In this document: piece after piece, positions 1 to 64,000 of the stretch
How positions within the stretch are numbered: position 1 is the first letter of the stretch
How the letters are laid out: every line of letters starts with the position of its first letter
DNA from: Acidobacteriota bacterium
Lineage (GTDB): Bacteria; Acidobacteriota; Terriglobia; Acidiferrales; UBA7541
DNA: 64,000 nucleotides
NCBI GenBank assembly: GCA_013289695.1
Contig: JABCZK010000012.1
Location: forward strand, 1 to 64,000
Direction of reading: 5' to 3'
Notes under the pieces: model-generated
The model's input: only the letters and a program-made list of their open reading frames with translations
Databases searched by the model: none
Told to the model about the DNA's origin: nothing
Position numbers and translations under genes: made by a program

Positions 1-358
1 GGCGCGCATCGAGAGCGGGTACTAAAACCGCGCTGCCGGCTGACGCCTGAAATGCCACAGCTTCCAGCGCACTGACTCCAACCACGGGCTTGCGATAAAC
101 TTCCGCCCAACCCTTCGCCGCCGTCAAGCCCACGCGCAATCCGGTAAACGAACCCGGCCCGGCAGACACCGCGAACACGTCGAAATCGTCCAATTTCAAC
201 GATAAATCGCTTAGCAGAAACTCTAAATGGCGGAACATGCGCGAAGAATAGTTCTCCTCAGCGCGCGTGGAGATGACGCCAAGCGTCGTCTCGCCACGTA
301 GAATTGCGACGCTACCGGAGGGCGAAGAGGTATCCAAGGAGAGGATTAGCACGTGCAC
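1..358 (-). CDS. tsaB: TsaB, tRNA t6A-modification protein (3' end beyond window)
   Basis: The reverse strand reads an open frame from GTG at 358 (or the in-frame GTG at 352) off the left edge, about 119 residues. It begins LILSLDTSSPSGSVAI and carries the family signature AGPGSFTGLRVGL at about residues 68-80. TsaB is the inactive-ATPase partner of TsaD in the complex that transfers threonylcarbamoyl to A37 of ANN-decoding tRNAs. The C-terminal half is missing because the window ends, not because the gene is broken. Its partner tsaD lies about 5 kb away on the same strand. Confidence 0.93.
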   Translation of the reverse strand, partial: MHVLILSLDTSSPSGSVAILRGETTLGVISTRAEENYSSRMFRHLEFLLSDLSLKLDDFDVFAVSAGPGSFTGLRVGLTAAKGWAEVYRKPVVGVSALEAVAFQASAGSAVLVPALDAR

Positions 359-443
359 CAGTATAGGGCAATTTGGGGGCCAATCTTACTGAAAACATTC
401 GGTTTCTCAGCCCTGAGACGCGCCGCCAAACCACCCATTTTTC

Positions 444-472
444 TTGACGTTTCCAACCCATGTGCCTAAACT
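444..472 (+). promoter_or_regulatory. sigma70-type promoter of carD
   Basis: A TTGACG box (444-449) is followed after exactly 17 bases by TAAACT (467-472). This is a near-consensus vegetative promoter placed 35 bases before the carD start codon. The alternative TTG start at 444 for the downstream frame is in fact this -35 box. Confidence 0.6.
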
Positions 473-506
473 TTCAATATGGCTTTTCGGGGAGGATCGA
501 GCATCC

Positions 507-1034
507 ATGTCCTGTGAATTTAAACTCGGCGAAAAGGTTGTGTATCCGAACCACGGTGTTGGAGTAATTGAACAGATCAGTTACGGTTACGTGAATGGAC
601 GTTCGGAGCGATTTTATATGCTGAAAATCGTTTCGAGCGGTTTGAAAGTGATGGTGCCGCAGACGAACGTGGATTGCGTTGGCCTGCGCCCCATCATTCG
701 CAATACGCAAGCCGGCGCGGTGATTTCGTTTTTGGAAAAGGGCCGCTCCGCTTCCCACCACGACTGGAAACACCGCTTCAAGGAAAATTCGGATCGCATG
801 CGGACGGGCTCGTTGATGGAGGTCGCCGCAGTGCTGAAAGGCCTGGTGGCTCTGAGCCGCACCAAGCCGCTTTCCTTCCGCGAAAAGAAAATGCTGGAAC
901 GTGCCAAGTATCTCCTCGTCAGTGAACTCGCCACGGTGCGCAACACTTCCGAATCGGCTGTGGAAGCTAACCTGGTGAAAGCGCTGGCCAAAGCAAAACT
1001 GCAAATGCCGGAGGGCGCGCCAATTCCGGAGTAG
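507..1034 (+). CDS. carD: CarD/CdnL-type RNA polymerase-binding regulator
   Basis: 175 residues. The N-terminus (FKLGEKVVYPNHGVGVIEQI, residues 4-23) is the Tudor-like RNAP-interacting domain of the CarD_CdnL_TRCF family. The helical C-terminal half should contact DNA at the upstream edge of the bubble. CarD/CdnL proteins bind the RNAP beta subunit and stabilise open complexes at rRNA and other housekeeping promoters. I chose ATG 507 because GGGGAGGA precedes it and because an upstream start would add residues that overlap the promoter. It is a single-gene unit bounded by a good promoter and an intrinsic terminator. Mfd, further along, carries the same RNAP-binding fold. Confidence 0.93.
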   Translation: MSCEFKLGEKVVYPNHGVGVIEQISYGYVNGRSERFYMLKIVSSGLKVMVPQTNVDCVGLRPIIRNTQAGAVISFLEKGRSASHHDWKHRFKENSDRMRTGSLMEVAAVLKGLVALSRTKPLSFREKKMLERAKYLLVSELATVRNTSESAVEANLVKALAKAKLQMPEGAPIPE

Positions 1035-1055
1035 ATTTTTCGTATCAACCCTGGC

Positions 1056-1092
1056 GGGCACAATCTGCGAAGATTGTGCCCTTTCTTTTTTT
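1056..1092 (+). terminator. intrinsic terminator after carD
   Basis: A perfect 11-bp stem, GGGCACAATCT (1056-1066) with AGATTGTGCCC (1071-1081), closes a GCGA tetraloop (GNRA type). It is followed by TTTCTTTTTTT. It starts 22 bases after the carD stop. It also lies just beyond the 3' end of the opposing DinB-like gene but has the T-tract only on the carD side. Confidence 0.92.
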
Positions 1093-1126
1093 CGCTACTT
1101 TGTGTCCCGCTGCTCTGCTGCCTCTC

Positions 1127-1648
1127 CTATTTTCCGCGTTTCTTTGCTGGCGCCACTATCCGTTCGATCTGCTGAGTATGATTCAGGTCGTGACCAGCGA
1201 TCAGCGTCACCAGGCGTTCGATCGTCTCCGCGCCGCGCTCCGAGTGCATGCCGTGGTGTTTCCATTGTTCGGCGGAGAGCGACTTCAGTAGCGCGAGGTT
1301 CGATTCGCGTAACACGCGGAATGTCGCGAGCGAGTTGCGCGCATCGCGTTTTTCGTACCGGCACGCCTTGGCCCACGCTTCCTGGTCATAGGCGGGGATA
1401 GGTGTTCCCGGCGTCGCCAGGATCTGGCGCAGGCGGAAGCTGGTTACGATTTCGCTGTCGGCCAGATGCGCCATGATTTCCGCGACGGACCACTTGTCTG
1501 GCTCCGGACGCTTGCGCAGCTTCGTTGCGGGGACACCTTTCAATAGGCGCTCGAGCTTTTGCGCGCTGGCGGCCTGGATTTTTAGCGGCGGCTGGCCTTC
1601 TGCGTATCCCAGGATTCGTTCCACGTACTGCGGGATTGTTTCGCTCAT
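1127..1648 (-). CDS. DinB-like metal-binding protein
   Basis: 173 residues, predicted all-helical. The metal-triad pattern of the DinB/YfiT fold is present: His61 in MAHLADSE, and His153 and His157 in GHDLNHTQQI. KWSVAEIMAHL is typical of the DinB_2 superfamily. Members include thiol-dependent S-transferases and many uncharacterised enzymes, so the substrate cannot be read from sequence. Length is normal for the family. AAAGGAGCAACCTCC precedes the ATG. It is convergent with carD across the terminator. Confidence 0.85.
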   Translation of the reverse strand: MSETIPQYVERILGYAEGQPPLKIQAASAQKLERLLKGVPATKLRKRPEPDKWSVAEIMAHLADSEIVTSFRLRQILATPGTPIPAYDQEAWAKACRYEKRDARNSLATFRVLRESNLALLKSLSAEQWKHHGMHSERGAETIERLVTLIAGHDLNHTQQIERIVAPAKKRGK

Positions 1649-2096
1649 GGAGGTTGCTCCTTTGGTAAGCGTTTGGATGCGGATGAATACAGAAAGACTC
1701 GCACGAACGAAAAAGGATAGCGATCGGCCGCGAAGGCCGTGCGTGCGGCCAATTTGGCAGGCGCAGGGTCTTGGTAACGGCGGTCTCCAGTCCGCGATCG
1801 GCGATTACTGCGCGACCGATGGCGTCCGCCACGGCGGACGCCGCTACAACGGCATGACCTACTGCAAACTCAAAGGCGCTCGGAACACGAGCGGCGGCGC
1901 GGACGTGGTGTAAACGACCGCCTGTACCAACGTACAGTTGTCATCTTCTGGAAACCTTAAGTGCGGAACCCCTCGTGCGAAACAGGGGACATCTTACAAT
2001 TCAAGGAGCGATCTCTCCTCCGGTCCTTGGGAACTTTGGACACTTTATAAATGCTTGGCCGTGAAGCGGATCGCGCAGCTCTCAGAGGCGAAGCGT
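1649..2096. other. 448-bp intergenic region with a palindromic repeat
   Basis: This divergent gap separates the DinB-like gene and the J-domain gene. It contains one REP-like palindromic unit (about 1784-1850, listed separately). It ends with TATAAA (2046-2051), a possible -10 box for the J-domain gene, but no good -35 box sits 16-18 bases upstream. I see no convincing gene on either strand. Confidence 0.6.
1784..1850. repeat. REP-like palindromic element (family A)
   Basis: It has an imperfect hairpin GCGGTCTCCAGTCCGC followed by a perfect 10-bp hairpin GGCGTCCGCC (1821-1830) / GGCGGACGCC (1833-1842), ending CGCTACAA. The same design (a GGTCTnnAGACC-like stem and a terminal GCTAC) recurs at 7916-7986 and 21431-21500, and in part inside fmt at 56472-56503. 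Confidence 0.6.
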
Positions 2097-2933
2097 ATGG
2101 CGCTAAAAGCGACGGACATCCCTGCCGCGAGCCCGCTAGTTGACGCGGCCGGAAGACCCATTTCCGCTGCGACTCCCGCCTTAAATCCCGAAGAACAGGA
2201 GCTTGCCCGCAAACGCGACGAGCAGGCCGCGATCGAAAGCGAGCTGACCGAACGCGAGCTGCGCTCCGCAAATCTGCGCGCGGAGCTGGGCGCGTTCGAG
2301 CGGCAATATCTGCATCACGTTGGCTCGCGCTATGCGGAACTGGACGAATTGAAAGCCGCGGTCGCTGAGCGGCTCGCGCAGGAACAACCCGCGAACGCAC
2401 GAGCGCAGCAAGCCGCGCGGGAAGCTCGCGCACACGCCGCCGAAACGCAATCCACTGCCGGAGAAAAATCGGAGGCCACGCCGCGGGCTTTCGAATCCTC
2501 GCCGGAGATGAAGAGGCTTTACCGCGAAGTCGCCAAGCGCGTTCATCCCGACCTCACTTCCGACCGCGCGGACCGCGCCAAGCGCCAGCAATTGATGGCC
2601 GAGGCCAACGCAGCCTACGAGCGCGGCGACGAAACCAGGCTGCGCAAAATTTTCACGGAATACGAATGGAGTGCGGAGGCCGTGCAGGGCGAAGGTCCCG
2701 GCGCGGAACTGATTCGCGTGATTCGCCGCATCAGCCAGGCGCGCGGACGACTCGCGGAAATCGAAGCGGAATTACAGGAGCTGCTGCGTTCGGATTTGTA
2801 CCAGCTGAAAGTGCGTTTGGACGAAGCGCAAAGCCACGGCCGCGACGTGCTGAAAGAAATGGTGCAAAAAGTGGAAGACCAGATTACGCAGGCCAAGCGG
2901 CGGCTCGAAAATCCGCAAGGGCTGGGCCGCTAA
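2097..2933 (+). CDS. J-domain protein with coiled-coil flanks
   Basis: 278 residues from ATG 2097, which has GAGGCG seven bases upstream. GTG 2061 is an alternative start. Residues 30-120 are a charged, Ala/Glu-rich coiled coil. A J-like domain follows (MKRLYREVAKRVHPDLTSD, HPD at 150-152), with an AEANAAYERGD helix after it. The last 70 residues are a second coiled coil. J domains stimulate the ATPase of an Hsp70, here presumably DnaK. No Gly/Phe or zinc region is seen, so this is a class III co-chaperone or a structural J-like protein. Only 2 bp separate it from the propeller gene, which implies co-transcription and possibly a shared function. Confidence 0.75.
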   Translation: MALKATDIPAASPLVDAAGRPISAATPALNPEEQELARKRDEQAAIESELTERELRSANLRAELGAFERQYLHHVGSRYAELDELKAAVAERLAQEQPANARAQQAAREARAHAAETQSTAGEKSEATPRAFESSPEMKRLYREVAKRVHPDLTSDRADRAKRQQLMAEANAAYERGDETRLRKIFTEYEWSAEAVQGEGPGAELIRVIRRISQARGRLAEIEAELQELLRSDLYQLKVRLDEAQSHGRDVLKEMVQKVEDQITQAKRRLENPQGLGR

Positions 2934-2935
2934 AC

Positions 2936-4102
2936 ATGGACACGCGCGAAAGATCGCCCGAACTGCAAACCGCGCAACACAGCGGCCAGCAAATCGTGCC
3001 TACAGCTTCGCGCGGCCTGGCGGTGCGTTCCGCAGCTTTGGTGGTGCGCGGCTTGCGGGATATGGCGCGCGATTCGAACTGGCTGATCAAGAAAGTGTTC
3101 CCCGGCTCCACGCCGCACCTGGCGATTTCGGCGACAGGTGCCGTGAGCCTAATCTCCCCTCCCGACCACAACGGCTCGCAGCGTGTGGTCCTCTATGACA
3201 TTGAACGCACGGGGCCGATCCTGGCGCTGGCGGTACCACAGGAATCGGGTGGTCTGGCGGACGGCATCGCAGCGAAAGATTTGCCGGCGGCATTTGCGTG
3301 GTCGCCTTCGGCGCGGCATCTGGTAGCGGCATGGGGCGCATGGCAGCCGGCGCTGCACATTTTCGATCTGCAGGGGAAAATGCTGCTCAGCACATTTGGT
3401 GATTTCAAGAATTTTCCGGCGTACCTGGCGTGGTCCGGCGCGGGCAATTTTTTCGCCGCGGCTTCATCGGGAGGCAAAGGCGCGCGCTTGCGACTGTGGG
3501 CGGCGAGACCAGACGCGCTGCCTTTCGCGCAGTCACCGACCAAAGAAATCGGCGTGCCGGATGGCTTCGAGCGGCAAACCTACGAGGCTGAATTCGGCGA
3601 AGAAGGCGCGTTCGGCGGTTACGGGCGCACGGCTTTCAGCCCGGATGAAAAAATTCTAGCCAGCGTGATCGAAATTCGCGGCGATTGGGCTGACGATTCC
3701 ATCGTGCTCGCCGACGTGCCCGCGCTGGGCACGCAAAATGTCTATCAGGCGCAGGGACACATCACCGACCTGACCTGGACGCCGGACAGCCGGCAAATTA
3801 TTTATTGCGCCGCGGGACAGGCGTACAAACTTGATGTGGAAAGCCTGGCGTTCGAGGCGCTGCCCTTCGGCGCGGAATTGTGCGTTTGCCATCCGCACCT
3901 GCCGCTGTGCATTTGTTACAGTTCGTGGCTGAAAAATTCAGCGAAGGGCCGGCTGTTTCTCGTGGACCTGGGCCGCCAAACCATGTTCGACGAGTACGCC
4001 GCCGAAGGAATCGTGGATCTGCGCTGGAGCGTTGACGGATCGAAAGCGTACGCCATGACGCGCGACGGCATGGCCTACATCTACGATCCGCCGCTGATTT
4101 AA
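2936..4102 (+). CDS. WD40/TolB-like beta-propeller protein
   Basis: 388 residues. Repeated blade-like segments are visible: AFAWSPSARHLVAAWG, AYLAWSGAGNFFAAASS, TAFSPDEKILASVIE, DLTWTPDSRQIIYCAAG, DLRWSVDGSKAYAMT. Each has the W/F-SPDG-turn pattern of WD40/TolB-type propellers. There is no signal peptide, so it is probably cytoplasmic and a protein-interaction platform. The ATG lies 2 bp after the stop of the J-domain gene. I do not recognise a named family. Confidence 0.7.
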   Translation: MDTRERSPELQTAQHSGQQIVPTASRGLAVRSAALVVRGLRDMARDSNWLIKKVFPGSTPHLAISATGAVSLISPPDHNGSQRVVLYDIERTGPILALAVPQESGGLADGIAAKDLPAAFAWSPSARHLVAAWGAWQPALHIFDLQGKMLLSTFGDFKNFPAYLAWSGAGNFFAAASSGGKGARLRLWAARPDALPFAQSPTKEIGVPDGFERQTYEAEFGEEGAFGGYGRTAFSPDEKILASVIEIRGDWADDSIVLADVPALGTQNVYQAQGHITDLTWTPDSRQIIYCAAGQAYKLDVESLAFEALPFGAELCVCHPHLPLCICYSSWLKNSAKGRLFLVDLGRQTMFDEYAAEGIVDLRWSVDGSKAYAMTRDGMAYIYDPPLI

Positions 4103-4160
4103 ATCTGGTCGGTTTGATGCAGAAATGGGCCCCCTTGGATTGCTTTTGTGTGCCGACATT

Positions 4161-4514
4161 ATGAGCCAAACGCGGAACAGACTTTTGCCGCTGTTGCAAG
4201 GAGTAGGCACGTTGACTCGTCAAGCGCACCCCGATTGGATTTACTTTCTGCCCATCCTGCATTTCTGCGCCTGCTTGATGAGCACGCTGCGCTACTTCGT
4301 GCCGGGCCTGCAGTACCTGATCGTCATTTGGGAATTCGTGATGCACGCCGACTTCCCGGTATCGCTGGTCGCATATGCGCTGACGCCAAAGTACGCACCG
4401 CTCGCCGCAATCTGGGTCGTCGCTGCCGGGACGCTGTGGTGGTACGTGCTGAGCCGTGGCGCAGAGGTCGTACTCGTTAAATTAAAACACCGTCGGAAAC
4501 CAGTTTCCGATTAA
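4161..4514 (+). CDS. small membrane protein, unknown function
   Basis: 117 residues from ATG 4161. An in-frame ATG at 4125 would add 12 residues. After a polar N-terminus there are two to three hydrophobic helices (about residues 25-65 and 75-98), then a basic tail KLKHRRKP consistent with a cytoplasmic C-terminus. I recognise no family motif. It sits between the propeller gene and another membrane protein, all on the plus strand. Confidence 0.5.
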   Translation: MSQTRNRLLPLLQGVGTLTRQAHPDWIYFLPILHFCACLMSTLRYFVPGLQYLIVIWEFVMHADFPVSLVAYALTPKYAPLAAIWVVAAGTLWWYVLSRGAEVVLVKLKHRRKPVSD

Positions 4515-4587
4515 CGGTGGTCGGGCACTACACTCCGACATGGTCATGCACTTAGCACGACGCTTCCTTGACCATTCGGGAGAGCCC

Positions 4588-5016
4588 ATGCTCGGACAGT
4601 TGATCAAAGGAATTCAGGTATTGCATGTTGTGCTGTTCGCTTTCGGTGTCATCGGGTTCTTCATATTTTGGGCTCGAACACGGTTCTGGCTTCCCCAGTA
4701 CGCACACATTCTCGCGGCCGTCGCGTTAGTGATTGGAATTTGGTGCGTCTCGAACGTTCCGGGCGATGCTCCGATCAGCAAGACAAGCCCAGCTGTCAAA
4801 TTCCTGTTCGCTCTCTTATTGCCGACGATTGTCTATTTTTTCTTGGTGAGCCAGGGCGGGCAGAGGGCAGCCTTCCGGCGCCGCTTTGGTAGACACACGT
4901 CATGCCCGCACTGCGGGCTACCGTTGCCGGCTCTTCAAACTCGGAACACTGGGCATGACACGATGACGACTCACGCTCAGGGGCAATGCCCCAATTGTGG
5001 CCCGTGCCTCACGTAG
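4588..5016 (+). CDS. two-to-three-TM protein with C-terminal zinc ribbon
   Basis: 142 residues from ATG 4588, which is preceded by GGGAGAGCCC; ATG 4540 is possible. Hydrophobic helices span roughly residues 8-30, 36-55 and 70-88. A basic linker RRRFGRH follows. The tail has the paired motifs CPHCG and CPNCG, a rubredoxin-like zinc ribbon. The architecture suggests a membrane-anchored cytoplasmic zinc finger. Function is unknown. Confidence 0.55.
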   Translation: MLGQLIKGIQVLHVVLFAFGVIGFFIFWARTRFWLPQYAHILAAVALVIGIWCVSNVPGDAPISKTSPAVKFLFALLLPTIVYFFLVSQGGQRAAFRRRFGRHTSCPHCGLPLPALQTRNTGHDTMTTHAQGQCPNCGPCLT

Positions 5017-5133
5017 CCGTTGGCCATCGCTGAAGCTTGGATTCGCAAAGCACGCTTAGCCGGCAGCGGGCGTCGAATTGTCCTGTCGGATGCAGAATCG
5101 CTGCCGACTATCGAAACCACACATGCGTGTTTA

Positions 5134-6258
5134 CTAGGCCAGCGGCAAATTGGGCTCCGCGTTGAGGGTGGCGTCTTCGTGCTGGCCGGCGACGAAACGT
5201 GGGTAGCCGGCGGCGGCGATCATCGCGGCGTTGTCCGTCGAGAGCGCGCGGCTGGGGAAAAATACTGCGAGGTTGTGGCGCTTGGCTTCGGCTTCGAAAG
5301 AGGCGCGCAATTCGCGGTTGGCGGCGACTCCGCCGGAGACGAGGATCGAGCGCACGGAATTTTGCTCGGCGGCGGCGATGGTGCGCGTGACCAGATCATC
5401 CACCACGGCGCGCTGAAAGCTGGCGACCAAATCCAGCGTCGCTGCCGTCGCCAGCTTGCGCAGAGCATCCGCGCCGCGTTCGCCGCGCACGAGCGCTTCC
5501 TTGCGCGCGTCGATTTCCGGCTGCAGTTCGGGATGACGCTTCAAGTGGTACAGCACCGCCGTCTTGATTCCGCTGAAGCTGAAATCATAGGGATTGCCTT
5601 TCATCTTTGGCCCGCCGAAGCGGATCGCTCGCGGGTTGCCATGTTGCGCCAGCTGATCCATCACCGGGCCGCCGGGATATCCCAGCGCGAGCAGGCGCGC
5701 GACTTTGTCGTAGGCTTCGCCGGCCGCGTCGTCGCGCGTGCCGCCCAGGCGTTCGTAGGAAAAATGCGCCGCGCCATTCTGCGATTCCGATTTCACCGAA
5801 TAAATCACGGTGTGCCCGCCGGAAACAATCAGGCAGGCGGCCGGCAATTCGGGCGGGCGCAGGCCGGCGGCATGCGCTTCCAGAAAAACAGCGTGCACAT
5901 GGCCTGCGAGGTGATTCACGCCGATCAGCGGCTTGCCCAGCGCTTGCGCCAGAACTTTGCCGTATGTGATGCCCACCAGCAGAGCGCCCACTAACCCCGG
6001 ACCGCGCGTCACCGCGATCGCGTCCAAATCCTGCAGCGTGATTCCGGCCTGCTCCAGAGCTTCGCGCACCACCGGAACGATCTGGCGCAAGTGTTCGCGC
6101 GAAGCCAGCTCCGGCACCACGCCGCCATATTTCCGGTGAATGGCGATTTGCGACGCCACGATGCTCGAAAGGATCGTATCGCCGCCGGAGACCACGGCCG
6201 CGGCGGTCTCGTCGCAGGAAGACTCAATCCCCAGAATGATTTTGCATTTCGTCGTCAA
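5134..6258 (-). CDS. tsaD: TsaD, tRNA N6-threonylcarbamoyltransferase
   Basis: 374 residues, slightly longer than the usual 335-350 because of the C-terminus. The ASKHA-fold signatures are clear: [15 protein letters not shown] at the N-terminus, [11 protein letters not shown], the metal-binding HLAGHVHA (HxxxH), VSGGHT, and [11 protein letters not shown] near the C-terminus. It transfers threonylcarbamoyl from TC-AMP to A37 of tRNA together with TsaB and TsaE. The start codon appears to be TTG 6258; no in-frame ATG fits the conserved N-terminus. Confidence 0.96.
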
Positions 6259-6516
6259 ATATATGCCCCGAATCTCGATGCGTCAGAGTTCGCAATGAAT
6301 ATGGTAGCATAGCCGTGCGAGCGGTTTTTTCGCGCGCGATGCTTGCGCGAAAGCGTTTGGCGTGCGAGGCTGCCGCGTTCATTGTTTACGAAGCCGTTGC
6401 GTTTACGAACTTCTGCGATCGCGCTTCCCTATCAAGCCGAGTCCAGAGGATAAAATTAATTCGATCCGCCACGCCTGGCCTCTGTAGGCGACCGGCCGCA
6501 ATCCACTAAGAGGACT

Positions 6517-7410
6517 ATGAGCTCCGAACGAAAACGCGTGCGCAAAGCTGTGCTGCCTGTGGCCGGCCTGGGAACGCGTTTCCTGCCCGCCACCAAAGCG
6601 ATGCCCAAGGAAATGCTGCCGGTGGTGGATAAGCCGCTGATTCAATACGCGGTCGAAGAATGCATCGCGTCTGGCATTGAGAACGTGATTTTCGTCACCG
6701 GCCGCCGCAAGAGCGCCATCGAAGACCATTTCGATTTCGCGCCAGAGCTGGAACATTTTCTGGAAGACCACGGCAAGCCGGAATTAGCGCAGATGGTGCG
6801 CGACATCAGCGGCGGAATACATTTCAGCTACACGCGGCAGAACGAAGCGCTGGGCCTGGGTCATGCGGTATTGACCGCGCGCGAACTGGTGGGCGATGAA
6901 CCGTTTGCCGTGCTGCTGGGCGACGTGATCATGGAAAGCCCCGTGCCCGCCACTCGCGCGCTGATTGAAATCTACGAAGCCACCGGACAAGGCGCGATCA
7001 CAGTGCAGGAAGTCCCGCGTGAAGAATTGCAATTCTACGGCGTGATTTCGGCCAGCCCCGGAAAAATTCCCGGCTGGGGCGATAGCGTGCTGCGCCTGAA
7101 CGACATGATCGAGAAGCCGAAGCCGGACGAGGCGCCTTCAAACCTGGGGGTTTCCGGGCGCTATGTGCTGCCGCCGGAAATTTTCGATTATCTGGAACAA
7201 ACCAAACCGGGTGCGGGCGGCGAAATACAGCTCACCGACGGGCTGCGCGCGCTGGCTGCGAAAGAAGGCCTGTGGGCGCACGTGCACCAGGGAAAAACGC
7301 ACGACGCCGGGAACAAGCTGGGCTTCCTGAAAGCCACCGTGGAACTGGCGCTGAAGAATCCGAAATTCGGCAACGAATTCCGCAGATACCTGAAGACGCT
7401 GGAACCTTAG
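6517..7410 (+). CDS. galU: UTP-glucose-1-phosphate uridylyltransferase
   Basis: 297 residues, the normal GalU length. The nucleotidyltransferase signature (PVAGLGTRFLPATKAMPKEM, residues 15-34) and VVDKPLIQYAVEE are present, with LLGDVIM further on and GGEIQLTDGL towards the C-terminus. It makes UDP-glucose for polysaccharides and glycolipids. The ATG has AGAGGA five bases upstream. The gene ends only 4 bp from the end of the opposing FmdB-type gene. Confidence 0.95.
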   Translation: MSSERKRVRKAVLPVAGLGTRFLPATKAMPKEMLPVVDKPLIQYAVEECIASGIENVIFVTGRRKSAIEDHFDFAPELEHFLEDHGKPELAQMVRDISGGIHFSYTRQNEALGLGHAVLTARELVGDEPFAVLLGDVIMESPVPATRALIEIYEATGQGAITVQEVPREELQFYGVISASPGKIPGWGDSVLRLNDMIEKPKPDEAPSNLGVSGRYVLPPEIFDYLEQTKPGAGGEIQLTDGLRALAAKEGLWAHVHQGKTHDAGNKLGFLKATVELALKNPKFGNEFRRYLKTLEP

Positions 7411-7414
7411 CGCT

Positions 7415-7801
7415 CTACTTCTTTTTCTTCGACGAGCCTTTTTCGCCGGAGGATTTCGACTCCCCAGATTTTGCGCCGCCGGATTTCGATTCACCGGTTT
7501 TCGCGTCGCTGGACTTCGAGTCCTGCGATTTTGCGTCCGAGGATTTAGAATCCGAGGACGAATCGCCAGATTTTCCTGAAGCGCCGTCGCCCGAGCCTTC
7601 CACGGACGAGACGCCGGAATTCTTGCCCTTGTAATCCGTTACGTACCAGCCCGAGCCTTTGAACTGAATTCCCGCCGCGGAAATCATCCGCTGGGCTTTT
7701 CCGCCGCATTTGGGGCACTTTTGCGTCGTCGGCGCATCATGCTTTTCGATTTTCTCGAATTGATGCGCGCACTTATCGCACTTGTATTCGTATAGCGGCA
7801 A
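7415..7801 (-). CDS. FmdB-family zinc ribbon protein with low-complexity tail
   Basis: 128 residues. The first 50 are a classic FmdB/CxxC zinc ribbon: PLYEYKCDKCAHQFE, CPKCGGKAQRM, FKGSGWYVTDY. The remaining 70 residues are almost only Ser, Lys, Asp, Gly, Ala and Glu in a loose repeat of the form SKSSDAK/SKSGGAK. This tail is much longer than in most family members. The start is TTG 7801, supported by GGGAGGAG upstream. The physiological role of FmdB-type ribbons is poorly known. Confidence 0.88.
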   Translation of the reverse strand: MPLYEYKCDKCAHQFEKIEKHDAPTTQKCPKCGGKAQRMISAAGIQFKGSGWYVTDYKGKNSGVSSVEGSGDGASGKSGDSSSDSKSSDAKSQDSKSSDAKTGESKSGGAKSGESKSSGEKGSSKKKK

Positions 7802-7915
7802 TGCGGAACTCCTCCCTGCGTTGAGTGTAAAGAAAATAGTAACACGCTTGCGGCTGCGGGCGCAGCGGCGGCGCGCATCGGTGAACAGTTGCGCGCTTGC
7901 CGCGAAAAGGCTTCG

Positions 7916-7986
7916 TGGCAGTCCCGCGCCTGCGGGACCATCGGCGGTGTGCTTCCCATCGGCGGGGTCTGAAGACCCCGGCTACG
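7916..7986. repeat. REP-like palindromic element (family A)
   Basis: Two perfect hairpins: GTCCCGC (7921-7927) / GCGGGAC (7932-7938), and CGGGGTCT (7963-7970) / AGACCCCG (7973-7980). They are followed by GCTACGAAA. It is the same design as the elements at 1784 and 21431. It lies between the FmdB-type gene and rsmI. Confidence 0.65.
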
Positions 7987-8056
7987 AAACCGTCGCTCGA
8001 AAATGCTGGGATATGCGATGTGTTAGACTCGCTTCGTTCACTGATTTTTCGGATTC

Positions 8057-8941
8057 ATGACGACCAAGCCCAAGCAAAACGAGCCGGCAGCGGGATGCCT
8101 GTACGTCGTCGCGACGCCCATCGGCAACCTGGAAGACATTTCGCTGCGCGCACTGCGCGTGCTGAAAGAAGCGGACGCGATCGCCTGCGAAGACACGCGC
8201 CAGACGCTGAAGCTGCTCTCGCATTTTGACATTCAGAAACGCCTGGTCAGCTATCACGAGCACAACGAAATTACGCGCGCTGCGGAAATCGTGATCGAGT
8301 TGGAGCAGGGCGCGCAAATCGCGCTGGTCACCGACGCCGGCACGCCGGGAATTTCCGATCCCGGCGGCCGGCTGGTGAGTCTGGCGCTGCGTCACGGAAT
8401 TCAGGTAGTCCCGCTGCCGGGGGCCTGCGCGTTTGTGACGGCGCTGGCAGCCTCGGGAATGCCCATCAAGGAATTTACCTTCATAGGATTTTTGCCGTCG
8501 CGGCCTACGGAGCGTCGCAAACGGCTGCGCGCGCTTGCCGGAGAGCCGTGGACGCTCGCTCTGTACGAAGCGCCGCACCGCCTACTCGATACGCTGGAAG
8601 ACGCGCTGGAAATTCTGGGCAATCGCCCGGCGGTGGTGGCGCGCGAACTGACGAAAGTGTACGAAGAGTTCGTGCGCGGGCATCTGGAAGATTTGCTGGC
8701 CGCCGCGCGCGCCAAACCTCCGCGCGGAGAAATCACGCTGTTGATTGGTCCGGCGGACGGCGAGGCGCAACACACCGAGGCGGCCGACGCACAGGCGAAG
8801 ATTCCGCTCTCGCGCCGCGTGGCGGAAATAATGAAGGAACGCGGCGTGGACAACAAGGCCGCGCTGAAACAAGTGGCGCGCGAACGCGGCCTCACGCGCC
8901 GCGAGGCTTACAAACAGCTCCTAATCACCCGCGATGAGTAA
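8057..8941 (+). CDS. rsmI: 16S rRNA (cytidine1402-2'-O)-methyltransferase
   Basis: 294 residues. The tetrapyrrole-methylase-like fold of RsmI is recognised from YVVATPIGNLEDISLRAL, CEDTRQTLKLL, YHEHNE, LVTDAGTPGISDPG and LYEAPHRLLDTL. The C-terminal helical segment (NKAALKQVARERGLTRREAY) matches the usual RsmI tail. It methylates C1402 in the ribosomal P site. It ends 17 bp from the end of the opposing dus gene. Confidence 0.95.
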   Translation: MTTKPKQNEPAAGCLYVVATPIGNLEDISLRALRVLKEADAIACEDTRQTLKLLSHFDIQKRLVSYHEHNEITRAAEIVIELEQGAQIALVTDAGTPGISDPGGRLVSLALRHGIQVVPLPGACAFVTALAASGMPIKEFTFIGFLPSRPTERRKRLRALAGEPWTLALYEAPHRLLDTLEDALEILGNRPAVVARELTKVYEEFVRGHLEDLLAAARAKPPRGEITLLIGPADGEAQHTEAADAQAKIPLSRRVAEIMKERGVDNKAALKQVARERGLTRREAYKQLLITRDE

Positions 8942-8958
8942 TTCTTTGTACGTAACTT

Positions 8959-9948
8959 CTAGTCGCCCGCAGATGCGGTACTGTTCGCGAAAAACGCGTC
9001 CACTTTATCGAGGATCTCTGCCGCCGCGTGCGCGTGGTGCACGGCGTAACGTAATTCGCCGCCGTTGCGCACGCCGTGCGTGAACAGGCTGGCGAACTGC
9101 TTCATCTTGCCGATCGCGTCCGGCATTTCGGCGGCGATCAGGCTGCGGAAATATCCTGAGAGCAAATGGTAGCGATCCACGTCAGTAGGCTCGTCGTAAC
9201 GGCCCGTGGCAAGGAAGTCCGCAAGCTGCCGAAAAATCCAGGGATTCGACGAAGCGGTGCGCCCAATCATCACCGCGTCGCAACCAGTCTCTGCCACCAT
9301 GCGCACGGCGTCCTGCGGCGTGCGAATGTCGCCATTGCCGATCACCGGAATGCGCACGGCCTGCTTCACCGCGCGAATCACGCTCCAATCCGCCGAGCCG
9401 CTGTAACCTTGCATGCGCGTGCGTGGATGCACGGCGATCGCTTCAATGCCGGCCTGCTCTGCCATGCGCGCCACGTCCACCGCAACGATATGAATTTCGT
9501 CCCAGCCCGAGCGGATCTTGATCGTCAGCGGAATGGCCACGGCGGCGCGCACCGCGCGCAATAATTTTTCCAAATGCACCAGATCGCGCAGCAAACCGGA
9601 GCCGCCGCACTTCACGACTTTTTTCACCGGGCAGCCCAGGTTGATGTCCACCTGATCGAAGCCCAGATCCTCTGTAAGCGCGGCCGCGGACGCCATCACC
9701 TGCGGATCGGAGCCGAAAATCTGCGCGGCGATGGGATGTTCATCCGCATCGAAATATAAATAATGTAGCGTGCGCGCGGAATTGCGCGTCAGCCCTTCGG
9801 CGCTGGTGAATTCGGTCATGATCAGGCCGCAGGAGCCCAGCGAGCGAATCACGCGGCGAAACACCGTGTCGGTAACGCCGGCCATCGGCGCGAGAATTGT
9901 CGCCGGACGGATCACGTTGTTCCGAATATTCAATTCAGCAGGAATCAT
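8959..9948 (-). CDS. dus: tRNA-dihydrouridine synthase (DusB-like)
   Basis: 329 residues. It is an FMN TIM-barrel enzyme: LAPMAGVTDTVFRR, QIFGSDPQVM, DINLGCPVKKVVKCGGSGLL (catalytic Cys in LGCPV), HPRTRMQGYSG, and IGNGDIRTPQDA for phosphate binding. It reduces uridines in the tRNA D-loop with NADPH. The ATG overlaps the end of the BlaI-type gene by 14 bases and has GAGGCG upstream. It is the last gene of the minus-strand operon. Confidence 0.94.
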   Translation of the reverse strand: MIPAELNIRNNVIRPATILAPMAGVTDTVFRRVIRSLGSCGLIMTEFTSAEGLTRNSARTLHYLYFDADEHPIAAQIFGSDPQVMASAAALTEDLGFDQVDINLGCPVKKVVKCGGSGLLRDLVHLEKLLRAVRAAVAIPLTIKIRSGWDEIHIVAVDVARMAEQAGIEAIAVHPRTRMQGYSGSADWSVIRAVKQAVRIPVIGNGDIRTPQDAVRMVAETGCDAVMIGRTASSNPWIFRQLADFLATGRYDEPTDVDRYHLLSGYFRSLIAAEMPDAIGKMKQFASLFTHGVRNGGELRYAVHHAHAAAEILDKVDAFFANSTASAGD

Positions 9949-10399
9949 CGCGCCTCTTCGCCGTCATTGACTCCTCGGATGAGTCATCATCTAAAATTCG
10001 CGTCGACGAATTATTAGCTGTGACAGTTGCGGCCGCCGCACGCGCGCGTGGCGCGTCGCAGTTTAATTGCGCCAGTAGCGCTTCCTTTGAGCCGCCGAAA
10101 AAATTCTCGATCACGTGGCCCAGCGCCTGCGTGCGCGCTTCTTCGGCGCTCAGGTTCGGGCGGTACATATACGCGCGGCCGACTTTTCGGCGCTCGACGA
10201 CACCTTTGCGCGCCAGCCGGTCCATGATGGTCATAATCGTGGTGTAAGCGCGCGGCCGTCGCACAGCCAGACTGTCGCGAATCTCTCGCACCGTGGCCTG
10301 GCCCTTGGGCCAGAGCGTGTTCATGCAGTCCAGCTCCAGCGGCGCAAGGTCCAGCAGCGCGCGGCGCGGCGGCGGAATTCGTGTGTTGAGCTCAGCCAT
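9935..10399 (-). CDS. BlaI/MecI/CopY-family transcriptional repressor
   Basis: 154 residues from ATG 10399; an in-frame GTG at 10411 would add four. LAPLELDCMNTLWPKGQATVREI starts the winged helix, and YTTIMTIMDRLARKGVVERRKVGRAYMYRP contains the recognition helix and wing. This is the full BlaI pattern. A low-complexity tail rich in Ala, Asn, Ser and Asp follows. BlaI repressors are normally inactivated by a BlaR1/MecR1-type M56 sensor protease, but none is adjacent here. It lies between an exonuclease gene and dus in the operon and overlaps dus by 14 bp. Confidence 0.88.
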   Translation of the reverse strand: MAELNTRIPPPRRALLDLAPLELDCMNTLWPKGQATVREIRDSLAVRRPRAYTTIMTIMDRLARKGVVERRKVGRAYMYRPNLSAEEARTQALGHVIENFFGGSKEALLAQLNCDAPRARAAAATVTANNSSTRILDDDSSEESMTAKRRDDSC

Positions 10400-10423
10400 G
10401 AAGGTTCGCACCCGCGCTCGAGT

Positions 10424-11476
10424 TCACCGCGTACCGCCGGTGTTACGCGGCGCGCCGGGCGCAGTCCGCTGCGAAGAGTTACCCTCAGCAGCCTCCGCCG
10501 AGCGCGCGGCATCCTCGCCGGCCAAAAATTTGTCTGTGCGTAAAAGCGCCCGATGCAGCGCCGCATTTCGCTCGGTCCACTCATCGCCGCCGGATGCGCC
10601 TTCCAGCGTCGCGCGCATCGCCGCCATTTTCGAGTCCATGTCGTCCAGAAAATGCAGCGCGATCGCTTCGCGCGTTTGCGGCAAGGAAGGCGAGCCAAAT
10701 TCGTACGTGCCGTGATGGCTCAGGATCAAATGCTCAATTAGGATCGCAAGTGGCTCCGGAAAACCGGGGATCGCCTTGATCTTTTCGCGCACCAGTAGCG
10801 TGCCGATCGTGATATGGCCTAGCAGACGGCCCGCGGTGGTGTAATTCGTCGCGCGCTGGTAGCTAAGTTCGTCAATTTTGCCGATGTCGTGCAGCACGAT
10901 GCCGGCAAGCAGCACATCGGCGTCCAACTCGGGATAGTGCGCCGTGACGGTGCGCCCCAGGCCGATCAGGCTGACAGTGTGCTCCAGCAATCCGCCGACA
11001 AACGCGTGATGCATGCTCATCGCCGCGGGTGCGCGCTTCAGTTTCGGGACGATCGCCGGATCGTTCACCACGATTTCCAGCAATTGCTTGATCCAGGGAT
11101 TCTTGATCGCAGCAACGGCCGCGCCTAGGTCGGCATACAATTTCTCGACGTCGTGCTTCGTGTGCGCGAGAAAGTCAGAAAGTTCGTAATCGCGCGCGGC
11201 CGCCGGAACAATCTGCTCCAGTGTCATTTCTTTCTGGCCGTTATACAGCTTCACGCGACCGCGAATCTGTACCACGTCGTCCGCTTCGAAAGTTTTCGCC
11301 AGCGCCTCGAAGTTGTCCCACATTTTCGCGGGAATCGAGCCGGTACGGTCGCGCAGCGCCAGCTCCAGCCAGGATTTCCCAGTGCGCTGCGATGTGCGGA
11401 TTTCTTTCACGCCGACGAGAAACAACGATGTGATGGCTTGTCCGTCCTGCAAGTCGGAAACGTAATGCGATTTCAT
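10424..11476 (-). CDS. YhaM-like 3'-5' exoribonuclease (OB-fold + HD domain)
   Basis: 350 residues. Residues 10-95 form an OB-fold nucleic-acid-binding domain (GVKEIRTSQRTGKSWLEL, VQIRGRVKLYNGQKEMTL). Residues 150-310 form an HD phosphohydrolase domain: MHHAFVGGLLEHTVSL, LHDIGKIDEL (HD pair), and HLILSHHGTYEFGSP. This is the architecture of YhaM, a metal-dependent 3'-5' exonuclease of Firmicutes. The last 35 residues are disordered. The ATG overlaps the surA stop (ATGA), which indicates translational coupling. Confidence 0.85.
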   Translation of the reverse strand: MKSHYVSDLQDGQAITSLFLVGVKEIRTSQRTGKSWLELALRDRTGSIPAKMWDNFEALAKTFEADDVVQIRGRVKLYNGQKEMTLEQIVPAAARDYELSDFLAHTKHDVEKLYADLGAAVAAIKNPWIKQLLEIVVNDPAIVPKLKRAPAAMSMHHAFVGGLLEHTVSLIGLGRTVTAHYPELDADVLLAGIVLHDIGKIDELSYQRATNYTTAGRLLGHITIGTLLVREKIKAIPGFPEPLAILIEHLILSHHGTYEFGSPSLPQTREAIALHFLDDMDSKMAAMRATLEGASGGDEWTERNAALHRALLRTDKFLAGEDAARSAEAAEGNSSQRTAPGAPRNTGGTR

Positions 11477-12600
11477 TGACCGTTGACTTTAGGCAGCGGC
11501 AGCTTTTTCTTTTCTTTCTTCTTCGCCGCCACGTCGGGCGTCGGCTGCACTTCCGTAATCACGCTGGCTCCGGCCACCGCGGCGGTGTCCGTATAGCCCG
11601 GCTTCACCATCACGTAACTTTCCGTGCGCAGCGTCCCGAGATAATCGCGCATCTGCGGTTGCATTTTCTGCATGTACAGGCGATTCATGATTTCGTTTTC
11701 CACTTTGGCCTGCGGCTGCAAACCGGCCTGGTAGTGATTTTCGACCTTCAGCACTTCGAATCCGGTCTTGGTCTGGATCACGTCGGTAATTTGGCCCTTC
11801 TCCATTTTGAAGACAACTTCTTCCAACTGTGGCGCCAGTTCGCTTTGCTTAAAGGTTCCCAGGTCACCGCCGTCTTTCGCGGTGCTGCCTTCGGAATAGC
11901 GCTTGGCGATTTCGTTGAAGTCGTCGCCCTTCATGACGCGATTGCGCAAATCCTCCGCCTTCTTCTGCACGGATTCGATCTCTTCCGGGCTTTTGCCTTC
12001 GGTGCTCAGGAAAATCTCGGACAGCACCACCTGCTCGGGCCGCGTGAATTCCTGCGGATGCGCGTCGTAATATTGTTTCACTTCATCGTTTCCAATGTTG
12101 ATGTGCGAGCCAACTTCCCGCCGCACCACTTCCTGCGTGAGCAGCCCATTGCGAATCGTTGTCTTGTAATCTTCCCAAGCCAGGCCCGAGCCTTCCACGG
12201 CCTTCTCGAGATCTTCGAGACTGGCCAACCCGTTCTGCTTGCGCACATCATCCAGCCGCTTGATCACGTCGGACTCAACGCTGACACCCATGTCTTTCGC
12301 GCGCTGCACCATCAGCGATTGATCAATCAGCCCGCGCAGCAAATCCTTCTGCTGCTCCTTGAACTCCGCGAAGAGCTTCTCCTGCGGGCAGCCTTGGCAA
12401 TCGTGCGCCACTTCTTCGCGCAGTTGCTCTTCGGCCTTTTGATAGTCGGACATGGTGATCACGTCGTTGTTCACGCGCGCGATAATCTCTTCAACCACCA
12501 AAGACTTGGTCTGCGCGCGCGCCCCGGAGGGAACCAGCGCCGCGCCCGCGACGAGGGTACCGGTGAGAATCCAGACAGATGCAAAATTCAGATTTTTCAT
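11473..12600 (-). CDS. SurA-like periplasmic chaperone/peptidyl-prolyl isomerase
   Basis: 375 residues from ATG 12600. It has a signal peptide (hydrophobic core about residues 9-25, ending SGARA). The SurA N-terminal helical domain covers about residues 30-165 (IIARVNNDVITMSDYQK, LIDQSLMVQRAKDMGV). A parvulin domain covers about residues 190-285 (AKRYSEGSTAKDGGDLGTF, TKTGFEVLKV). The tail is Lys-rich. It should help fold outer-membrane proteins in the periplasm. The gene follows mfd by 27 bp and overlaps the exonuclease start by 4 bp. Confidence 0.88.
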   Translation of the reverse strand: MKNLNFASVWILTGTLVAGAALVPSGARAQTKSLVVEEIIARVNNDVITMSDYQKAEEQLREEVAHDCQGCPQEKLFAEFKEQQKDLLRGLIDQSLMVQRAKDMGVSVESDVIKRLDDVRKQNGLASLEDLEKAVEGSGLAWEDYKTTIRNGLLTQEVVRREVGSHINIGNDEVKQYYDAHPQEFTRPEQVVLSEIFLSTEGKSPEEIESVQKKAEDLRNRVMKGDDFNEIAKRYSEGSTAKDGGDLGTFKQSELAPQLEEVVFKMEKGQITDVIQTKTGFEVLKVENHYQAGLQPQAKVENEIMNRLYMQKMQPQMRDYLGTLRTESYVMVKPGYTDTAAVAGASVITEVQPTPDVAAKKKEKKKLPLPKVNGQ

Positions 12601-12627
12601 GGGGTTCACCCGCCTCAAATTTTAGCC

Positions 12628-15600
12628 CTACGATTGTAGTTGTAGCAATACGTTTCTCGTTGCACCCATTGGACCGCCCTGGATGCTCTTCCAGTCCAGC
12701 CACAACACTCCGGAGGGGTCCAGACGCATCCCCCTTCTTTTGCGCAGCAATTTCACCACGCGGTCGGGCCCCAGCGGCGTGTCATCGTAGAATTTGATGG
12801 CCACTTGATCACCCTTGCGGTCAATCGTCGCCACCAAGAGCTTTTCCGCTAACGCCTTCAGAACCGCGTAATCCAGCAAGTTCTCCACTGATGGTGGGGG
12901 CGGGCCGAATCGATCTTCCAACTCCTGTCGCACCTCCGCCCGGTCGGCATCGCTGGTGACGCTGGCAATGCGCTTGTAAATTCGCAGGCGCAGGTTCTCG
13001 CTATCAATATACTCAGGTGGGATGCGGATTTCCTGTCCCAGGTTGAGTGTGGCCCGGCGTTCAGGCGTCAGCGCCTCACCTTTGCGTTCGGCGACGGCGC
13101 GCTCCATCATCTGGCAGTACATGTCGAACCCGACCGCCTCGATGTGGCCGTGCTGTTCGCGCCCCAGCAAGTTCCCTGCCCCGCGCAATTCCAGGTCGAG
13201 CGCCGCGATGCGGAAGCCTGCGCCCAGGTCGCTGAATTCTTTCAATGCTGCGAGGCGCTGCCGAGCGATCGTTGTAAGAGTGGTGTCTGGCGGCACTAGC
13301 AAGTATGCGTAGGCGCGTTGATTCGAACGCCCGACGCGACCTCTTAATTGGTACAGTTCTGAGAGGCCCATGCGGTCGGCGCGATTGATCACGATGGTGT
13401 TCGCGCGCGGAATATCCAGACCGTTCTCGATGATCGTGGTCGAGACCAGCACGTCCGCTTCGTCGCGTATGAATTGCAGCATCACTTTTTCCAGCTCGGC
13501 TTCGCGCATCTGGCCGTGCCCCACGACTACCCGGGCCTTGGGCACCAGGCGTTTGATCATCGCGGCGAGCGAAATGATGGATTCCACGCGATTGTGCACA
13601 AAGAAGACCTGCCCGTCGCGCGCCAGCTCTTCTTCGATCACGCGTTGCACCAGCGTCTCGGTGAATGGTGCGACGGTGGTCTGAATAGCGAGGCGATCCT
13701 TCGGCGGCGTTTCGATCACGCTCATGTCTCGCAAGCCCACCAGCGACATATGCAGCGTGCGCGGAATGGGCGTCGCGGACATGGTCAGTACGTCCACATT
13801 TTTGCGCATTTCCTTCAGCCGCTCTTTGTGCGCCACGCCGAAGCGCTGCTCTTCATCCACCACCAGCAGGCCGAGGTCCTGAAACTTCACGTCCTTGGAA
13901 AGAATGCGATGCGTGCCGATGAGGATGTCCACTTTGCCCGCTTCCACCTCTTCCAGAACTTTTTTTTGTTCTTTCTCCGTGCGAAACCGGCTGATCATTT
14001 CCACGCGCACTGGAAACGCGGCGAACCGCCGCTTGAAGGTCTGGTAGTGCTGGAACGCCAGCACTGTCGTCGGCGCGAGCACGGCCACCTGTTTCGAGTC
14101 GGCGACGGCTTTGAACGCTGCGCGCATGGCCACTTCCGTCTTGCCGTAACCAACGTCGCCGCAGAGCAGCCGGTCCATTGGCAGATTCGATTCCATGTCG
14201 CGCTTCACGTCTTCAATCGCGCGCTGCTGGTCGGCGGTTTCCTCGAATTCGAAAGCATCGTCGAATTCGTGCGTCCAATTCGTGTCCGACGGAAACGGAT
14301 GCCCCACCGCCATTTTTCGCTCGGCGTAAAGTTCCAGAAGCTGCTCCGCCATGTCGCTGACGGATTTCTTCACGCGCGACTTGCGCGCTTCCCACACCGT
14401 GGTGCCCAGGCGGTCGAGCTGCGGCGCGACGCCGCCGAGAGAGGTGTACTTCTGAATCAGGTCGAGTCGCGCGAGCGGCACGTACAACTTCGCGTCGCCC
14501 GCGTAACGCAACCGCATAAACTCGCCGTTCGCGCCTTCCATGGCCACCTGGCGCAGGCCTTCGAACTGGCCGATGCCGTGATCCACGTGCACCACGTAAT
14601 CGCCGGGTTTCAGATCGCTGAAATCGCTGAAGAAACTCGCGGTCTTGGGCCGCGCGCGCGAACGTTGTGAAGGCGGCGGCAGAGTCTCGAACAGGTCCGC
14701 GTTGCCGTAGAGAACCACCTTCGCATCGGTGAAGACCACGCCTTCGGAGAGCGGCGCCTTCGTAAGCAACATTGCCGAGCCCGGCGCGTTACTGCCCTCT
14801 TCGGCTAGGCGCGTCACGGTGACGTTTTCTTCCAGCTCGCCCATGCGGTAAGGCAATTCAAATTCGTGGCAAATGTCCGCGAAACGCTCGAGCTCTCCGG
14901 TACTGGCGGCGGAGACCATCACGTTTTCGCCGGCCGCGATTCTATTACGCGCTTCCGCGATGAACACCGCGACATTTCCGTGATAGCGCGTGGTCGGTTG
15001 CGTGTGCAGCGTGCGGGTTGCGCCTGCTCCGTCTTGCCCCGCAGCGGAGGTGCCGTTGCCGGATTCCGCCGCCTCAACCGCCAGATGCTCGATCGCGAGG
15101 CGGGGCGCCATCTGCAGCGCCAGATTCCACTCCTCGTCATCGAAAATAAATTTGTCCGGAGGTTCCGCCAGCGGATCTTCCACCGCGTCAAACGCTTCAG
15201 TTAGCTGCGCGCGATATTTTTCAACAGATGCAACCAGCAGCGAAGGTTCATCCGCGATGATCAGCGGCTCGACGGTAAGATCAAACAAAGTGGACTTGCG
15301 ATTCTCGCGAAGAGCTTCGCGAAATTCCCATCCCGGATAAAAACCCCCAGGCGCCGCATCATCTTCCCGCCCGGGCGCAACTGAAACCCGCGCCCGCTCC
15401 AGCACCTCGGCGCGCCGCGGATATTCCGTCAGCGGCAACAGCGTCGCGCGCTCCACAGGATTCGTCGAACGCTGAGTATTGGGATCGAAAGCGCGAATGG
15501 ATTCGATGGTATCGCCGAGCAGTTCCACACGCACCGGCTGCGGCGATTCCGGTGAATAAATATCGATAATTCCGCCGCGCACCGCGAATTGCCCCGGCAT

Positions 15601-16140
15601 CTCGCAAGTAATCTGCTTGTCGTAACCGGCGCTCGACAAGAAATCGATCAGCTCCTGATGCGGAATGGATTCGTCGCGCGCGATGGTGCGCGCCAGTTGC
15701 GAGTAAAATTCGCGGTCGCGCATGCGCCACACCGCGGCCTGCACCGGCACGATCAGCAGATCCGCATCGCCGGTAGCAAAACGCCACAGCGCCACGGCAC
15801 GGTCTTCAGAAATTTCCGCGTGCGGCGAGCGATTTTCGTAGGGCAGCACTTCATGCGCGGGCAAATGCGCCACGCGACGCCCGGGCTTGCCCGTCACTGC
15901 GCGATAAAAGTAACGCACTGGCTCCAGCAGCGCTTCGGCGCGCTGATTTGTATCCACCAACAGAACCGTGGGCCGGCCCAGTTCCGCAAACGCCAGCGGA
16001 ATCAGCAGCGCCTTCGCCGAATCGGTGAGGCCGGCCAGGCGCACTTCGCCGCCACTGCGCCGCAGCGCTTCGAATGTCTCCTCGACAACCGGGCGCCGTG
16101 CCACCCGCGCGAGAAGCTCGCTGACCAAAGGAAGAATCAT
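12628..16140 (-). CDS. mfd: transcription-repair coupling factor Mfd
   Basis: 1170 residues, full length. From N to C it has: UvrB-homology region, degenerate helicase segment, CarD-like RNAP-interaction domain around residues 500-570 ([20 protein letters not shown]), RecG-like translocase with Walker A ([17 protein letters not shown]), DEEQ box ([10 protein letters not shown]) and [12 protein letters not shown], and a TRCF C-terminal domain. It removes RNAP stalled at lesions and recruits UvrA. The ATG overlaps the preceding stop codon by 4 bases. Confidence 0.97.
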
Positions 16141-16721
16141 GCTTGCAGTTGTGAAATGCGTTCGACCAGCCGGGAGGTGGAATAGCCGGGTTCGAGCGGC
16201 AGGCGCACCACTTGCCCGCCCGCTGCTGTTACGGCGCCGTCATCTGCGTATGCGTTTTCGCTTGAGCCCGCTTCGCCCCCTTGCGCCAACACTTCCGGCG
16301 CGAGGCGCGCGATGAATTCGCCTGCGGTGGGCTCGTCGAAGATCGCAACGAAGTCCACAGCCGCGAGTGCCGCGAGAATCTCAGCGCGTTCGGCTTGCGG
16401 TGTGATGGGCCGCGCGGGAAATTTTCCGGCAAGTGCGGCGGCCGGTGCTGGACCTGGAGCGCCGATAAGCTTATCGCCCTGTTCCGCCGCCACCCGCACG
16501 CTTTCGTCACTTTGCAGCGCTACGATCAATATGTCGCCCAGGGCGCGCGCCTGTTCCAGCAAACGAACGTGCCCGGGATGCAGCAGGTCAAACGCCCCGG
16601 CCACGCACACCACGCGCTTTCCGTTGCGTTTCCACTCCTGACGTTGGAGAATCAATTCGGATTGCGAGACGACTGCCAATTGCCCATTCCTCGATCCGCC
16701 CCGGCGGAAAAACACAAACAC
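16137..16721 (-). CDS. HldE C-terminal/RfaE2-type nucleotidyltransferase
   Basis: 194 residues from ATG 16721; TTG 16679 is an alternative that better matches the family N-terminus. The cytidylyltransferase fold is shown by CVAGAFDLLHPGHVRLLEQA (HxGH at HPGH), DEPTAGEFIARLAPEVLAQGG and LEPGYSTSRLVERI. This matches D-glycero-beta-D-manno-heptose 1-phosphate adenylyltransferase, which makes ADP-heptose for LPS core. The usual KGGDY near the C-terminus is replaced by QGGEAG. No heptose kinase gene is nearby. It is the first gene of the mfd operon. Confidence 0.8.
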   Translation of the reverse strand: MFVFFRRGGSRNGQLAVVSQSELILQRQEWKRNGKRVVCVAGAFDLLHPGHVRLLEQARALGDILIVALQSDESVRVAAEQGDKLIGAPGPAPAAALAGKFPARPITPQAERAEILAALAAVDFVAIFDEPTAGEFIARLAPEVLAQGGEAGSSENAYADDGAVTAAGGQVVRLPLEPGYSTSRLVERISQLQA

Positions 16722-16732
16722 ACCATTCTACC

Positions 16733-18352
16733 ATGTCGCCAGCAAATGCCGCGGAGCGCTCAGTGAAGCTCTGGCAAATCATTCTCGCGATAGTCGGCGT
16801 GGTATTACTCGCGCTCGGCTCGCGCTGGATTCGCGTCGCGGAACTGCCTAAGCAGGAACTCTGGCTCGACGCAGGCGGCTGTCATACGCCGATGACCGTC
16901 CTCGACCCGCCTGCGGATGTAAAACCCGCAGGAAGCGTGGTCCTTCTGCACGGGCTTGCTGCCAATCGCCGACTGATGATGTATCTCGCCGAAGACTTCG
17001 CCGGCCACGGTTTCCGCGCGTATGCGATTGACCTACCGGGTCACGGCGAGAGCCGCGACGCATTCTCGTTCGCGCACGCGCAGGATTGCGCCGCAGCCGC
17101 CGTCGAATCGCTCATTCGCAGCGGACAGCTGGACCCGAAAACCACGATTTTGCTGGGACACTCGATGGGCGCGGCGATTGCCATACGCATGGCCGATCGC
17201 GATCCTGTCGCCGCTACCATTGCGCTTTCGCCCGCGCCGATGAACACGCCGCAGCGCATGCCCGCGAATCTGCTGGTGTTCAGCGCCAGCGCGGATTTGG
17301 GTACTTTGAAACGTGTGGCGCAGAGTCTATCTGACGGAGCCGGCGGCGGGCGCACCGCCCCGGAAGATTTCGTGCAGCAACGCGCGTTCGAGCTGCGCCG
17401 GCTGTCGCGCTCGACTCACACCAGCCTGCTTTCCGATCGCCGCGTGGCACACGATTCCGAAAAGTGGGCCATGCAAGCGCTGTTTCCCGAGATCGCCGAG
17501 GAGACGCTCACGTTGAACCTGGATCTCGCCACGTACGAAACGTTCGGCCAAGGACGCAGACGCCTCGCCGGCGGCACCCTGGGATTGCTCGGCATCCTGC
17601 TGCTGTTTCCGCTGGTTGTAGCCTTGGCCGCAAAATTCGCCGCGCCGTCCGCGGCAACAAACGCTGCTGCATCGCCAAATAAATCGTCGCAGGTTGAATC
17701 GCCAGGAAATCATCCGTCCGTGCGGCTGCTGCTCGCCGAAGGTGCGCTGTGCGCAATGTTCGGCGTGTTGTTGCTAGTCCTCGGTGTGCCGCTCGAATTC
17801 CTGCATCTCTACACCGGCGCGTACCTTGCGTCGCTGCTGCTCATCGTCGGCGTCCTGCTGTTGATTTTCAATTTCGGCTTTGCGATGGAATATGCAGCGC
17901 TGCACATCCGATCACTCGCCGTAGCAGCGATTCTCGGTTTCGCCACCTTCCTCGCCATCGGTGCATGGCTGAACTGGCAGCTCGACGACGCCTGGCTGAA
18001 CGCCCCGCGCTGGCTGCGGTTCGCGGGGTTGCTGCCGGTCACATGGATTTATTGTTTCGCTGAAGAAGTCGTGCTTGGACCGGTGCACCACGGCCTGGAA
18101 CGCGCCGTGCGCTTCGTGGTTTTCCTTCTGCTGCGCGTGGAATTGTTTCTCGCCTGCACGCTCGCCTGGTATTTCTTCGCCAGCGGACAGGTGCTCATCC
18201 CGCTCCTCTTCGTGTACCTTGCGCTATTTTCCATCCTGCAACGGCTTGCTACCGATGCGTTACGGTCTCGCATTGGCTCCGCCACAGCCGCGGCATTATT
18301 TGGTGCTATACTCGCTTCCTGGTTCATTGCCTGCGTTTTCCCTCTAACTTGA
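16733..18352 (+). CDS. alpha/beta hydrolase with multi-TM C-terminal half
   Basis: 539 residues. There is an N-terminal TM helix (about residues 12-30). An alpha/beta-hydrolase domain (about 60-260) has VLLHGLAANRR (oxyanion region), the turn IDLPGHGES and the nucleophile elbow GHSMG. The rest has about eight hydrophobic helices from residue 280 to the C-terminus. The combination suggests a membrane-embedded esterase or lipase-like protein; substrate unknown. It is divergent from the adenylyltransferase gene with only 11 bp between start codons, so one of the two starts may lie further in. Confidence 0.72.
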   Translation: MSPANAAERSVKLWQIILAIVGVVLLALGSRWIRVAELPKQELWLDAGGCHTPMTVLDPPADVKPAGSVVLLHGLAANRRLMMYLAEDFAGHGFRAYAIDLPGHGESRDAFSFAHAQDCAAAAVESLIRSGQLDPKTTILLGHSMGAAIAIRMADRDPVAATIALSPAPMNTPQRMPANLLVFSASADLGTLKRVAQSLSDGAGGGRTAPEDFVQQRAFELRRLSRSTHTSLLSDRRVAHDSEKWAMQALFPEIAEETLTLNLDLATYETFGQGRRRLAGGTLGLLGILLLFPLVVALAAKFAAPSAATNAAASPNKSSQVESPGNHPSVRLLLAEGALCAMFGVLLLVLGVPLEFLHLYTGAYLASLLLIVGVLLLIFNFGFAMEYAALHIRSLAVAAILGFATFLAIGAWLNWQLDDAWLNAPRWLRFAGLLPVTWIYCFAEEVVLGPVHHGLERAVRFVVFLLLRVELFLACTLAWYFFASGQVLIPLLFVYLALFSILQRLATDALRSRIGSATAAALFGAILASWFIACVFPLT

Positions 18353-18372
18353 GCCAGGTCACAGCAGGGGAC

Positions 18373-19572
18373 ATGAAAGAAATAGCGATTGTCGGCGGCG
18401 GTCCTGCCGGTGCGCTTTGTGGCGAACGTCTGGCCAGCGCCGGTTTTCAGGTGACGATTTACGACGAGCGCCTCGTATGGGAAAAACCCTGCGGCGGCGG
18501 CTTGACACATAAAGCCATCGAAGCCTATCCCTTCCTGCTCGATTCTCCTCAGCCGAAGAAAATTGTGCGCAAGGCGGAACTGATTTCCAGCAGCGGCCAC
18601 CGCGCGCAATTTGAAATGAACCATCCCATCGTGATCTACGCGCGCAAGGTGCTTAACGGCCTGCTGCTCGACCGCGCGATTGCCGCCGGATGCGCCGCGG
18701 TCTGCTCACGCGTTACGAACGTGAAAACCAACGGCCCGCGCGTCAGTCTGATGGCCGGAGGCGAAGAGCGCTTCTCGGATTTTATCGTCCTCGCCGCCGG
18801 CGCGCGCAATCAGTTGCTGCCGGAAACCACTGCGCTCGGCTCGAAAGATCTGGAAGTCACGCTCGGATATTTCGTCCCCACCGAAGAAGACATCATCAAG
18901 GTGAAATTTCTGAAGCAGTTTGAAGGCTACCTGTGGTCTTTCCCGCGCGCCGATCATCTTTCCGTGGGCATCTGCGCGAAGATGGGGCAGACTTCGACGC
19001 CGGTACTGCGCGGCCATCTGGATGCGTTCTTCGAAGAGGAAAAAATTCCCCGCGCGGGCGCGCAGTTTTACAGCCACGTGCTTCCTTCGCCGCAGGCCAA
19101 AACAATCCGCAGCCGCAAAATCATGGGCCGCAACTGGGCCATGGCCGGAGATGCGGCCGCCACCGTTGACCCCATCACCGGCGAGGGCCTCTACTACGCT
19201 CTGCGCTCGGGTGATTTGCTGGCACAGGCCATCGCAGCGGGCCAGCCCGAGCTTTATCCCGAGCAATTGCGTGCCGCTTTCTCCGCGGACCTGGAATTCG
19301 CCGCCAACATCGCGAAAAAAGTTTTCCGTGGCACTTTCCTCGGCGGCGCCATCACTACGCGCATGGTGCAGTTGCTGAATTATTCGCCCGCGTTTCGCGA
19401 TCTGATTCGCGACGTCTTCAGCGGCTCGCAGGATTATCGCAGCCTCAAGCGCCGCCTGTGGAATCAGTTGGGCATCACCGTCGCGGAATTCACGCGCAGC
19501 TTTCTCGATCCGCGCACCATCGCGTGTGCGCGAGCTTCCGCGCCGTCGTCCGCCGACAATCGCGAACCTTAG
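18373..19572 (+). CDS. geranylgeranyl-reductase-family FAD oxidoreductase
   Basis: 399 residues from ATG 18373, preceded by AGGGGAC. A TTG at 18349 overlapping the previous stop is possible. It has an N-terminal FAD Rossmann motif (IAIVGGGPAGALCGERLASAG), the PCGGGLTHKA motif typical of geranylgeranyl reductases, and a second FAD motif (AMAGDAAATVDPITGEGLYYAL). These enzymes saturate isoprenoid chains of quinones, chlorophylls or lipids; the substrate here is unknown. It is probably co-transcribed with the hydrolase upstream and the thioesterase downstream (2 bp gap). Confidence 0.85.
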   Translation: MKEIAIVGGGPAGALCGERLASAGFQVTIYDERLVWEKPCGGGLTHKAIEAYPFLLDSPQPKKIVRKAELISSSGHRAQFEMNHPIVIYARKVLNGLLLDRAIAAGCAAVCSRVTNVKTNGPRVSLMAGGEERFSDFIVLAAGARNQLLPETTALGSKDLEVTLGYFVPTEEDIIKVKFLKQFEGYLWSFPRADHLSVGICAKMGQTSTPVLRGHLDAFFEEEKIPRAGAQFYSHVLPSPQAKTIRSRKIMGRNWAMAGDAAATVDPITGEGLYYALRSGDLLAQAIAAGQPELYPEQLRAAFSADLEFAANIAKKVFRGTFLGGAITTRMVQLLNYSPAFRDLIRDVFSGSQDYRSLKRRLWNQLGITVAEFTRSFLDPRTIACARASAPSSADNREP

Positions 19573-19574
19573 CA

Positions 19575-20054
19575 ATGAAGCGCACTGCCAAGTCACGCAA
19601 ACGCAGCGCTCGTACCGCGAAGAAAGTAAAACGCACCAAGTTTTCGGACGCAGCACCCGCCGCAATGCCGCGCATCGGCCTGGAATCCGCCGTCGAGCGC
19701 GTGGTTCCGCGCGAATGGACCATCGCCGCGTTCGATCCGCGGCTCCCCGCCGTGCTCTCGACCCCAGCAATGATCGGCATGATGGAATTCGCGGCGGCCC
19801 AGGCCGTGCAACCGGAGCTGCCTTCTGGCGCGATTACGGTAGGCACGCGAATTGAAGTGGATCATCTGAAGGCGGTAACAGAAGGCGCTACCGTGGGCGC
19901 CGCTGCGCGCCTGGTCGGCTTTCAGGGCCGCTTCCTTGTCTTCGAAGTGGAAGCCCGCTCTGGCGATTTGGTTCTCGGCCGCGGCAAAGTCTTCCGCGCC
20001 ATAATCGAACCGCAGACGTTCAACGCTCGTGCCTCCGCGCGCAACGATTCGTAA
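19575..20054 (+). CDS. FlK-like thioesterase (hotdog fold)
   Basis: 159 residues. A basic N-terminal 23 residues (KRTAKSRKRSARTAKKVKR) precedes a hotdog domain. The domain has LSTPAMIGMMEFAAAQAV, TVGTRIEVDHLKAV and VFEVEARSGDLVLGRGKVFRAI. Thr (STPAM), Glu (MMEF) and His (VDHL) match the catalytic triad positions of fluoroacetyl-CoA thioesterase FlK. It probably hydrolyses a small acyl-CoA. The start lies 2 bp after the flavoprotein stop. Confidence 0.8.
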   Translation: MKRTAKSRKRSARTAKKVKRTKFSDAAPAAMPRIGLESAVERVVPREWTIAAFDPRLPAVLSTPAMIGMMEFAAAQAVQPELPSGAITVGTRIEVDHLKAVTEGATVGAAARLVGFQGRFLVFEVEARSGDLVLGRGKVFRAIIEPQTFNARASARNDS

Positions 20055-20183
20055 CAACCGCGTAGCGCCGGCGTCTCGCCGACTCTTTCGTACTCGCCGC
20101 GAGCGGCTCGCGGTTCACGCCTCCGGCAAATCCTTCGGTTGAGCGACGCTGCTCCCCGTGCTAACCTTTCCTCTGCGTTAGAC

Positions 20184-20270
20184 GCTCGAGTGGCGGAACT
20201 GGCAGACGCGCCGGACTCAAAATCCGGTGGCCGCAAGGCCGTGTGGGTTCGATTCCCTCCTCGAGCACCA
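20184..20270 (+). tRNA. tRNA-Leu (anticodon CAA)
   Basis: The acceptor stem GCTCGAG (20184-20190) pairs perfectly with CTCGAGC (20260-20266). Discriminator A and an encoded CCA follow (20267-20270). The D-arm GCGG-AACTGGCAGA-CGC is class II. The anticodon stem CCGGA/TCCGG closes loop CTCAAAA, giving anticodon CAA (codon UUG). The long variable arm is GGCC-GCAA-GGCC. The T-arm is GTGGG-TTCGATT-CCCTC with one T-T mismatch at 50-64. The structure is otherwise complete. Confidence 0.95.
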
Positions 20271-20332
20271 TTTACATTCGCGGCGCGAGCCATTCGCGCG
20301 CAAAATCATTGCCTCCTCGCACGGAGAACGTC

Positions 20333-21409
20333 ATGAAGAACCCCTCGCCTGAACCTGTAAACCAAAAAGAGAATAATGAAGGTCTGACGCGCCGCCGCTT
20401 TCTTGAAACGACGGTCGGCACAACCGTAGCATCCGCCATGGCGGGCAGTCTATTGCCGAGCGCACACGCGCCCTCGGATGCACACGTCGCGATTGCTGAC
20501 GCGAAGAACGGCATCCCCTACCGCACGCTCGGCAACACCGGCGAACGAGTCTCCTCCGTCGGGGTCGGCGGATTTCACATCGGCATGCAGCGCGATGAGC
20601 AGGAAAGCATTCGCATCATTCGCACCGCCCTCGATGAAGGCATCAATTTCCTCGACAACTGCTGGGACTACAACGGCGGTACCAGCGAAATCCGCATGGG
20701 CAACGCACTGCAGGACGGCTACCGGCAAAAAGCATTCCTGATGACCAAGATTGACAGCCACACCAAGCAAGGCGCCGCCAGCCAAATCAATGAATCGTTG
20801 CGCCGCCTGCAGACGGATCACATTGATCTTCTGCAATTCCATGAAGTGATTCGCGACACCGACCCGGAAGCGATTTTCGCGCCGAATGGCGCGCTGGAAG
20901 CAGCCGTCGCGGCTAAACAGCAGGGCAAAATCCGTTATATCGGTTTTACCGGCCACAAAAGCCCGCAGATCCATCTGAAAATGTTGCACACGGCCTTCGC
21001 GCACAGGTTCACTTTCAATTCCGTGCAGATGCCGCTGAATTTGATGGACGCACACTACGACAGCTTCGAGAAATTAGTGCTGCCCGTCCTGGTGGCGCAT
21101 AATATCGGCGTGCTAGGCATGAAGCCGATGGGCGACGGCCTGATCCTTCAGACCAAGACCGTGGAAGCGGTGGAGTGCCTGCAGTATGCGCTGAACTTGC
21201 CAACGAGCGTCGTCATCACCGGCTGCGACTCGGTAGCCATTCTGCAGCAGGCGTTGCAGACTGCGCGCACGTTCCGTCCGCTAAGCCAGGAACAGGTGGC
21301 GGCGCTGCTGGCCAAAACCGAAAAATCCGCGCAGACCGGCGAACACGAGCTCTACAAAACCGCGCACAACTTCGACGGCACAATTCAAAATCCGCAGTGG
21401 TTGGATTAG
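20333..21409 (+). CDS. Tat-exported aldo/keto reductase
   Basis: 358 residues from ATG 20333. A twin-arginine signal (TRRRFLETTVGTTVASAMAG, about residues 21-40) begins the protein. An aldo/keto reductase barrel follows: YRTLGNTGERVSSVGVGGFH, INFLDNCWDYNGG (catalytic Asp/Tyr pair), LMTKID (Lys), HIDLLQFHEV (His in QFHE). It is probably a periplasmic or exported NAD(P)H-type reductase. It starts 63 bp after the tRNA. An upstream ATG at 20243 lies inside the tRNA and is rejected. Confidence 0.88.
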   Translation: MKNPSPEPVNQKENNEGLTRRRFLETTVGTTVASAMAGSLLPSAHAPSDAHVAIADAKNGIPYRTLGNTGERVSSVGVGGFHIGMQRDEQESIRIIRTALDEGINFLDNCWDYNGGTSEIRMGNALQDGYRQKAFLMTKIDSHTKQGAASQINESLRRLQTDHIDLLQFHEVIRDTDPEAIFAPNGALEAAVAAKQQGKIRYIGFTGHKSPQIHLKMLHTAFAHRFTFNSVQMPLNLMDAHYDSFEKLVLPVLVAHNIGVLGMKPMGDGLILQTKTVEAVECLQYALNLPTSVVITGCDSVAILQQALQTARTFRPLSQEQVAALLAKTEKSAQTGEHELYKTAHNFDGTIQNPQWLD

Positions 21410-21430
21410 GTAGGGTTTGTTACGGTTCTA

Positions 21431-21500
21431 TAGCGGCGGTCTTCAGACCGCCATCGTTCAGCGCCGTGACGCCAATGGCGCACTGAAGTGCGTCGCTACG
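21431..21500. repeat. REP-like palindromic element (family A)
   Basis: A perfect 8-bp hairpin, GGCGGTCT (21435-21442) / AGACCGCC (21445-21452), is followed by further short palindromes. Outer arms TAGCG (21431-21435) and CGCTA (21494-21498) could close the whole unit. It is located in the convergent gap between the reductase and the ABC exporter. Confidence 0.7.
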
Positions 21501-21592
21501 AAAACCAAGTCAAAAGCCAGATCAAAGGCGCCCGTCTAAAGGCGGCCGCTACCAGAGCAACGTCAAATGCACGACTCAGCCCGCCACACGCG

Positions 21593-23581
21593 TTAACTTC
21601 CGCTGCCACCGCGAATCAGACGTATCGCTTCCGGCAACGCGGCCGCTTCCGTTTGCGTTGCGCCGCCCGAACCACGCGCCGCGGCGCCATTCGCATCCTG
21701 CGCGTCCACCGAACCGTCGCCGCCCTCTCCAGGCGCGAGAAACAAGTTCGATTCCAGCCCGTGCTGCTTTGTGTACAGATCGAAATACCGTCCGCGCGCC
21801 GCGTACAACGACGAGTGCGTGCCGCGCTCGATAATTCGCCCGGCCTCCAGCACCAGAATCTGATCCGCGCGCCGCACCGTGGATAACCGGTGCGCGATCA
21901 CAAACGTAGTGCGTCCGCGCATCAGGTAACGCAAGCCTTCCTGTATGAACGCTTCGGATTCGGAATCCAGGCTCGAAGTCGCTTCGTCCAGAATCAGAAT
22001 TCGCGGATCAGCCAGAATCGCGCGCGCGATGGAAACGCGCTGCCGCTGCCCGCCGGAAAGTTTTACGCCGCGTTCGCCCACCACGGTGTCGTACTTGTTC
22101 TCGAATCCTTCCGCAAATTCATCCACGCGCGCGATGCGGCAAGCCGCCAGAATCTCTTCTTCGGTAGCGTTCGGCCGCGAGAATCCCACGTTCTCGCGAA
22201 TCGAGCCGTCGAAAAGAAAGGTTTCCTGCAGCACCACGCCCAGTTGCGTGCGGTAGGAATCCAGGCGCACTTTCGCCAAATCCATGCCATCCACCAGCAC
22301 GCGTCCGCTCGTCGGCACATAGAAAGCCGCGATCAATCCGATCACCGTGGATTTTCCCGCCCCCGATGGACCAACCAGCGCCGTCACCGTTCCCGGCTGG
22401 GAGTTAAACGCAATCTCGTGCAAGACTTCCTTGCCCGTGTCGTAGGAAAAACTCACGTCCTCGAAAACCACTTCTCCGCGAATGCGCTCGAGCGATTCGC
22501 GGCGGTTGGGATCTTCGTCTTCCGGATTTTCGTTGAGCACTTCGCGTGTGCGCTCCAGGCCCGCCAGAGCTTCGGTGATCTGCGGCCCGATGGCCACGAT
22601 CTGGAAAACCGGCGCGATCAGAAATCCCAGGAACAGTGTGTACGAAAAGAAAGTACCGGGGGTCATGGTCCCGGCAAGAATCTGCCGCGCACCTAGGAAC
22701 ATGATCATTGCGCTGACAATTCCCATCAGGCTGGTGGCCGAAAGGCTCATCAACGAAGTCGCCGTGAGCGTTTGCAGCACGTTGTCCAGCAGCCGCTGCA
22801 CTCCCGCGCCAAACACTTTTTCCTCGCGCGCTTCGGCGTGGTAGCCCTTCACCACGCGCACGCCGCCGATGGACTCTGTCAGCCGGCCCGTCACTTCGGC
22901 ATTGATTTTCGGCCGCGCGCGAAAAATCGGGCGAATTGTTTTGAACGCTCGGTTCAGCGTCACGCCAAAAATAAAAAGTACGATGAACGCCACCGCCGTC
23001 ATACTCACGCTGGTGCGCAGCAGGTACACCATGGCGAACACCGCCGTCAGGACTCCGCCTGCGAATTCCACCAGGCCCGTGCCGATCAGGTTGCGCACGC
23101 CTTCCACGTCGCTCATGATGCGCGAGATCAGCACGCCAGTTTTGTTGGCGTCGTAGAACGAAACTGGTAAGCGCCCGATGTGCGCCTGCACCTTTTCGCG
23201 CAGCTCGGAAATCATGCGCCATGAGGATTTCGATAGCAGTTGCGTGAGCGCGTAGGACGTGAGGCCCTGTATCACCGTGGCAGTCACCACCACCAGGACG
23301 ATCACTGGCAGCAGGCGCGCTTGCCGTTTCAGAATTACGTCGTCGAGGAAATACTTTGTGGACGCCGGCAGCACCAATCCGGAAACGCGGTTAATCACCA
23401 TCAGCCCGAAGCCAAGAGCCAAAACTCCACGCCGCGGCTTGATCAGTGCCAGAACGTCGGGCAGCAGCTTCCAGTCAAATTTCGTCTTCGCCGGCTTGCC
23501 GTCGCCGCTATTCTTCTTCTCCTGGCGCTCCATGCGGTTGCCCATGCGTTCGACGCCGGGACTGGTTTGTCTTCCGAGCAT
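21593..23581 (-). CDS. MsbA-type ABC exporter (fused TM and ATPase domains)
   Basis: 662 residues. The six-helix exporter domain (about residues 45-340) is followed by the ATPase domain: Walker A GPSGAGKST near residue 405, Q-loop VLQETFLFDG, signature LSGGQRQRVSIARA, Walker B ILILDEATSSLD, H-loop IAHRLSTV. Homodimeric half-exporters of this kind move lipids, LPS or drugs. The last 65 residues are a Gly/Ala-rich extension. The start is uncertain among ATG 23581, 23545 and 23533, since no well-spaced ribosome site is evident. Confidence 0.92.
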   Translation of the reverse strand: MLGRQTSPGVERMGNRMERQEKKNSGDGKPAKTKFDWKLLPDVLALIKPRRGVLALGFGLMVINRVSGLVLPASTKYFLDDVILKRQARLLPVIVLVVVTATVIQGLTSYALTQLLSKSSWRMISELREKVQAHIGRLPVSFYDANKTGVLISRIMSDVEGVRNLIGTGLVEFAGGVLTAVFAMVYLLRTSVSMTAVAFIVLFIFGVTLNRAFKTIRPIFRARPKINAEVTGRLTESIGGVRVVKGYHAEAREEKVFGAGVQRLLDNVLQTLTATSLMSLSATSLMGIVSAMIMFLGARQILAGTMTPGTFFSYTLFLGFLIAPVFQIVAIGPQITEALAGLERTREVLNENPEDEDPNRRESLERIRGEVVFEDVSFSYDTGKEVLHEIAFNSQPGTVTALVGPSGAGKSTVIGLIAAFYVPTSGRVLVDGMDLAKVRLDSYRTQLGVVLQETFLFDGSIRENVGFSRPNATEEEILAACRIARVDEFAEGFENKYDTVVGERGVKLSGGQRQRVSIARAILADPRILILDEATSSLDSESEAFIQEGLRYLMRGRTTFVIAHRLSTVRRADQILVLEAGRIIERGTHSSLYAARGRYFDLYTKQHGLESNLFLAPGEGGDGSVDAQDANGAAARGSGGATQTEAAALPEAIRLIRGGSGS

Positions 23582-23680
23582 TCCTCACTATACCTTGAAA
23601 ATCTATTCACTGCCCGCGCCACGCGAATCTGCGCCAGAACCGCTTTCTCTGTGCTCTCCGCTTTTCTGACGATGCGACGA

Positions 23681-23750
23681 GCATCGTCATCCTGCCTGCC
23701 ACGAGTGATCTTGCGAAGGGAGTCCGGCGTCTTTGCTTCAAGCCGGTCGA
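23681..23750. repeat. dispersed repeat (family C), copy 1
   Basis: This stretch matches 27258-27326 over most of about 70 bases. Shared blocks include GCATCGTCATCCTGCCTGC, GAGTGAT, TTGCGAAGGGA and TCAAGCC. It lies in the divergent gap between the ABC exporter and the basic-protein gene. Confidence 0.6.
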
Positions 23751-23857
23751 AGGATCTCTCCCGTCTTTCTGCGCGCACTCTGTGTTAAATATTTTGGCGT
23801 CGTCAGCAAGCCCAGCCGCCAGTTGTCCCGCCCAAGCACGGGTGATAGACTTCCCGC

Positions 23858-24274
23858 ATGGCCAAGAAAAAACCAGCACGCAAAAAGAAATCCGCGAAGA
23901 GATCGGCGAGCCCAAAAAAGAAAATAATCACCAGGAAGAGGAGCGCGCCGAAGAAAACCGCGCTAAATAAGAGGCCCGCTCGTCGCAAGAAGAAATCCGC
24001 GCCGCGCACGCCCGCTGAAATCTCCAATCCCATCTTTTCGCCCAGCGGTCGAGGCTTAGGTCCCAGCGCCGGCGGACAATCCGGAGACAACCAGGGTCTC
24101 TCGCGCAAGGAATTCGCAGGCTCGGAAAGCGTGGAAGAATTGGCCGAGGAAGGACAGGACTACGAAGCCGAAGTCGTCAGCGGCGTGCAAAACGCCCGCG
24201 ACCCCGACCAGGGCGAAGTCATCACAAAGGAAGTTTCCGAAGACGACGTGCCCACCGAATACGACGAACAATAA
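23858..24274 (+). CDS. small protein: histone-like basic N-terminus, acidic C-terminus
   Basis: 138 residues. The first 50 are Lys/Arg/Ala/Pro/Ser-rich like bacterial histone-H1-type tails (KKKPARKKKSAKRSA). The last 60 are acidic (SVEELAEEGQDYEAEVVSG, EVSEDDVPTEYDEQ) and look like a conserved folded segment. I cannot assign a family. A DNA- or RNA-binding role is only suggested by the basic tail. It is convergent with the CsbD-like gene across a nested hairpin. Confidence 0.7.
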   Translation: MAKKKPARKKKSAKRSASPKKKIITRKRSAPKKTALNKRPARRKKKSAPRTPAEISNPIFSPSGRGLGPSAGGQSGDNQGLSRKEFAGSESVEELAEEGQDYEAEVVSGVQNARDPDQGEVITKEVSEDDVPTEYDEQ

Positions 24275-24317
24275 AACGCTCGCACCACCGCGAGAAGCCG
24301 CGCAAAAAAACCCGGCG

Positions 24318-24368
24318 CTCGACTCAGAACCACGGGCGATCCTGGGTCGCCCGCAGTCCTGGGTCGAG
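24318..24368. terminator. nested hairpin between convergent genes
   Basis: Outer arms CTCGACTCAG (24318-24327) and CTGGGTCGAG (24359-24368) pair with one mismatch that becomes G-U in RNA. They enclose a perfect CGGGCGA (24333-24339) / TCGCCCG (24347-24353) stem. There is no T-tract, so it may be a structural or Rho-assisted 3' end for both genes. Confidence 0.4.
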
Positions 24369-24417
24369 TCACGCGAAGTCATGTCGCGTAGTTAATGTTG
24401 AACTACTTCCGTCCACC

Positions 24418-24708
24418 CTAATTTCCACCTGCTGTATGGCTTCGCGCGCGTTCGCCGCGCTCCTCGTCAAACATTTCGTCCGGGTCACGAATATTGTGCG
24501 CGGGTTGCTCGTTGAATGTCCTCATGAACGCGTCTACTTCTTCCGCAGCCCTCTCCTTGGCGACCCCGTACCGTTCCTGTATGCGCCCGATCAGTTTGTC
24601 GCGCTTGCCGCCGATCACTTTCAAGTCGTCGTCGGTCAGATGCCCCCATTTTTCATGCACCTGCGCCTTGTACTGCTTCCACTTCCCTTCCAATAGTTCA
24701 AAATTCAT
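24418..24708 (-). CDS. CsbD-family stress-response protein
   Basis: 96 residues from ATG 24708, with GGAAGA upstream. It has the full CsbD core: LEGKWKQYKAQVHEKWG, LTDDDLKVIGGKRDKLIGRI, and ERYGVAKERAAEEVDAF. CsbD proteins are abundant small stress proteins under general stress control in several phyla; biochemical function is unknown. A hydrophilic tail of 30 residues is added here. Longer upstream starts would add non-conserved sequence and are rejected. Confidence 0.92.
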   Translation of the reverse strand: MNFELLEGKWKQYKAQVHEKWGHLTDDDLKVIGGKRDKLIGRIQERYGVAKERAAEEVDAFMRTFNEQPAHNIRDPDEMFDEERGERARSHTAGGN

Positions 24709-25299
24709 ATCTGGTCTTCCCCTTTGCGACCGGTTCCGCGCCCGCTCGCCCCCTGCGAGCCACTTCCCATGATCGCGTTGGAACGTCCGTAGCAGACCAA
24801 CGCAATGTGCTTGCCAGCTCGGGGGCCAATCTCGAAGTTGAGCCGAGAGAGCGACATCCGCCGCACCGCCCCCCTGGCGCGCGCGCGCGGGGCCCGCCTG
24901 CCACCGTGTAAATTTGCTGCGGTTTCGCCCTATTTTCCCCGGCGCACGCCAGTCCCCCAAGGATTCGGGCTATGCATCGAAGCCCGACCCGCGCGCCTAG
25001 CCGGGTAGGTAAAGCCCGTATCTTCGCCGCGCCTTCGTCCGTACAAATTGTCAGCAGATTGTCACATCCGTTTGGCGCGGGTAACCTCGCTTGCTACTAT
25101 TGCATCTGCTACATATGCGTTGAGGCATGATTTGAACTTTGCACGTTAATTACACGTCAAAAACTCGCTGCTCGGGTTGGCTCCTAGCAAGCGAAAGAAT
25201 TCGCCGGTGCGGTTAGGCCGGTTGGCTTTTCGGCCGAACAAAACACGGAGCTGAAAGCACAAATCGTCGTTCACACATCTCGTGCGAAGGGACAAGCCG
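24709..25299. other. 591-bp intergenic region
   Basis: This region lies between the divergent CsbD-like and protease genes. It is very GC-rich in the first 200 bp and less so from about 25040. CGGGCT (24966-24971) can pair with either of two AGCCCG copies (24981-24986 or 25013-25018). I find no supported gene or RNA here; regulatory sequence for either neighbour is likely. Confidence 0.5.
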
Positions 25300-27240
25300 A
25301 TGAAAAAGCATGCGCGTTTGGCAGGCATACTGTCCGTAGCCGGAGCCTTGGGGATGGCGGCGTGCGGCGGCGGGGGTGGGTCGAGCACTCCGATCACCGT
25401 AAGCGTTTCGGCAAACGCCAACAGCTTGGAAACGTTTCAGACCGTACAATTCACCGCCACCGTAACGGGCACGTCGAATACCGCCGTCACCTGGCAACTA
25501 AGCTGCACCGCCGCAGGTTCGGTTTGCGGCTCGCTCTCCGCCACCGGCTTGTATATCGCGCCGAATACCGTGCCGACCGTCGCAACCACGACGAGTACCG
25601 ACCCAGCGATGGTCACCGTCACCGCAATTTCGCAGGCCAGCGCTTCCGCTTCTCAGTCGGTGCAATTCCCGCAGGTCTTTTCGCTGAACCAACAAACGCT
25701 AACGGTGCCCGTGCAGCTCGGCTCCTCCGGATCGAACGTGGACGCTGATTGCTCCACCCCCGCACCCGGATTTTGCTTCGGCGGAACTTTGGGGTCATTG
25801 CTGACAAACAACGCTACTCCGCCTGCGCTGGTTATCCTGTCCAACAACCACGTCTTGGGTCTGAGCGACGGCGGGGCCGCCGGTCAAAACGTGACGCAAC
25901 CAGGCATTATCGAAACGAACTGCTCGACCAACGGAACGACCGTGGTCGCGAATGTAACGAACATTTTAAGCCTGCAGTCGCAACCCATTCCGACCTTTCC
26001 CGTGGACGTCACTACGGCCCAGATCATCAGCGGAAAGGTCGATCCCGACGACAATATTTTGGAATTGGGCGCTCTCAGCACTGTCAATGGAGTGCAGGTC
26101 CCGCAACCTGCTCCGCCTGCGGGCGGCTCGGGAATCACGTCGGCGGCGGGGAAACTATTGGCGAAAAGCGGGCGCACCACGGGCCTGACGTGCGCGAAGG
26201 TGGATTCCACAAACACGTCCATGATTGTCGTCGGGTATTCGATTGGCTGCGCAACTGGCACCTCCTTTAGCGTCACCTATCACGACGAGGTCGTCGTCGC
26301 AAACATGTCCAACGGCCAAAGCTTCATCGGCGATGGCGATTCCGGTTCGCTGGCCGTGGACGCGGCTACCGCGGAGCCTGTGGCTCTCATGTTCGCCGGC
26401 AGCGACACCGACGCGGTTGGAAATCCGGTTGCCGACGTCCTCAACGCGCTGCACGCCGGCACCGGACACACATACACGTTTGTCGGCGGCGCGCAACACG
26501 CGGTACCCGGATGCTCGCTGCCAGGCCTCAGCTCGGTAAAAGTGACGCCGCAATCCGCCGCCGCTCTTCCCGCCGGCGAGGCGCAGCGCGCCCAAACAGC
26601 TGGCATCAACAACAGCAGCCAAATCATCAATACGCCTGGCGTCTCGGCTTACGGCGGAGGCGGCAGCCTCGACGCGCCGCAAGAGCCGGCCGTGATGATC
26701 TTCCTCGCGCCCGGGGCATCGCATGCCGGCATTCCGCTCACGATTGACGGAGTGCGCACACGCCTCATCGAATCGAACTCCGCATCCGCGCGCGGCGCGT
26801 TGAGCCAGCAGCAAAGCGCGCAGCTCGCGTCGGAGTCAGCGCAGGCGCAAGCGATTGAAATCCCCGCCAGCGCCATCGAGCAAAGCAAAACCGTCAAAGA
26901 GCAGCACGTGACGGAACTGATGAGCGATCCGGCGGTAGTAGGCGTAGGCGTCAGCGCCAGTCTCGATAGCCCCGGCGATCCGGCATTGATGATCTACGTG
27001 CTGAAAGGCAAAGCGCACAACCCGATTCCCGCGAGCATAGACGGCGTGCGCACGCGCATCAAGGAAACCAGCCCGTTCCGCGCCAACGTCGCCCATCCGG
27101 CGAAGTCCACCACCGCGGCTGGCTGCCACGTGCCAAAAAGCGCCCCAGCGAACACGCTGAACGCCGCTCCCGCATCGCTGCAGCCGAGCGCGCCAAGCCC
27201 CAGCGTCCAACCAATCGCTCTTACAACCGTGCAGCGCTAG
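25300..27240 (+). CDS. secreted lipoprotein: Ig-like domain, trypsin-like protease, C-terminal repeats
   Basis: 646 residues from ATG 25300, with GAAGGGAC upstream. The signal peptide ends in a lipobox (GMAAC, Cys22). Residues 32-122 look like a bacterial Ig-like domain (VSVSANANSLETFQTVQFTA). Residues 135-400 form a chymotrypsin-fold protease with likely triad His184 (SNNHVLG), Asp236 (FPVDVTTA) and Ser348 (GDSGS). The C-terminal part has two copies of a module built around EPAVMIFL...GIPLTIDGVRTRLIE and DPALMIYV...PIPASIDGVRTRIKE. It is probably a cell-surface protease. The domain order is from my reading; the substrate is unknown. Confidence 0.75.
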   Translation: MKKHARLAGILSVAGALGMAACGGGGGSSTPITVSVSANANSLETFQTVQFTATVTGTSNTAVTWQLSCTAAGSVCGSLSATGLYIAPNTVPTVATTTSTDPAMVTVTAISQASASASQSVQFPQVFSLNQQTLTVPVQLGSSGSNVDADCSTPAPGFCFGGTLGSLLTNNATPPALVILSNNHVLGLSDGGAAGQNVTQPGIIETNCSTNGTTVVANVTNILSLQSQPIPTFPVDVTTAQIISGKVDPDDNILELGALSTVNGVQVPQPAPPAGGSGITSAAGKLLAKSGRTTGLTCAKVDSTNTSMIVVGYSIGCATGTSFSVTYHDEVVVANMSNGQSFIGDGDSGSLAVDAATAEPVALMFAGSDTDAVGNPVADVLNALHAGTGHTYTFVGGAQHAVPGCSLPGLSSVKVTPQSAAALPAGEAQRAQTAGINNSSQIINTPGVSAYGGGGSLDAPQEPAVMIFLAPGASHAGIPLTIDGVRTRLIESNSASARGALSQQQSAQLASESAQAQAIEIPASAIEQSKTVKEQHVTELMSDPAVVGVGVSASLDSPGDPALMIYVLKGKAHNPIPASIDGVRTRIKETSPFRANVAHPAKSTTAAGCHVPKSAPANTLNAAPASLQPSAPSPSVQPIALTTVQR

Positions 27241-27257
27241 CGCAACCGAATGAACAA

Positions 27258-27326
27258 GCATCGTCATCCTGCCTGCTGTGAGTGATTTTGCGAAGGGACG
27301 CGGGCGCCCGTGCCTCAAGCCTGCCA
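27258..27326. repeat. dispersed repeat (family C), copy 2
   Basis: Counterpart of 23681-23750, starting 17 bp after the protease stop. Shared blocks are GCATCGTCATCCTGCCTGC, GAGTGAT, TTGCGAAGGGA and CTCAAGCC or TTCAAGCC. Both copies have the same orientation. Confidence 0.6.
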
Positions 27327-27441
27327 GCCGCGGGCAGGGGTCTGCCGCGCGCGACCGTCACCCAAACATTCGCAGTTGCTTTTCGCAACCCCACGCATCT
27401 ATAAGTGGATGAACCCAGCCCGCCCGACGGAGGTCCATGCC

Positions 27442-28020
27442 ATGAGAATCCACACTGCAATCCTAGCTGTCGCTCTGTCCGCTTCAACGATCACTCTTCC
27501 ATCCGCATTCGCGCGCACCACCCCGCGCGAAAATCCCCCGGCGGCGCCACAAAAGTCATCCGCGCAAATGGCGCAATCCGCGCACGCGGATATCGTCAAC
27601 GCCACCAGCCAGAAAATTGGCACGGCCACCTTTTCGCCGTCTGCAGGCAGCGTGCGCATTGACGTGGACGTGACCCAACTTCCCCCTGGCACGCACGGAA
27701 TCCACATTCACACCGTCGGAAAATGCGAAGGTCCCGATTTCAAAACGGCCGGCGGTCATTTCAATCCGGCTGGGAAAAAGCACGGCAAGGACAGCGCGGA
27801 GGGCCCGCACAATGGCGACCTGCTCAATCTGGAGGTTGGCGCCGATGGTCACGGCACCGCTTCTCTGCTCGACGCCTCCGTCACGCTCGGCGACGGACCC
27901 ACTTCGCTGTTTCAGCCCGGCGGCACCGCGATCGTGATCCACGCCGCCGCTGATGATTACAAAACCGACCCGGCCGGAAACTCCGGAGCGCGCATCGCGT
28001 GCGGTGTAATTCAAAAATAA
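27442..28020 (+). CDS. sodC: Cu/Zn superoxide dismutase (periplasmic)
   Basis: 192 residues from ATG 27442, with ACGGAGGTCC upstream. A signal peptide (about residues 1-24) ends SAFA. The SodC metal site is readable: [11 protein letters not shown] (two Cu His), GGHFNP, GPHNGDL (Zn/bridging His and Asp) and [10 protein letters not shown] (Cu His). The Cys pair for the conserved disulfide is in VGKCEG and RIACGVI. It converts periplasmic superoxide to peroxide and oxygen. Length is typical. Confidence 0.95.
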
Positions 28021-28093
28021 TCTACTGCGTGCGAGCTTTCAGCAAGCACAGCCCGGCGTCGGTGTAGCCAAAACTTCCTGAGGCGTTGGAAAA

Positions 28094-28456
28094 CTACTGC
28101 GAATCAATCGTGCGCAGCGCCGTCTGTTCATCCGGAAAATCGGTGAACACCGTGTGCAGGTTGGTCATATGCAGAATTTCCCGCGCGCGCGGGCTCAGAT
28201 CCACCGCGTGCAGCTCCGCATTATTCTTGCGCGCCGAATACAATCCGCGAACCAGCTGGCCGATTCCCGAGCTGTCCAAGTACGAAACGTCGCGAAAATT
28301 CAGCAGCACGCGCTTGCGCCCGTCTTCGAACAGGTCCAAAAGCAATTCGTGAACCGCTTCTCCCTCGATCAGCGTAAATCTTCCGCGTACATCTACTACC
28401 GTAACTGTCCCCAATTGACGTGTACTAGCACTGAAGCCCACTAATGGCCTCCCCAC
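28094..28456 (-). CDS. STAS-domain anti-sigma factor antagonist
   Basis: 120 residues covering a single STAS domain. VTVVDVRGRFTLIEGEA opens the fold. YLDSSGIGQLVRGL contains the phosphorylatable Ser (62/63). VDLSPRAREILHMTNLHTVF is the C-terminal helix region. Such proteins bind a RsbW/SpoIIAB-like kinase when unphosphorylated and free a sigma factor. No partner kinase or sigma gene is adjacent, so its target lies elsewhere. Confidence 0.9.
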   Translation of the reverse strand: MGRPLVGFSASTRQLGTVTVVDVRGRFTLIEGEAVHELLLDLFEDGRKRVLLNFRDVSYLDSSGIGQLVRGLYSARKNNAELHAVDLSPRAREILHMTNLHTVFTDFPDEQTALRTIDSQ

Positions 28457-28562
28457 AGATGTGGCTAGCTATCTTACCGCACGCCCAAGGGATTCCTGAA
28501 ATCGTCGTACCCGACGGCGGTGGATCGGCTTGCGATTACACCGTAGCCAGCCGCTAACCCTA

Positions 28563-28967
28563 CTAATCAAGTTTGCGGCCTGTGATAACGGTTATGAGCC
28601 ACGCAACAACAGCCCACACGCCCGGCAGCGAGGTGAGCACGACGGAGAAAATGACACCAGCCTTATACAACCGCGTGCGAGGCTTTCCACTGTAAGATGC
28701 CGTGTCCACAATCCACCCCAACGTGTAGCAAATATTTGCAAGAATAACGTAGACGAACGGGCCAAAGATCATCGCAAGCGGCTCTTCAAAATCCACGCCG
28801 GGTTTTACCGCCGCAGAGCCTACGATGAGCACCAGACACCAGCTTACCGCGCCCACGATCCCGACGTAGAGATTGAAGCGGACGCGACGAGTCTCCCACC
28901 AGGCAATAATTACTCTTCGCGTGCTGGGGTCCGCCTGCGCTGATGGCCACTCCAGCAATCGTTCCAT
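28563..28967 (-). CDS. three-TM membrane protein, unknown function
   Basis: 134 residues. Hydrophobic helices lie at about residues 32-53, 64-88 and 104-128. The N-terminus is polar (STRRVIIAWWETRRVR). I recognise no family. It is transcribed in the same direction as the STAS gene but about 100 bp upstream of it. Confidence 0.5.
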   Translation of the reverse strand: MERLLEWPSAQADPSTRRVIIAWWETRRVRFNLYVGIVGAVSWCLVLIVGSAAVKPGVDFEEPLAMIFGPFVYVILANICYTLGWIVDTASYSGKPRTRLYKAGVIFSVVLTSLPGVWAVVAWLITVITGRKLD

Positions 28968-29118
28968 GTCTGCAGTCCATTCGTTCGATAACGGCGGTGA
29001 TCAGGCCAGCCCGACTGTTAAGGCCGAATCGCTGAACAGTCGCGGAGTCGGAGATTGCCGTACTACCTTGCAGGGACAGCGTTGCCTGCTCGCTAGTAAC
29101 AATCTCGATTCCGGAACG

Positions 29119-29472
29119 CTACGATGAAATTTCCGCCAGCCAGGAATCCAGCAGCTTCAATTGCTCAGGCGCAGTGTTGACGAACGTCACGCCCATACCC
29201 ATGCCTTCTTGCACGTAGACGATCTTGGCCTCCGATTCGAACACGCCTTGATCGCGCGAGATGCGCACGTCAAGCACGGTGCCCTCCGGCAGCGTGATCA
29301 GCACATCCACGTAACATCCCTTGCGGCTGATCTCGGAGATGCGTCCGGAGATGCGCGTGTCGCTTTTCGGCTCGCGCAGTTCGATGCTCGCGACCAAAGT
29401 GAAGCGCGGTACTTCGCGGTGATTGCGATACGGTCCGCCCGGGTTGACAGGTGTGTCGGAAAATGCGCTCAT
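29119..29472 (-). CDS. PilZ-domain protein
   Basis: 117 residues. The PilZ fold is suggested by RISGRISEISRKGCYVDVLITLPEGTVLDVRI and by the DxSxxG-like ISRKGCYV. The N-terminal PRFTLVASIELRE resembles the RxxxR-containing entry strand, but the canonical RxxxR is not intact (HREVPRFTL). It may bind cyclic di-GMP, or it may be a non-binding PilZ of the type common in Acidobacteriota. A diguanylate cyclase gene lies about 4 kb away. Confidence 0.75.
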   Translation of the reverse strand: MSAFSDTPVNPGGPYRNHREVPRFTLVASIELREPKSDTRISGRISEISRKGCYVDVLITLPEGTVLDVRISRDQGVFESEAKIVYVQEGMGMGVTFVNTAPEQLKLLDSWLAEISS

Positions 29473-30111
29473 GAGCTCTTCTCCCCACCGCGTCGGCTAC
29501 TGTGCCAGAGTGGCACAGCCCAGCCCCCGCTGCCACTTTTCTCTGCCCCACTGACGCCAAAAATTAACCGCCGGTTCCCATTCGCCCTGTTCCGCGCCTG
29601 AGAACCCGCGGACCGCGTTTCGCCTCGCGGCGTAGCCCGCTCGCCGCTGCTTCTGCGAACGAAGCGCGCGTAGCGCGATACTATTACTAAGGCGTAATTT
29701 CGTGTCATTTCGCCGAGATTCAGAACTTATACCTATGCCCTATAACAGGTGTTTTCGCTTTCTCACCGGCCGGCTCTTGGCTCTATCTTGGACCTGAGAT
29801 AACCTATGGTTGGCGCGGGGATTCCTTGCTACCGCTCCGTCGGCGGATTCTGGGGTTGCAAACTCTCTCATGTGTTCGCACCAATGTATTGCAGAAAAGG
29901 CAAACTGCTTCCAATTGGAAGCAAACCTTTGCATTTTCCATGCTTCTCTGTATTTTCGGTTCCCAAAGACGGAAAAAGCGAAGCCGCTGCGGACCTTCGC
30001 GCAGGTCTTGGGTAAATATTTGTTCACCTGATGATCAAGCGGGCGGGTAGCTTCATCCCCCTGCACCTTCGGACTGCCGGAACCGCTGAGTTCCGGAGAG
30101 AGGTCGCGCAA
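29473..30111. other. 639-bp intergenic region, AT-richer, with perfect palindrome
   Basis: This gap is divergent between the PilZ gene and the HTH/S24-like regulator. From about 29690 to 30020 its base composition is more AT-rich than its surroundings. It contains a perfect 16-base palindrome at 29907-29922 and a promoter-like pair just downstream. Open frames on both strands here are weak and overlap each other, so I do not call genes. Confidence 0.5.
29907..29922. promoter_or_regulatory. perfect 16-nt palindrome, candidate operator
   Basis: GCTTCCAATTGGAAGC is its own reverse complement. It sits directly upstream of TTGCAT (29929-29934) and TATTTT (29951-29956), which are 16 bases apart and could form a promoter. 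The next gene downstream encodes an HTH regulator, so autoregulation is possible. Confidence 0.4.
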
Positions 30112-30909
30112 ATGGAGCCAGTGACTCGTTCCGGTGACCAGCTTCGGGAGCTCCGTAGCCGTGTGGGCGTGACTACGCGGGCAGTGGAAGAACTGAGCAA
30201 GAAGATTGCCCTCGAGTCGGAAAACGACGAGTTCTACATCTCGAACGCCTGGCTGACGCAGATCGAGAACCGGAATTCCGTCCCCAGCATCTATAAATTA
30301 TTCAGTCTCAGCGTAATCTACCGCACCAAATTCACGGACCTGCTCGCCGCCTTTGGGGTGCTGTTGGATGAGACCGTGCGCTATCAAATGTTCACGCCGC
30401 TGCAGAATACCCACCTCGCCACACTCGAGGCTCCCGCTAACGGCACGGTCATGAACTTCCCGGTGCGTTTTGACCGCGGCTTCAGCCTGGAAAAGACCAA
30501 CCTGCTTTCGCGCATGGTCGAGCTGTGGGGCGAAATTCCGATTTCGTTCCTTCAGAAGCTGGACTTGCGCCACTGCCAGTATGGATATATTGGCACGGAC
30601 GATTGTTCGATGTATCCGCTGCTCCGCCCCGGCTCGTTCGTGCAGATCGACAGCCACATGAGCCGCACGCACCCCTCAAGCTGGCGCACCGAATTTGATC
30701 GGCCGATTTACTTCATCGAATTGCGCGATAGTTATGCATGTTCGTGGGTCGAATTGCGAGGTTCGGAGCTAACCTTGGTTCCCCATCCGCTTTCCGGCTC
30801 GGCTATCCGGCAATTCCCTTGCCCGGATGAGGCCGAGATTATTGGACAGGTGACAGGTGTCGCGATGCGCCTGGTTTCATCCGACCCATCAGACGTGCCT
30901 CCAAAATAG
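30112..30909 (+). CDS. HTH (XRE-like) regulator with S24/LexA-like C-terminal domain
   Basis: 265 residues from ATG 30112, preceded by GGAGAGAGG. An N-terminal helix-turn-helix (about residues 5-70, SNAWLTQIENRNSVPSIYKL) is followed by a linker. A C-terminal domain resembles the S24 peptidase fold. CSMYPLLRPGSFVQID matches the catalytic-Ser segment (Ser166). The segment that normally carries the catalytic Lys reads WVELRG, with Glu214 in its place by my alignment. This suggests a sensor that does not cleave itself. The last 71 bases overlap the 3' end of the opposing gene. Confidence 0.7.
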   Translation: MEPVTRSGDQLRELRSRVGVTTRAVEELSKKIALESENDEFYISNAWLTQIENRNSVPSIYKLFSLSVIYRTKFTDLLAAFGVLLDETVRYQMFTPLQNTHLATLEAPANGTVMNFPVRFDRGFSLEKTNLLSRMVELWGEIPISFLQKLDLRHCQYGYIGTDDCSMYPLLRPGSFVQIDSHMSRTHPSSWRTEFDRPIYFIELRDSYACSWVELRGSELTLVPHPLSGSAIRQFPCPDEAEIIGQVTGVAMRLVSSDPSDVPPK

Positions 30910-31315
30910 CGAGGGCCACCTTCAGGTTGGAAAAAACAAGTTCGCTCGATAACGAATCGATTCCCACCGGAACAGCCACGCGATATGGTTCCAGTCCCTT
31001 CCAAGCGACGATGAAATCGCTGGGCGCGACGCGCGTGCTCTCCAGGTAGGCTTCCAGTTCGTGCACTAATTCTTCCAGCGATGCGCCCACCAACTCGTCG
31101 AACGCCTCGCGGTGGCAATCCGCCAGCGCTTCGCACGCGGCCTCCTCCGAAAAACGCAGTGCTAGCCCGTGGTGATAATACAAACCGGTGTTGTAGTCGC
31201 GCGTCGAAGCCAGATAGATCAATCGCTCCAGAGGCTGGGTCATATCCACCAGCGTGCGGCGGCGCAAATCGTCCGCGGCCGCCAGCACATCCACATTTTT
31301 GGCTGGGGTGCCCAT
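30839..31315 (-). CDS. soluble protein of unknown function, last gene of three-gene operon
   Basis: 158 residues, mainly helical and mildly acidic, without signal or TM segments. It includes MTQPLERLIYLASTRDYNTG, YYHHGLALRFSEEAACEALA and a C-terminal DSLSSELVFSNLKVALAILEARL. I recognise no family. It starts 3 bp after the stop of the upstream membrane-protein gene. Its last 71 bases are antisense to the end of the HTH/S24-like gene, an unusual tail-to-tail overlap. Confidence 0.65.
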   Translation of the reverse strand: MGTPAKNVDVLAAADDLRRRTLVDMTQPLERLIYLASTRDYNTGLYYHHGLALRFSEEAACEALADCHREAFDELVGASLEELVHELEAYLESTRVAPSDFIVAWKGLEPYRVAVPVGIDSLSSELVFSNLKVALAILEARLMGRMKPGASRHLSPVQ

Positions 31316-31318
31316 AGG

Positions 31319-31903
31319 CTAAATCGCCGCTCCGTTGCCAGCCGAACTGCGGCGGAACGATTCCAGCGCAGGCGGATTCAGAAACGCCAGTGATTTTTCC
31401 GAGGCCGCGCACACGCGTCCCGCGGCCGCCGTCAGCACTACCACCACGGCTCCCGCGCCGTGAGGTCCGCGCATATACAAAAGAATCCGCAACGCGCGGC
31501 ACGCCAGCAGCAACAAGCCAAAGTCCAGAGCCAGGCGGATTTCCGTCAGCAGGCTCAGCTTCGCGTGCAAACGCGAATATCCCAGATGGAACTGCATCAG
31601 ATTGCGAATTTCGCAGCGCACCCGGCGCACCCACATCAGCGAAATCCTCTTGCGCTCCTGCAAAAACAATTCCCCGATATTCGCGGGGCTCGCCGCCATC
31701 GCGTAGCGAAAATCCTCGCGGTCAAATAATCGTTCGATCAGGTTTTCCGGCAGCAATCCCAATTGCAGCGTGCGCAGCGCCTGCCGCGCCTCCACGAACT
31801 GCCGCCCGCATCCTTCGACCGGCGCGCCTTTCCGCCTCGCCAGCAGCCACAGGAAAACCAGCAGGCCGACGCCCACCAATAGATAGAACAGCAGGCTGAT
31901 CAT
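31319..31903 (-). CDS. membrane-anchored protein of unknown function, middle gene of operon
   Basis: 194 residues from ATG 31903, which overlaps the upstream stop by 4 bases (ATGA). The N-terminus is a TM helix (LLFYLLVGVGLLVFLWLLA) followed by a basic stop-transfer RRKG. The middle is cytosolic and helical (QALRTLQLGLLPENLIERLF, FLQERKRISLMWVRRVRCEI). A second hydrophobic region lies around residues 120-165. I recognise no family. Confidence 0.65.
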   Translation of the reverse strand: MISLLFYLLVGVGLLVFLWLLARRKGAPVEGCGRQFVEARQALRTLQLGLLPENLIERLFDREDFRYAMAASPANIGELFLQERKRISLMWVRRVRCEIRNLMQFHLGYSRLHAKLSLLTEIRLALDFGLLLLACRALRILLYMRGPHGAGAVVVVLTAAAGRVCAASEKSLAFLNPPALESFRRSSAGNGAAI

Positions 31904-32658
31904 GAGCCGGCCACCCCGCGCAAATTGGAGCGCACCGATTCCAATTGCGTCCGCGTGCCGCGAACCAGCGCGTCGTATCCCCCGTTGCCCCGCCCCGTGG
32001 TGGGCGGAGCCGGGTTCGGGCTGTAAGACCATAACGCGACCGTCCACACGATCAGTGCAAAGAAATATGACGCCGTCTGCAAATCGCCCCACGCGGCGTT
32101 GAAACGTGGCCCAAGGAACGAGCGCAGAGCGAGCGTCGTCAAACTCACACCCACATACGCGCCGAATCCCACGATCATGCCGGTCACGTTCTTGCCAATC
32201 TCGATGCGATAGTAAAAAACGATGGCTAGAACCGTGGCCAGCACCAGCGCTTCAATCACCCGCAGATCCCGCTCCAGTTCCACCGTCGCGGCCACCGTGG
32301 ACCACTCAGTGCGACTCGCCACATGCCATTCCACATAACAGAATGTCACTGCAAATACCGCGCAGCTTGCCCGCCACGCAAAACGCTCCGCTCCGGGGTA
32401 GGCGGCCAGCGCTTGACGCACGACTTCCAGCACGACGCCGAAGCCTATCGCCAGCGTGGCAAACTGTGTCGGCCAGTACCACGCTTCATAAAATTCCAGG
32501 TTCGAGTGCCCGATGAACAGCCCCACGGACACGACGAACACGCAGGAAATGTAAGCGTAAAAATAGATGTACTTGGTGAACGTCTTGGTCTGAACGGAAC
32601 GCGCCAGCAGCGCGAACTCGAGCAACAAGCCGGCGGGCCACAGCAGTAAACTTAACAT
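31900..32658 (-). CDS. multi-TM membrane protein of unknown function, first gene of operon
   Basis: 252 residues from ATG 32658; a GTG at 32685 would add nine. About seven hydrophobic helices span residues 2-220 (LLLWPAGLLLEFALLA, IYFYAYISCVFVVSVGLFIG, ALVLATVLAIVFYYRI, YFFALIVWTVALWSY). The last 40 residues are soluble. I recognise no family. It heads the three-gene operon and lies 116 bp downstream of the GTQPPVPPK-repeat gene in the same orientation. An extended -10-like TGCTACGAT lies at about 32680-32690. Confidence 0.65.
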   Translation of the reverse strand: MLSLLLWPAGLLLEFALLARSVQTKTFTKYIYFYAYISCVFVVSVGLFIGHSNLEFYEAWYWPTQFATLAIGFGVVLEVVRQALAAYPGAERFAWRASCAVFAVTFCYVEWHVASRTEWSTVAATVELERDLRVIEALVLATVLAIVFYYRIEIGKNVTGMIVGFGAYVGVSLTTLALRSFLGPRFNAAWGDLQTASYFFALIVWTVALWSYSPNPAPPTTGRGNGGYDALVRGTRTQLESVRSNLRGVAGS

Positions 32659-32774
32659 GTCCGTCACTGGCGCAAATCGTAGCACAAATCTACAGGGAGA
32701 ATTACAGCTTTCTCTCCCCGCCAGCGCGTTCCGCTCGACCGTTTAGCTCGCCGTCACAGCATGGAACCCGCTCT

Positions 32775-33131
32775 TCACACTGCCGCTTCCAGCGCCTCGG
32801 GTGGCACCGGGGGCTGCGTGCCATCGAACATCCGAGCGACCGCTCCCGTCATCTTCGGAGGAACCGGTGGTTGCGTGCCATCGAGAAATACAGCCTTCGG
32901 CGGGACCGGCGGCTGCGTGCCATCCAGCATCCGCACAAACACATCCACCGCTTTGGGCGGCACAGGTGGCTGCGTGCCATCTAGGAACGCGGCCTTAGGG
33001 GGAACTGGGGGTTGCGTGCCAGCAAACATGGCAGTCAAGGTGTTGTGCGACCGCGCTTTGCCTGGGGCCGCCATCGCCACCAAACCGAAAACCACAAACA
33101 TAAGCACGACTGCTCTAGCTGTCCGGTTCAT
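32775..33131 (-). CDS. small exported protein with five GTQPPVPPK repeats
   Basis: 118 residues. It has a signal peptide (MNRTARAVVLMFVVFGLVAM, then AAPGKARS). The mature part is mainly five copies of GTQPPVPPK at residues 38-46, 52-60, 71-79, 85-93 and 104-112 (the last ends in Glu). Four are preceded by Asp and a hydrophobic spacer (AAFLD, RMLD, AVFLD, RMFD). AGGAGA stands seven bases before the ATG, which supports this strand. Function is unknown. Options are a periplasmic Pro-rich protein, a binding ligand for SH3-like domains, or a precursor with repeated core peptides; none is shown by sequence. Confidence 0.7.
   Translation of the reverse strand: MNRTARAVVLMFVVFGLVAMAAPGKARSHNTLTAMFAGTQPPVPPKAAFLDGTQPPVPPKAVDVFVRMLDGTQPPVPPKAVFLDGTQPPVPPKMTGAVARMFDGTQPPVPPEALEAAV
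32796..33020 (-). repeat. five in-frame repeats inside the exported protein gene
   Basis: Five related 27-30-base units, irregularly spaced by about 15-30 bases, encode GTQPPVPPK/E on the minus strand. Base differences between copies fall at third codon positions. On the opposite strand they read GGTGGCVPS with wobble positions coinciding, so synonymous variation alone does not identify the coding strand. Confidence 0.85.
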
Positions 33132-33477
33132 CGGGGTCTCCTGTTTTTTTCGTCTTGGCGCGTTTAAGCGCGCTGCGACGGTACAGGGCTCGAGCTCGTC
33201 ACACGTCGCGAGGCAGGAATTGCTTGGAATTCAAAGCAGGAATCGCGGCAACGCGCGAATCAGGCGGGAAACACATGGACAGCGAAGAGCGGGCAACGGT
33301 TCGTCACGTCCACGACGGGATCGCATGGCCCGTAATTACTGCGGACCAACCTCGGGATATTACTCTCGTTACTAGGACATTATGCCGTTACCACAATGGA
33401 ACCCCTGCGGCATATACGCATATCCCTGCTCTCGCCGCTCTGGCATCCTGTGTCGAGTGGTTTGCCAGCGAGGACCT
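33132..33477. other. 346-bp divergent intergenic region
   Basis: This lies between the repeat-protein gene (minus) and the diguanylate cyclase gene (plus). It should hold promoters for both. An open plus frame from 33155 to 33565 crosses it but lacks a ribosome site and any protein-like pattern, and it runs into the cyclase gene. I see no RNA gene. Confidence 0.5.
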
Positions 33478-34359
33478 ATGCCGGAGATTCATGCTCACAG
33501 CTCGGCGCCGACGGACCGGCCGGCCGCTCCGCATTTCGAGCCGGAACAAATCCGCGAGCACTTGAATCACCTGGACCGCCGCCAATGGTGGCTGTGGTCA
33601 TCTACGGTCGCCGTGCTCTTGTTGCTCACCCTGGCCGTGGCATCCTTTGCGTTCCCCGCGATGCTCAGCCACGAAGAATCTTCCTATTCCTTCTACTTGA
33701 ATCAGGCGGTCCGTGCGCTGGTGGGACTCGTTCTGGTGTTCAGCGTGTATTTGATCTATCAGCAGGTTCAGCTAACGCGCCTCCGTCACGAAGTGGCTGA
33801 CCAAATGCAATCCCTGATCAAGGTGGAAACTCTGGCATCAGAGGTTTACAAGCTCGCGGCTCTCGATCAGCTCACCGGGCTTTACAATCGGCGTTCCGGC
33901 GAACAGCGCCTGGCTCAGGAAATCAGCCGCGCGCAACGCCACGGCCGGCCGCTCACAGTTCTCCTGATGGATCTCGACGGACTGAAACAGGTTAACGACC
34001 GGCACGGCCACGCCGCCGGCGATGCCGTGCTGAAGGGCTTCGCAGATCGCCTGCAACGCGCCATTCGCGGTTCCGATCTGGCCGTGCGCCTGGGCGGCGA
34101 TGAGTTCATGGCTCTGCTTCCGGAATGCCGCGCCGAAGAGGTCCGGCACGTCTTGGCCCGCCTGGAAGGCCTCGAGTTCGAATTCGACGATCAAAAGCTG
34201 CGCCTGCAGTATTCCCGCGGCTGGACCGACTACGCCCCTGGCGAAACGCCGCAAGAACTCTTGAAACGCGCCGATCAGGCTCTCTATGAGGACAAACGCG
34301 CCGGAAAACGCAGGGTCGTGGGGCCGCTCGAGACTCCGGTAGCGCAGCCCTCGATATAA
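33478..34359 (+). CDS. membrane-bound GGDEF diguanylate cyclase
   Basis: 293 residues from ATG 33478, with GAGGACCT upstream. Two TM helices lie at about residues 42-62 and 74-98, followed by a short signalling helix. The GGDEF domain covers about 120-282: DQLTGLYNRRSGEQRL, LLMDLDGLKQVNDRHGHAAGD, and the active-site GGDEF at 206-210. An RxxD inhibitory site (RGSD, 197-200) stands five residues upstream, so product inhibition is expected. It makes cyclic di-GMP. No periplasmic sensor domain of significant size is seen between the TM helices. Confidence 0.92.
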   Translation: MPEIHAHSSAPTDRPAAPHFEPEQIREHLNHLDRRQWWLWSSTVAVLLLLTLAVASFAFPAMLSHEESSYSFYLNQAVRALVGLVLVFSVYLIYQQVQLTRLRHEVADQMQSLIKVETLASEVYKLAALDQLTGLYNRRSGEQRLAQEISRAQRHGRPLTVLLMDLDGLKQVNDRHGHAAGDAVLKGFADRLQRAIRGSDLAVRLGGDEFMALLPECRAEEVRHVLARLEGLEFEFDDQKLRLQYSRGWTDYAPGETPQELLKRADQALYEDKRAGKRRVVGPLETPVAQPSI

Positions 34360-34376
34360 CGGCTGGCACGGCTTTT

Positions 34377-34399
34377 CGAGAACGTGATCCAGGTTCTCG
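34377..34399. repeat. inverted repeat downstream of GGDEF gene
   Basis: CGAGAAC (34377-34383) and GTTCTCG (34393-34399) form a perfect 7-bp stem with a 9-base loop, 18 bases after the cyclase stop. No T-tract follows. Confidence 0.4.
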
Positions 34400-34504
34400 C
34401 CGGAACGCGTGGGAATTTTGCCCGCAGGATCACGCAACCAAACGCCACGGGCGCGCGTTTCACTGCAGGAATGTTCTTCTCAGGAACAATATTCGAAATA
34501 TCTC

Positions 34505-34534
34505 TTGCGCCGTTTCGAGGGTTACTCGTAAGAT
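34505..34534 (+). promoter_or_regulatory. possible promoter of XRE regulator gene
   Basis: TTGCGC (34505-34510) and TAAGAT (34529-34534) are 18 bases apart, 25 bases before the ATG. Just upstream is ATATTCGAAATAT, an imperfect palindrome around TTCGAA that could be an operator. Confidence 0.35.
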
Positions 34535-34559
34535 ACGCCCTAGTTAGAGGAAAGATACC

Positions 34560-34991
34560 ATGCCCAAAGAGAAGCCAAAGGTAAACATCGGAGAAGTCAT
34601 CAAGTCGTACCGCGCCGACCGCGGACTATCCCAAGGCGATATCGAACGCCGCACCGGTCTGCTCCGTTGCTACCTCTCGCGCGTGGAGAACGGCCACACC
34701 GTCCCGTCGCTGGAGACCCTCGCCAAAATTGCCGAGGCCATGGAAATCTCCCTCGCCGATTTTTTCCCAGGCAGCGATACCCCCGGAGACCGCGAAACCC
34801 GCAAAATGCTCGGCGAACTCTCCGAGGAAGAAATTCGCTTCCTCGCGGACATCAAGAAATATTCCACCACCCTCTCCGACGATGACAAGAAGCTCGTGCT
34901 CGCCATGATCCGCAAAATGGCCACCATCACGCCGCCGCCCTCGCGCGTAAATGGCAAGTCCGCAAACATTGGCCGCCGTCCCGAGTATTAA
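34560..34991 (+). CDS. XRE-family HTH transcriptional regulator
   Basis: 143 residues. The helix-turn-helix spans residues 10-65: IGEVIKSYRADRGLSQGDIERRTGL, CYLSRVENGHTVPSLETLAKIAEAM. The C-terminal 75 residues are charged and helical, with a Pro-rich end, and contain no recognisable sensor domain. AGAGGAAAG precedes the ATG. It is a single gene. Confidence 0.88.
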   Translation: MPKEKPKVNIGEVIKSYRADRGLSQGDIERRTGLLRCYLSRVENGHTVPSLETLAKIAEAMEISLADFFPGSDTPGDRETRKMLGELSEEEIRFLADIKKYSTTLSDDDKKLVLAMIRKMATITPPPSRVNGKSANIGRRPEY

Positions 34992-35189
34992 ACCGATTTT
35001 TACTCTCGGCAAAGCCGCGGGCTCATCGGTGCGCCTTGCGCCGCCGGACAAGTCTCTGTGGCGCCTTTGCTCTTGGTTAGCTGTGTTCAGCTGCGTGATC
35101 TTGCAGTTGATTCCAAGGCTGCACCTAACTGCGCCCGTTGCGTTTTCAGTTTCATTATTTGACGCGGCACGACGCGTTATACTAACCAT

Positions 35190-35576
35190 ATGATTCCTGT
35201 TTCTCCCGTTGCTGGTGTCGTCGTCTTCATTGGGTTTGCCATTTTTGCGATGGCAATCGGCGCTCTCACCGGATGGCCGGCTTGGTTGACGACAAAGGGT
35301 GGCCCGGGCGGTCTCTGGATCGATTTGTTTCTCGGATCATTTGGTTTTTTGGCAGGGCTACTTCGATCCATTTTAATGCCTTGGCCTCGAAACCCCGTTT
35401 ATGAAAAGCTCGACAGCGGAGTAACGATAGCATCCACGATGAACAAGTATCAGCACCCCAAGCGGGTCGCTATTGTGATGGCCGTTCTTTTGCCGCTCCG
35501 GCATGAATTGTATCGTTTCAAGCGGATGGGCGCTAAGAACCTAAACCAGGATGTTGCCTCTGCGTCCACTCACTAG
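35190..35576 (+). CDS. small membrane protein, unknown function
   Basis: 128 residues. Hydrophobic helices lie at about residues 8-30 and 42-63, with a third possible at 92-103. The remainder is soluble and basic. I recognise no family. A TATACT box at 35178-35183 ends only six bases before the ATG, so the mRNA may be nearly leaderless. The gene lies 36 bp before ispG on the same strand. Confidence 0.5.
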   Translation: MIPVSPVAGVVVFIGFAIFAMAIGALTGWPAWLTTKGGPGGLWIDLFLGSFGFLAGLLRSILMPWPRNPVYEKLDSGVTIASTMNKYQHPKRVAIVMAVLLPLRHELYRFKRMGAKNLNQDVASASTH

Positions 35577-35612
35577 CATCCCTACACTGCAATTCGTTAC
35601 AATAGACAAGAC

Positions 35613-36911
35613 ATGACACAGAAGCGTCACAAAACAGTAGGCGTAAAAGTAGGCAAAATCCAGGTCGGCGGCGGCGCCCCCGTGGTCGTCCAGTCGATGA
35701 CCAACACCGACACCGTGGACATCGATTCCACCACCCAGCAGTGCCTGGAACTAGCGCAAGCCGGTTCCGAACTGGTCCGTATCACTGTCAACATCCCCGA
35801 AGCCGCGGCCGCCGTCCCCGAAATTAAAAAGCGCCTCCTTGACGCCGGCTGCGACGTCCCTCTCATCGGCGATTTTCATTACAACGGCCACGTCCTCCTC
35901 ACCAAATATCCCGCCTGCGCCAGCGCGCTCGATAAACTGCGCATCAATCCCGGCAACGTGGGCGCCGGCCAGCGCCGCGACGAACAGTTCTCCACGATCT
36001 GCAAAGTCGCCCGCGATCACAACAAGCCCGTGCGCATCGGCGTCAACGGCGGATCGCTCAATCAAGAACTCGTCATGCGCAAGATGCAGGAAAACACGGA
36101 CAAAGACCTCGGCAAATCGTCCGAAGAAATCATCAACGAGTGCATGGTTTTATCCGCGCTCGAATCCACCGCGCTCGCGCTGGAATGCGGCCTGCGCAAA
36201 GATCAAATTATCATTTCCTGCAAGGTTTCCCGGCCGCACGATCTGGTCGCCATCTATCGTGACCTCGCCTCGAAAACCGATCAGCCACTGCACCTCGGCC
36301 TCACCGAAGCGGGTATGGGTGCGAAAGGTCTCGTGTGGTCTTCCGCCTCCATGGGCATTCTGCTCGATGAAGGCATCGGCGACACCATTCGCGTCTCTCT
36401 AACGCCGCGCCCCGGCGGCGATCGCCGCGATGAAGTTTATGCCGCCTGCGAGCTGCTGCAATCTCTCGGCCTGCGCACGTTTGCGCCCAGCGTCATCGCC
36501 TGCCCCGGCTGCGGACGCACCACCAGCACCACCTTCCAGGAATTAGCGGAAAGCATTCAAGGCTACATTCGCGACAAAATGCCGGAGTGGAAGCGTTACT
36601 ACGAAGGCGTGGAAGACATGAAGCTCGCGGTCATGGGCTGCATCGTGAACGGTCCCGGCGAATCCAAAGCCGCAAACATCGGCATCAGCCTCCCCGGCAC
36701 CGGTGAAGCCCCGCGCTGCCCCGTCTACGTTGACGGCAAACATTTCAACACGCTCGAAGGCACCTACGACGAACTCTCCGCCGCATTCCAAAAACTAGTG
36801 GACGATTACATCTCAACAAAATACTCCAAGCGCGAACACCCGCTGCCAGAAGTAAACGTCCCGCCGCCCGCAGCAGCAGCCGCAAAATCCGCACTCCGCG
36901 TACTTGCGTAA
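35613..36911 (+). CDS. ispG: 4-hydroxy-3-methylbut-2-enyl diphosphate synthase (IspG)
   Basis: 432 residues. The N-terminal TIM-barrel begins [21 protein letters not shown], and [10 protein letters not shown] follows. The C-terminal [4Fe-4S] domain has the Cys ligands in ACPGCGRTT and [10 protein letters not shown]. It reduces MEcPP to HMBPP in the MEP isoprenoid pathway. A 25-residue Pro/Ala-rich tail ([16 protein letters not shown]) is extra. A dispersed repeat follows its stop by 7 bp. Confidence 0.95.
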
Positions 36912-36918
36912 CCGATTT

Positions 36919-37052
36919 GGAGTGCGGCGGCTGGCTTGTCCTGAGGCCCCGATTGAATCGGGGACGAAGTGCCGCCGCTTTCGCCGAAACTCAATGTCCG
37001 GCTACAAAACGATCTAGGTGAGGCTTGCCTCGCCCACCTAGCCCTCCAACGT
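36919..37052. repeat. dispersed repeat (family B), long copy
   Basis: 134 bp beginning GGAGTGCGGCGGCT and ending CCAACGT. It contains a GGTGAGGC-TT-GCCTCGCC hairpin. Compared with the copy at 48769-48865 it has about 35 extra bases including the hairpin CCCCGATTGAATCGGGG. Both copies immediately follow plus-strand genes. Confidence 0.7.
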
Positions 37053-37174
37053 GACACACCTGCCCCATAACCCTGCAACCGCCCCGCACGCCCATGCGTC
37101 AATCGATATACAACCGGTTCAGTAAATTCGGCACCCCACGCCGGCTGACGAAACGCTTTCCAAGGAGCCCACCC

Positions 37175-37840
37175 ATGCGAAAAGCATTTCTGATCGCCAT
37201 CGCGCTTGTGCTGTTGCTTCCGACCCTGGCTAGTGCCAAACCAAAAAAGAAAACCTACGGCAACGCGCCCCAGGACGTATTCCAAGCCGCGCTCAAGACA
37301 GCCCGGGACCGCCATGTAGTCACCTTCGTGGATGAAAAAAATCTGCTGTTCACGTTCAGCACCGGGGCCTCCGCGTTCTCCCAAGGCTTCATTGCGAACG
37401 CCTCCATCGAACCGGCGCAGGCGGGCGGCTCCACCCTCACGATCAACGTGCAGAAGAAAGACAGCGGCAGCCTCGACTTCGACGCCGGCGATCGCATGGC
37501 CGACAAATTCTTCGAACAAGTCACCCAGGAACTGGCCGGCGAAACCAAGCAAGCCGCCGCGCTAAAGCCCGCTGCCGCTCCCGTCACGATTCCCGCGTCG
37601 GTGGTCGCAACGCAAGTACCGTCATCCGCGCCCGGCACCGTCACTGTCTCGACCACTCCCGGTGGCGCGGACATTTCCGTGGACGGCAATTTCGTCGGCA
37701 ACGCCCCAGCCAACCTGAAGCTCACACCAGGAAGACATAGCGTAGCCGTATCGCTCGACGGCTTTAAGACCTGGACCCGCGACATGACAGTCCTAGCCGG
37801 CTCCAAAACCAATCTCGACGCCACGCTCGAAAAATATTAG
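37175..37840 (+). CDS. exported PEGA-domain protein
   Basis: 221 residues from ATG 37175, with AAGGAG upstream. A signal peptide (about residues 1-22) ends LASA. Residues 25-125 form an uncharacterised mixed alpha/beta domain. After a Pro/Ala/Val linker, residues 150-221 form a PEGA domain (GTVTVSTTPGGADISVDGNFVG, LTPGRHSVAVSLDGFKTW), a surface-associated beta-rich module. Function is unknown; periplasmic or cell-surface location is likely. Confidence 0.8.
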   Translation: MRKAFLIAIALVLLLPTLASAKPKKKTYGNAPQDVFQAALKTARDRHVVTFVDEKNLLFTFSTGASAFSQGFIANASIEPAQAGGSTLTINVQKKDSGSLDFDAGDRMADKFFEQVTQELAGETKQAAALKPAAAPVTIPASVVATQVPSSAPGTVTVSTTPGGADISVDGNFVGNAPANLKLTPGRHSVAVSLDGFKTWTRDMTVLAGSKTNLDATLEKY

Positions 37841-37987
37841 CGTGCATGGCGTTATGCGAGGCGAACGCCCGCAACCACCAGTGTCGCGGCAACGTTCGCC
37901 TCGTCCCCCAACCGTGGCACAGCCCATTCTTGGCTGTGCGTTTCAACCCGGCCGAGCCCGCGCCATCTTGAAACAATCATTCACCCC

Positions 37988-38024
37988 TTGCGCTTCTACA
38001 GCTCTTGTTGTATACGTGTAGAAG
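37988..38024 (+). promoter_or_regulatory. padR promoter with inverted-repeat operator
   Basis: TTGCGC (37988-37993) and TATACG (38011-38016) are 17 bases apart. The perfect inverted repeat CTTCTACA (37993-38000) / TGTAGAAG (38017-38024) flanks the spacer and abuts both promoter boxes. This geometry would let a dimeric PadR repressor block its own promoter. The ATG follows 15 bases later, after GAGGT. Confidence 0.6.
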
Positions 38025-38039
38025 AACGAGGTATCGCGT

Positions 38040-38393
38040 ATGCCTGCTAAGGCCGACAAATCCGATCTCCCGCAAGGCACTCTAGATCTTTTGATTCTAA
38101 AAGTCGTCGCGCTCGGCCCCGTCCACGGCTATGCCATTGCCCAGCGCCTGCAGCAGGTTTCGCGCGACGTCGTCCAGGTTCCCCAGGGCTCGCTCTATCC
38201 CGCGCTGCATCGCCTGGAAAATCGCGGTCTGCTCGCCGCGGACTGGAACGAGACCGATTCCGGGCGCGAAGCTAAGTTCTATCGCCTCACGCGCAAGGGC
38301 CGCGCGCAGCTCGGCACCGAAACCGCCAGTTGGGAGCGTTTAGCACAAGCCGTGGGCCTGATCTTGAAGTTGTCTCCCGGAGGTGCGGAATGA
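38040..38393 (+). CDS. PadR-family transcriptional regulator
   Basis: 117 residues. The PadR winged helix is shown by LPQGTLDLLILKVVALGPVHGYAIAQRLQ, VPQGSLYPALHRLENRGLLAADW and REAKFYRLTRKGRAQL. PadR proteins in Acidobacteriota are commonly paired with ADOP permeases. The stop overlaps the ADOP start (ATGA), so the two are translationally coupled. It is the likely ligand of the inverted repeat upstream. Confidence 0.94.
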   Translation: MPAKADKSDLPQGTLDLLILKVVALGPVHGYAIAQRLQQVSRDVVQVPQGSLYPALHRLENRGLLAADWNETDSGREAKFYRLTRKGRAQLGTETASWERLAQAVGLILKLSPGGAE

Positions 38394-41065
38394 ACTGGTG
38401 GAATCGCCTCTGGCGCCGCAGCCAGCTGGAAACCGAACTGGATAAAGAATTGCGCTTCCATCTCGAGCAGCACGCTCTCGACCTGCAAGCCCAAGGCTTT
38501 CCAGCCAACGAAGCGCGGCGTCGCGCGCGCCTGGCTCTGGGCGGCCCCGAACAAGTGAAAGAATCCTGCCGCGACGCTCGCGGAACCCGCTGGCTCGCGG
38601 ATTTCGCGCAGGACTTCCGCTATACGCTGCGCACGCTGTCGCATCAGCCCGGTTTCGCCGCGGTGATTCTCCTCACGCTGGCTCTGGGCATCGGGGCCAC
38701 CACCGCCATGTTCACCATCATCAACGGCGTGCTGCTGAAGCCTCTGCAATACTCCCACCCGGACAGACTCGTAACCCTTCAGGAAAAAACCGAGCAAGCC
38801 ACGCAGTACGGCAACCTTTGGGCTTTCGCGTATCCGAATTATCTCGATTGCAAGCGCGATGTGAGCTCTCTGGCCCCGCTCGCAGCGTGGCGCGGCAGCG
38901 GCGGCACTCTCAGCGGCAGCGGCGATAGCGAGTACGTGAACGCCATGCAAGTTTCCGCGGAATTTTTCCCTACGCTTGACGTCAATCCCGTGCAGGGGCG
39001 CGCCTTCTTGCCCGAAGACGATCGTCTCGGAGCGGCCCCTGTGATGATTATCAGCAACGGCCTATGGCAGCGGCTGTACGGTTCAAGCCGCGCAGCCATC
39101 GGTAGCACTCTGCAGTTCGACGCAAAACCCTACACGGTCGTGGGCGTTCTTCCCGCCGGCTTTCAGTTTGACAGCGAAGCCGACGTGTTCACGCCGCTAG
39201 GCGAGGACCCTTCACCCAGCTTGCAAAATCGCTCCCGCCATCCCGGGATTGGCGTAATCGCCCGTCTCGCTCCGGGCGTCGCGCTGCCTCAAGCGCAATC
39301 CGAGCTAAATTCGATCGGAGGTCATCTCGCCCAGGAACATCCCGATTCCAACGCTGGCCGCACCTTCATCGCCGCTCCGCTGCGACCTGACGTCGGCGAT
39401 ATCGGGCCCACGCTGTGGTTGCTTCTTGGCGCCGTCAGCCTCGTGCTCTTAATTGCCTGCGCGAACGTGGCCAACCTGCTGCTCGCCCGCGCGGCTTCGC
39501 GCGAACGCGAATTTGCCATGCGTGTCGCCCTGGGAGCTGACCTCAGCCGCCTGGTTCGGCAGTGCCTCACGGAAAGCGCGATCCTCGGGCTCTGCGGCGG
39601 TGCGTTAGGCATCTCTCTTGCGGCGCTCGCGCTTGGCCCATTCGTCACCTTGTGGCCGGGCAGTCTGCCGCGCGCGCGGGAAATTCACCTCGACTGGCGA
39701 GTGCTCGCGTTCGCACTCGCAATTTCTCTGCTCACCGGACTTCTTTTCGGACTCGCGCCGATCCTGCGCATCCCCTACCGCGCTCTGGAACGCTCGGTCC
39801 ACGCCGGCGCGCGCTTTCTTTCCGGGAACTCCCGCCGTTTGCAAAGCAGTTTCGTAATCTGCGAAATTGCCTTGGCAGTCGTCCTGCTGGTTTCCGCGGG
39901 AGTTCTCGCCCGAGCGCTGCTTCGCCTCACGGCGCTAAATCCTGGAATGAATGTCCACAATGTACTGGTTACGCGTGCCTCACTGCCGCCCGACATACTC
40001 GCGAATCCCGAACGAGCCCGCGCGGCGTGGCGCGAAATGTTGGATAGCTCGCGCAGCGTCCCAGGCGTCGAGTCTGCCGCAATTGTGGACACGGTGCCGA
40101 TGCGCGAGGGAAATAATCAGGTGGGCTACTCGACCTCACCAGCCTTCTTGCCGGCCAGCCAGCAACCGCTCGCGCTCGCAACCAGCGTCTCGCCGGATTA
40201 TCTCAACGTGATGGGCATTCCGCTTGTGAAGGGCAGGTTCTTTGACGAGCAGGATCGTGTCGGCAATGAACTTGTCGCAGTCATTGACGACGTTTTCGCG
40301 CAGCAAGCCTTCGGCGCGCAGGACCCGGTCGGCCACCGCCTCTGGTTTCCCGCGGATCTGAGTCCGTTTTCGTCCGGCAGCCAGACGGCGGACGTAGTTC
40401 GCATCGTCGGCGTCGTCGGTCACGTACGACATTGGGGTCTTGCGAACGATGACCAGGCCCAGGTGCGCGCCCAGTTCTATTATCCATTTGCCCAGGTGCC
40501 CGACCCGCTCGTGCGCCGCTGGTCGGAGTTGATGTCCATCGCCGTCAGGACCACGATCCCGCCCACAAGCGTGCTGGGTTCGCTTCGCCGCGCCGTGCGC
40601 GGGTCCACGGGCGATCGCGTCCTCTATGAAATCCGCACGGTCGAGCAGTTGGCGAACGATTCTCTTTCGCGCCAGAAGTTTCTTCTGCTGCTGTTGGGTA
40701 TTTTTGCTGGCCTCGCGATGCTGCTGGCCTGCATCGGGATTTATGGCTTGCTGGCTTATCTCACTTCGCAGCGCGTGCCGGAAATCGGACTGCGCATGGC
40801 TCTGGGAGCGAGCGCTCGTAATGTGCTGGGGATGGTCCTGCGGCAAAGCGCGCAAATAATACTCGTCGGCGCCGCCGCCGGTGCCATCGGTGCAGTGATT
40901 GCCGCGCGGATCTTGGAAAGTTCGGTGGCCGGCGTCCGCTCGATTGAGCCGTTGACGTTCGCCGCGATGGTTGCCCTTCTAATTGCCGCAGCCTTCCTCG
41001 CCAGCTTCATACCAGCCCGCCGCGCCAGCCGCGTTGATCCCATGACCGCTATGCGCCAAGAGTAG
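38390..41065 (+). CDS. ADOP-family permease (MacB/FtsX type), PadR-linked
   Basis: 891 residues from ATG 38390. An N-terminal cytosolic segment (about residues 1-75, LETELDKELRFHLEQHALDL) is typical of the 'permease prefix' found in PadR-linked ADOPs. Then two MacB-periplasmic plus FtsX units follow: [28 protein letters not shown] starts the first, and LANDSLSRQKFLLLLLGIFAG leads into the last FtsX domain. The C-terminus ends RRASRVDPMTAMRQE, a hallmark of the family. No ATPase gene is adjacent ('orphan'). Transport substrate is unknown. Confidence 0.93.
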   Translation: MNWWNRLWRRSQLETELDKELRFHLEQHALDLQAQGFPANEARRRARLALGGPEQVKESCRDARGTRWLADFAQDFRYTLRTLSHQPGFAAVILLTLALGIGATTAMFTIINGVLLKPLQYSHPDRLVTLQEKTEQATQYGNLWAFAYPNYLDCKRDVSSLAPLAAWRGSGGTLSGSGDSEYVNAMQVSAEFFPTLDVNPVQGRAFLPEDDRLGAAPVMIISNGLWQRLYGSSRAAIGSTLQFDAKPYTVVGVLPAGFQFDSEADVFTPLGEDPSPSLQNRSRHPGIGVIARLAPGVALPQAQSELNSIGGHLAQEHPDSNAGRTFIAAPLRPDVGDIGPTLWLLLGAVSLVLLIACANVANLLLARAASREREFAMRVALGADLSRLVRQCLTESAILGLCGGALGISLAALALGPFVTLWPGSLPRAREIHLDWRVLAFALAISLLTGLLFGLAPILRIPYRALERSVHAGARFLSGNSRRLQSSFVICEIALAVVLLVSAGVLARALLRLTALNPGMNVHNVLVTRASLPPDILANPERARAAWREMLDSSRSVPGVESAAIVDTVPMREGNNQVGYSTSPAFLPASQQPLALATSVSPDYLNVMGIPLVKGRFFDEQDRVGNELVAVIDDVFAQQAFGAQDPVGHRLWFPADLSPFSSGSQTADVVRIVGVVGHVRHWGLANDDQAQVRAQFYYPFAQVPDPLVRRWSELMSIAVRTTIPPTSVLGSLRRAVRGSTGDRVLYEIRTVEQLANDSLSRQKFLLLLLGIFAGLAMLLACIGIYGLLAYLTSQRVPEIGLRMALGASARNVLGMVLRQSAQIILVGAAAGAIGAVIAARILESSVAGVRSIEPLTFAAMVALLIAAAFLASFIPARRASRVDPMTAMRQE

Positions 41066-41070
41066 CCCCA

Positions 41071-43533
41071 TTACTCATGCCGTAATGCATGCAACGGGTC
41101 CGTGCGCATCGCGCGCCGCGCCGGAATGTAACTAGCCGCCAGCGCCACGCAAGTCAAAATCACGGCCACCCCCGCAAACGTTGCCGCATCCGTAGGGCGC
41201 ACGCCAAACAACAAGCTCGCCATCAATCGCGTCAAAGCCAACGCCGCCACCACGCCAATCCCCACGCCTGTCAAAACCGCCCCAATCCCCTGCCCGATCA
41301 CCAGCTTCAGCACGTCCGCAGGCTGCGCCCCCAGCGCCATGCGTATCCCGATCTCGCGAGTCCGCTGCTGCACGGTGTAAGAAATCAATCCATACAATCC
41401 AACCATCGCCAGAATCAGCGCAAGCCCTGCGAAACTTCCAATCACCAGCGAAGGATAGCGCCGCAGAAAAACTGCCGGCGTCTGATTGGTAAAATGCTCC
41501 ATCGTCTGCGGCTGAATCAAAGGCAACTGCTGATCCATCCGGTGCAGCGCCACCTGGGCCGAACCCACAAACGCCGCCGGATCGCCCGCCGTCCGCACCA
41601 TGTACGTCAGATACGTCGAAGGCCCCTGCTCGTTCGCCACATAAATCGCCGGCGTCGGCGGCCCGGCCAGATCGTCCTGCGCAATGTTCCCCACCACGCC
41701 CACAATCTCGCGGTAAGGCTCTCTCGCGTCAAAAGTAAAGCGCATCCGTTTCCCCACCGCCTCTTCGTGCGGAAAATACTTCTGCGTGAACGCCTGATTC
41801 ACCATCATCACCCACGGCGCTTCCAGCTTGTCCGTCGCGGAAAACATGCGCCCCGAAACCAGCGGCACTTTCAGCGTGGAAAAATACCCCGGCGTCGCCG
41901 TAATAATGTCGCATTCATCTTCCTGCCCCTGCGCCGTAGGACGTCCCTGCACCAAAAACCGTATCGTCCCGCCGCTTCCGCCAATCGGCAAGGCGCTGGT
42001 CACTCCGACGCCCTGTACGCCTGGCAAATTGCGCAACTTCTCGCTGAACTCGTGCTCGAACAATCTCGCCGCCGGGCTGTCGCCAGGATATTCTTTATCG
42101 CTGGGATAAGTGCTGTCCGGTAAGTTTACCGAAAAAACCAGCAGGTTCCGTTGGTCAAACCCCGCATCCTGATGCAGCAGCGCGTGCAGGCTCTGCAACA
42201 TCAAACCCGCGCCCACTAGCAACACCAGCGACACCGCGATCTCCGCCGCCACCACCGCATTCCTCAAACGCGCGTGCGCCGTGCTGGTCCCCCCGCGCGA
42301 TTCGTCCTTCAGCGCGTCGCTCACTTTCGTTTGCGACATCGCAAGCGCCGGCGCCAATCCAAACAGGACTGCCGTGAGCAACGTCACCCCGCAAAGAAAA
42401 GCCAGCACCGGCAGATTCGTCCCCGCCTCCCGCAGGCTTGGCAACGTAATAAGCACCGGCTGCGGAATAGCGGTGATCAAAACATTCACGCCCCACTGCG
42501 CCGCCACAAATCCCACGGCCGCGCCCAACCCAGCCAGCAGCACGCTTTCGGTCAGCAACTGCGCGATCAATTGTCCCCGGCTCGCACCCAACGCCGTGCG
42601 TATCGCGAATTCCTTGCGCCGCCCCGCCGCGCGCGTCATCATCAAATTCGCCACGTTCGCGCAAGCAATCAGCAGCACAAATCCCACCGCCCCGAAAATC
42701 ACCAGCAGCAACGGCTGCACCCGCCCCACAATCCGGTGCCGCAGCGCGCCAATCGCAACGAACACCGACCCGTCCTGCTGCGGATATTCCCGCGCCAGCT
42801 GCGCTGTGATCCCGTCCATTTCCGCGTGCGCCTGCGTCATCGTCACTCCCGGCGCCAGACGCGCAATCACATTCAGCCAGCGCAGATTCCTCCGCGTCAG
42901 CAGGTCCTGCGAGGCATGCATCGGAACCCACAACGGAAAATCATTCGACGGCGCAAATTGAAAATCGCGCGGCAACACTCCCACGATCGTCGCCGGCTTG
43001 TTATCCAACGTGATGGTGCGCCCGATCGCTTTCGCATCGCCGCCGAAATCGCTGCGCCAATATCCGTACGTCAGCATCACCACGTGCGGCCCGTCGCCCT
43101 CGTCTTCGCCATCCACAAATCCGCGCCCCAGCGAGGGCTTCACTCCCAGCGTCGCAAAAAAATTCGGCATCACCTGCGTCGCAAACACGGCTTTCGGCTC
43201 GCCGTTCCCCGCTAAAGTAAATGTGTCGAAGCTGTAAGCCGTCAAAGATGCAAAACTCTTCGTCGTCTTCTGCCAGTCCACGAAATCCGGATAGGAACTG
43301 TTGCGGCTCACCAGTTCGTTGTCCCGCGTCTGCGTGCGTCCTTCCCCCAGCGTCAGCAACCGGTCGGGCTGGTAATACGGCAGCGGCCGCAGCAGCGCCG
43401 AATACACCACCGAGAAAATCGCTGCATTCGCGCCAATTCCCAGCGCCAGCGTCAGCACCGCTACCAGCGTGAACCCCGGACTCTTCGCCAGCACGCGCAT
43501 CCCGTAGCGAACGTTCTTCCACAGTGCGTTCAT
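41071..43533 (-). CDS. second ADOP-family permease, no adjacent PadR
   Basis: 820 residues from ATG 43533, with GGGAGGCGCACAG upstream. It lacks the permease-prefix segment and begins directly with [20 protein letters not shown]. Two FtsX units are visible (around [20 protein letters not shown] and [20 protein letters not shown]), and it ends [15 protein letters not shown]. It is convergent with the PadR-linked ADOP with only 5 bp between stop codons. The two proteins are clearly related but not near-identical, so this is not a recent duplication. Confidence 0.93.
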
Positions 43534-43582
43534 CTGTGCGCCTCCCAAGTTTCAGCGCTGCCTGCTTCCAAGAATCCGCGCG

Positions 43583-44071
43583 TCATCGCTGCCAGTGCAT
43601 CTTGTAGTGGCCGGTTGCATCCTGCAATGTCACGCGCAACACCCATGCGCCCTTGATAGCCTGAATGTTTGTCGTATCCATGGAGGCGCGGTCCGTCGTT
43701 CCGATATTTGCGCGCACTTCGCCGCTGGGATCGATCAGTTCCCAGCGAACCAATCCGCGCTCAACTTCTGCCGAGATGTTCAGATGCACCATCTCCGACG
43801 AGCTGTCCAAACGTAAGCGATACTCGACGACCTTCGTCTCGTTCGTGAAACTTTCGTCCTTCTTCAGCTCGGTTGGCGCGTCGGCCACCAGGGTGCGATC
43901 CGCGGAAGTCCCTGCACCGAAGGCAGACGGAAAATCTATGCGCACGTCCCGGCGGGGGTTCGGCGAAGACGCAGCCGTCCCGAAAACGACAGGTCCCAAA
44001 ATGAACGCACCTGCGCCAATCAGCCCCGCAACGCGAATCACTTGCCGCAGTTTGCTGCGATTCATGTTCAT
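43583..44071 (-). CDS. exported protein of unknown function
   Basis: 162 residues from ATG 44071, with GAGG upstream. A signal sequence or N-terminal anchor spans about residues 14-34 (VAGLIGAGAFILGPVVFGTAA). The mature part ends in a beta-rich domain (VEYRLRLDSSSEMVHLNISAEV, VRWELIDPSGEVR, GAWVLRVTLQDATGHYKMHW) that resembles a small beta-sandwich. It lies 50 bp upstream of the second ADOP and in the same direction, so co-transcription is likely. Confidence 0.65.
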   Translation of the reverse strand: MNMNRSKLRQVIRVAGLIGAGAFILGPVVFGTAASSPNPRRDVRIDFPSAFGAGTSADRTLVADAPTELKKDESFTNETKVVEYRLRLDSSSEMVHLNISAEVERGLVRWELIDPSGEVRANIGTTDRASMDTTNIQAIKGAWVLRVTLQDATGHYKMHWQR

Positions 44072-44302
44072 TGGCACACCTCGCTGTCAGTACTGATTTG
44101 CAACCTACATGCCAAGTGCACCGCGACGCAAACCATTGATTCCCCGCGCATTACACGTCGGCGTCCACCGCCTCCGTCCACACGACTGCTCGCCTGTGGG
44201 ACGCGCCGCACGCCTACAGCCTCCGAGCCCCCCGGTGCAACTTCTAATGATCTCCTGCGATTCCTGGCCACCAGCCTGCCTAAAACCTCTCGAGCCCATT
44301 TC

Positions 44303-44581
44303 ATGCCTCCCGATCGCAGGATTCCGTTCCCCAATCCGAATGCCGGCGGCCAACGAACTACCGCCGCCAGCCTCTTTCTCGAGGGCCGCGTCTTCGAAGC
44401 CTCCACTATGCTCTCCAGCGCCATCTTGCAGGGCGAATCGGCTGCTCTCTGGAACGATTGGGGCGTAGCCCAACTCGGCGTCCCCAAGCGCGCCGTTGAC
44501 GCGTTCTTAGCAATCTATGCCAAAACCATCGAAGTCCTAGAATCCGGTTACCAAATCTGGCTCCGCAAGCGCATTGATTAG
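44303..44581 (+). CDS. short TPR-like protein, possibly a gene remnant
   Basis: 92 residues from ATG 44303; upstream in-frame starts exist but no ribosome site is clear. ASLFLEGRVFEASTMLSS and ESAALWNDWGVAQLG resemble the first TPR helices of longer Acidobacterial glycosyltransferase or methyltransferase proteins. The protein then stops early. It may be a truncated remnant or a real small protein. Confidence 0.35.
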   Translation: MPPDRRIPFPNPNAGGQRTTAASLFLEGRVFEASTMLSSAILQGESAALWNDWGVAQLGVPKRAVDAFLAIYAKTIEVLESGYQIWLRKRID

Positions 44582-44678
44582 CCAATTCGAATTCCCAGCG
44601 CGGCAGTCTAGGTGCGATTTCCAGGGGAAGAACGACTTTTCCGTCGGACCACAGCGTCGTGCAGCGGCACCAGCGCAG

Positions 44679-45101
44679 CTATCCCACTTCGAACCCCGGT
44701 ATATTCACCAGCACCACTCGCCAGCCGTCCGGATCCTCAAAGGTCACGCCTTTTTCCACCCAGTAGGGATTTCCGGGAGGTACCGGCTTGTGCCCGCCTT
44801 CGCTTAGGCGATTGACCATCCGCGCAATCGCCGCGCGGTCCGGCATGTAGAACACCAGCAAGTTGTCGCGGCTCGGCGCGGGACACGGGCTCCCCTCGGC
44901 ATGATGCGTGAATTCCAAGTGCAGTTCGCGCCCCGGCAGTCCGAGAATGTAACCGGAATAGCCATCGTGATCATGAAACGAACCAAGAATCTTCAGCCCG
45001 ACACCCTCGGAATAGAATCGCACGACTTCATCGAGCTTATCCGTCGGCCGCGCGATGCGAATCTGTGTCACGGGCACACCGGCTGGCCATCCAGTTGTCA
45101 T
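44679..45101 (-). CDS. VOC/glyoxalase-superfamily protein
   Basis: 140 residues, two beta-alpha-beta-beta-beta units. VTQIRIARPTDKLDEVVRFYSEGVGLKIL opens the fold. YILGLPGRELHLEFTHH carries likely metal ligands (His, Glu). KGVTFEDPDGWRVVLVNIPG is the typical second-half ending. The family includes glyoxalase I, dioxygenases and resistance proteins; the reaction here cannot be told. GGAGCG precedes the ATG. Confidence 0.85.
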   Translation of the reverse strand: MTTGWPAGVPVTQIRIARPTDKLDEVVRFYSEGVGLKILGSFHDHDGYSGYILGLPGRELHLEFTHHAEGSPCPAPSRDNLLVFYMPDRAAIARMVNRLSEGGHKPVPPGNPYWVEKGVTFEDPDGWRVVLVNIPGFEVG

Positions 45102-45229
45102 TTTCGCGCTCCTGGCCGCGGTACTTACCGCCTCGTTCTTGCTAGTCGACTACGGTCTCGCTAGACTGGCGACGTTCTCGGTTATATCGGCGTCGGTTTA
45201 CGCTACGCCATTCTCGCCGCGCAATTCAA

Positions 45230-48200
45230 ATGAACGAACCGGCTACTTCAGTCGAATCGCAACGAGCCACGAAGCCCGGATGGCAATTCGGCTTCTGGAG
45301 CCTCATCGTCACGCAATTCCAGAACGCCTTCAACGACAACGCCATAAAATTTCTCGTCATTTATCTGATCGTGGCGATGAACTTCCCGAAGGAACAACGG
45401 GATTTTCTCGTCCTCGTCGTCGGCGCGCTCTTCGCGCTTCCCTTCATATTCTTCTCGCTCACCGGCGGTTACTTCGCCGACCGTTACAGCAAACGTCAGG
45501 TCGTCATCGGCACCAAGCTGATGGAAATTTTCGTCATGGGCGTCACCATCCTGGGCCTGTGGCTGCAGAACCTGCCGCTGGAATGCGCCGCCGTATTCCT
45601 GATCAGCACGCAATCCGCGCTCTTCGGCCCGTCGAAATACGGCCTGCTGCCGGAAATCTTGCCCGACCGCCGCCTCTCCTGGGGTAACGGCATCATCGAG
45701 CTCGGCACGTTCATCGGAAGCATCGGCGCCGTAATGGCGGCCGGCTTTCTCGCCGAACACTATCGCAACCACGAAGCCATGGCCGGAGTTGTGCTGCTCG
45801 GATGCACGCTGCTGGGCCTCGCCACCAGTTTTGGGATCACGCACGTTCCCGCCGCCGACCCCGCGCGAAAATTCCGCTGGAATCCGTTTGGCGATCTGGC
45901 CAGGCAGCTTCGAACCATTCGCGCCGACCGGGTGCTCGGCTGGGCGGTCTTCGGCAACACCTATCTCTGGTTTCTTGCGGCGCTGCTGCAATTCACGATT
46001 GTCGTCTACGGACACGACGTTCTGCGCATTGACGACACCCGCATCAGCTATCTGCAAGCCGCAGTGGGAATTGGCATCGGCCTCGGCAGTTTCGCCGCAG
46101 GCTATCTCTCGGGCGGGAAAATTGAATACGGACTGATTCCACTGGGCGCCGTCGGCATGACCCTGTTCGGCGCGCTGCTCTATTTCGACCGCCCCGCCGA
46201 AGGGCTCGCCGGCTGGTTGCAGCTAGCCGCGTCGCACACGGGCATCCCGCTCGCCCAACACGTCGGCGCGTTCATTGTGGACATCGTGCGCCTGCGCATC
46301 CCCGATCTCTGGCTCCTCGGCTTCTTCGGCGGATTTTTCGCTGTGCCGCTCAATGCCCTGATCCAGCATCGCCCGCGTCCCGAGGAAAAAGGCGGCGTAA
46401 TCGCGGCAGCGAACCTGCTCTCGTTCGTCGGCGTGTTCCTCGCCGCCGGCGCGTATTTCTTTTTCTCTACCGTTCTGCATCAGACGCCCGCCGGCGTGTT
46501 CCTCGACGGCGCCGTCCTCACGCTCGTCACCACCGCCTATTCCATTTATCTTCTGCCCGACTCCCTCCTCCGCCTCGTGCTCTTCATGATCACTCATTCC
46601 ATCTATCGCATTCGCGTCGAAGGCCGCGACCACATTCCCGAATATGGCGGCGCCCTCTTCGTCTCCAATCACATGTCTCTGGTGGACGCGCTCCTCCTGC
46701 TCGCCTCCACGGATCGCCACATCCGCTTTCTCATGTTCAAGGACATCTACGACCAGCCGCACATCAAGCCCTTCGCGAAAATAATTCGCGCCATTCCCAT
46801 TTCCTCGCAGCTGCGCCCGCGCGACATGATCCATTCCCTGCGCGAAGCCAGCGACGCCATCCGCAACGGCGAAATCGTCTGCATCTTCGCCGAAGGCCAG
46901 ATCACCCGCATCGGCCAACTGCTGCCTTTCCGCCGCGGCATGGAACGGATAATGAAAAATGTGGACGCGCCTATCGTTCCAGTGAATCTAGACGGCGTCT
47001 GGGGCAGCATCTTCAGCTACGAACGCGGCCGTTTCCTCTGGAAGCTCCCGCGCAATGTCCCTTATCCCGTCACAGTAAGTTTCGGTGCGCCGATGCCTCC
47101 GAGCGCCACGGCCTTTGAAGTTCGTGAAGCGGTCCAGGAACTGCAAAGCGCCGCGTATCGCCATCACAAGAAGCGCATGAACACCCTGCCGCGCTCGCTG
47201 ATTCGCACCGCGCACCACTATCCGTTCCGCTTCGCGATGGGCGATAAGCGCCGCCCGCGCATGAAGTGGGGCAACGCCCTGCTCAGCTCGATTTTTCTTG
47301 CGCGCCGCCTCCGCCGCGTTTGGGCCGGCCAGGAAATGGTCGGCATTCTGCTGCCGCCGTCGGTCCCCGGCACGCTAGTGAATTTCGCGGCGTCGCTCAG
47401 CGGAAAAATTCCCGTGAATCTGAATTACACCGCGTCCAACGAAACGCTCGCTTCCTGCGCGCAGCAATGCAATTTGCAAACCGTCATCACCACCAAGCTC
47501 CTACTCGAAAAACTTCCGCTGCAAGTGCCCGGAAAACAAATCCTGCTCGAAGAAATCGCCGCCGCTCCGCGCCTCAGCGAAAAAATCGCCGCCCTGCTGC
47601 TCTGGTTTCTGCCCAGCAGGCTGCTCGAAGGCGCTCTCAGCGACGGAAAACCGCAATCGCTCGACGACCTCGCCACCATCATCTTTTCCAGCGGCAGCAC
47701 CGGCGAACCCAAGGGCGTGATGCTCACGCACCACAACATCATGTCCAACATTGACCAGATGGCGCAAACCTTCATGCTCGGCAAAGGCGACGTCCTACTC
47801 GGCGTCCTGCCCTTCTTCCATTCTTTCGGCTTCACCGTCACTCTCTGGCTGCCCGCCGTCCTGGGCGTCGGCGTCGCCTATCATCCCAGCCCGCTCGACC
47901 TCACCGCCGTCAGCGAACTGGTCCGCGATTACCAGGTCACTTTTCTGCTCGCGACGCCCACGTTGCTGCAGGCCTACACGCGCCGCTGCCTGCCCGAAGA
48001 TTTCGGCAGCCTGCAATTCGTGGTAGTTGGCGCGGAGAAATTGCCCGAGCCGCTCGCCGTCGCATTCGAGGATCGCTTCGGCATTCGTCCGCTGGAAGGT
48101 TACGGATGCACGGAATGTTCGCCGGTCGTCGCCGTCAACACGCGCGATTTCCGCGCCCCCGGATTCCGCCAGGTCGGCGCCAAACGCGGACGCATCGGCC

Positions 48201-48754
48201 ATCCCCTGCCAGGAGTCAGCGTGCGCATCATTGACCCCGAAACCCGCGAGCGTCGCGCAGTCGGCACGCCCGGCCTGCTCCTCGTTCGCGGCCCCAACGT
48301 GATGCTCGGTTATCTCGGCAAGCCCGAAAAAACCGCCGAAGTGCTGCAAGACGGCTGGTACACCACCGGCGACATCGCCGCCGAAGACGAAGACGGCTTC
48401 CTCACGATCACCGATCGCCTCAGCCGGTTCAGCAAAATCGGCGGCGAGATGGTCCCGCACATCAAGATCGAAGAAAAACTCCACGAGTTGGCCGAATCCG
48501 CGGAAAAGATTTTCGTAGTCACAGCCGTTCCCGACGGAAAAAAAGGCGAGCGCTTAGTAGTGCTGCATACGATGCCGCCCGACGCGCTAAAGCCAGTCCT
48601 GGAAAAGCTATCGAGTTCCGGCCTCCCCAATCTCTGGATCCCACGCGCCAACCAATTCTTCCATATCGACGAACTGCCCCACCTGGGCACCGGCAAACTA
48701 GACCTCCGCCGCATCCACGAAGTGGCGATAGAACGCTCCGGCGCAGCGGAATAA
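45230..48754 (+). CDS. three-part fusion: LplT-like MFS flippase, PlsC acyltransferase, acyl-ACP/CoA ligase
   Basis: 1174 residues. Residues 15-440 form a 12-TM major-facilitator domain like LplT (VTQFQNAFNDNAIKFLVIYL). Residues 455-650 form a PlsC-type acyltransferase with the HX4D motif NHMSLVD (His481, Asp486) and FAEGQITRIG. Residues 665-1165 form an AMP-dependent ligase (IIFSSGSTGEPKGVM near 820, GYGCTECSPVV, YTTGDIAAEDEDGF). In E. coli LplT and Aas are separate; together they bring lysophospholipid back across the inner membrane and re-acylate it. Here one polypeptide should do both. Confidence 0.92.
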   Translation: MNEPATSVESQRATKPGWQFGFWSLIVTQFQNAFNDNAIKFLVIYLIVAMNFPKEQRDFLVLVVGALFALPFIFFSLTGGYFADRYSKRQVVIGTKLMEIFVMGVTILGLWLQNLPLECAAVFLISTQSALFGPSKYGLLPEILPDRRLSWGNGIIELGTFIGSIGAVMAAGFLAEHYRNHEAMAGVVLLGCTLLGLATSFGITHVPAADPARKFRWNPFGDLARQLRTIRADRVLGWAVFGNTYLWFLAALLQFTIVVYGHDVLRIDDTRISYLQAAVGIGIGLGSFAAGYLSGGKIEYGLIPLGAVGMTLFGALLYFDRPAEGLAGWLQLAASHTGIPLAQHVGAFIVDIVRLRIPDLWLLGFFGGFFAVPLNALIQHRPRPEEKGGVIAAANLLSFVGVFLAAGAYFFFSTVLHQTPAGVFLDGAVLTLVTTAYSIYLLPDSLLRLVLFMITHSIYRIRVEGRDHIPEYGGALFVSNHMSLVDALLLLASTDRHIRFLMFKDIYDQPHIKPFAKIIRAIPISSQLRPRDMIHSLREASDAIRNGEIVCIFAEGQITRIGQLLPFRRGMERIMKNVDAPIVPVNLDGVWGSIFSYERGRFLWKLPRNVPYPVTVSFGAPMPPSATAFEVREAVQELQSAAYRHHKKRMNTLPRSLIRTAHHYPFRFAMGDKRRPRMKWGNALLSSIFLARRLRRVWAGQEMVGILLPPSVPGTLVNFAASLSGKIPVNLNYTASNETLASCAQQCNLQTVITTKLLLEKLPLQVPGKQILLEEIAAAPRLSEKIAALLLWFLPSRLLEGALSDGKPQSLDDLATIIFSSGSTGEPKGVMLTHHNIMSNIDQMAQTFMLGKGDVLLGVLPFFHSFGFTVTLWLPAVLGVGVAYHPSPLDLTAVSELVRDYQVTFLLATPTLLQAYTRRCLPEDFGSLQFVVVGAEKLPEPLAVAFEDRFGIRPLEGYGCTECSPVVAVNTRDFRAPGFRQVGAKRGRIGHPLPGVSVRIIDPETRERRAVGTPGLLLVRGPNVMLGYLGKPEKTAEVLQDGWYTTGDIAAEDEDGFLTITDRLSRFSKIGGEMVPHIKIEEKLHELAESAEKIFVVTAVPDGKKGERLVVLHTMPPDALKPVLEKLSSSGLPNLWIPRANQFFHIDELPHLGTGKLDLRRIHEVAIERSGAAE

Positions 48755-49424
48755 CCCGAGCCGAATATGGAGTGCGGCGGCTCGCCACCGCTTTCGTAGA
48801 AGCGCAAAGTCCGGCGCGAAAACGCCTTAGGCGAGGCTTGCCTCGCCCGCCATCCCTGGGAACGTCATTCTCCTGAATGGCGCCTTGCGGCCCCGACGCC
48901 CCCGATCCGTGATCGCCATTTTGGCGTTCACGACCCGCAATTCGCATCCAGCGCCGTAGGTGCTACTCTGCGCACCAGACACCCATTTCTCACAACTTTC
49001 GCATTTCAACCCGGCGCAAAAACCATTCGCCATAAATTTTTCGCCATTCCACGCTTTGCCGTTGCCTTCCCCTCACTCCTCGCGTAAATTTGCGCAACTG
49101 GAGAAAAACACAGCATGACCATACGCCAATACAATTCGCAGTTAGGGCCAGCGCCCAAGACGCGCCGCCGGGATTGTGGCCGTATGTTCAGCAATCCCTC
49201 ACGGTAAGTCCCCGTAGCTCTCAATTGCGTGCAAATTAACTAGAACCATCGGCCGGCGAATCTCCCGGTTCCGTCAACTCGTGTTCGCGCACTCGCAGCG
49301 CGCTTTTGGCGCGGTGCAGCAATCGTTTCGCACCGCGCGCGTTCGTACATGTGTGTCTGCGCAGGCGCCAGCGATCCGAATTTTCGAAGCGGCGAAACCT
49401 CCGCTTCTAGAAAGGAGTAATCAT
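48755..49424. other. 670-bp intergenic region
   Basis: It begins with the short family-B repeat (48769-48865). A 30-codon open frame at 49115-49207 (MTIRQYNSQLGPAPK...) has GGAG 11 bases upstream and is too weak to call. A perfect 9-bp hairpin, GCGCGGTGC (49309-49317) / GCACCGCGC (49330-49338), lies about 90 bases before the next gene and may be in its leader. Nothing else is supported. Confidence 0.5.
48769..48865. repeat. dispersed repeat (family B), short copy
   Basis: 97 bp aligned to 36919-37052: GGAGTGCGGCGGCT, CCGCTTTCG, a GTCCGGC core, the perfect hairpin GGCGAGGC-TT-GCCTCGCC, and AACGT at the end. It lacks the internal hairpin segment of the long copy. It starts 15 bp after the fusion-gene stop. 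Confidence 0.7.
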
Positions 49425-49751
49425 ATGAGCGTTTACATCAAAAAAGGCACGCCGATGCACGGTCCATCGCTTTGCGAAACCTGCACGCGCGCTCAGATCG
49501 TGCAGGGCTATCGCGAAAGCGAGTCTTTCGTGCTTTGCAAAGCGACGTATGCGGAGCCCATTCGCATCACCTTCGCGGTGCGCGAATGTTCCTGCTACAT
49601 CAACAAAATCAGCAACACGCTCGAAGAGATGGAGCGCATTGCTTGGACCTTGGCGCCGCGCGGCTCGAAACGCCAGGCAGGTTTCGTAGCTCCCGCCGAC
49701 TTGAAGGAAGGCGACCGGGAAATCGAGCTCGTTCTGAACGACGAGGCGTAG
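49425..49751 (+). CDS. small Cys-containing protein, unknown function
   Basis: 108 residues from ATG 49425, with an excellent AAAGGAG nine bases upstream. Cysteines occur in LCETCTRAQ, VLCKATY and RECSCYINK, a pattern that could hold a zinc or a disulfide-linked fold. The C-terminal half is polar (LKEGDREIELVL). I recognise no family. It is preceded by a 5' hairpin and followed at once by a 135-bp long imperfect hairpin. Confidence 0.7.
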   Translation: MSVYIKKGTPMHGPSLCETCTRAQIVQGYRESESFVLCKATYAEPIRITFAVRECSCYINKISNTLEEMERIAWTLAPRGSKRQAGFVAPADLKEGDREIELVLNDEA

Positions 49752-49886
49752 CACGGACCACCAGCCGCAGCGTGAATGCAGCGGCGCGGAAATTGCAATT
49801 GAGGACGCGGTGTGTTCTCCGCCCCTCGAATTCCAGGCAGATAATTTCCGCGCCGCGGCTGCCGCACGCCAAGCCAGTGGTCCGTG
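49752..49886. repeat. 135-bp long imperfect inverted repeat
   Basis: Outer arms CACGGACCAC (49752-49761) and GTGGTCCGTG (49877-49886) are perfect. Middle arms GGCGCGGAAATT (49783-49794) and AATTTCCGCGCC (49843-49854) are perfect. Inner arms GAGGACGCGG and CCGCCCCTC also pair. The whole unit can fold into one rod directly after the stop codon of the Cys-containing protein. Confidence 0.8.
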
Positions 49887-49978
49887 AATCTACGTGACGC
49901 TCACACGTGAGGCCGTCACGCGCCGTGAGATTTGCAGTACAATCCAGATTTCCGGGCGCGCGGTGTCAGGGGAACGAA

Positions 49979-50548
49979 ATGTTCAGAAGCCAAAAATATT
50001 TTCTCGCAGTTCTTGCGTTCGTCACCCTTGCGGCCCACCTCGCCTACGCGCAGGACAAAACAAAAGACCCGAAGGTCGTGTTCGACCTGGAAAAGCCCTC
50101 GCCAGCCAACGACTCAAGCGCGAAAAATCCTGCCGGCGCTAACGATGCGCCGCGTTCCTCCACCGTGCCGCCGTTTGGCAAGGCCTGCAGCGCATTCGGC
50201 GCGGCGAAAGACGGCTACCGCAATCTGGACAGCCCTTATTCCATCTCGGAATTGTTCGGCGCGCCCATCGAGGTCATTACCATCCGTCGTGCGGGCCCCG
50301 GCCAGGAAAAACCCGACCGCGAAGAACTCCGCAAGCACATCTTCACCGTGCTGAACGCACAAACCGTGGAAGTTTCACGCTATGCCGACTGGGACGAATG
50401 GGTGCCGCAAGGCATCGTCGCCACCATCCAGTTCTACGATCACACCAAAGGCGTCCTGGAAGAATCCGCCGGCCACGTCTGCTTCTCCGACTACTCCGGC
50501 ACAGTCTGGTGGCTAAGAATTCCCGTCACCACCAAACCTCAGCCCTAA
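49979..50548 (+). CDS. exported protein of unknown function
   Basis: 189 residues from ATG 49979, with GGGGAACG upstream. A signal peptide (about residues 1-24) ends AYA. A disordered segment to about residue 65 is followed by a folded part: KACSAFGAAKDGYRNLDSPYSISELFG, EVSRYADWDEWVPQGIVATIQF and HVCFSDYSGTVWWLRIP. The two Cys may form a disulfide. I recognise no family. It is convergent with the mla operon and overlaps mlaD's stop by 4 bases. Confidence 0.65.
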   Translation: MFRSQKYFLAVLAFVTLAAHLAYAQDKTKDPKVVFDLEKPSPANDSSAKNPAGANDAPRSSTVPPFGKACSAFGAAKDGYRNLDSPYSISELFGAPIEVITIRRAGPGQEKPDREELRKHIFTVLNAQTVEVSRYADWDEWVPQGIVATIQFYDHTKGVLEESAGHVCFSDYSGTVWWLRIPVTTKPQP

Positions 50549-51618
50549 AACACCGCCAGCTTCACGTGCAAGAACTTCTTCGGATCCTTGCGAAAATCTC
50601 CGATCAGCAAACGCAAATCGCCAGTCATCCCCGTGAGATTGTCGTACAAATTGGGATCGGTAAATAATTTCCCTGCAGTCCCCTCATTGGCGTTCAACTT
50701 CGCCGAAGCGTCGCGCACCTGCGCCGAAGCATCGCGCAAATTGTTGTAAAGCGCCTCGTCCGTGGCAAATTTGCCCAGCGAACCCTTCCCCGCGCGCACA
50801 TCACTCAAAACCGCATTCCCATTATCCAAAAATCCTTTCGCGCTGTTGTACACCGCCGGATCGTAAATCAATTTCCCCGCCGTTCCCTTCTGGTCCTTCA
50901 CCGCGCCGATCACATCATTAACATTGTCCACCGTCGTGTTCACCTTCGTGTAGAGCTCATCCGAAGTAATGAATTTCCCCGCCGTCCCCTTGCCCTCCTG
51001 AATCGAGCCGACCATCGAGTTCAACCGCGCCACCGTAGCGTTCACATTGTTGTATAGCGCGGGATCTGTGATCAGCTTTCCCACTGTACCCTGCCCCTCT
51101 TTCACCTGCTCCACGATCCCGCGCAGTTCGCCGGACACCGTGTTCAACGTCACCAGCAAATCCGTGCCGCGCTCGACCATCGCCGTCATCGCCACCGCCG
51201 GCGCGCCGGGAACCGTGCTGTTCGGCTGCATGGGTGCACCGGTCAATCCGCGCTTGATCGTCACATAACGATCACCGAGCAATCCTTCGGTCACCAGGCT
51301 GGCGGTCGAATCCGTCCGCACATCGGACATGAATTTCTTGTCAATGCGCAAGACCAGCTGGATGCTCTGCGTGCGGTCCGTCGGACGAGGGTTCAGCGCG
51401 ACGTTCTCCACGTTCCCGATCGCCACGCCGTCCAGGCGCACCGGCGCCCCCTTGCTCACACCCTCCACCTCCGGCAGATAGGTATACAGGCGATACTTCG
51501 GTCCCAAAATCCCCGCGCCCGTTATATAGAAGATCGCCACCGCCAGAATGAACAGCCCCACCAGCACGAAAAGTCCTACGCGCAGCTCCGTCCACGTCAG
51601 TTGCTTGCGTTGCGCCAT
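50545..51618 (-). CDS. MlaD/MCE-domain lipid-transport protein
   Basis: 357 residues from ATG 51618, with GAGGAGGC upstream. One N-terminal TM helix (about residues 12-35) is followed by an MCE domain (LYTYLPEVEGVSKGAPVRLDGVAIG). The rest contains five copies of a roughly 40-residue repeat centred on GTxGKLITDPALYNN (for example GTVGKLITDPALYNN, GTAGKLIYDPAVYNS, GTAGKLFTDPNLYDN). MlaD-like proteins form periplasmic rings for phospholipid transfer. The repeats probably build a long helical extension. It is the last gene of the mlaE-F-D operon. Confidence 0.9.
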   Translation of the reverse strand: MAQRKQLTWTELRVGLFVLVGLFILAVAIFYITGAGILGPKYRLYTYLPEVEGVSKGAPVRLDGVAIGNVENVALNPRPTDRTQSIQLVLRIDKKFMSDVRTDSTASLVTEGLLGDRYVTIKRGLTGAPMQPNSTVPGAPAVAMTAMVERGTDLLVTLNTVSGELRGIVEQVKEGQGTVGKLITDPALYNNVNATVARLNSMVGSIQEGKGTAGKFITSDELYTKVNTTVDNVNDVIGAVKDQKGTAGKLIYDPAVYNSAKGFLDNGNAVLSDVRAGKGSLGKFATDEALYNNLRDASAQVRDASAKLNANEGTAGKLFTDPNLYDNLTGMTGDLRLLIGDFRKDPKKFLHVKLAVF

Positions 51619-51652
51619 GGCCTTGCCTCCTCAGTGAATGCGAATGGCGATC

Positions 51653-52618
51653 TCATTCCGCCGAAGCCAGAAACTTCTTCAGATATTCGTCCTTGGTGCT
51701 CAGCAATTCGTCCGCTGGCGCCTCAAAATATATTTTGCCGTCGCGTATTACCAGCACGTTGGTCGGCTGCGCTTCGTTCCGCTCTTTGCCGCCCTCCGCC
51801 GCCTTCTCACGTTCGGCCAGGGATTGCGCCAGGCCGGATTTGCCATTGCCGGCGAGCGGTACCACCCGGCCGCTGCCCTTATCGAAACGGAAATTCGCCA
51901 GCCCGAAAGCGTCTTGCACGCGATGCGTCGCCAGCAGCGCGGTCACGTCCTGCAAATCGCGTCCGCGCAGGATCAGCGTGATAATCGTCTGCGAAGTTAC
52001 CGGATCCAGCCCCGCCGTCGGCGAATCGTACAGCACCACCGGCGGACGATCCACCAGCGCGCGCGCAATCGAAACCCGCCGGCGCATGCCGCCGGAAAGG
52101 TCCGCGGGATATTTCTCGAGCGCCTCCTCCATCTCCACGAAGCGCAACGCCTCGCGCACCCGCTCCTCAATCTCCGTCTCGTCCACCGCTTCCTCGCGCA
52201 GGCGGAAAGAAACATTCTCGGAAACGGTCATGGAATCAAACAGCGCGCCTTCCTGGAACACGAATCCAACGGACCGCCGAAAATTCAGCAGTTCCTTCTC
52301 CGGCATGTCGCTCACGTCGTGGCCCATCACCAGCACGTGTCCGGAGTCGGGTTGGATCAATCCGGCCGCCAGCTTCATGATCAGGGTTTTGCCCATACCG
52401 GTTTCACCCAGCAGCACTTTGGTTTCGCCGTGCGCCACGTCCAGAGAAATGCCCTGCAGAACTTCGCGATCGCCAAATCCCAGGTGCACATCGCGGAGGG
52501 ATATGAGCGCCTCGCCCGGCACGCTCTGCATTTCCCGCTGCGCCATTTCGCGCGACAACGGGCGCACCGTGTTTGCAACATTTCGGGAGGAGCCGAACGG
52601 CGGAACGTCGCGCGTCAT
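51653..52618 (-). CDS. MlaF-type ABC ATPase
   Basis: 321 residues. ATPase motifs: Walker A LLGETGMGKTLIMKL, Q-loop VGFVFQEGALFDS, signature DLSGGMRRRVSIARAL, Walker B VVLYDSPTAGLDP, and H-switch LLATHRV. FQEGALFDSMTV and the DLSGGM form are typical of MlaF/Mkl proteins. The last 75 residues include a charged linker. The start could be an internal ATG around residue 25-30. It energises the MlaE permease. Confidence 0.9.
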   Translation of the reverse strand: MTRDVPPFGSSRNVANTVRPLSREMAQREMQSVPGEALISLRDVHLGFGDREVLQGISLDVAHGETKVLLGETGMGKTLIMKLAAGLIQPDSGHVLVMGHDVSDMPEKELLNFRRSVGFVFQEGALFDSMTVSENVSFRLREEAVDETEIEERVREALRFVEMEEALEKYPADLSGGMRRRVSIARALVDRPPVVLYDSPTAGLDPVTSQTIITLILRGRDLQDVTALLATHRVQDAFGLANFRFDKGSGRVVPLAGNGKSGLAQSLAEREKAAEGGKERNEAQPTNVLVIRDGKIYFEAPADELLSTKDEYLKKFLASAE

Positions 52619-52694
52619 GCGTCCGATTATAGATGGAAACTCGTGGATTCCAGCGGAGAGTTCCGCGCAAATTCACGCAGCAGACGCGACCACA

Positions 52695-53495
52695 CTACCG
52701 GAAGAGATACAGCAGCAACCGCGACAGGAAGAAATCCACCACCAGCGCGCACACGGACGAAATAACCACGGCGGTCGTCGTCGCGCGCCCCACGCCCTGT
52801 GTCCCGCCGCGCACGCGCAATCCGCAATAGCATCCCACGGTCGCGATGATCAGCCCGAACGCGATTGGCTTCGCGAGGCCCTGCACCACGTCGCCAATGT
52901 CCAGCGAATTGATCGCGCGCGTCCAGAACTGCACCGCTCCCAATCGCAACGTGCTGTAGGCGACCAAAAATCCGCCGCACAATCCCACAAAATCAAAAAC
53001 CACGGTAAGCAGCGGCACCATCAGCACTGTCGCGATCACCCGCGGCATCATCAACTTCCGCACCGGGTCAGTGCCCAGCGCGCGCATCGCGTCCACCTGC
53101 TCGGTCACCACCATCGAACCAAGTTCCGAGGCAATACCCGATGCATTGCGTCCCGCCACCAGCAGCGCCGTAACCGCCGGACCCAGCTCGCGCACCAACG
53201 CCAGCGACACAGCGTCTCCCGTCAGCGCCGTTGACCCGAACCGTTGGAACTGCGCCGCCGTTTGCAACACCAGTACGCCGCCGATGGACACTCCGGCGAC
53301 AATGATGATGGGCAGCGAGCCCACGCCGATGATGTCCATCTGTTCCAATGTATCGAGGAAGTAGTAAGGCGGCGAGAACATGCACTTTAGCGACTGCACC
53401 GTCAGCAGCGTGTAATCCTGCACAGCCGCGACCTGGCGCTTCAATACTTCGCTGAGAACCGCGGGGAGCGATGAGGTGGTGCTGGCTTCGGGCAT
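52695..53495 (-). CDS. MlaE-type permease
   Basis: 266 residues with about five TM helices. The family pattern is clear: DIIGVGSLPIIIVAGVSIGGVLVLQ, RELGPAVTALLVAGRNASGIASELGSM, and EQVDAMRALGTDPVRKLMMPRV. It forms the membrane core of a phospholipid transporter between inner and outer membrane. It is the first gene of the operon. No mlaC or mlaB gene is adjacent, so the periplasmic carrier would be encoded elsewhere or replaced by the extended MlaD. Confidence 0.92.
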   Translation of the reverse strand: MPEASTTSSLPAVLSEVLKRQVAAVQDYTLLTVQSLKCMFSPPYYFLDTLEQMDIIGVGSLPIIIVAGVSIGGVLVLQTAAQFQRFGSTALTGDAVSLALVRELGPAVTALLVAGRNASGIASELGSMVVTEQVDAMRALGTDPVRKLMMPRVIATVLMVPLLTVVFDFVGLCGGFLVAYSTLRLGAVQFWTRAINSLDIGDVVQGLAKPIAFGLIIATVGCYCGLRVRGGTQGVGRATTTAVVISSVCALVVDFFLSRLLLYLFR

Positions 53496-53948
53496 TTTGG
53501 CGACGCGTGGCGAGCGGAATGCGCCGCTTGCGCCGAGTCCCCGGAAGCGTAACGGCTGATCCGCGCCGCGTCAAGCACGCATCCGCGCCACAATTCGTCC
53601 ATTGCGCCGGAACTTCGTCTTTGACTCTTTGAATCGCCCCACAGGGCGATTCATCCTGAGATCCCGCTGCGCGGGATCGAAGGGTAATGGCCGTCCCGCC
53701 TCGCGGGATGGGCGCCTTTGACTTTGGTAGTGCCGGATTCTCCTGATATGCCGCCGCTGGCGGCATGGAAGGGCGTCCCGCCGGCTCCTTTGCTTTTGAA
53801 CTTGTCCCGGCCAGTCTCGCAAAACGGGACCGGGCGGCCGTTGCTTTGACATTGCAACGCCGTTGTTTTCGCGTCGCCGCGCCTTTACGCGCGTGGAAGC
53901 GTCCGGTAGAATCTGTCATTCGTGCCTGCACGCGAGGTCCGACCCGAT
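53496..53948. other. 453-bp intergenic region rich in short hairpins
   Basis: This is the divergent gap between mlaE and aroC. It holds four perfect hairpins within 53631-53766 and four CTTTG-type phrases (see next entry). I see no gene in it; open frames here mirror the repeats. Confidence 0.6.
53619..53860. repeat. cluster of four perfect hairpins with a recurring TTTGACTTTG-like phrase
   Basis: Hairpins: GAATCGCCC (53631-53639) / GGGCGATTC (53644-53652); GATCCCGC (53660-53667) / GCGGGATC (53671-53678); TCCCGC (53694-53699) / GCGGGA (53703-53708); ATGCCGCC (53748-53755) / GGCGGCAT (53759-53766). Between them a phrase recurs four times in variant form: CTTTGACTCTTTGAA, CTTTGACTTTGGTA, CTTTGCTTTTGAAC, CTTTGACATTGCAAC. 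Confidence 0.75.
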
Positions 53949-55145
53949 ATGCTGCGATTTGTCACCGCCGGTGAATCTCACGGCCAAGCCCTGATTGCCT
54001 GGGTCTCCGGACTCCCTGCGGGCGTGCGCGTGGACCTGGATTTTATTCAGCGCGAGCTTCACCGCCGTCAGTTGGGCTACGGTCGCGGTGGACGCCAGCG
54101 CATCGAGAAAGACGCCGCGGACATTCTAGCCGGCGTGCGTCACGGAAGAACAATCGGTGCGCCCATCGCCGTCCGCATCGAAAACCGCGACTGGAAAAAT
54201 TGGGAGAAAACGCTGCCAGTGGGAGACGTCGAAGACAGCGACGGCGCAAGCAATGGCGACCCCAAGAGCGCGCAACGTCAACTGACGGCGCCGCGGCCCG
54301 GTCACGCGGACCTGGCCGGTGCGTTGAAGTTTAATTTCCACGATGCGCGCTACGTGCTGGAGCGCGCGTCCGCGCGCGAAACCGCCGCACGCGTTGCCGC
54401 TGGCGCATTTGCGAAATTATTGTTGCGTGAATTCGGCGCCGAAGTACTTAGCCACACCATCGCGGTCGGCCACGCGCGCCTGGAACGCGCCGCCACCTGG
54501 GAAGAAATCGCTATGGTGTGCGAAAATCTGGAATCGCCGCTGCGCTGCGTGGATGCGGCCACCGAATCCCGTATGGTCGCCGAAGTGGACCGTGTGTTGC
54601 GCGCCGGAGATTCCGTAGGCGGCGTCTTCGAAGTAGTCGCGCGCGGAATTCCGCCGGGCCTCGGCAGCCACGCGCAGTGGGATGAAAAACTCGACGCGCG
54701 CATCGCCCGCGCGGTGATGTCCATTCAAGCCGTGAAGGCAGTTGAATTCGGCACGGGCGTCACTAACGCCGCGAGTTACGGGTCGGAAGTCCAGGACGAG
54801 ATTCACTACGACGGCGCGAAGAAGCGCTTCGAGCGCTCGTCGAATCGCGCGGGCGGCCTGGAAGGTGGCATCACCAACGGCAGCGACGTAGTCGCGCGCG
54901 GATACTTGAAACCGATCTCCACCCTCCGCCGCCCGCTGCTAACCGCGGATTTGAACACCAAGGAAGCGGTCAAAGCAGCGTACGAGCGCTCGGACGTCTG
55001 CGTGGTGCCGGCCGGCGGCGTCGCAGGCGAAGCAATGGCTGCCATAGAACTAGCCGGCGCATTCCTGGAAAAATTCGGCGGCGATTCCATCGGCGAAACG
55101 CGCCGCAATTTCGACGGCTACCAAAAGCAGCTCGATGAATTTTAG
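53949..55145 (+). CDS. aroC: chorismate synthase
   Basis: 398 residues from ATG 53949, with GAGGTCC upstream. Family signatures: LRFVTAGESHGQALIAWVSGLPAG, RGGRQRIEKDAADILAGVRHGRTIGAP, RPGHADLAGALKF, ERASARETAARVAAGAFAK, and DVCVVPAGGVAGEAMAAI. It converts EPSP to chorismate using reduced FMN, the last step of the common aromatic pathway. It ends 25 bp before def, so the two may be co-transcribed. Confidence 0.96.
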   Translation: MLRFVTAGESHGQALIAWVSGLPAGVRVDLDFIQRELHRRQLGYGRGGRQRIEKDAADILAGVRHGRTIGAPIAVRIENRDWKNWEKTLPVGDVEDSDGASNGDPKSAQRQLTAPRPGHADLAGALKFNFHDARYVLERASARETAARVAAGAFAKLLLREFGAEVLSHTIAVGHARLERAATWEEIAMVCENLESPLRCVDAATESRMVAEVDRVLRAGDSVGGVFEVVARGIPPGLGSHAQWDEKLDARIARAVMSIQAVKAVEFGTGVTNAASYGSEVQDEIHYDGAKKRFERSSNRAGGLEGGITNGSDVVARGYLKPISTLRRPLLTADLNTKEAVKAAYERSDVCVVPAGGVAGEAMAAIELAGAFLEKFGGDSIGETRRNFDGYQKQLDEF

Positions 55146-55170
55146 CGCTGCGTATAGGAACTGACTGAAG

Positions 55171-55680
55171 ATGATTCATCCGATCGTGAAATACGGCGAC
55201 CCGGTGCTCGAAACTCCCGGTAAGCGCGTGGACAAATTCGACGAGGACATCCAAAAACTCGTCGCGGACATGTTCGAATCCATGTACGCCGCGAACGGCG
55301 TAGGACTCGCTGCGCCGCAAATTGGCGTGGGCCTGCGCCTCACGGTAATTGACGTCTCCAACGGAAAAAATCCCGAAGCCAAAATGGTCCTCGCCAATCC
55401 CGAAATTATTTATGCCGAAGGCCAGCAGCGCGAAGAAGAAGGCTGCCTTTCGCTCCCGGGATTTCGCGGCTACGTCGAACGCCCGCAGTACGTCACCGTT
55501 CGCGCACAGGACGCGACGGGCGCTCCCTTCGAACGCCGCGGCGAAGGTTTGCTCGCCCGCGCCTTCTGCCACGAAATTGACCACCTCAACGGCATCCTCT
55601 TCATCACGCACCTGAGCATGCTCAAGCGCGACCTCATCAAACGCAAAATCCGCAAAATGAAAAAAGCCGGCGAGTGGTAG
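55171..55680 (+). CDS. def: peptide deformylase
   Basis: 169 residues. All three motifs are present: GVGLAAPQIG, EEGCLSLPG (metal Cys) and HEIDHLNG (metal His pair, catalytic Glu). It removes the formyl group from new proteins. It is followed after 7 bp by fmt, the gene for the enzyme that adds the formyl group to Met-tRNA, a common pairing. Confidence 0.96.
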   Translation: MIHPIVKYGDPVLETPGKRVDKFDEDIQKLVADMFESMYAANGVGLAAPQIGVGLRLTVIDVSNGKNPEAKMVLANPEIIYAEGQQREEEGCLSLPGFRGYVERPQYVTVRAQDATGAPFERRGEGLLARAFCHEIDHLNGILFITHLSMLKRDLIKRKIRKMKKAGEW

Positions 55681-55687
55681 GGCGCGC

Positions 55688-56695
55688 GTGCCGCCGCTGA
55701 GAATTACTTTTTGCGGCACGCCGGCGTTTGCCCTGCCCACGCTGCGGGAGTTGCTGGCGCATCCCGAATTCCAGGTCCAGGGAGTCGTCACGCAACCCGA
55801 TCGCCCGCGCGGCCGCGGCAAAGAAGTTTCCAGCTCGCCAGTAAAAGAAGCCGCAGTAGGTGCCGGAATTTCCGTGTACCAACCGCAAAAAATCCGCGCC
55901 GAGGAATCCTACGAATATTTCCGTGCCGCCGCGCCCGATGTGGTAGTGATCATCGCCTACGGCCAGATTATTCCCGCGCTCCTGATCGCAATCCCCCGCC
56001 TCGGATGGATCAACCTGCACGGCTCGCTCCTCCCAAAATATCGCGGCGCCGCGCCCATTCACTGGGCCATCGCCAGCGGCGAAACGCGCACCGGCTTGAC
56101 CACCATGCAGATTGACGCGGGTCTGGACACAGGCCCCACGCTGTTGAAGCACGAAACCGAAATCGCGCCAGACGAAACGGCGCCGCAACTCTACGCCCGC
56201 CTCGCGGAGGCCGGCGCCCCGCTGATGCTCGAAACTCTGCGCGGACTCGCCGGCGGCAAGATCACGCCAACGCCGCAGGATAACTCGCAAGCCACTCTCG
56301 CGCCTCCGCTGAAAAAAGAAGACGGCAAAATCGATTGGCAGCTCTCTGCGCAAAAAATCTACAATCGCATCCGCGGCTTTAAACCCTGGCCCGGCGCATT
56401 CACCACCTTCCGCGGAAAGCAATGCTCAATCTGGGGTAAGCCCGCGCCGGGTCAGCCTGCAGCAATCGGAGCGCCCGTAAGGGCGGGTCTCAGACCCGCC
56501 CCTACAACCGCAACCCAGGCGGATCGAGAGACACCCGGCTCGATCAGCATCAACTCCGGCGAGGTGGAAGCGACTTGCGGAGAAGAAACCGCGCTGCGCC
56601 TGGACTTTGTGCAACTCGAAGGCCGCAAGCGCATCACCGCCCGCGAATTCGCCAATGGCGCGCGCTTGGCGCCAGGCGAGCGATTCGGATCGTGA
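55688..56695 (+). CDS. fmt: methionyl-tRNA formyltransferase with an inserted repeat-derived segment
   Basis: 335 residues, start GTG 55688. Catalytic-domain motifs: ITFCGTPAFALPTLREL, NLHGSLLPKYRGAAPIHWAI (Asn/His), and IDAGLDTGPTL (Asp). The C-terminal domain (IYNRIRGFKPWPGAFT, EGRKRITAREF, GARLAPGERFG) is complete. Between them about 20 residues (GAPVRAGLRPAPTTATQ) are encoded by a perfect DNA palindrome of the dispersed REP type. The frame stays open, so the enzyme is probably functional with an extra loop. Confidence 0.94.
   Translation: MPPLRITFCGTPAFALPTLRELLAHPEFQVQGVVTQPDRPRGRGKEVSSSPVKEAAVGAGISVYQPQKIRAEESYEYFRAAAPDVVVIIAYGQIIPALLIAIPRLGWINLHGSLLPKYRGAAPIHWAIASGETRTGLTTMQIDAGLDTGPTLLKHETEIAPDETAPQLYARLAEAGAPLMLETLRGLAGGKITPTPQDNSQATLAPPLKKEDGKIDWQLSAQKIYNRIRGFKPWPGAFTTFRGKQCSIWGKPAPGQPAAIGAPVRAGLRPAPTTATQADRETPGSISINSGEVEATCGEETALRLDFVQLEGRKRITAREFANGARLAPGERFGS
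56472..56503. repeat. REP-like palindrome inside the fmt coding region
   Basis: GCGCCC-GTAA-GGGCG is followed by the perfect 10-bp stem GGGCGGGTCT (56481-56490) / AGACCCGCCC (56492-56501), ending CCTACAA. The GGTCT-AGACC core and the terminal CTACAA resemble the intergenic family-A elements. Confidence 0.7.
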
Positions 56696-58059
56696 TCAGT
56701 CCCGCCAGAAAAGTCGCCTACGAAGTTTTGCGCCGCGTCGAAGCCGAGGGCGCCTACGCCAGCGATGTGCTGCATGCGGAACTGGGCGCGCGCGTGAAAG
56801 CGGAAGACGCCGGCCTCGCAACCGAACTGGTGATGGGCGTCCTGCGCTGGCGTCGCCTGCTGGATTTTCTGCTCGAGCGGCAGTTGAAGAAGCCGGTGGC
56901 AAAGCTGGACCTGCCCGTAGCGCTCGCGCTAAGAATCGGCCTCTACCAATTACGCTTTCTCGAACGCGTCCCCGCCCGCGCCGCCGTGAACGAATCCGTC
57001 GAACTGGTGAAAAGCGCGCGCAAGACCTCCGCCGCGACGCTGGTGAACGCGGTACTGCGTCGCGCCGCAAACGAAGCGCGCATGCCGGCCGAGAAATTCG
57101 TCCCGCGGGATGCGCCGCTCGCCGGGCGTCTGGGCATTTTACATTCACATCCCACCTGGCTAGTCGAGCGCTGGCTTGCGCGTATGGGCGAGCAGCGAAC
57201 AATCGCACTGCTGGAAGCAAATAATCACACACCGCGACTTACGTGTGCGTTGCACGACCTAAAGCGGCGCGAAGAGATCTTCGCCGCGCTTCAACGCGCC
57301 GGCCTGCAGATCGAACCCGGAAAAATTCTGCAATCCGCTTTCACCGTAAGCGGCGGAAGCCCCACGCGCACCGACTCCTTCCGCTCCGGCGCGATTTCCA
57401 TCCAGGACGAAGCGTCGCAAACCGTCCCGCTTCTCCTCGAAGTGCAAACTAAGGACCGCGTCCTGGATTTGTGCGCCGCGCCGGGAGGAAAAACTCCGCC
57501 ACTCGTGCGCGCCGCGGGCCCTGACGGGCTCGTCATCGCCGCGGATCGGCACGCACACCGCCTGCGCGCGATGCGCGAACAATTCAAGCGGCTGACACTA
57601 ACACAAGTGCGTTTAGTAGAACTGGACGCCGCAAGCCCCCTGCCGTTCGGCAAATTCTTCAATCGGATCCTCGTAGATGCGCCCTGCTCCGGCACCGGCA
57701 CACTCGCACGCCATCCGGAAATTCGTTGGCGCCTGCAGCCGGAGCAACTCGCGGAATTTCACGCGCTGCAGACCGCACTCCTGAAATCGGCGCTGGAGCG
57801 ACTGGTGCCGGGAGGTCGCCTGGTTTATTCCACGTGTTCAATGGAGCCGGAAGAGAACGAACAAGTAGTGGAGGAAGCATTGCGCAACATCAGCGGATTC
57901 GCACTAAACGCCGGAAGCGAAATGTCGCACGGTTTAAAAGATAATCTCGTCCCGGGTTCCGAATCCGCAAATTTGTTCGATCGCGGCGGCTTTTTTCGCA
58001 CCACTCCCGGCCCGCTCGAAACAGACGGCTTCTTCGCCGCAATCATCAGTAGATCGTAG
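56692..58059 (+). CDS. rsmB: 16S rRNA (cytosine967-C5)-methyltransferase
   Basis: 455 residues, start GTG 56692 overlapping the fmt stop (GTGA). An N-terminal NusB-like RNA-binding domain (about residues 1-140, ARKVAYEVLRRVEAEGAYAS) is followed by a Rossmann methyltransferase domain: LDLCAAPGGKTPPL (SAM site), VDAPCSGTGTL and YSTCSMEPEENEQVVEE (the two catalytic Cys). It makes m5C967 near the decoding region. Confidence 0.95.
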   Translation: MISPARKVAYEVLRRVEAEGAYASDVLHAELGARVKAEDAGLATELVMGVLRWRRLLDFLLERQLKKPVAKLDLPVALALRIGLYQLRFLERVPARAAVNESVELVKSARKTSAATLVNAVLRRAANEARMPAEKFVPRDAPLAGRLGILHSHPTWLVERWLARMGEQRTIALLEANNHTPRLTCALHDLKRREEIFAALQRAGLQIEPGKILQSAFTVSGGSPTRTDSFRSGAISIQDEASQTVPLLLEVQTKDRVLDLCAAPGGKTPPLVRAAGPDGLVIAADRHAHRLRAMREQFKRLTLTQVRLVELDAASPLPFGKFFNRILVDAPCSGTGTLARHPEIRWRLQPEQLAEFHALQTALLKSALERLVPGGRLVYSTCSMEPEENEQVVEEALRNISGFALNAGSEMSHGLKDNLVPGSESANLFDRGGFFRTTPGPLETDGFFAAIISRS

Positions 58060-58185
58060 AACCGCCTATACGCCCCAGTTAACCGCCAGAGCGCGACCGC
58101 CGTCCGCAACGAACACCCGCCGCGGCAACTCGTGTTAGGCTCATAATGCGTCGCCCGCAAAAATTTTGTAGCTGAGGCAAACCAG

Positions 58186-58911
58186 ATGACGTTTCGTGCA
58201 CGGCTCGAATGGATTTTCCGCATGGCGTTGCTCGCCTTCATTCTGATGTCCGTCGCCTTCCTCAGCGCGCTCACCGCGATGCGCTTTGCCATTCAAGGCC
58301 GCGAAGTCGCCATGCCAGACGTCGTCGGAAAAAAAGCCGTGGAAGCCCAGCAAATGTTGCAGGGGCGCGGCGTAGCATTCAAGGTCGAGGATCGCATGTT
58401 CAATCCCCTACCCGTGGATACCGTCGTGCGCCAATCTCCCCCGCCGGGAATGAAAGTGAAAATCGGCCAGTACGCGCACGTTGTGATCAGCCTCGGGCCC
58501 AAGCAAGCAACGATTCCCATCCTCACCGACCACAGCATTCGCGCCGCGCGCATCGAACTGCTGCGCTCCGGAATGCAGGTCGGTGAAATTTCTCAGGCAT
58601 ACGTGCCGGGAACCGAAACTGACGCGGTGCTGCAGCAAGATCCCGCGCCGGGCACCTCCGACGTCACCAGCCCGCACGTGGACCTGCTAGTTTCGCTGGG
58701 CGCGCGCCCCGCCGCGTACGTGATGCCCGAACTGGTCGGCAATTCACTCGCCGAAGCAGAATCGAAATTCGCCGGCACGGGCCTGAAAGTAACCAAGCTC
58801 AACTTCGCCCCCGTCCCCGGCGGCCTGCACGGAACCGTGATCGGACAGACACCGTCGCGCGGCGCACGCCTGGACGCCAGTACAACGATCGAATTGCAGC
58901 TCGCAGAGTAA
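58186..58911 (+). CDS. membrane-anchored protein with three PASTA domains
   Basis: 241 residues. The N-terminus has one TM helix (about residues 9-29, MALLAFILMSVAFLSALTAM). Three PASTA repeats follow: about 35-105 (MPDVVGKKAVEAQQMLQGRG), 105-172 (IPILTDHSIRAARIELLRSG) and 173-241 (MPELVGNSLAEAESKFAGTG). PASTA domains bind muropeptides and usually belong to Ser/Thr kinases or PBPs; no kinase or PBP domain is present here. It sits between rsmB and rpe. Confidence 0.9.
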   Translation: MTFRARLEWIFRMALLAFILMSVAFLSALTAMRFAIQGREVAMPDVVGKKAVEAQQMLQGRGVAFKVEDRMFNPLPVDTVVRQSPPPGMKVKIGQYAHVVISLGPKQATIPILTDHSIRAARIELLRSGMQVGEISQAYVPGTETDAVLQQDPAPGTSDVTSPHVDLLVSLGARPAAYVMPELVGNSLAEAESKFAGTGLKVTKLNFAPVPGGLHGTVIGQTPSRGARLDASTTIELQLAE

Positions 58912-58997
58912 TGGCCCATCGGCGAAACGTCGTCTTGATATCTAAGTTCGTGCCACGGGACTTGAAAAGCAGTATCGTCCCTGCTACGAATAAGCCA

Positions 58998-59447
58998 ATG
59001 CAGATCGCACTGCGCCCCGCGGTCACTCAAGATTTCGAATATTGCGAACGCCTGTACTTCTCCGGAATGAGTAAAATCATTGAGGAATTGAATTTGAACA
59101 TGACCGCTCAAGCCCGTACTTTCCGCGAACAATGGGCTCTGATGCAGGTTCGCATCATTACCGCCAATGGTTCCGACGTGGGCTGGTTGCAAACCACCGT
59201 GCGAGACGACGGGCTTTTTATCGCGCAGCTCTTTGTGGATGCTCCGTTTCAGCGGCAAGGTATCGGCACTGAGGTTATGAACCGCCTGATCGGCGAGGCC
59301 GCGCGTCTCCATCAGGCCGTGTGCCTCGCCGTCGTGAAAATTAACCCTGCCGTACGGCTCTACGAACGACTCGGCTTCCTCACGACGCATCAGGATGATC
59401 GCAAGTTCTACATGAAGCGCAGTCCCGATATCGGTGCGTCCATCTGA
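58998..59447 (+). CDS. GNAT-family N-acetyltransferase
   Basis: 149 residues from ATG 58998; an ATG at 58911 overlapping the PASTA stop would add 29 residues. The GNAT fold is shown by IALRPAVTQDFEYCERLY, LFIAQLFVDAPFQRQGIGTEVM (acetyl-CoA loop QRQGIG) and VVKINPAVRLYERLGF. The substrate is unknown. Confidence 0.85.
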   Translation: MQIALRPAVTQDFEYCERLYFSGMSKIIEELNLNMTAQARTFREQWALMQVRIITANGSDVGWLQTTVRDDGLFIAQLFVDAPFQRQGIGTEVMNRLIGEAARLHQAVCLAVVKINPAVRLYERLGFLTTHQDDRKFYMKRSPDIGASI

Positions 59448-59564
59448 AGTGAACCAGTACAGTACCGTCTGCCACCCAGACACCGAGATCTATCCGCGAT
59501 GGCCTTCTCTGGCGCTCAAACCCGCAAGCCGCGAGTGGGCTATGTTAGAATTCGGCTGAGCTAA

Positions 59565-60251
59565 ATGACCTACGCACGCATTGAAATTGCGCCTTCCATC
59601 TTAGCCGCGAACTTCGCCAAACTCGGCGACGACGTCCGCGTGGTGGAAGAAGCCGGCGCGGACATTATTCATGTGGACGTCATGGATGGCCACTTCGTCC
59701 CCAACATATCCCTAGGCATCCCCGTAGTGGCCTCACTCCGCAAGGCAACCCGCCTGCCCCTGGATGTGCATCTGATGATCGAGCAGCCCGAACTCTATAT
59801 CGAGGACTTCATTCGCGCAGGCGGCAGCCGCATCCTGGTGCACCAGGAAGCCACAGTTCATTTGGACCGGGCACTGGCGATGATCCGCGAACTCGGAGCC
59901 GAAGCGGGCGCGGCGATCAATCCGGCGACGCCGGTGGGGATGTTAAGCGAAGTGCTCGATAAGGTGGACACCGTATTGGTGATGACCGTCAACCCGGGAT
60001 TTGGGGGTCAAAAATTCATCCCCAATACCTACGAGAAAATTCGGCAGCTGAATCAGATGCGAGCGCGCTATAATGCCACCTTCCGGATCGAAGTGGATGG
60101 CGGAGTTGATCCGGGAAACACGGCCGAACTGGCGCAGGCCGGAGCGAACACGTTCGTAGCGGGGACTTCGATTTTCCACACGGCTGATCCAGCAGCTGCA
60201 ACGCGCCAGTTGAAAAAACTCGCGACCCAAGCTTTGAGCCAAAGGGCATAA
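59565..60251 (+). CDS. rpe: ribulose-phosphate 3-epimerase
   Basis: 228 residues, usual length. Motifs: IAPSILAANFAKLGDDV, IIHVDVMDGHFVPNISLG (metal His/Asp), LDVHLMIEQPE, MTVNPGFGGQKFIP and IEVDGGVDPGNTAEL (second catalytic Asp). It interconverts ribulose-5-P and xylulose-5-P in the pentose phosphate pathway. The bamD-like gene follows 32 bp downstream. Confidence 0.96.
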   Translation: MTYARIEIAPSILAANFAKLGDDVRVVEEAGADIIHVDVMDGHFVPNISLGIPVVASLRKATRLPLDVHLMIEQPELYIEDFIRAGGSRILVHQEATVHLDRALAMIRELGAEAGAAINPATPVGMLSEVLDKVDTVLVMTVNPGFGGQKFIPNTYEKIRQLNQMRARYNATFRIEVDGGVDPGNTAELAQAGANTFVAGTSIFHTADPAAATRQLKKLATQALSQRA

Positions 60252-60283
60252 AAACCTTGCGAACGTCTGACTGGAATAATCCA

Positions 60284-62005
60284 ATGGCAGCGAAAAACCT
60301 GAAAATTTATCCTAACGCAGCATTGCTCGTGTTTGCGCTCGGCCTTCTGCTGGTCGTGTGCCCTGGCGCGCGCGCGCAAGTGCCGACGCCTCAGACCGGC
60401 GGCAGCGGTGATGGTGCGCCGCCTGCCGCGCCCGCAGCGGACGCTCCAAAGCCCAAGCCCAAAACGCAACCGAAAGCAAAGCCTGCCGACCAAACCGCCG
60501 CGGACAAAAAAAAGAATGCTCAGAAGAAGCAAACCATTGACGTGAACACCTCGGCGGAACCGGATAAGGTGCTCTACGATCGCGCGCAAGCGGACCTGAA
60601 AGCCGGCCGCTACATCGAAGGGCGCCTGGCGCTGCAAACCCTGATCAACACTTATCCCGACAGCGAATATCTCGCGAAAGCCAAGCTCGCCGTCGCCGAC
60701 TCCTACTATAAGGAAGGCGGCACAACCAACCTCACGCAATCCATCCAGGAATACAACGACTTCCGCACTTTCTTTCCCTTCCTCGACGAAGCAGCCTACG
60801 CGCAGATGCAGATCGGCCTGGCGCACTATAAGATGATGGAGAAATCCGACCGCGATAAGTCCCAGGGCGAAGCGGCCGAAGACGCTTTCCAGGCGTTCCT
60901 GCTGTCGTATCCGCAAAGCCCGCTGCTCCCCAAGGCCGAACAATATTTGCGCGACGTGCAGGAAGTGCTGGCCGATGGCGATTACAAAATCGCTTACTTC
61001 TACTATGCCAAGGCGGATTTCCGCGCCTCCGCCGCGCGATTGGTGGAAGTCACCGATCGTTACCCGCTGTACAGCCAGAATGATGATGCGCTGTGGATGC
61101 TGGGAAATATCTACGAGCGCGCCAAACAAGTTTCCAAAAACGAAGACGACAAGAATCATTGGAGCGATCTCGCCAGCAGATGTTACGACCGCATCGTGCG
61201 CGATTATCCGCTTTCCAAAGATGCGCCGGGGGCCAAAGCGCGCCTGAAAGATATGGGCAGGCCCGTGCCTTCGGCCGATCCCGACGCGATCGTGCGGATG
61301 CAGAAACAGCAGCTCTATGAGAAGACGCATCACCAGAGCATGGTGGTGAAACTTCCGCTGGGAATGCTCAAGGGCAATCCCGACGTTTCCACCGCGGCCC
61401 GCGGCGGAACTCCGCAAATGGCTCCGCCGAACGATGCGGTTTCAGCGACCGACGTGCTCCGGCCCGGCGCCGCAGGCCCCTCGTTTACCCTCACGGGCAG
61501 TGCGGCGGGTGCGAGCACGCAATCATCGGGAAGCAGCACCGAAGTGGTCACGCCAGAAGACGCGACCACCGCACCCGTGGGCTCCGCCGCGTCAGGAGCC
61601 GGCGTCGGCGCCGAAATCCTGACGCCGCTCGACGATAGGGGCCAGCCGACTTCCGAGCAGCCTGCAACGACTACGCCTGCTCCAGAAACCAGCGCTCCAC
61701 GAACAGCCGCGCCACCGCCGGCAGCCGCCAACGGTACCGTGGATGCTGGCCTGAACGGCTCAGGCACCGCGAGCCCGCCTGCCGCCGACGCAAGCTCTTC
61801 CAGCTCCTCGAGCAGCGCCTCTAGCGCTTCGGGCACAGCTCCCGACACCGCAGCGCCTGCGGCAGCCCCAGCAGCGGCATCAACACAGCCTGCGGCGCAA
61901 TCGGCGGACAAGGCCCCTGCCGCCGTAAAACCCCCACCCGTGGACACCAGCGAAGAGTCCACCAGCAAGAAAAAGAAGGGGCTGAAGAAACTTATTCCCT
62001 GGTAG
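60284..62005 (+). CDS. BamD-like outer-membrane assembly protein with long disordered tail
   Basis: 573 residues from ATG 60284. An N-terminal signal spans about residues 12-32; LVVC could be a weak lipobox, otherwise cleavage follows GARA. A Lys/Pro/Ala linker leads to a TPR-type BamD domain at about 95-320: YDRAQADLKAGRYIEGRLALQ, LINTYPDSEYLAKAKLAVADSYY, AFLLSYPQSPLLPKAEQYL, VDRYPLYSQND-like repeats. The last 240 residues are Ala/Pro/Ser/Thr-rich and end KKKKGLKKLIPW. BamD is a core part of the BAM complex that inserts beta-barrels. Confidence 0.85.
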   Translation: MAAKNLKIYPNAALLVFALGLLLVVCPGARAQVPTPQTGGSGDGAPPAAPAADAPKPKPKTQPKAKPADQTAADKKKNAQKKQTIDVNTSAEPDKVLYDRAQADLKAGRYIEGRLALQTLINTYPDSEYLAKAKLAVADSYYKEGGTTNLTQSIQEYNDFRTFFPFLDEAAYAQMQIGLAHYKMMEKSDRDKSQGEAAEDAFQAFLLSYPQSPLLPKAEQYLRDVQEVLADGDYKIAYFYYAKADFRASAARLVEVTDRYPLYSQNDDALWMLGNIYERAKQVSKNEDDKNHWSDLASRCYDRIVRDYPLSKDAPGAKARLKDMGRPVPSADPDAIVRMQKQQLYEKTHHQSMVVKLPLGMLKGNPDVSTAARGGTPQMAPPNDAVSATDVLRPGAAGPSFTLTGSAAGASTQSSGSSTEVVTPEDATTAPVGSAASGAGVGAEILTPLDDRGQPTSEQPATTTPAPETSAPRTAAPPPAAANGTVDAGLNGSGTASPPAADASSSSSSSSASSASGTAPDTAAPAAAPAAASTQPAAQSADKAPAAVKPPPVDTSEESTSKKKKGLKKLIPW

Positions 62006-62067
62006 CCGCGCTCCAGCTGCCTTTTACTCCCTGCTAACAACTCAGGCACTCCTGTACTTCGACTTTG

Positions 62068-62096
62068 TTGACGCCCTTGCTCTGGGGTGCTGCAAT
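62068..62096 (+). promoter_or_regulatory. possible promoter of response-regulator gene
   Basis: TTGACG (62068-62073) and TGCAAT (62091-62096) are 17 bases apart, about 58 bases before the GTG start of the next gene. The -35 box is near consensus and the -10 box matches four of six. Confidence 0.4.
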
Positions 62097-62153
62097 AGCT
62101 ATGTTCAGGGCTAGGCGCGTCTCGTAAGGGGGCTTGCCGCCCGGGGGATTACA

Positions 62154-64000
62154 GTGCCCAGAATTTTGGTTGCGGACGACAACACCAATATCCAAAAAAT
62201 GGTCGTGCTCGCGTTTCAAGAGCGCGGCATAGAAGTCATCACCGTCGGCAATGGAGAAGCCGCGGTGCGCCGCCTGCCCGATGCGAATCCAGATCTGGTT
62301 CTGGCTGACGTGTTCATGCCCGTGCGCAACGGCTACGAAGTCTGCGAATTCGTAAAGAAAGATCCGCGTTTCTCCCACGTCCCCGTAATTCTGCTGGTTG
62401 GAGCGTTCGATCCCCTCGATGAAAAAGAAGCTCGTCGCGTAGGCGCGGATGGCGTGCTGAAAAAACCCTTCGTGCCGCCCGACCCGCTGATTGCGATGGT
62501 GATGTCCGCGCTGGAAAAAAATCCCAAAGTCGCGGCCGAACTCGCGAAAGCCAAGGAAGTCGCCGCCCATGCGCTTTTGCCGCCAGCCGTACCGGAAGTT
62601 CCGCTGAAGGCCGAGCCTAAGCCGCTGCCCGACTTCCCCGAGCCGACCGCCGAAGAAGCCGCCGTGATCTACGGCTTCGGCAAAGGCGTTCGCGCTAATG
62701 ATTTCGACGAAGCCGAAGAAGAGGACGAGGAAAAAACTACTAAAACCAGGCAGAACGCCAAATCCTTGAAAGATTCCAAAGCGCCGAAAGCGCCGGCTGC
62801 CCCGAAAACACCGCTAGCTGCAGCGCCGGGTGACGAAACCGAAGAAGATGAATTCGACAGCTCCGCCACCGCCAACGATTGGCGCCGCAACGCGGCTGAC
62901 TTCGAAGTCCCCGAAAATGTCGCGGCCGATCCAATCTATTCCTACGGGCAGGATTTCAAGCCGATAACTTTTCCGTCGGAGCGCGACGTTCCCCCGCGCC
63001 GTCGTCGCCCGGAAGGAACCGCCTCCGAAGGCTCCGCCACGCAGAAAACCGTAGCGAAAGTTGATGTGCCTGCCGCTACAGAAAAACCCGCAGCGGAGGT
63101 CTTGCCGCCGCCTGTCCGAGCTTCCGCCGAACCTGCGGCGAAATCCCACCCGTGGGACGTAAAGGACCAGCCCGAAATCGAACTCGCGGCCGGATTCTCG
63201 CGCGCCGAAGAGCCGGACACGCAAGCAAAATATTCCGAAGCCGAACTCGCCAACGCGCAGCCCGAAACGCCGGCCGCAGCGCCGCCCGCGGCTCAGCATC
63301 AGGAAGCCGAACCCGAATCGTCCACCGCCCGGCCCACGCTCGTTTCGCGCATGCGCGGCTGGATGGACATGCTCACGCCTTCATCGCCGGATTCCTCTGC
63401 GGACACTTCTGCAAGCGCTTCGGCCAGCGATGCAGACGATACTTCCGCCGGCCGTTCCACCGACACGGCCGACAATCATTGGATGACGAATCTTCCCGCA
63501 CCTTCGGCTGGAGGCGAATCCACGCCAGTTGCGCAATCAAACTCTGCGCTTGTCGAAGCAGCGCCTGCCTCCGCCTCTCGGTCTCTCGACCAAGCCGCGG
63601 AGACGCAACCCATCATCGAAGCCACCGCTTTCGCCGCAACAGAAGCGCCAGCACCAGCCGCTCCGAACGAAGACTTCGCGCCCACCGCAAACTCCGAGGT
63701 TCACGTTGGCGACAGACCCCGCCAGTCCAGCGCAAGCGCTCAGAGCCACGATAAGTTCGGCGGCTCGCCCTACCATTTCTCCAGCGACGCCCACAGCGAA
63801 ACGCATGACGCTGTAATTGACGAGTTCCACGAGTCCACTCAATCCGCATCCGCACAACAAGCGTCCAGCGATTACTCCGCGAGCGCCACAATCTCCGAAG
63901 GCCTCAACGCGGAAGCAGAAACCGAAGCGCAACCCGAACCCATAACCGGCAGCGCGGCTGATTTTTCATCCGCGCCTTCTCACGAAGCCCCGGCCGATGT
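62154..64000 (+). CDS. response regulator with very long acidic, disordered extension (cut by window end)
   Basis: At least 615 residues, start GTG 62154 after GGGGGATT; the frame is open to the last base. Residues 1-125 are a receiver domain: PRILVADDNTNIQKMVVLAF (acidic pocket), DLVLADVFMPVRNG (phospho-acceptor Asp52) and GADGVLKKPFVPP (Lys). The position of the switch Thr/Ser reads LLVGAFD, so it appears replaced by Val. From residue 130 on the sequence is Pro/Ala/Ser/Glu-rich and mostly disordered (EEEDEEKTTKTRQ, WMDMLTPSSPDSSADTSAS). No output domain is seen before the window ends. Confidence 0.85.
   Translation, partial: MPRILVADDNTNIQKMVVLAFQERGIEVITVGNGEAAVRRLPDANPDLVLADVFMPVRNGYEVCEFVKKDPRFSHVPVILLVGAFDPLDEKEARRVGADGVLKKPFVPPDPLIAMVMSALEKNPKVAAELAKAKEVAAHALLPPAVPEVPLKAEPKPLPDFPEPTAEEAAVIYGFGKGVRANDFDEAEEEDEEKTTKTRQNAKSLKDSKAPKAPAAPKTPLAAAPGDETEEDEFDSSATANDWRRNAADFEVPENVAADPIYSYGQDFKPITFPSERDVPPRRRRPEGTASEGSATQKTVAKVDVPAATEKPAAEVLPPPVRASAEPAAKSHPWDVKDQPEIELAAGFSRAEEPDTQAKYSEAELANAQPETPAAAPPAAQHQEAEPESSTARPTLVSRMRGWMDMLTPSSPDSSADTSASASASDADDTSAGRSTDTADNHWMTNLPAPSAGGESTPVAQSNSALVEAAPASASRSLDQAAETQPIIEATAFAATEAPAPAAPNEDFAPTANSEVHVGDRPRQSSASAQSHDKFGGSPYHFSSDAHSETHDAVIDEFHESTQSASAQQASSDYSASATISEGLNAEAETEAQPEPITGSAADFSSAPSHEAPAD

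Follow-up and report, generated by a model that had tools for sequence, protein, structure and literature searches.

In Agr-type and other peptide/histidine-kinase systems, a variable peptide covaries with a membrane protein, as it does at the locus reported here, while in plants the CLE and CEP peptides, which are short, Pro-rich and sometimes present in multiple copies, are cut from secreted precursors and have receptor kinases as their counterparts, and the ascomycete alpha-pheromone has a seven-helix partner, Ste2. Passages of a study on fungal alpha-pheromone precursors and KEX2-processed repeat proteins give the peptide as 9-24 residues long and present in one to many copies (PMC6339444), and for the RRNPP(A) systems of Bacillota tandemly duplicated propeptides, with several pheromones each, are documented in parts of two further papers (PMC11343458; PMC10075063). 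As regards quorum sensing in Acidobacteria, the relevant passages of a review name only acyl-homoserine lactones (PMC7661733).

The locus reported here lies in the window, i.e., the whole 64,000-nt stretch of acidobacterial DNA that was analyzed, and comprises a predicted exported multi-copy peptide precursor directly upstream of genes for unnamed membrane proteins (mem, then mem2), which is the arrangement that an earlier note on this DNA had described. The precursors seen here and those of the fungal alpha-pheromone/KEP type are alike in being exported (here by prediction) and in varying in both copy number and sequence between species, as passages of the fungal study have it (PMC6339444). 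The two marks of the fungal precursors, a signal peptide (read here from hydropathy) and repeats, are both found in the window protein, and 22 of the 62 precursors found beside mem are listed as multi-copy; the dibasic sites of KEX2, however, have no counterpart, there being no KK, KR, RK or RR between the units of the window protein. The likeness to alpha-factor/Ste2 extends to mem, also a seven-helix protein, as the proposed partner, whereas no sequence relation was found and the proposed receptor is here adjacent in the same gene run. RRNPP(A) systems resemble the locus in that a small propeptide gene, Sec-exported (here by prediction), adjoins a gene that codes for roughly 250 aa or more: their propeptides have 10-100 aa, compared with a median of 65 aa here and 118 aa in the window (export being judged by hydropathy), and their receptors have 250-500 aa with TPRs, whereas mem, adjacent and 252 aa long, falls into no Pfam family, and no TPR was found by Pfam in mem2, p158 or the HTH protein. 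Furthermore, the proposed receptor here is a membrane protein, and the phylum is Acidobacteriota instead of Bacillota. Phr/Rap follows the same logic as the proposed precursor/mem pair and is unrelated by sequence, and as for the Agr type, the precursor here differs in its signal-peptide-like N-terminus, and neither a membrane histidine kinase nor an AgrB-like Pfam family was found in the precursor, mem, mem2, p158, the HTH protein or the GGDEF protein.

Results

The precursor ORF and its gene neighborhood

The precursor ORF with its five-unit array is confirmed as real (Table 1). The earlier note had read it as five copies of GTQPPVPPK, which holds for copies 1-4 at the residues given, whereas copy 5 ends in E instead of K; the short segments between the units are variable, and D precedes four of the five units, the first being preceded by A. 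The N-terminus, MNRTARAVVLMFVVFGLVAMAAPGKARS, is of the export type by a hydropathy reading, and the ATG is preceded by AACAGGAGACCCCG, with AGGAG at a distance of 6 nt, in keeping with the signal peptide and the good ribosome site that the earlier note gave for the 118-aa protein. Pfam gave only sub-threshold matches for the precursor (E 0.04 and 0.12), and NCBIfam gave none. The array is absent from the Tandem Repeats Finder list for the window, presumably because codons and spacers differ between copies; the sole array in that list is a 30-bp tandem repeat of 3.8 copies at 7439-7553. Elsewhere in the window, a 652-aa ORF (25282-27240, +) has a lipoprotein-like N-terminus and, in its C-terminal half, a duplicated motif (PAVMIFLAPG...IDGVRTRLIE / PALMIYVLKG...IDGVRTRIKE).

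Table 1. Features of the precursor locus and its surroundings in the window.
Feature	Coordinates	Strand	Remark
Probable HTH regulator	30031..30909	+	HTH_31 E 2.9e-4, below Pfam cut-off
p158, 158-aa all-helical protein, linked to mem	30839..31315	-	
mem2, 194-aa membrane protein (helices by eye)	31319..31903	-	start overlaps mem stop (ATGA)
mem, 252 aa, seven-helix membrane protein with C-terminal helix, candidate receptor	31900..32658	-	start set at M10 of 261-aa ORF
Hairpin GGGGAGAGAAAGCTGTAATTCTCCC between precursor and mem	32695..32719	-	by eye, same place as in relatives
Exported multi-copy peptide precursor (predicted), 118 aa, five GTQPPVPP[K/E] units	32775..33131	-	ATG start
Unit 5, GTQPPVPPE, residues 104-112	32796..32822	-	
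Unit 4, GTQPPVPPK, residues 85-93	32853..32879	-	
Unit 3, GTQPPVPPK, residues 71-79	32895..32921	-	
Unit 2, GTQPPVPPK, residues 52-60	32952..32978	-	
Unit 1, GTQPPVPPK, residues 38-46	32994..33020	-	
Ribosome-binding site AGGAG, 6 nt before precursor ATG	33138..33142	-	upstream sequence
Divergent GGDEF protein, two hydrophobic segments	33382..34359	+	probable start M33, ~33478

The HTH gene, whose true start is probably further in than that of the ORF listed, is convergent to p158, with the 3' ends overlapping. Of the best 30 mem loci (L033-L062), all 30 had a match for mem2, 29 for p158 and 29 for the HTH protein; more distant mem homologues, some of them in the same family (e.g., L132, L139, L140 and L153-L156), have the HTH gene and p158 upstream instead, and at L127-L131 neither is found near mem. 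Among 349 genomes of the class, mem was found in 120 (E 1e-10), p158 in 182 and both in 114, which means that p158 is present in 114/120 of the mem-positive genomes, and, at the thresholds used, occurs without mem in 68/349, all these counts ignoring phylogeny. The window genome has a second p158-like match, and p158 may therefore serve more than one locus.

The GGDEF gene adjoins the precursor at 10 of the 13 window-genus loci with 1.4 kb of upstream sequence (it is missing there in L043, L063 and L065) and was not seen in this position in the remaining genera examined, so it was rejected as a core part. No Pfam or NCBIfam family was found for mem2, the p158 fold had no PDB match (best E 0.83), and PADLOC recognized no defence family among the six module proteins. 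An S24/LexA-like C-terminal domain, read by eye in the HTH protein, was likewise dropped, since the Pfam and PDB profiles give a weak HTH only.

Relatives of the precursor and their pairing with mem

When 60 other genomes were searched with the precursor protein, two clear relatives emerged, both from the window genus and with the same gene order, one having five DGTQPPLPPTK-like units and the other six EDGTQPVPPPIIPPH-like units; homologues with conserved repeats, whose absence the earlier note had named as fatal to its reading, were thus looked for and found. A contig scan using the precursor protein alone confirmed no homologue, and a weak match in the window's own genome (L002) was discarded, as the ORFs listed there include no such protein. 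That the precursor alone finds so few homologues is due to the divergence of the units, a problem that was solved by searching via the neighboring mem, which is present in 73/89 genomes and 9/13 genera of the family (E 0.001), in several copies in some genomes (five matches in G080).

Loci for upstream reading were chosen down the mem score list, precursors were sought only in the DNA beside mem, and the criteria of the pairing screen were fixed after the upstream regions of the first loci had been inspected. The 125 mem loci came down to 90 unique by sequence, 78 of which have at least 600 nt upstream and make up the screened set; at loci offering two candidate ORFs, only the ORF containing more Pro was taken. 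A small exported (by prediction) Pro-rich ORF ending near mem, upstream of it, was found at 62 of these 78 Terriglobia loci, and at 47/51 of those with a mem HMM score of at least 140. The remaining 16/78, 12 of which have mem scores of 120-150, were without a precursor in this strict screen, and when 15 of them were inspected again under looser criteria, L080 and L148 alone proved to have clear precursors. The twelve precursor-less homologues scoring ~120-150 (L127-L133, L137-L140 and L155) are possibly orphan receptors or proteins of a different function. Outside the class, a precursor was found at 0/10 mem loci, so that the association is, as far as seen, one of Terriglobia.

The 62 precursors have a median length of 65 aa, the shortest being 40 aa, and all of them have at least three Pro after residue 22; DG with P within 0-2 residues occurs in 47/62. 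Copy number at related loci ranges from one to six per precursor, with 40/62 falling outside the 22 that are listed as multi-copy; many of these 40 hold a single C-terminal unit in a protein of 40-71 aa. The units are near-uniform inside one precursor and different between genomes: those of the window genus are DGTQPPVPPK, DGPMRPHV, DGPEMPPPG, DVPNPGPH, QGTRPMPPPPGGG, DITNPPPA, DISNPPYPPA and DGTQPPVEPPPW, and those found elsewhere include ADGGDPVPPWPKPL, ADGTEPPPPPIPW and ADGGAPVPPPIPIPW. Further families in the class have short single-copy precursors, some with Cys; in one family (f11, L141-L152) the peptides are very short, often with a Cys near the C-terminus (e.g., DGDQPPLCRPGAPTCK and DGSEIPPMCFPCGR), for which a disulfide or cyclic form would be possible judging by sequence.

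Selection on the unit and choice of strand

Over the ten pairs of window copies, the units show 50 synonymous differences in 76.7 sites (pS 0.65) and four non-synonymous ones in 193.3 sites (pN 0.021), and such heavy synonymous but scarce protein-level divergence argues that selection acts on the peptide; the same figures rule out that the array arose by chance or through recent duplication of DNA, the copies being old at the DNA level. Pooling the 22 multi-copy precursors gave a pS of 0.488 and a pN of 0.012, the latter biased low by pattern-matched unit choice, which omitted units failing the pattern (e.g., one diverged copy in L062). Among the single-copy precursors L058/L064/L065/L088, pN/pS was 0.04 for the C-terminal part vs. 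0.48 for the leader, whereas in L095/L097/L101 the C-terminal part changed faster than the leader (0.87 vs. 0.29), which is the pattern expected from a change of signal type.

The plus strand of the precursor span contains a stop. An antisense ORF (32761-33375, +, 204 aa) with GGTGGCVPS repeats mirrors the units and varies at the same sites, and since its frame seems conserved too within the window (pS 0.59, pN 0.053), codons alone cannot settle the strand. What decides against coding on the opposite strand is the set of relatives, where it is the strand of the downstream gene that carries the export-type ORF: such an ORF was found in the sense direction at 62/78 mem loci and antisense at 1/78, or, for an equal stretch of 660 nt on each strand, at 60/78 and 1/78, respectively. 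Transcription of the opposite strand, which the earlier note had seen as the other way in which it could fail, is thus not what the relatives indicate.

mem as a candidate receptor

Neither a Pfam nor an NCBIfam family was found for mem, nor any PDB sequence match at E<=1, and the structure model (built on 7 sequences, pLDDT 77), with its seven long helices and a C-terminal helix, had no Foldseek match at E<=0.001, so homology to the GPCR superfamily (seven TM, N-out/C-in) was not found. The Foldseek list for mem is nevertheless headed by GPCRs (NTSR1, 9m0d, E 0.021, probability 1.00, TM 0.45; GPR158, 7ewl, TM 0.56), with microbial rhodopsins lower down, a likeness that in the model would be one of the seven-helix bundle rather than of descent, as any seven-helix bundle might find GPCRs. 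The orientation of mem comes from the K+R bias only, the share of these residues under the assumed N-out topology being 6.3% outside, 8.6% inside and 15.5% in the tail. With N-out again assumed, columns on the predicted outer side are more variable than those on the inner side (2.20 vs. 1.59 bits, p 5e-7), and the inner loops are conserved. Since no Cys, His or Ser of mem is invariant, a protease is not suggested, and no output domain was found in the protein.

Covariation of the peptide and mem

Within the genus (14 loci, 10 for GGDEF), mean identity is 0.42 for mem, the fastest-changing of the five neighbors, 0.53 for mem2, 0.64 for p158 and 0.74 for both the HTH and GGDEF proteins. The units have a mean identity of 0.41, close to that of mem and above the 0.31 of shuffled units, so “hypervariable” is a relative term here, and the units are variable, not random. 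For the same 14 loci, the unit correlates with mem (r 0.32, p 0.006, phylogeny ignored) and does so given p158 (r 0.35, p 0.009), as opposed to an r of -0.19 for unit and p158 given mem; conditioned on mem2, the correlation of unit and mem falls short of significance (r 0.15, p 0.16).

The wider set comprises 46 loci, 31 of which entered the p158-conditioned test (a p158 match in the flank being needed) and 42 the mem2-conditioned one. With phylogeny ignored throughout, the mature part correlated with mem given p158 at r 0.49 (31 loci, p 0.0005), and given mem2 or the leader at r 0.35 and 0.36 (42 loci, each p 0.0005); mature part and mem2 given mem had an r of -0.05 (42 loci). Leaders, however, covary with mem too (simple r 0.72 vs. 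0.64 for the mature part; 0.28 given p158), which makes part of the covariation a matter of shared ancestry or linkage.

Hairpin between the precursor and mem

At 30/62 loci, the gap between the precursor and mem contains a terminator-like hairpin with a T-rich stretch behind it, compared with 4.2 expected from shuffles, the stem sequences differing from locus to locus. The window hairpin went unlisted by both scans because its T tract is weak. These hairpins fit a single promoter that yields an excess of peptide over receptor; a sigma-70 promoter scan found nothing in the window.

Discussion

An export-type ORF, purifying selection at the level of the unit, unit turnover, and both pairing and covariation with mem were computed here, and for export, near-uniform repeats, genome-to-genome turnover and the linkage and covariation with mem taken together, a signal-receptor pair is the simplest account. 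Judging by sequence, it is somewhat more likely than not that the ORF encodes a precursor from which a signal peptide is released by secretion, mem being the proposed receptor. The signal peptide suggests that the precursor would be exported via Sec, and the repeats, spacers and single-copy relatives that it would be cleaved, either periplasmically or outside the cell, to give multiple copies of a short peptide, rich in Pro, around DGTQPPVPPK, the high copy number raising the peptide yield per transcript. The peptide would then be recognized from outside by mem, as linkage, covariation and the variability of the outer face suggest, and mem would relay its state into the cell, probably together with mem2 and p158, the neighboring HTH protein being the likely output regulator, all by linkage; on the same ground, a cyclic-di-GMP branch may come in through the divergent GGDEF protein in the window genus. 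A terminator between the precursor and mem, if leaky, would keep the ligand in excess over the receptor, as the hairpins in relatives suggest. In a diderm cell, the peptide must also cross the outer membrane, which counts against reading it as a signal.

In a second reading, the peptide would stay with the same cell as a periplasmic partner of mem, either a modulator or a sensed envelope probe, since neither linkage nor covariation with mem requires release, and the Cys found after residue 22 in 21/62 precursors, some of them paired, could be redox-sensed. Near-uniform arrays and turnover between genomes, however, are easier to reconcile with a ligand that is released than with a fixed subunit, and the hairpins suggest an excess of peptide, so we regard such a partner as unlikely. 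A narrow-spectrum antimicrobial of the bacteriocin or proline-rich type, for which mem would be the immunity protein or the target, appears more doubtful still. It is true that a small, variable, exported peptide adjoins a membrane protein here and that insects make multi-copy precursors of Pro-rich antimicrobials (apidaecin), but known Pro-rich antimicrobials are cationic, whereas 17 of the 22 listed unit types are net negative, four neutral and one positive; the wide occurrence of mem in the family, its conserved inner loops and its p158/HTH neighborhood also speak against it.

Repeats and a high Pro content are, of course, what a structural, adhesive or wall-binding protein would have, and the earlier note had left the choice between ligand arrays, adhesive or wall proteins and precursors cut into small peptides. 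The precursor of a small ligand is the one now favored and the wall protein the one disfavored, because one C-terminal unit in 40-71 aa, as in many of the 40/62 precursors off the multi-copy list, would not suffice to build a wall protein of repeats (the shortest, of 40 aa, may have 20 residues left after the signal peptide) and the unit differs widely among species of one genus while mem is kept, all of which makes a structural role very improbable. Hardly more credible is a regulatory leader in which Pro stalling and the downstream hairpin control mem expression, with PPP in the mature part of 37/62 precursors and the hairpin after nearly half of the ORFs in its favor, as there is no PPP in the window units or in 8/22 unit types, and stalling needs neither export signals nor uniformity of the units at the protein level.

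Returning to the signal-receptor pair, none of the families searched matched the precursor, mem, mem2 or p158, and no description of this precursor/mem family was found in the open-access literature searched, although the signaling logic itself has precedents. The broadest form of this reading, in which a native pheromone system of Acidobacteriota would have a stand-alone seven-helix, GPCR-like membrane protein, with neither kinase nor TPR, directly recognizing multi-copy, species-specific Pro-rich peptides set free from an exported precursor, as a bacterial counterpart of alpha-factor/Ste2 and with several orthogonal pairs in some genomes, is a tentative one, which we hold to be conceivable and somewhat doubtful. 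Were it true, this large and poorly understood phylum would have a peptide language of its own, whose ligand sequences would be readable straight from genomes, making synthetic peptides testable at once. Bacterial peptide signaling would, moreover, gain a new receptor class, that of a stand-alone seven-helix protein, along with many naturally occurring ligand-receptor pairs on which specificity and coevolution could be studied.
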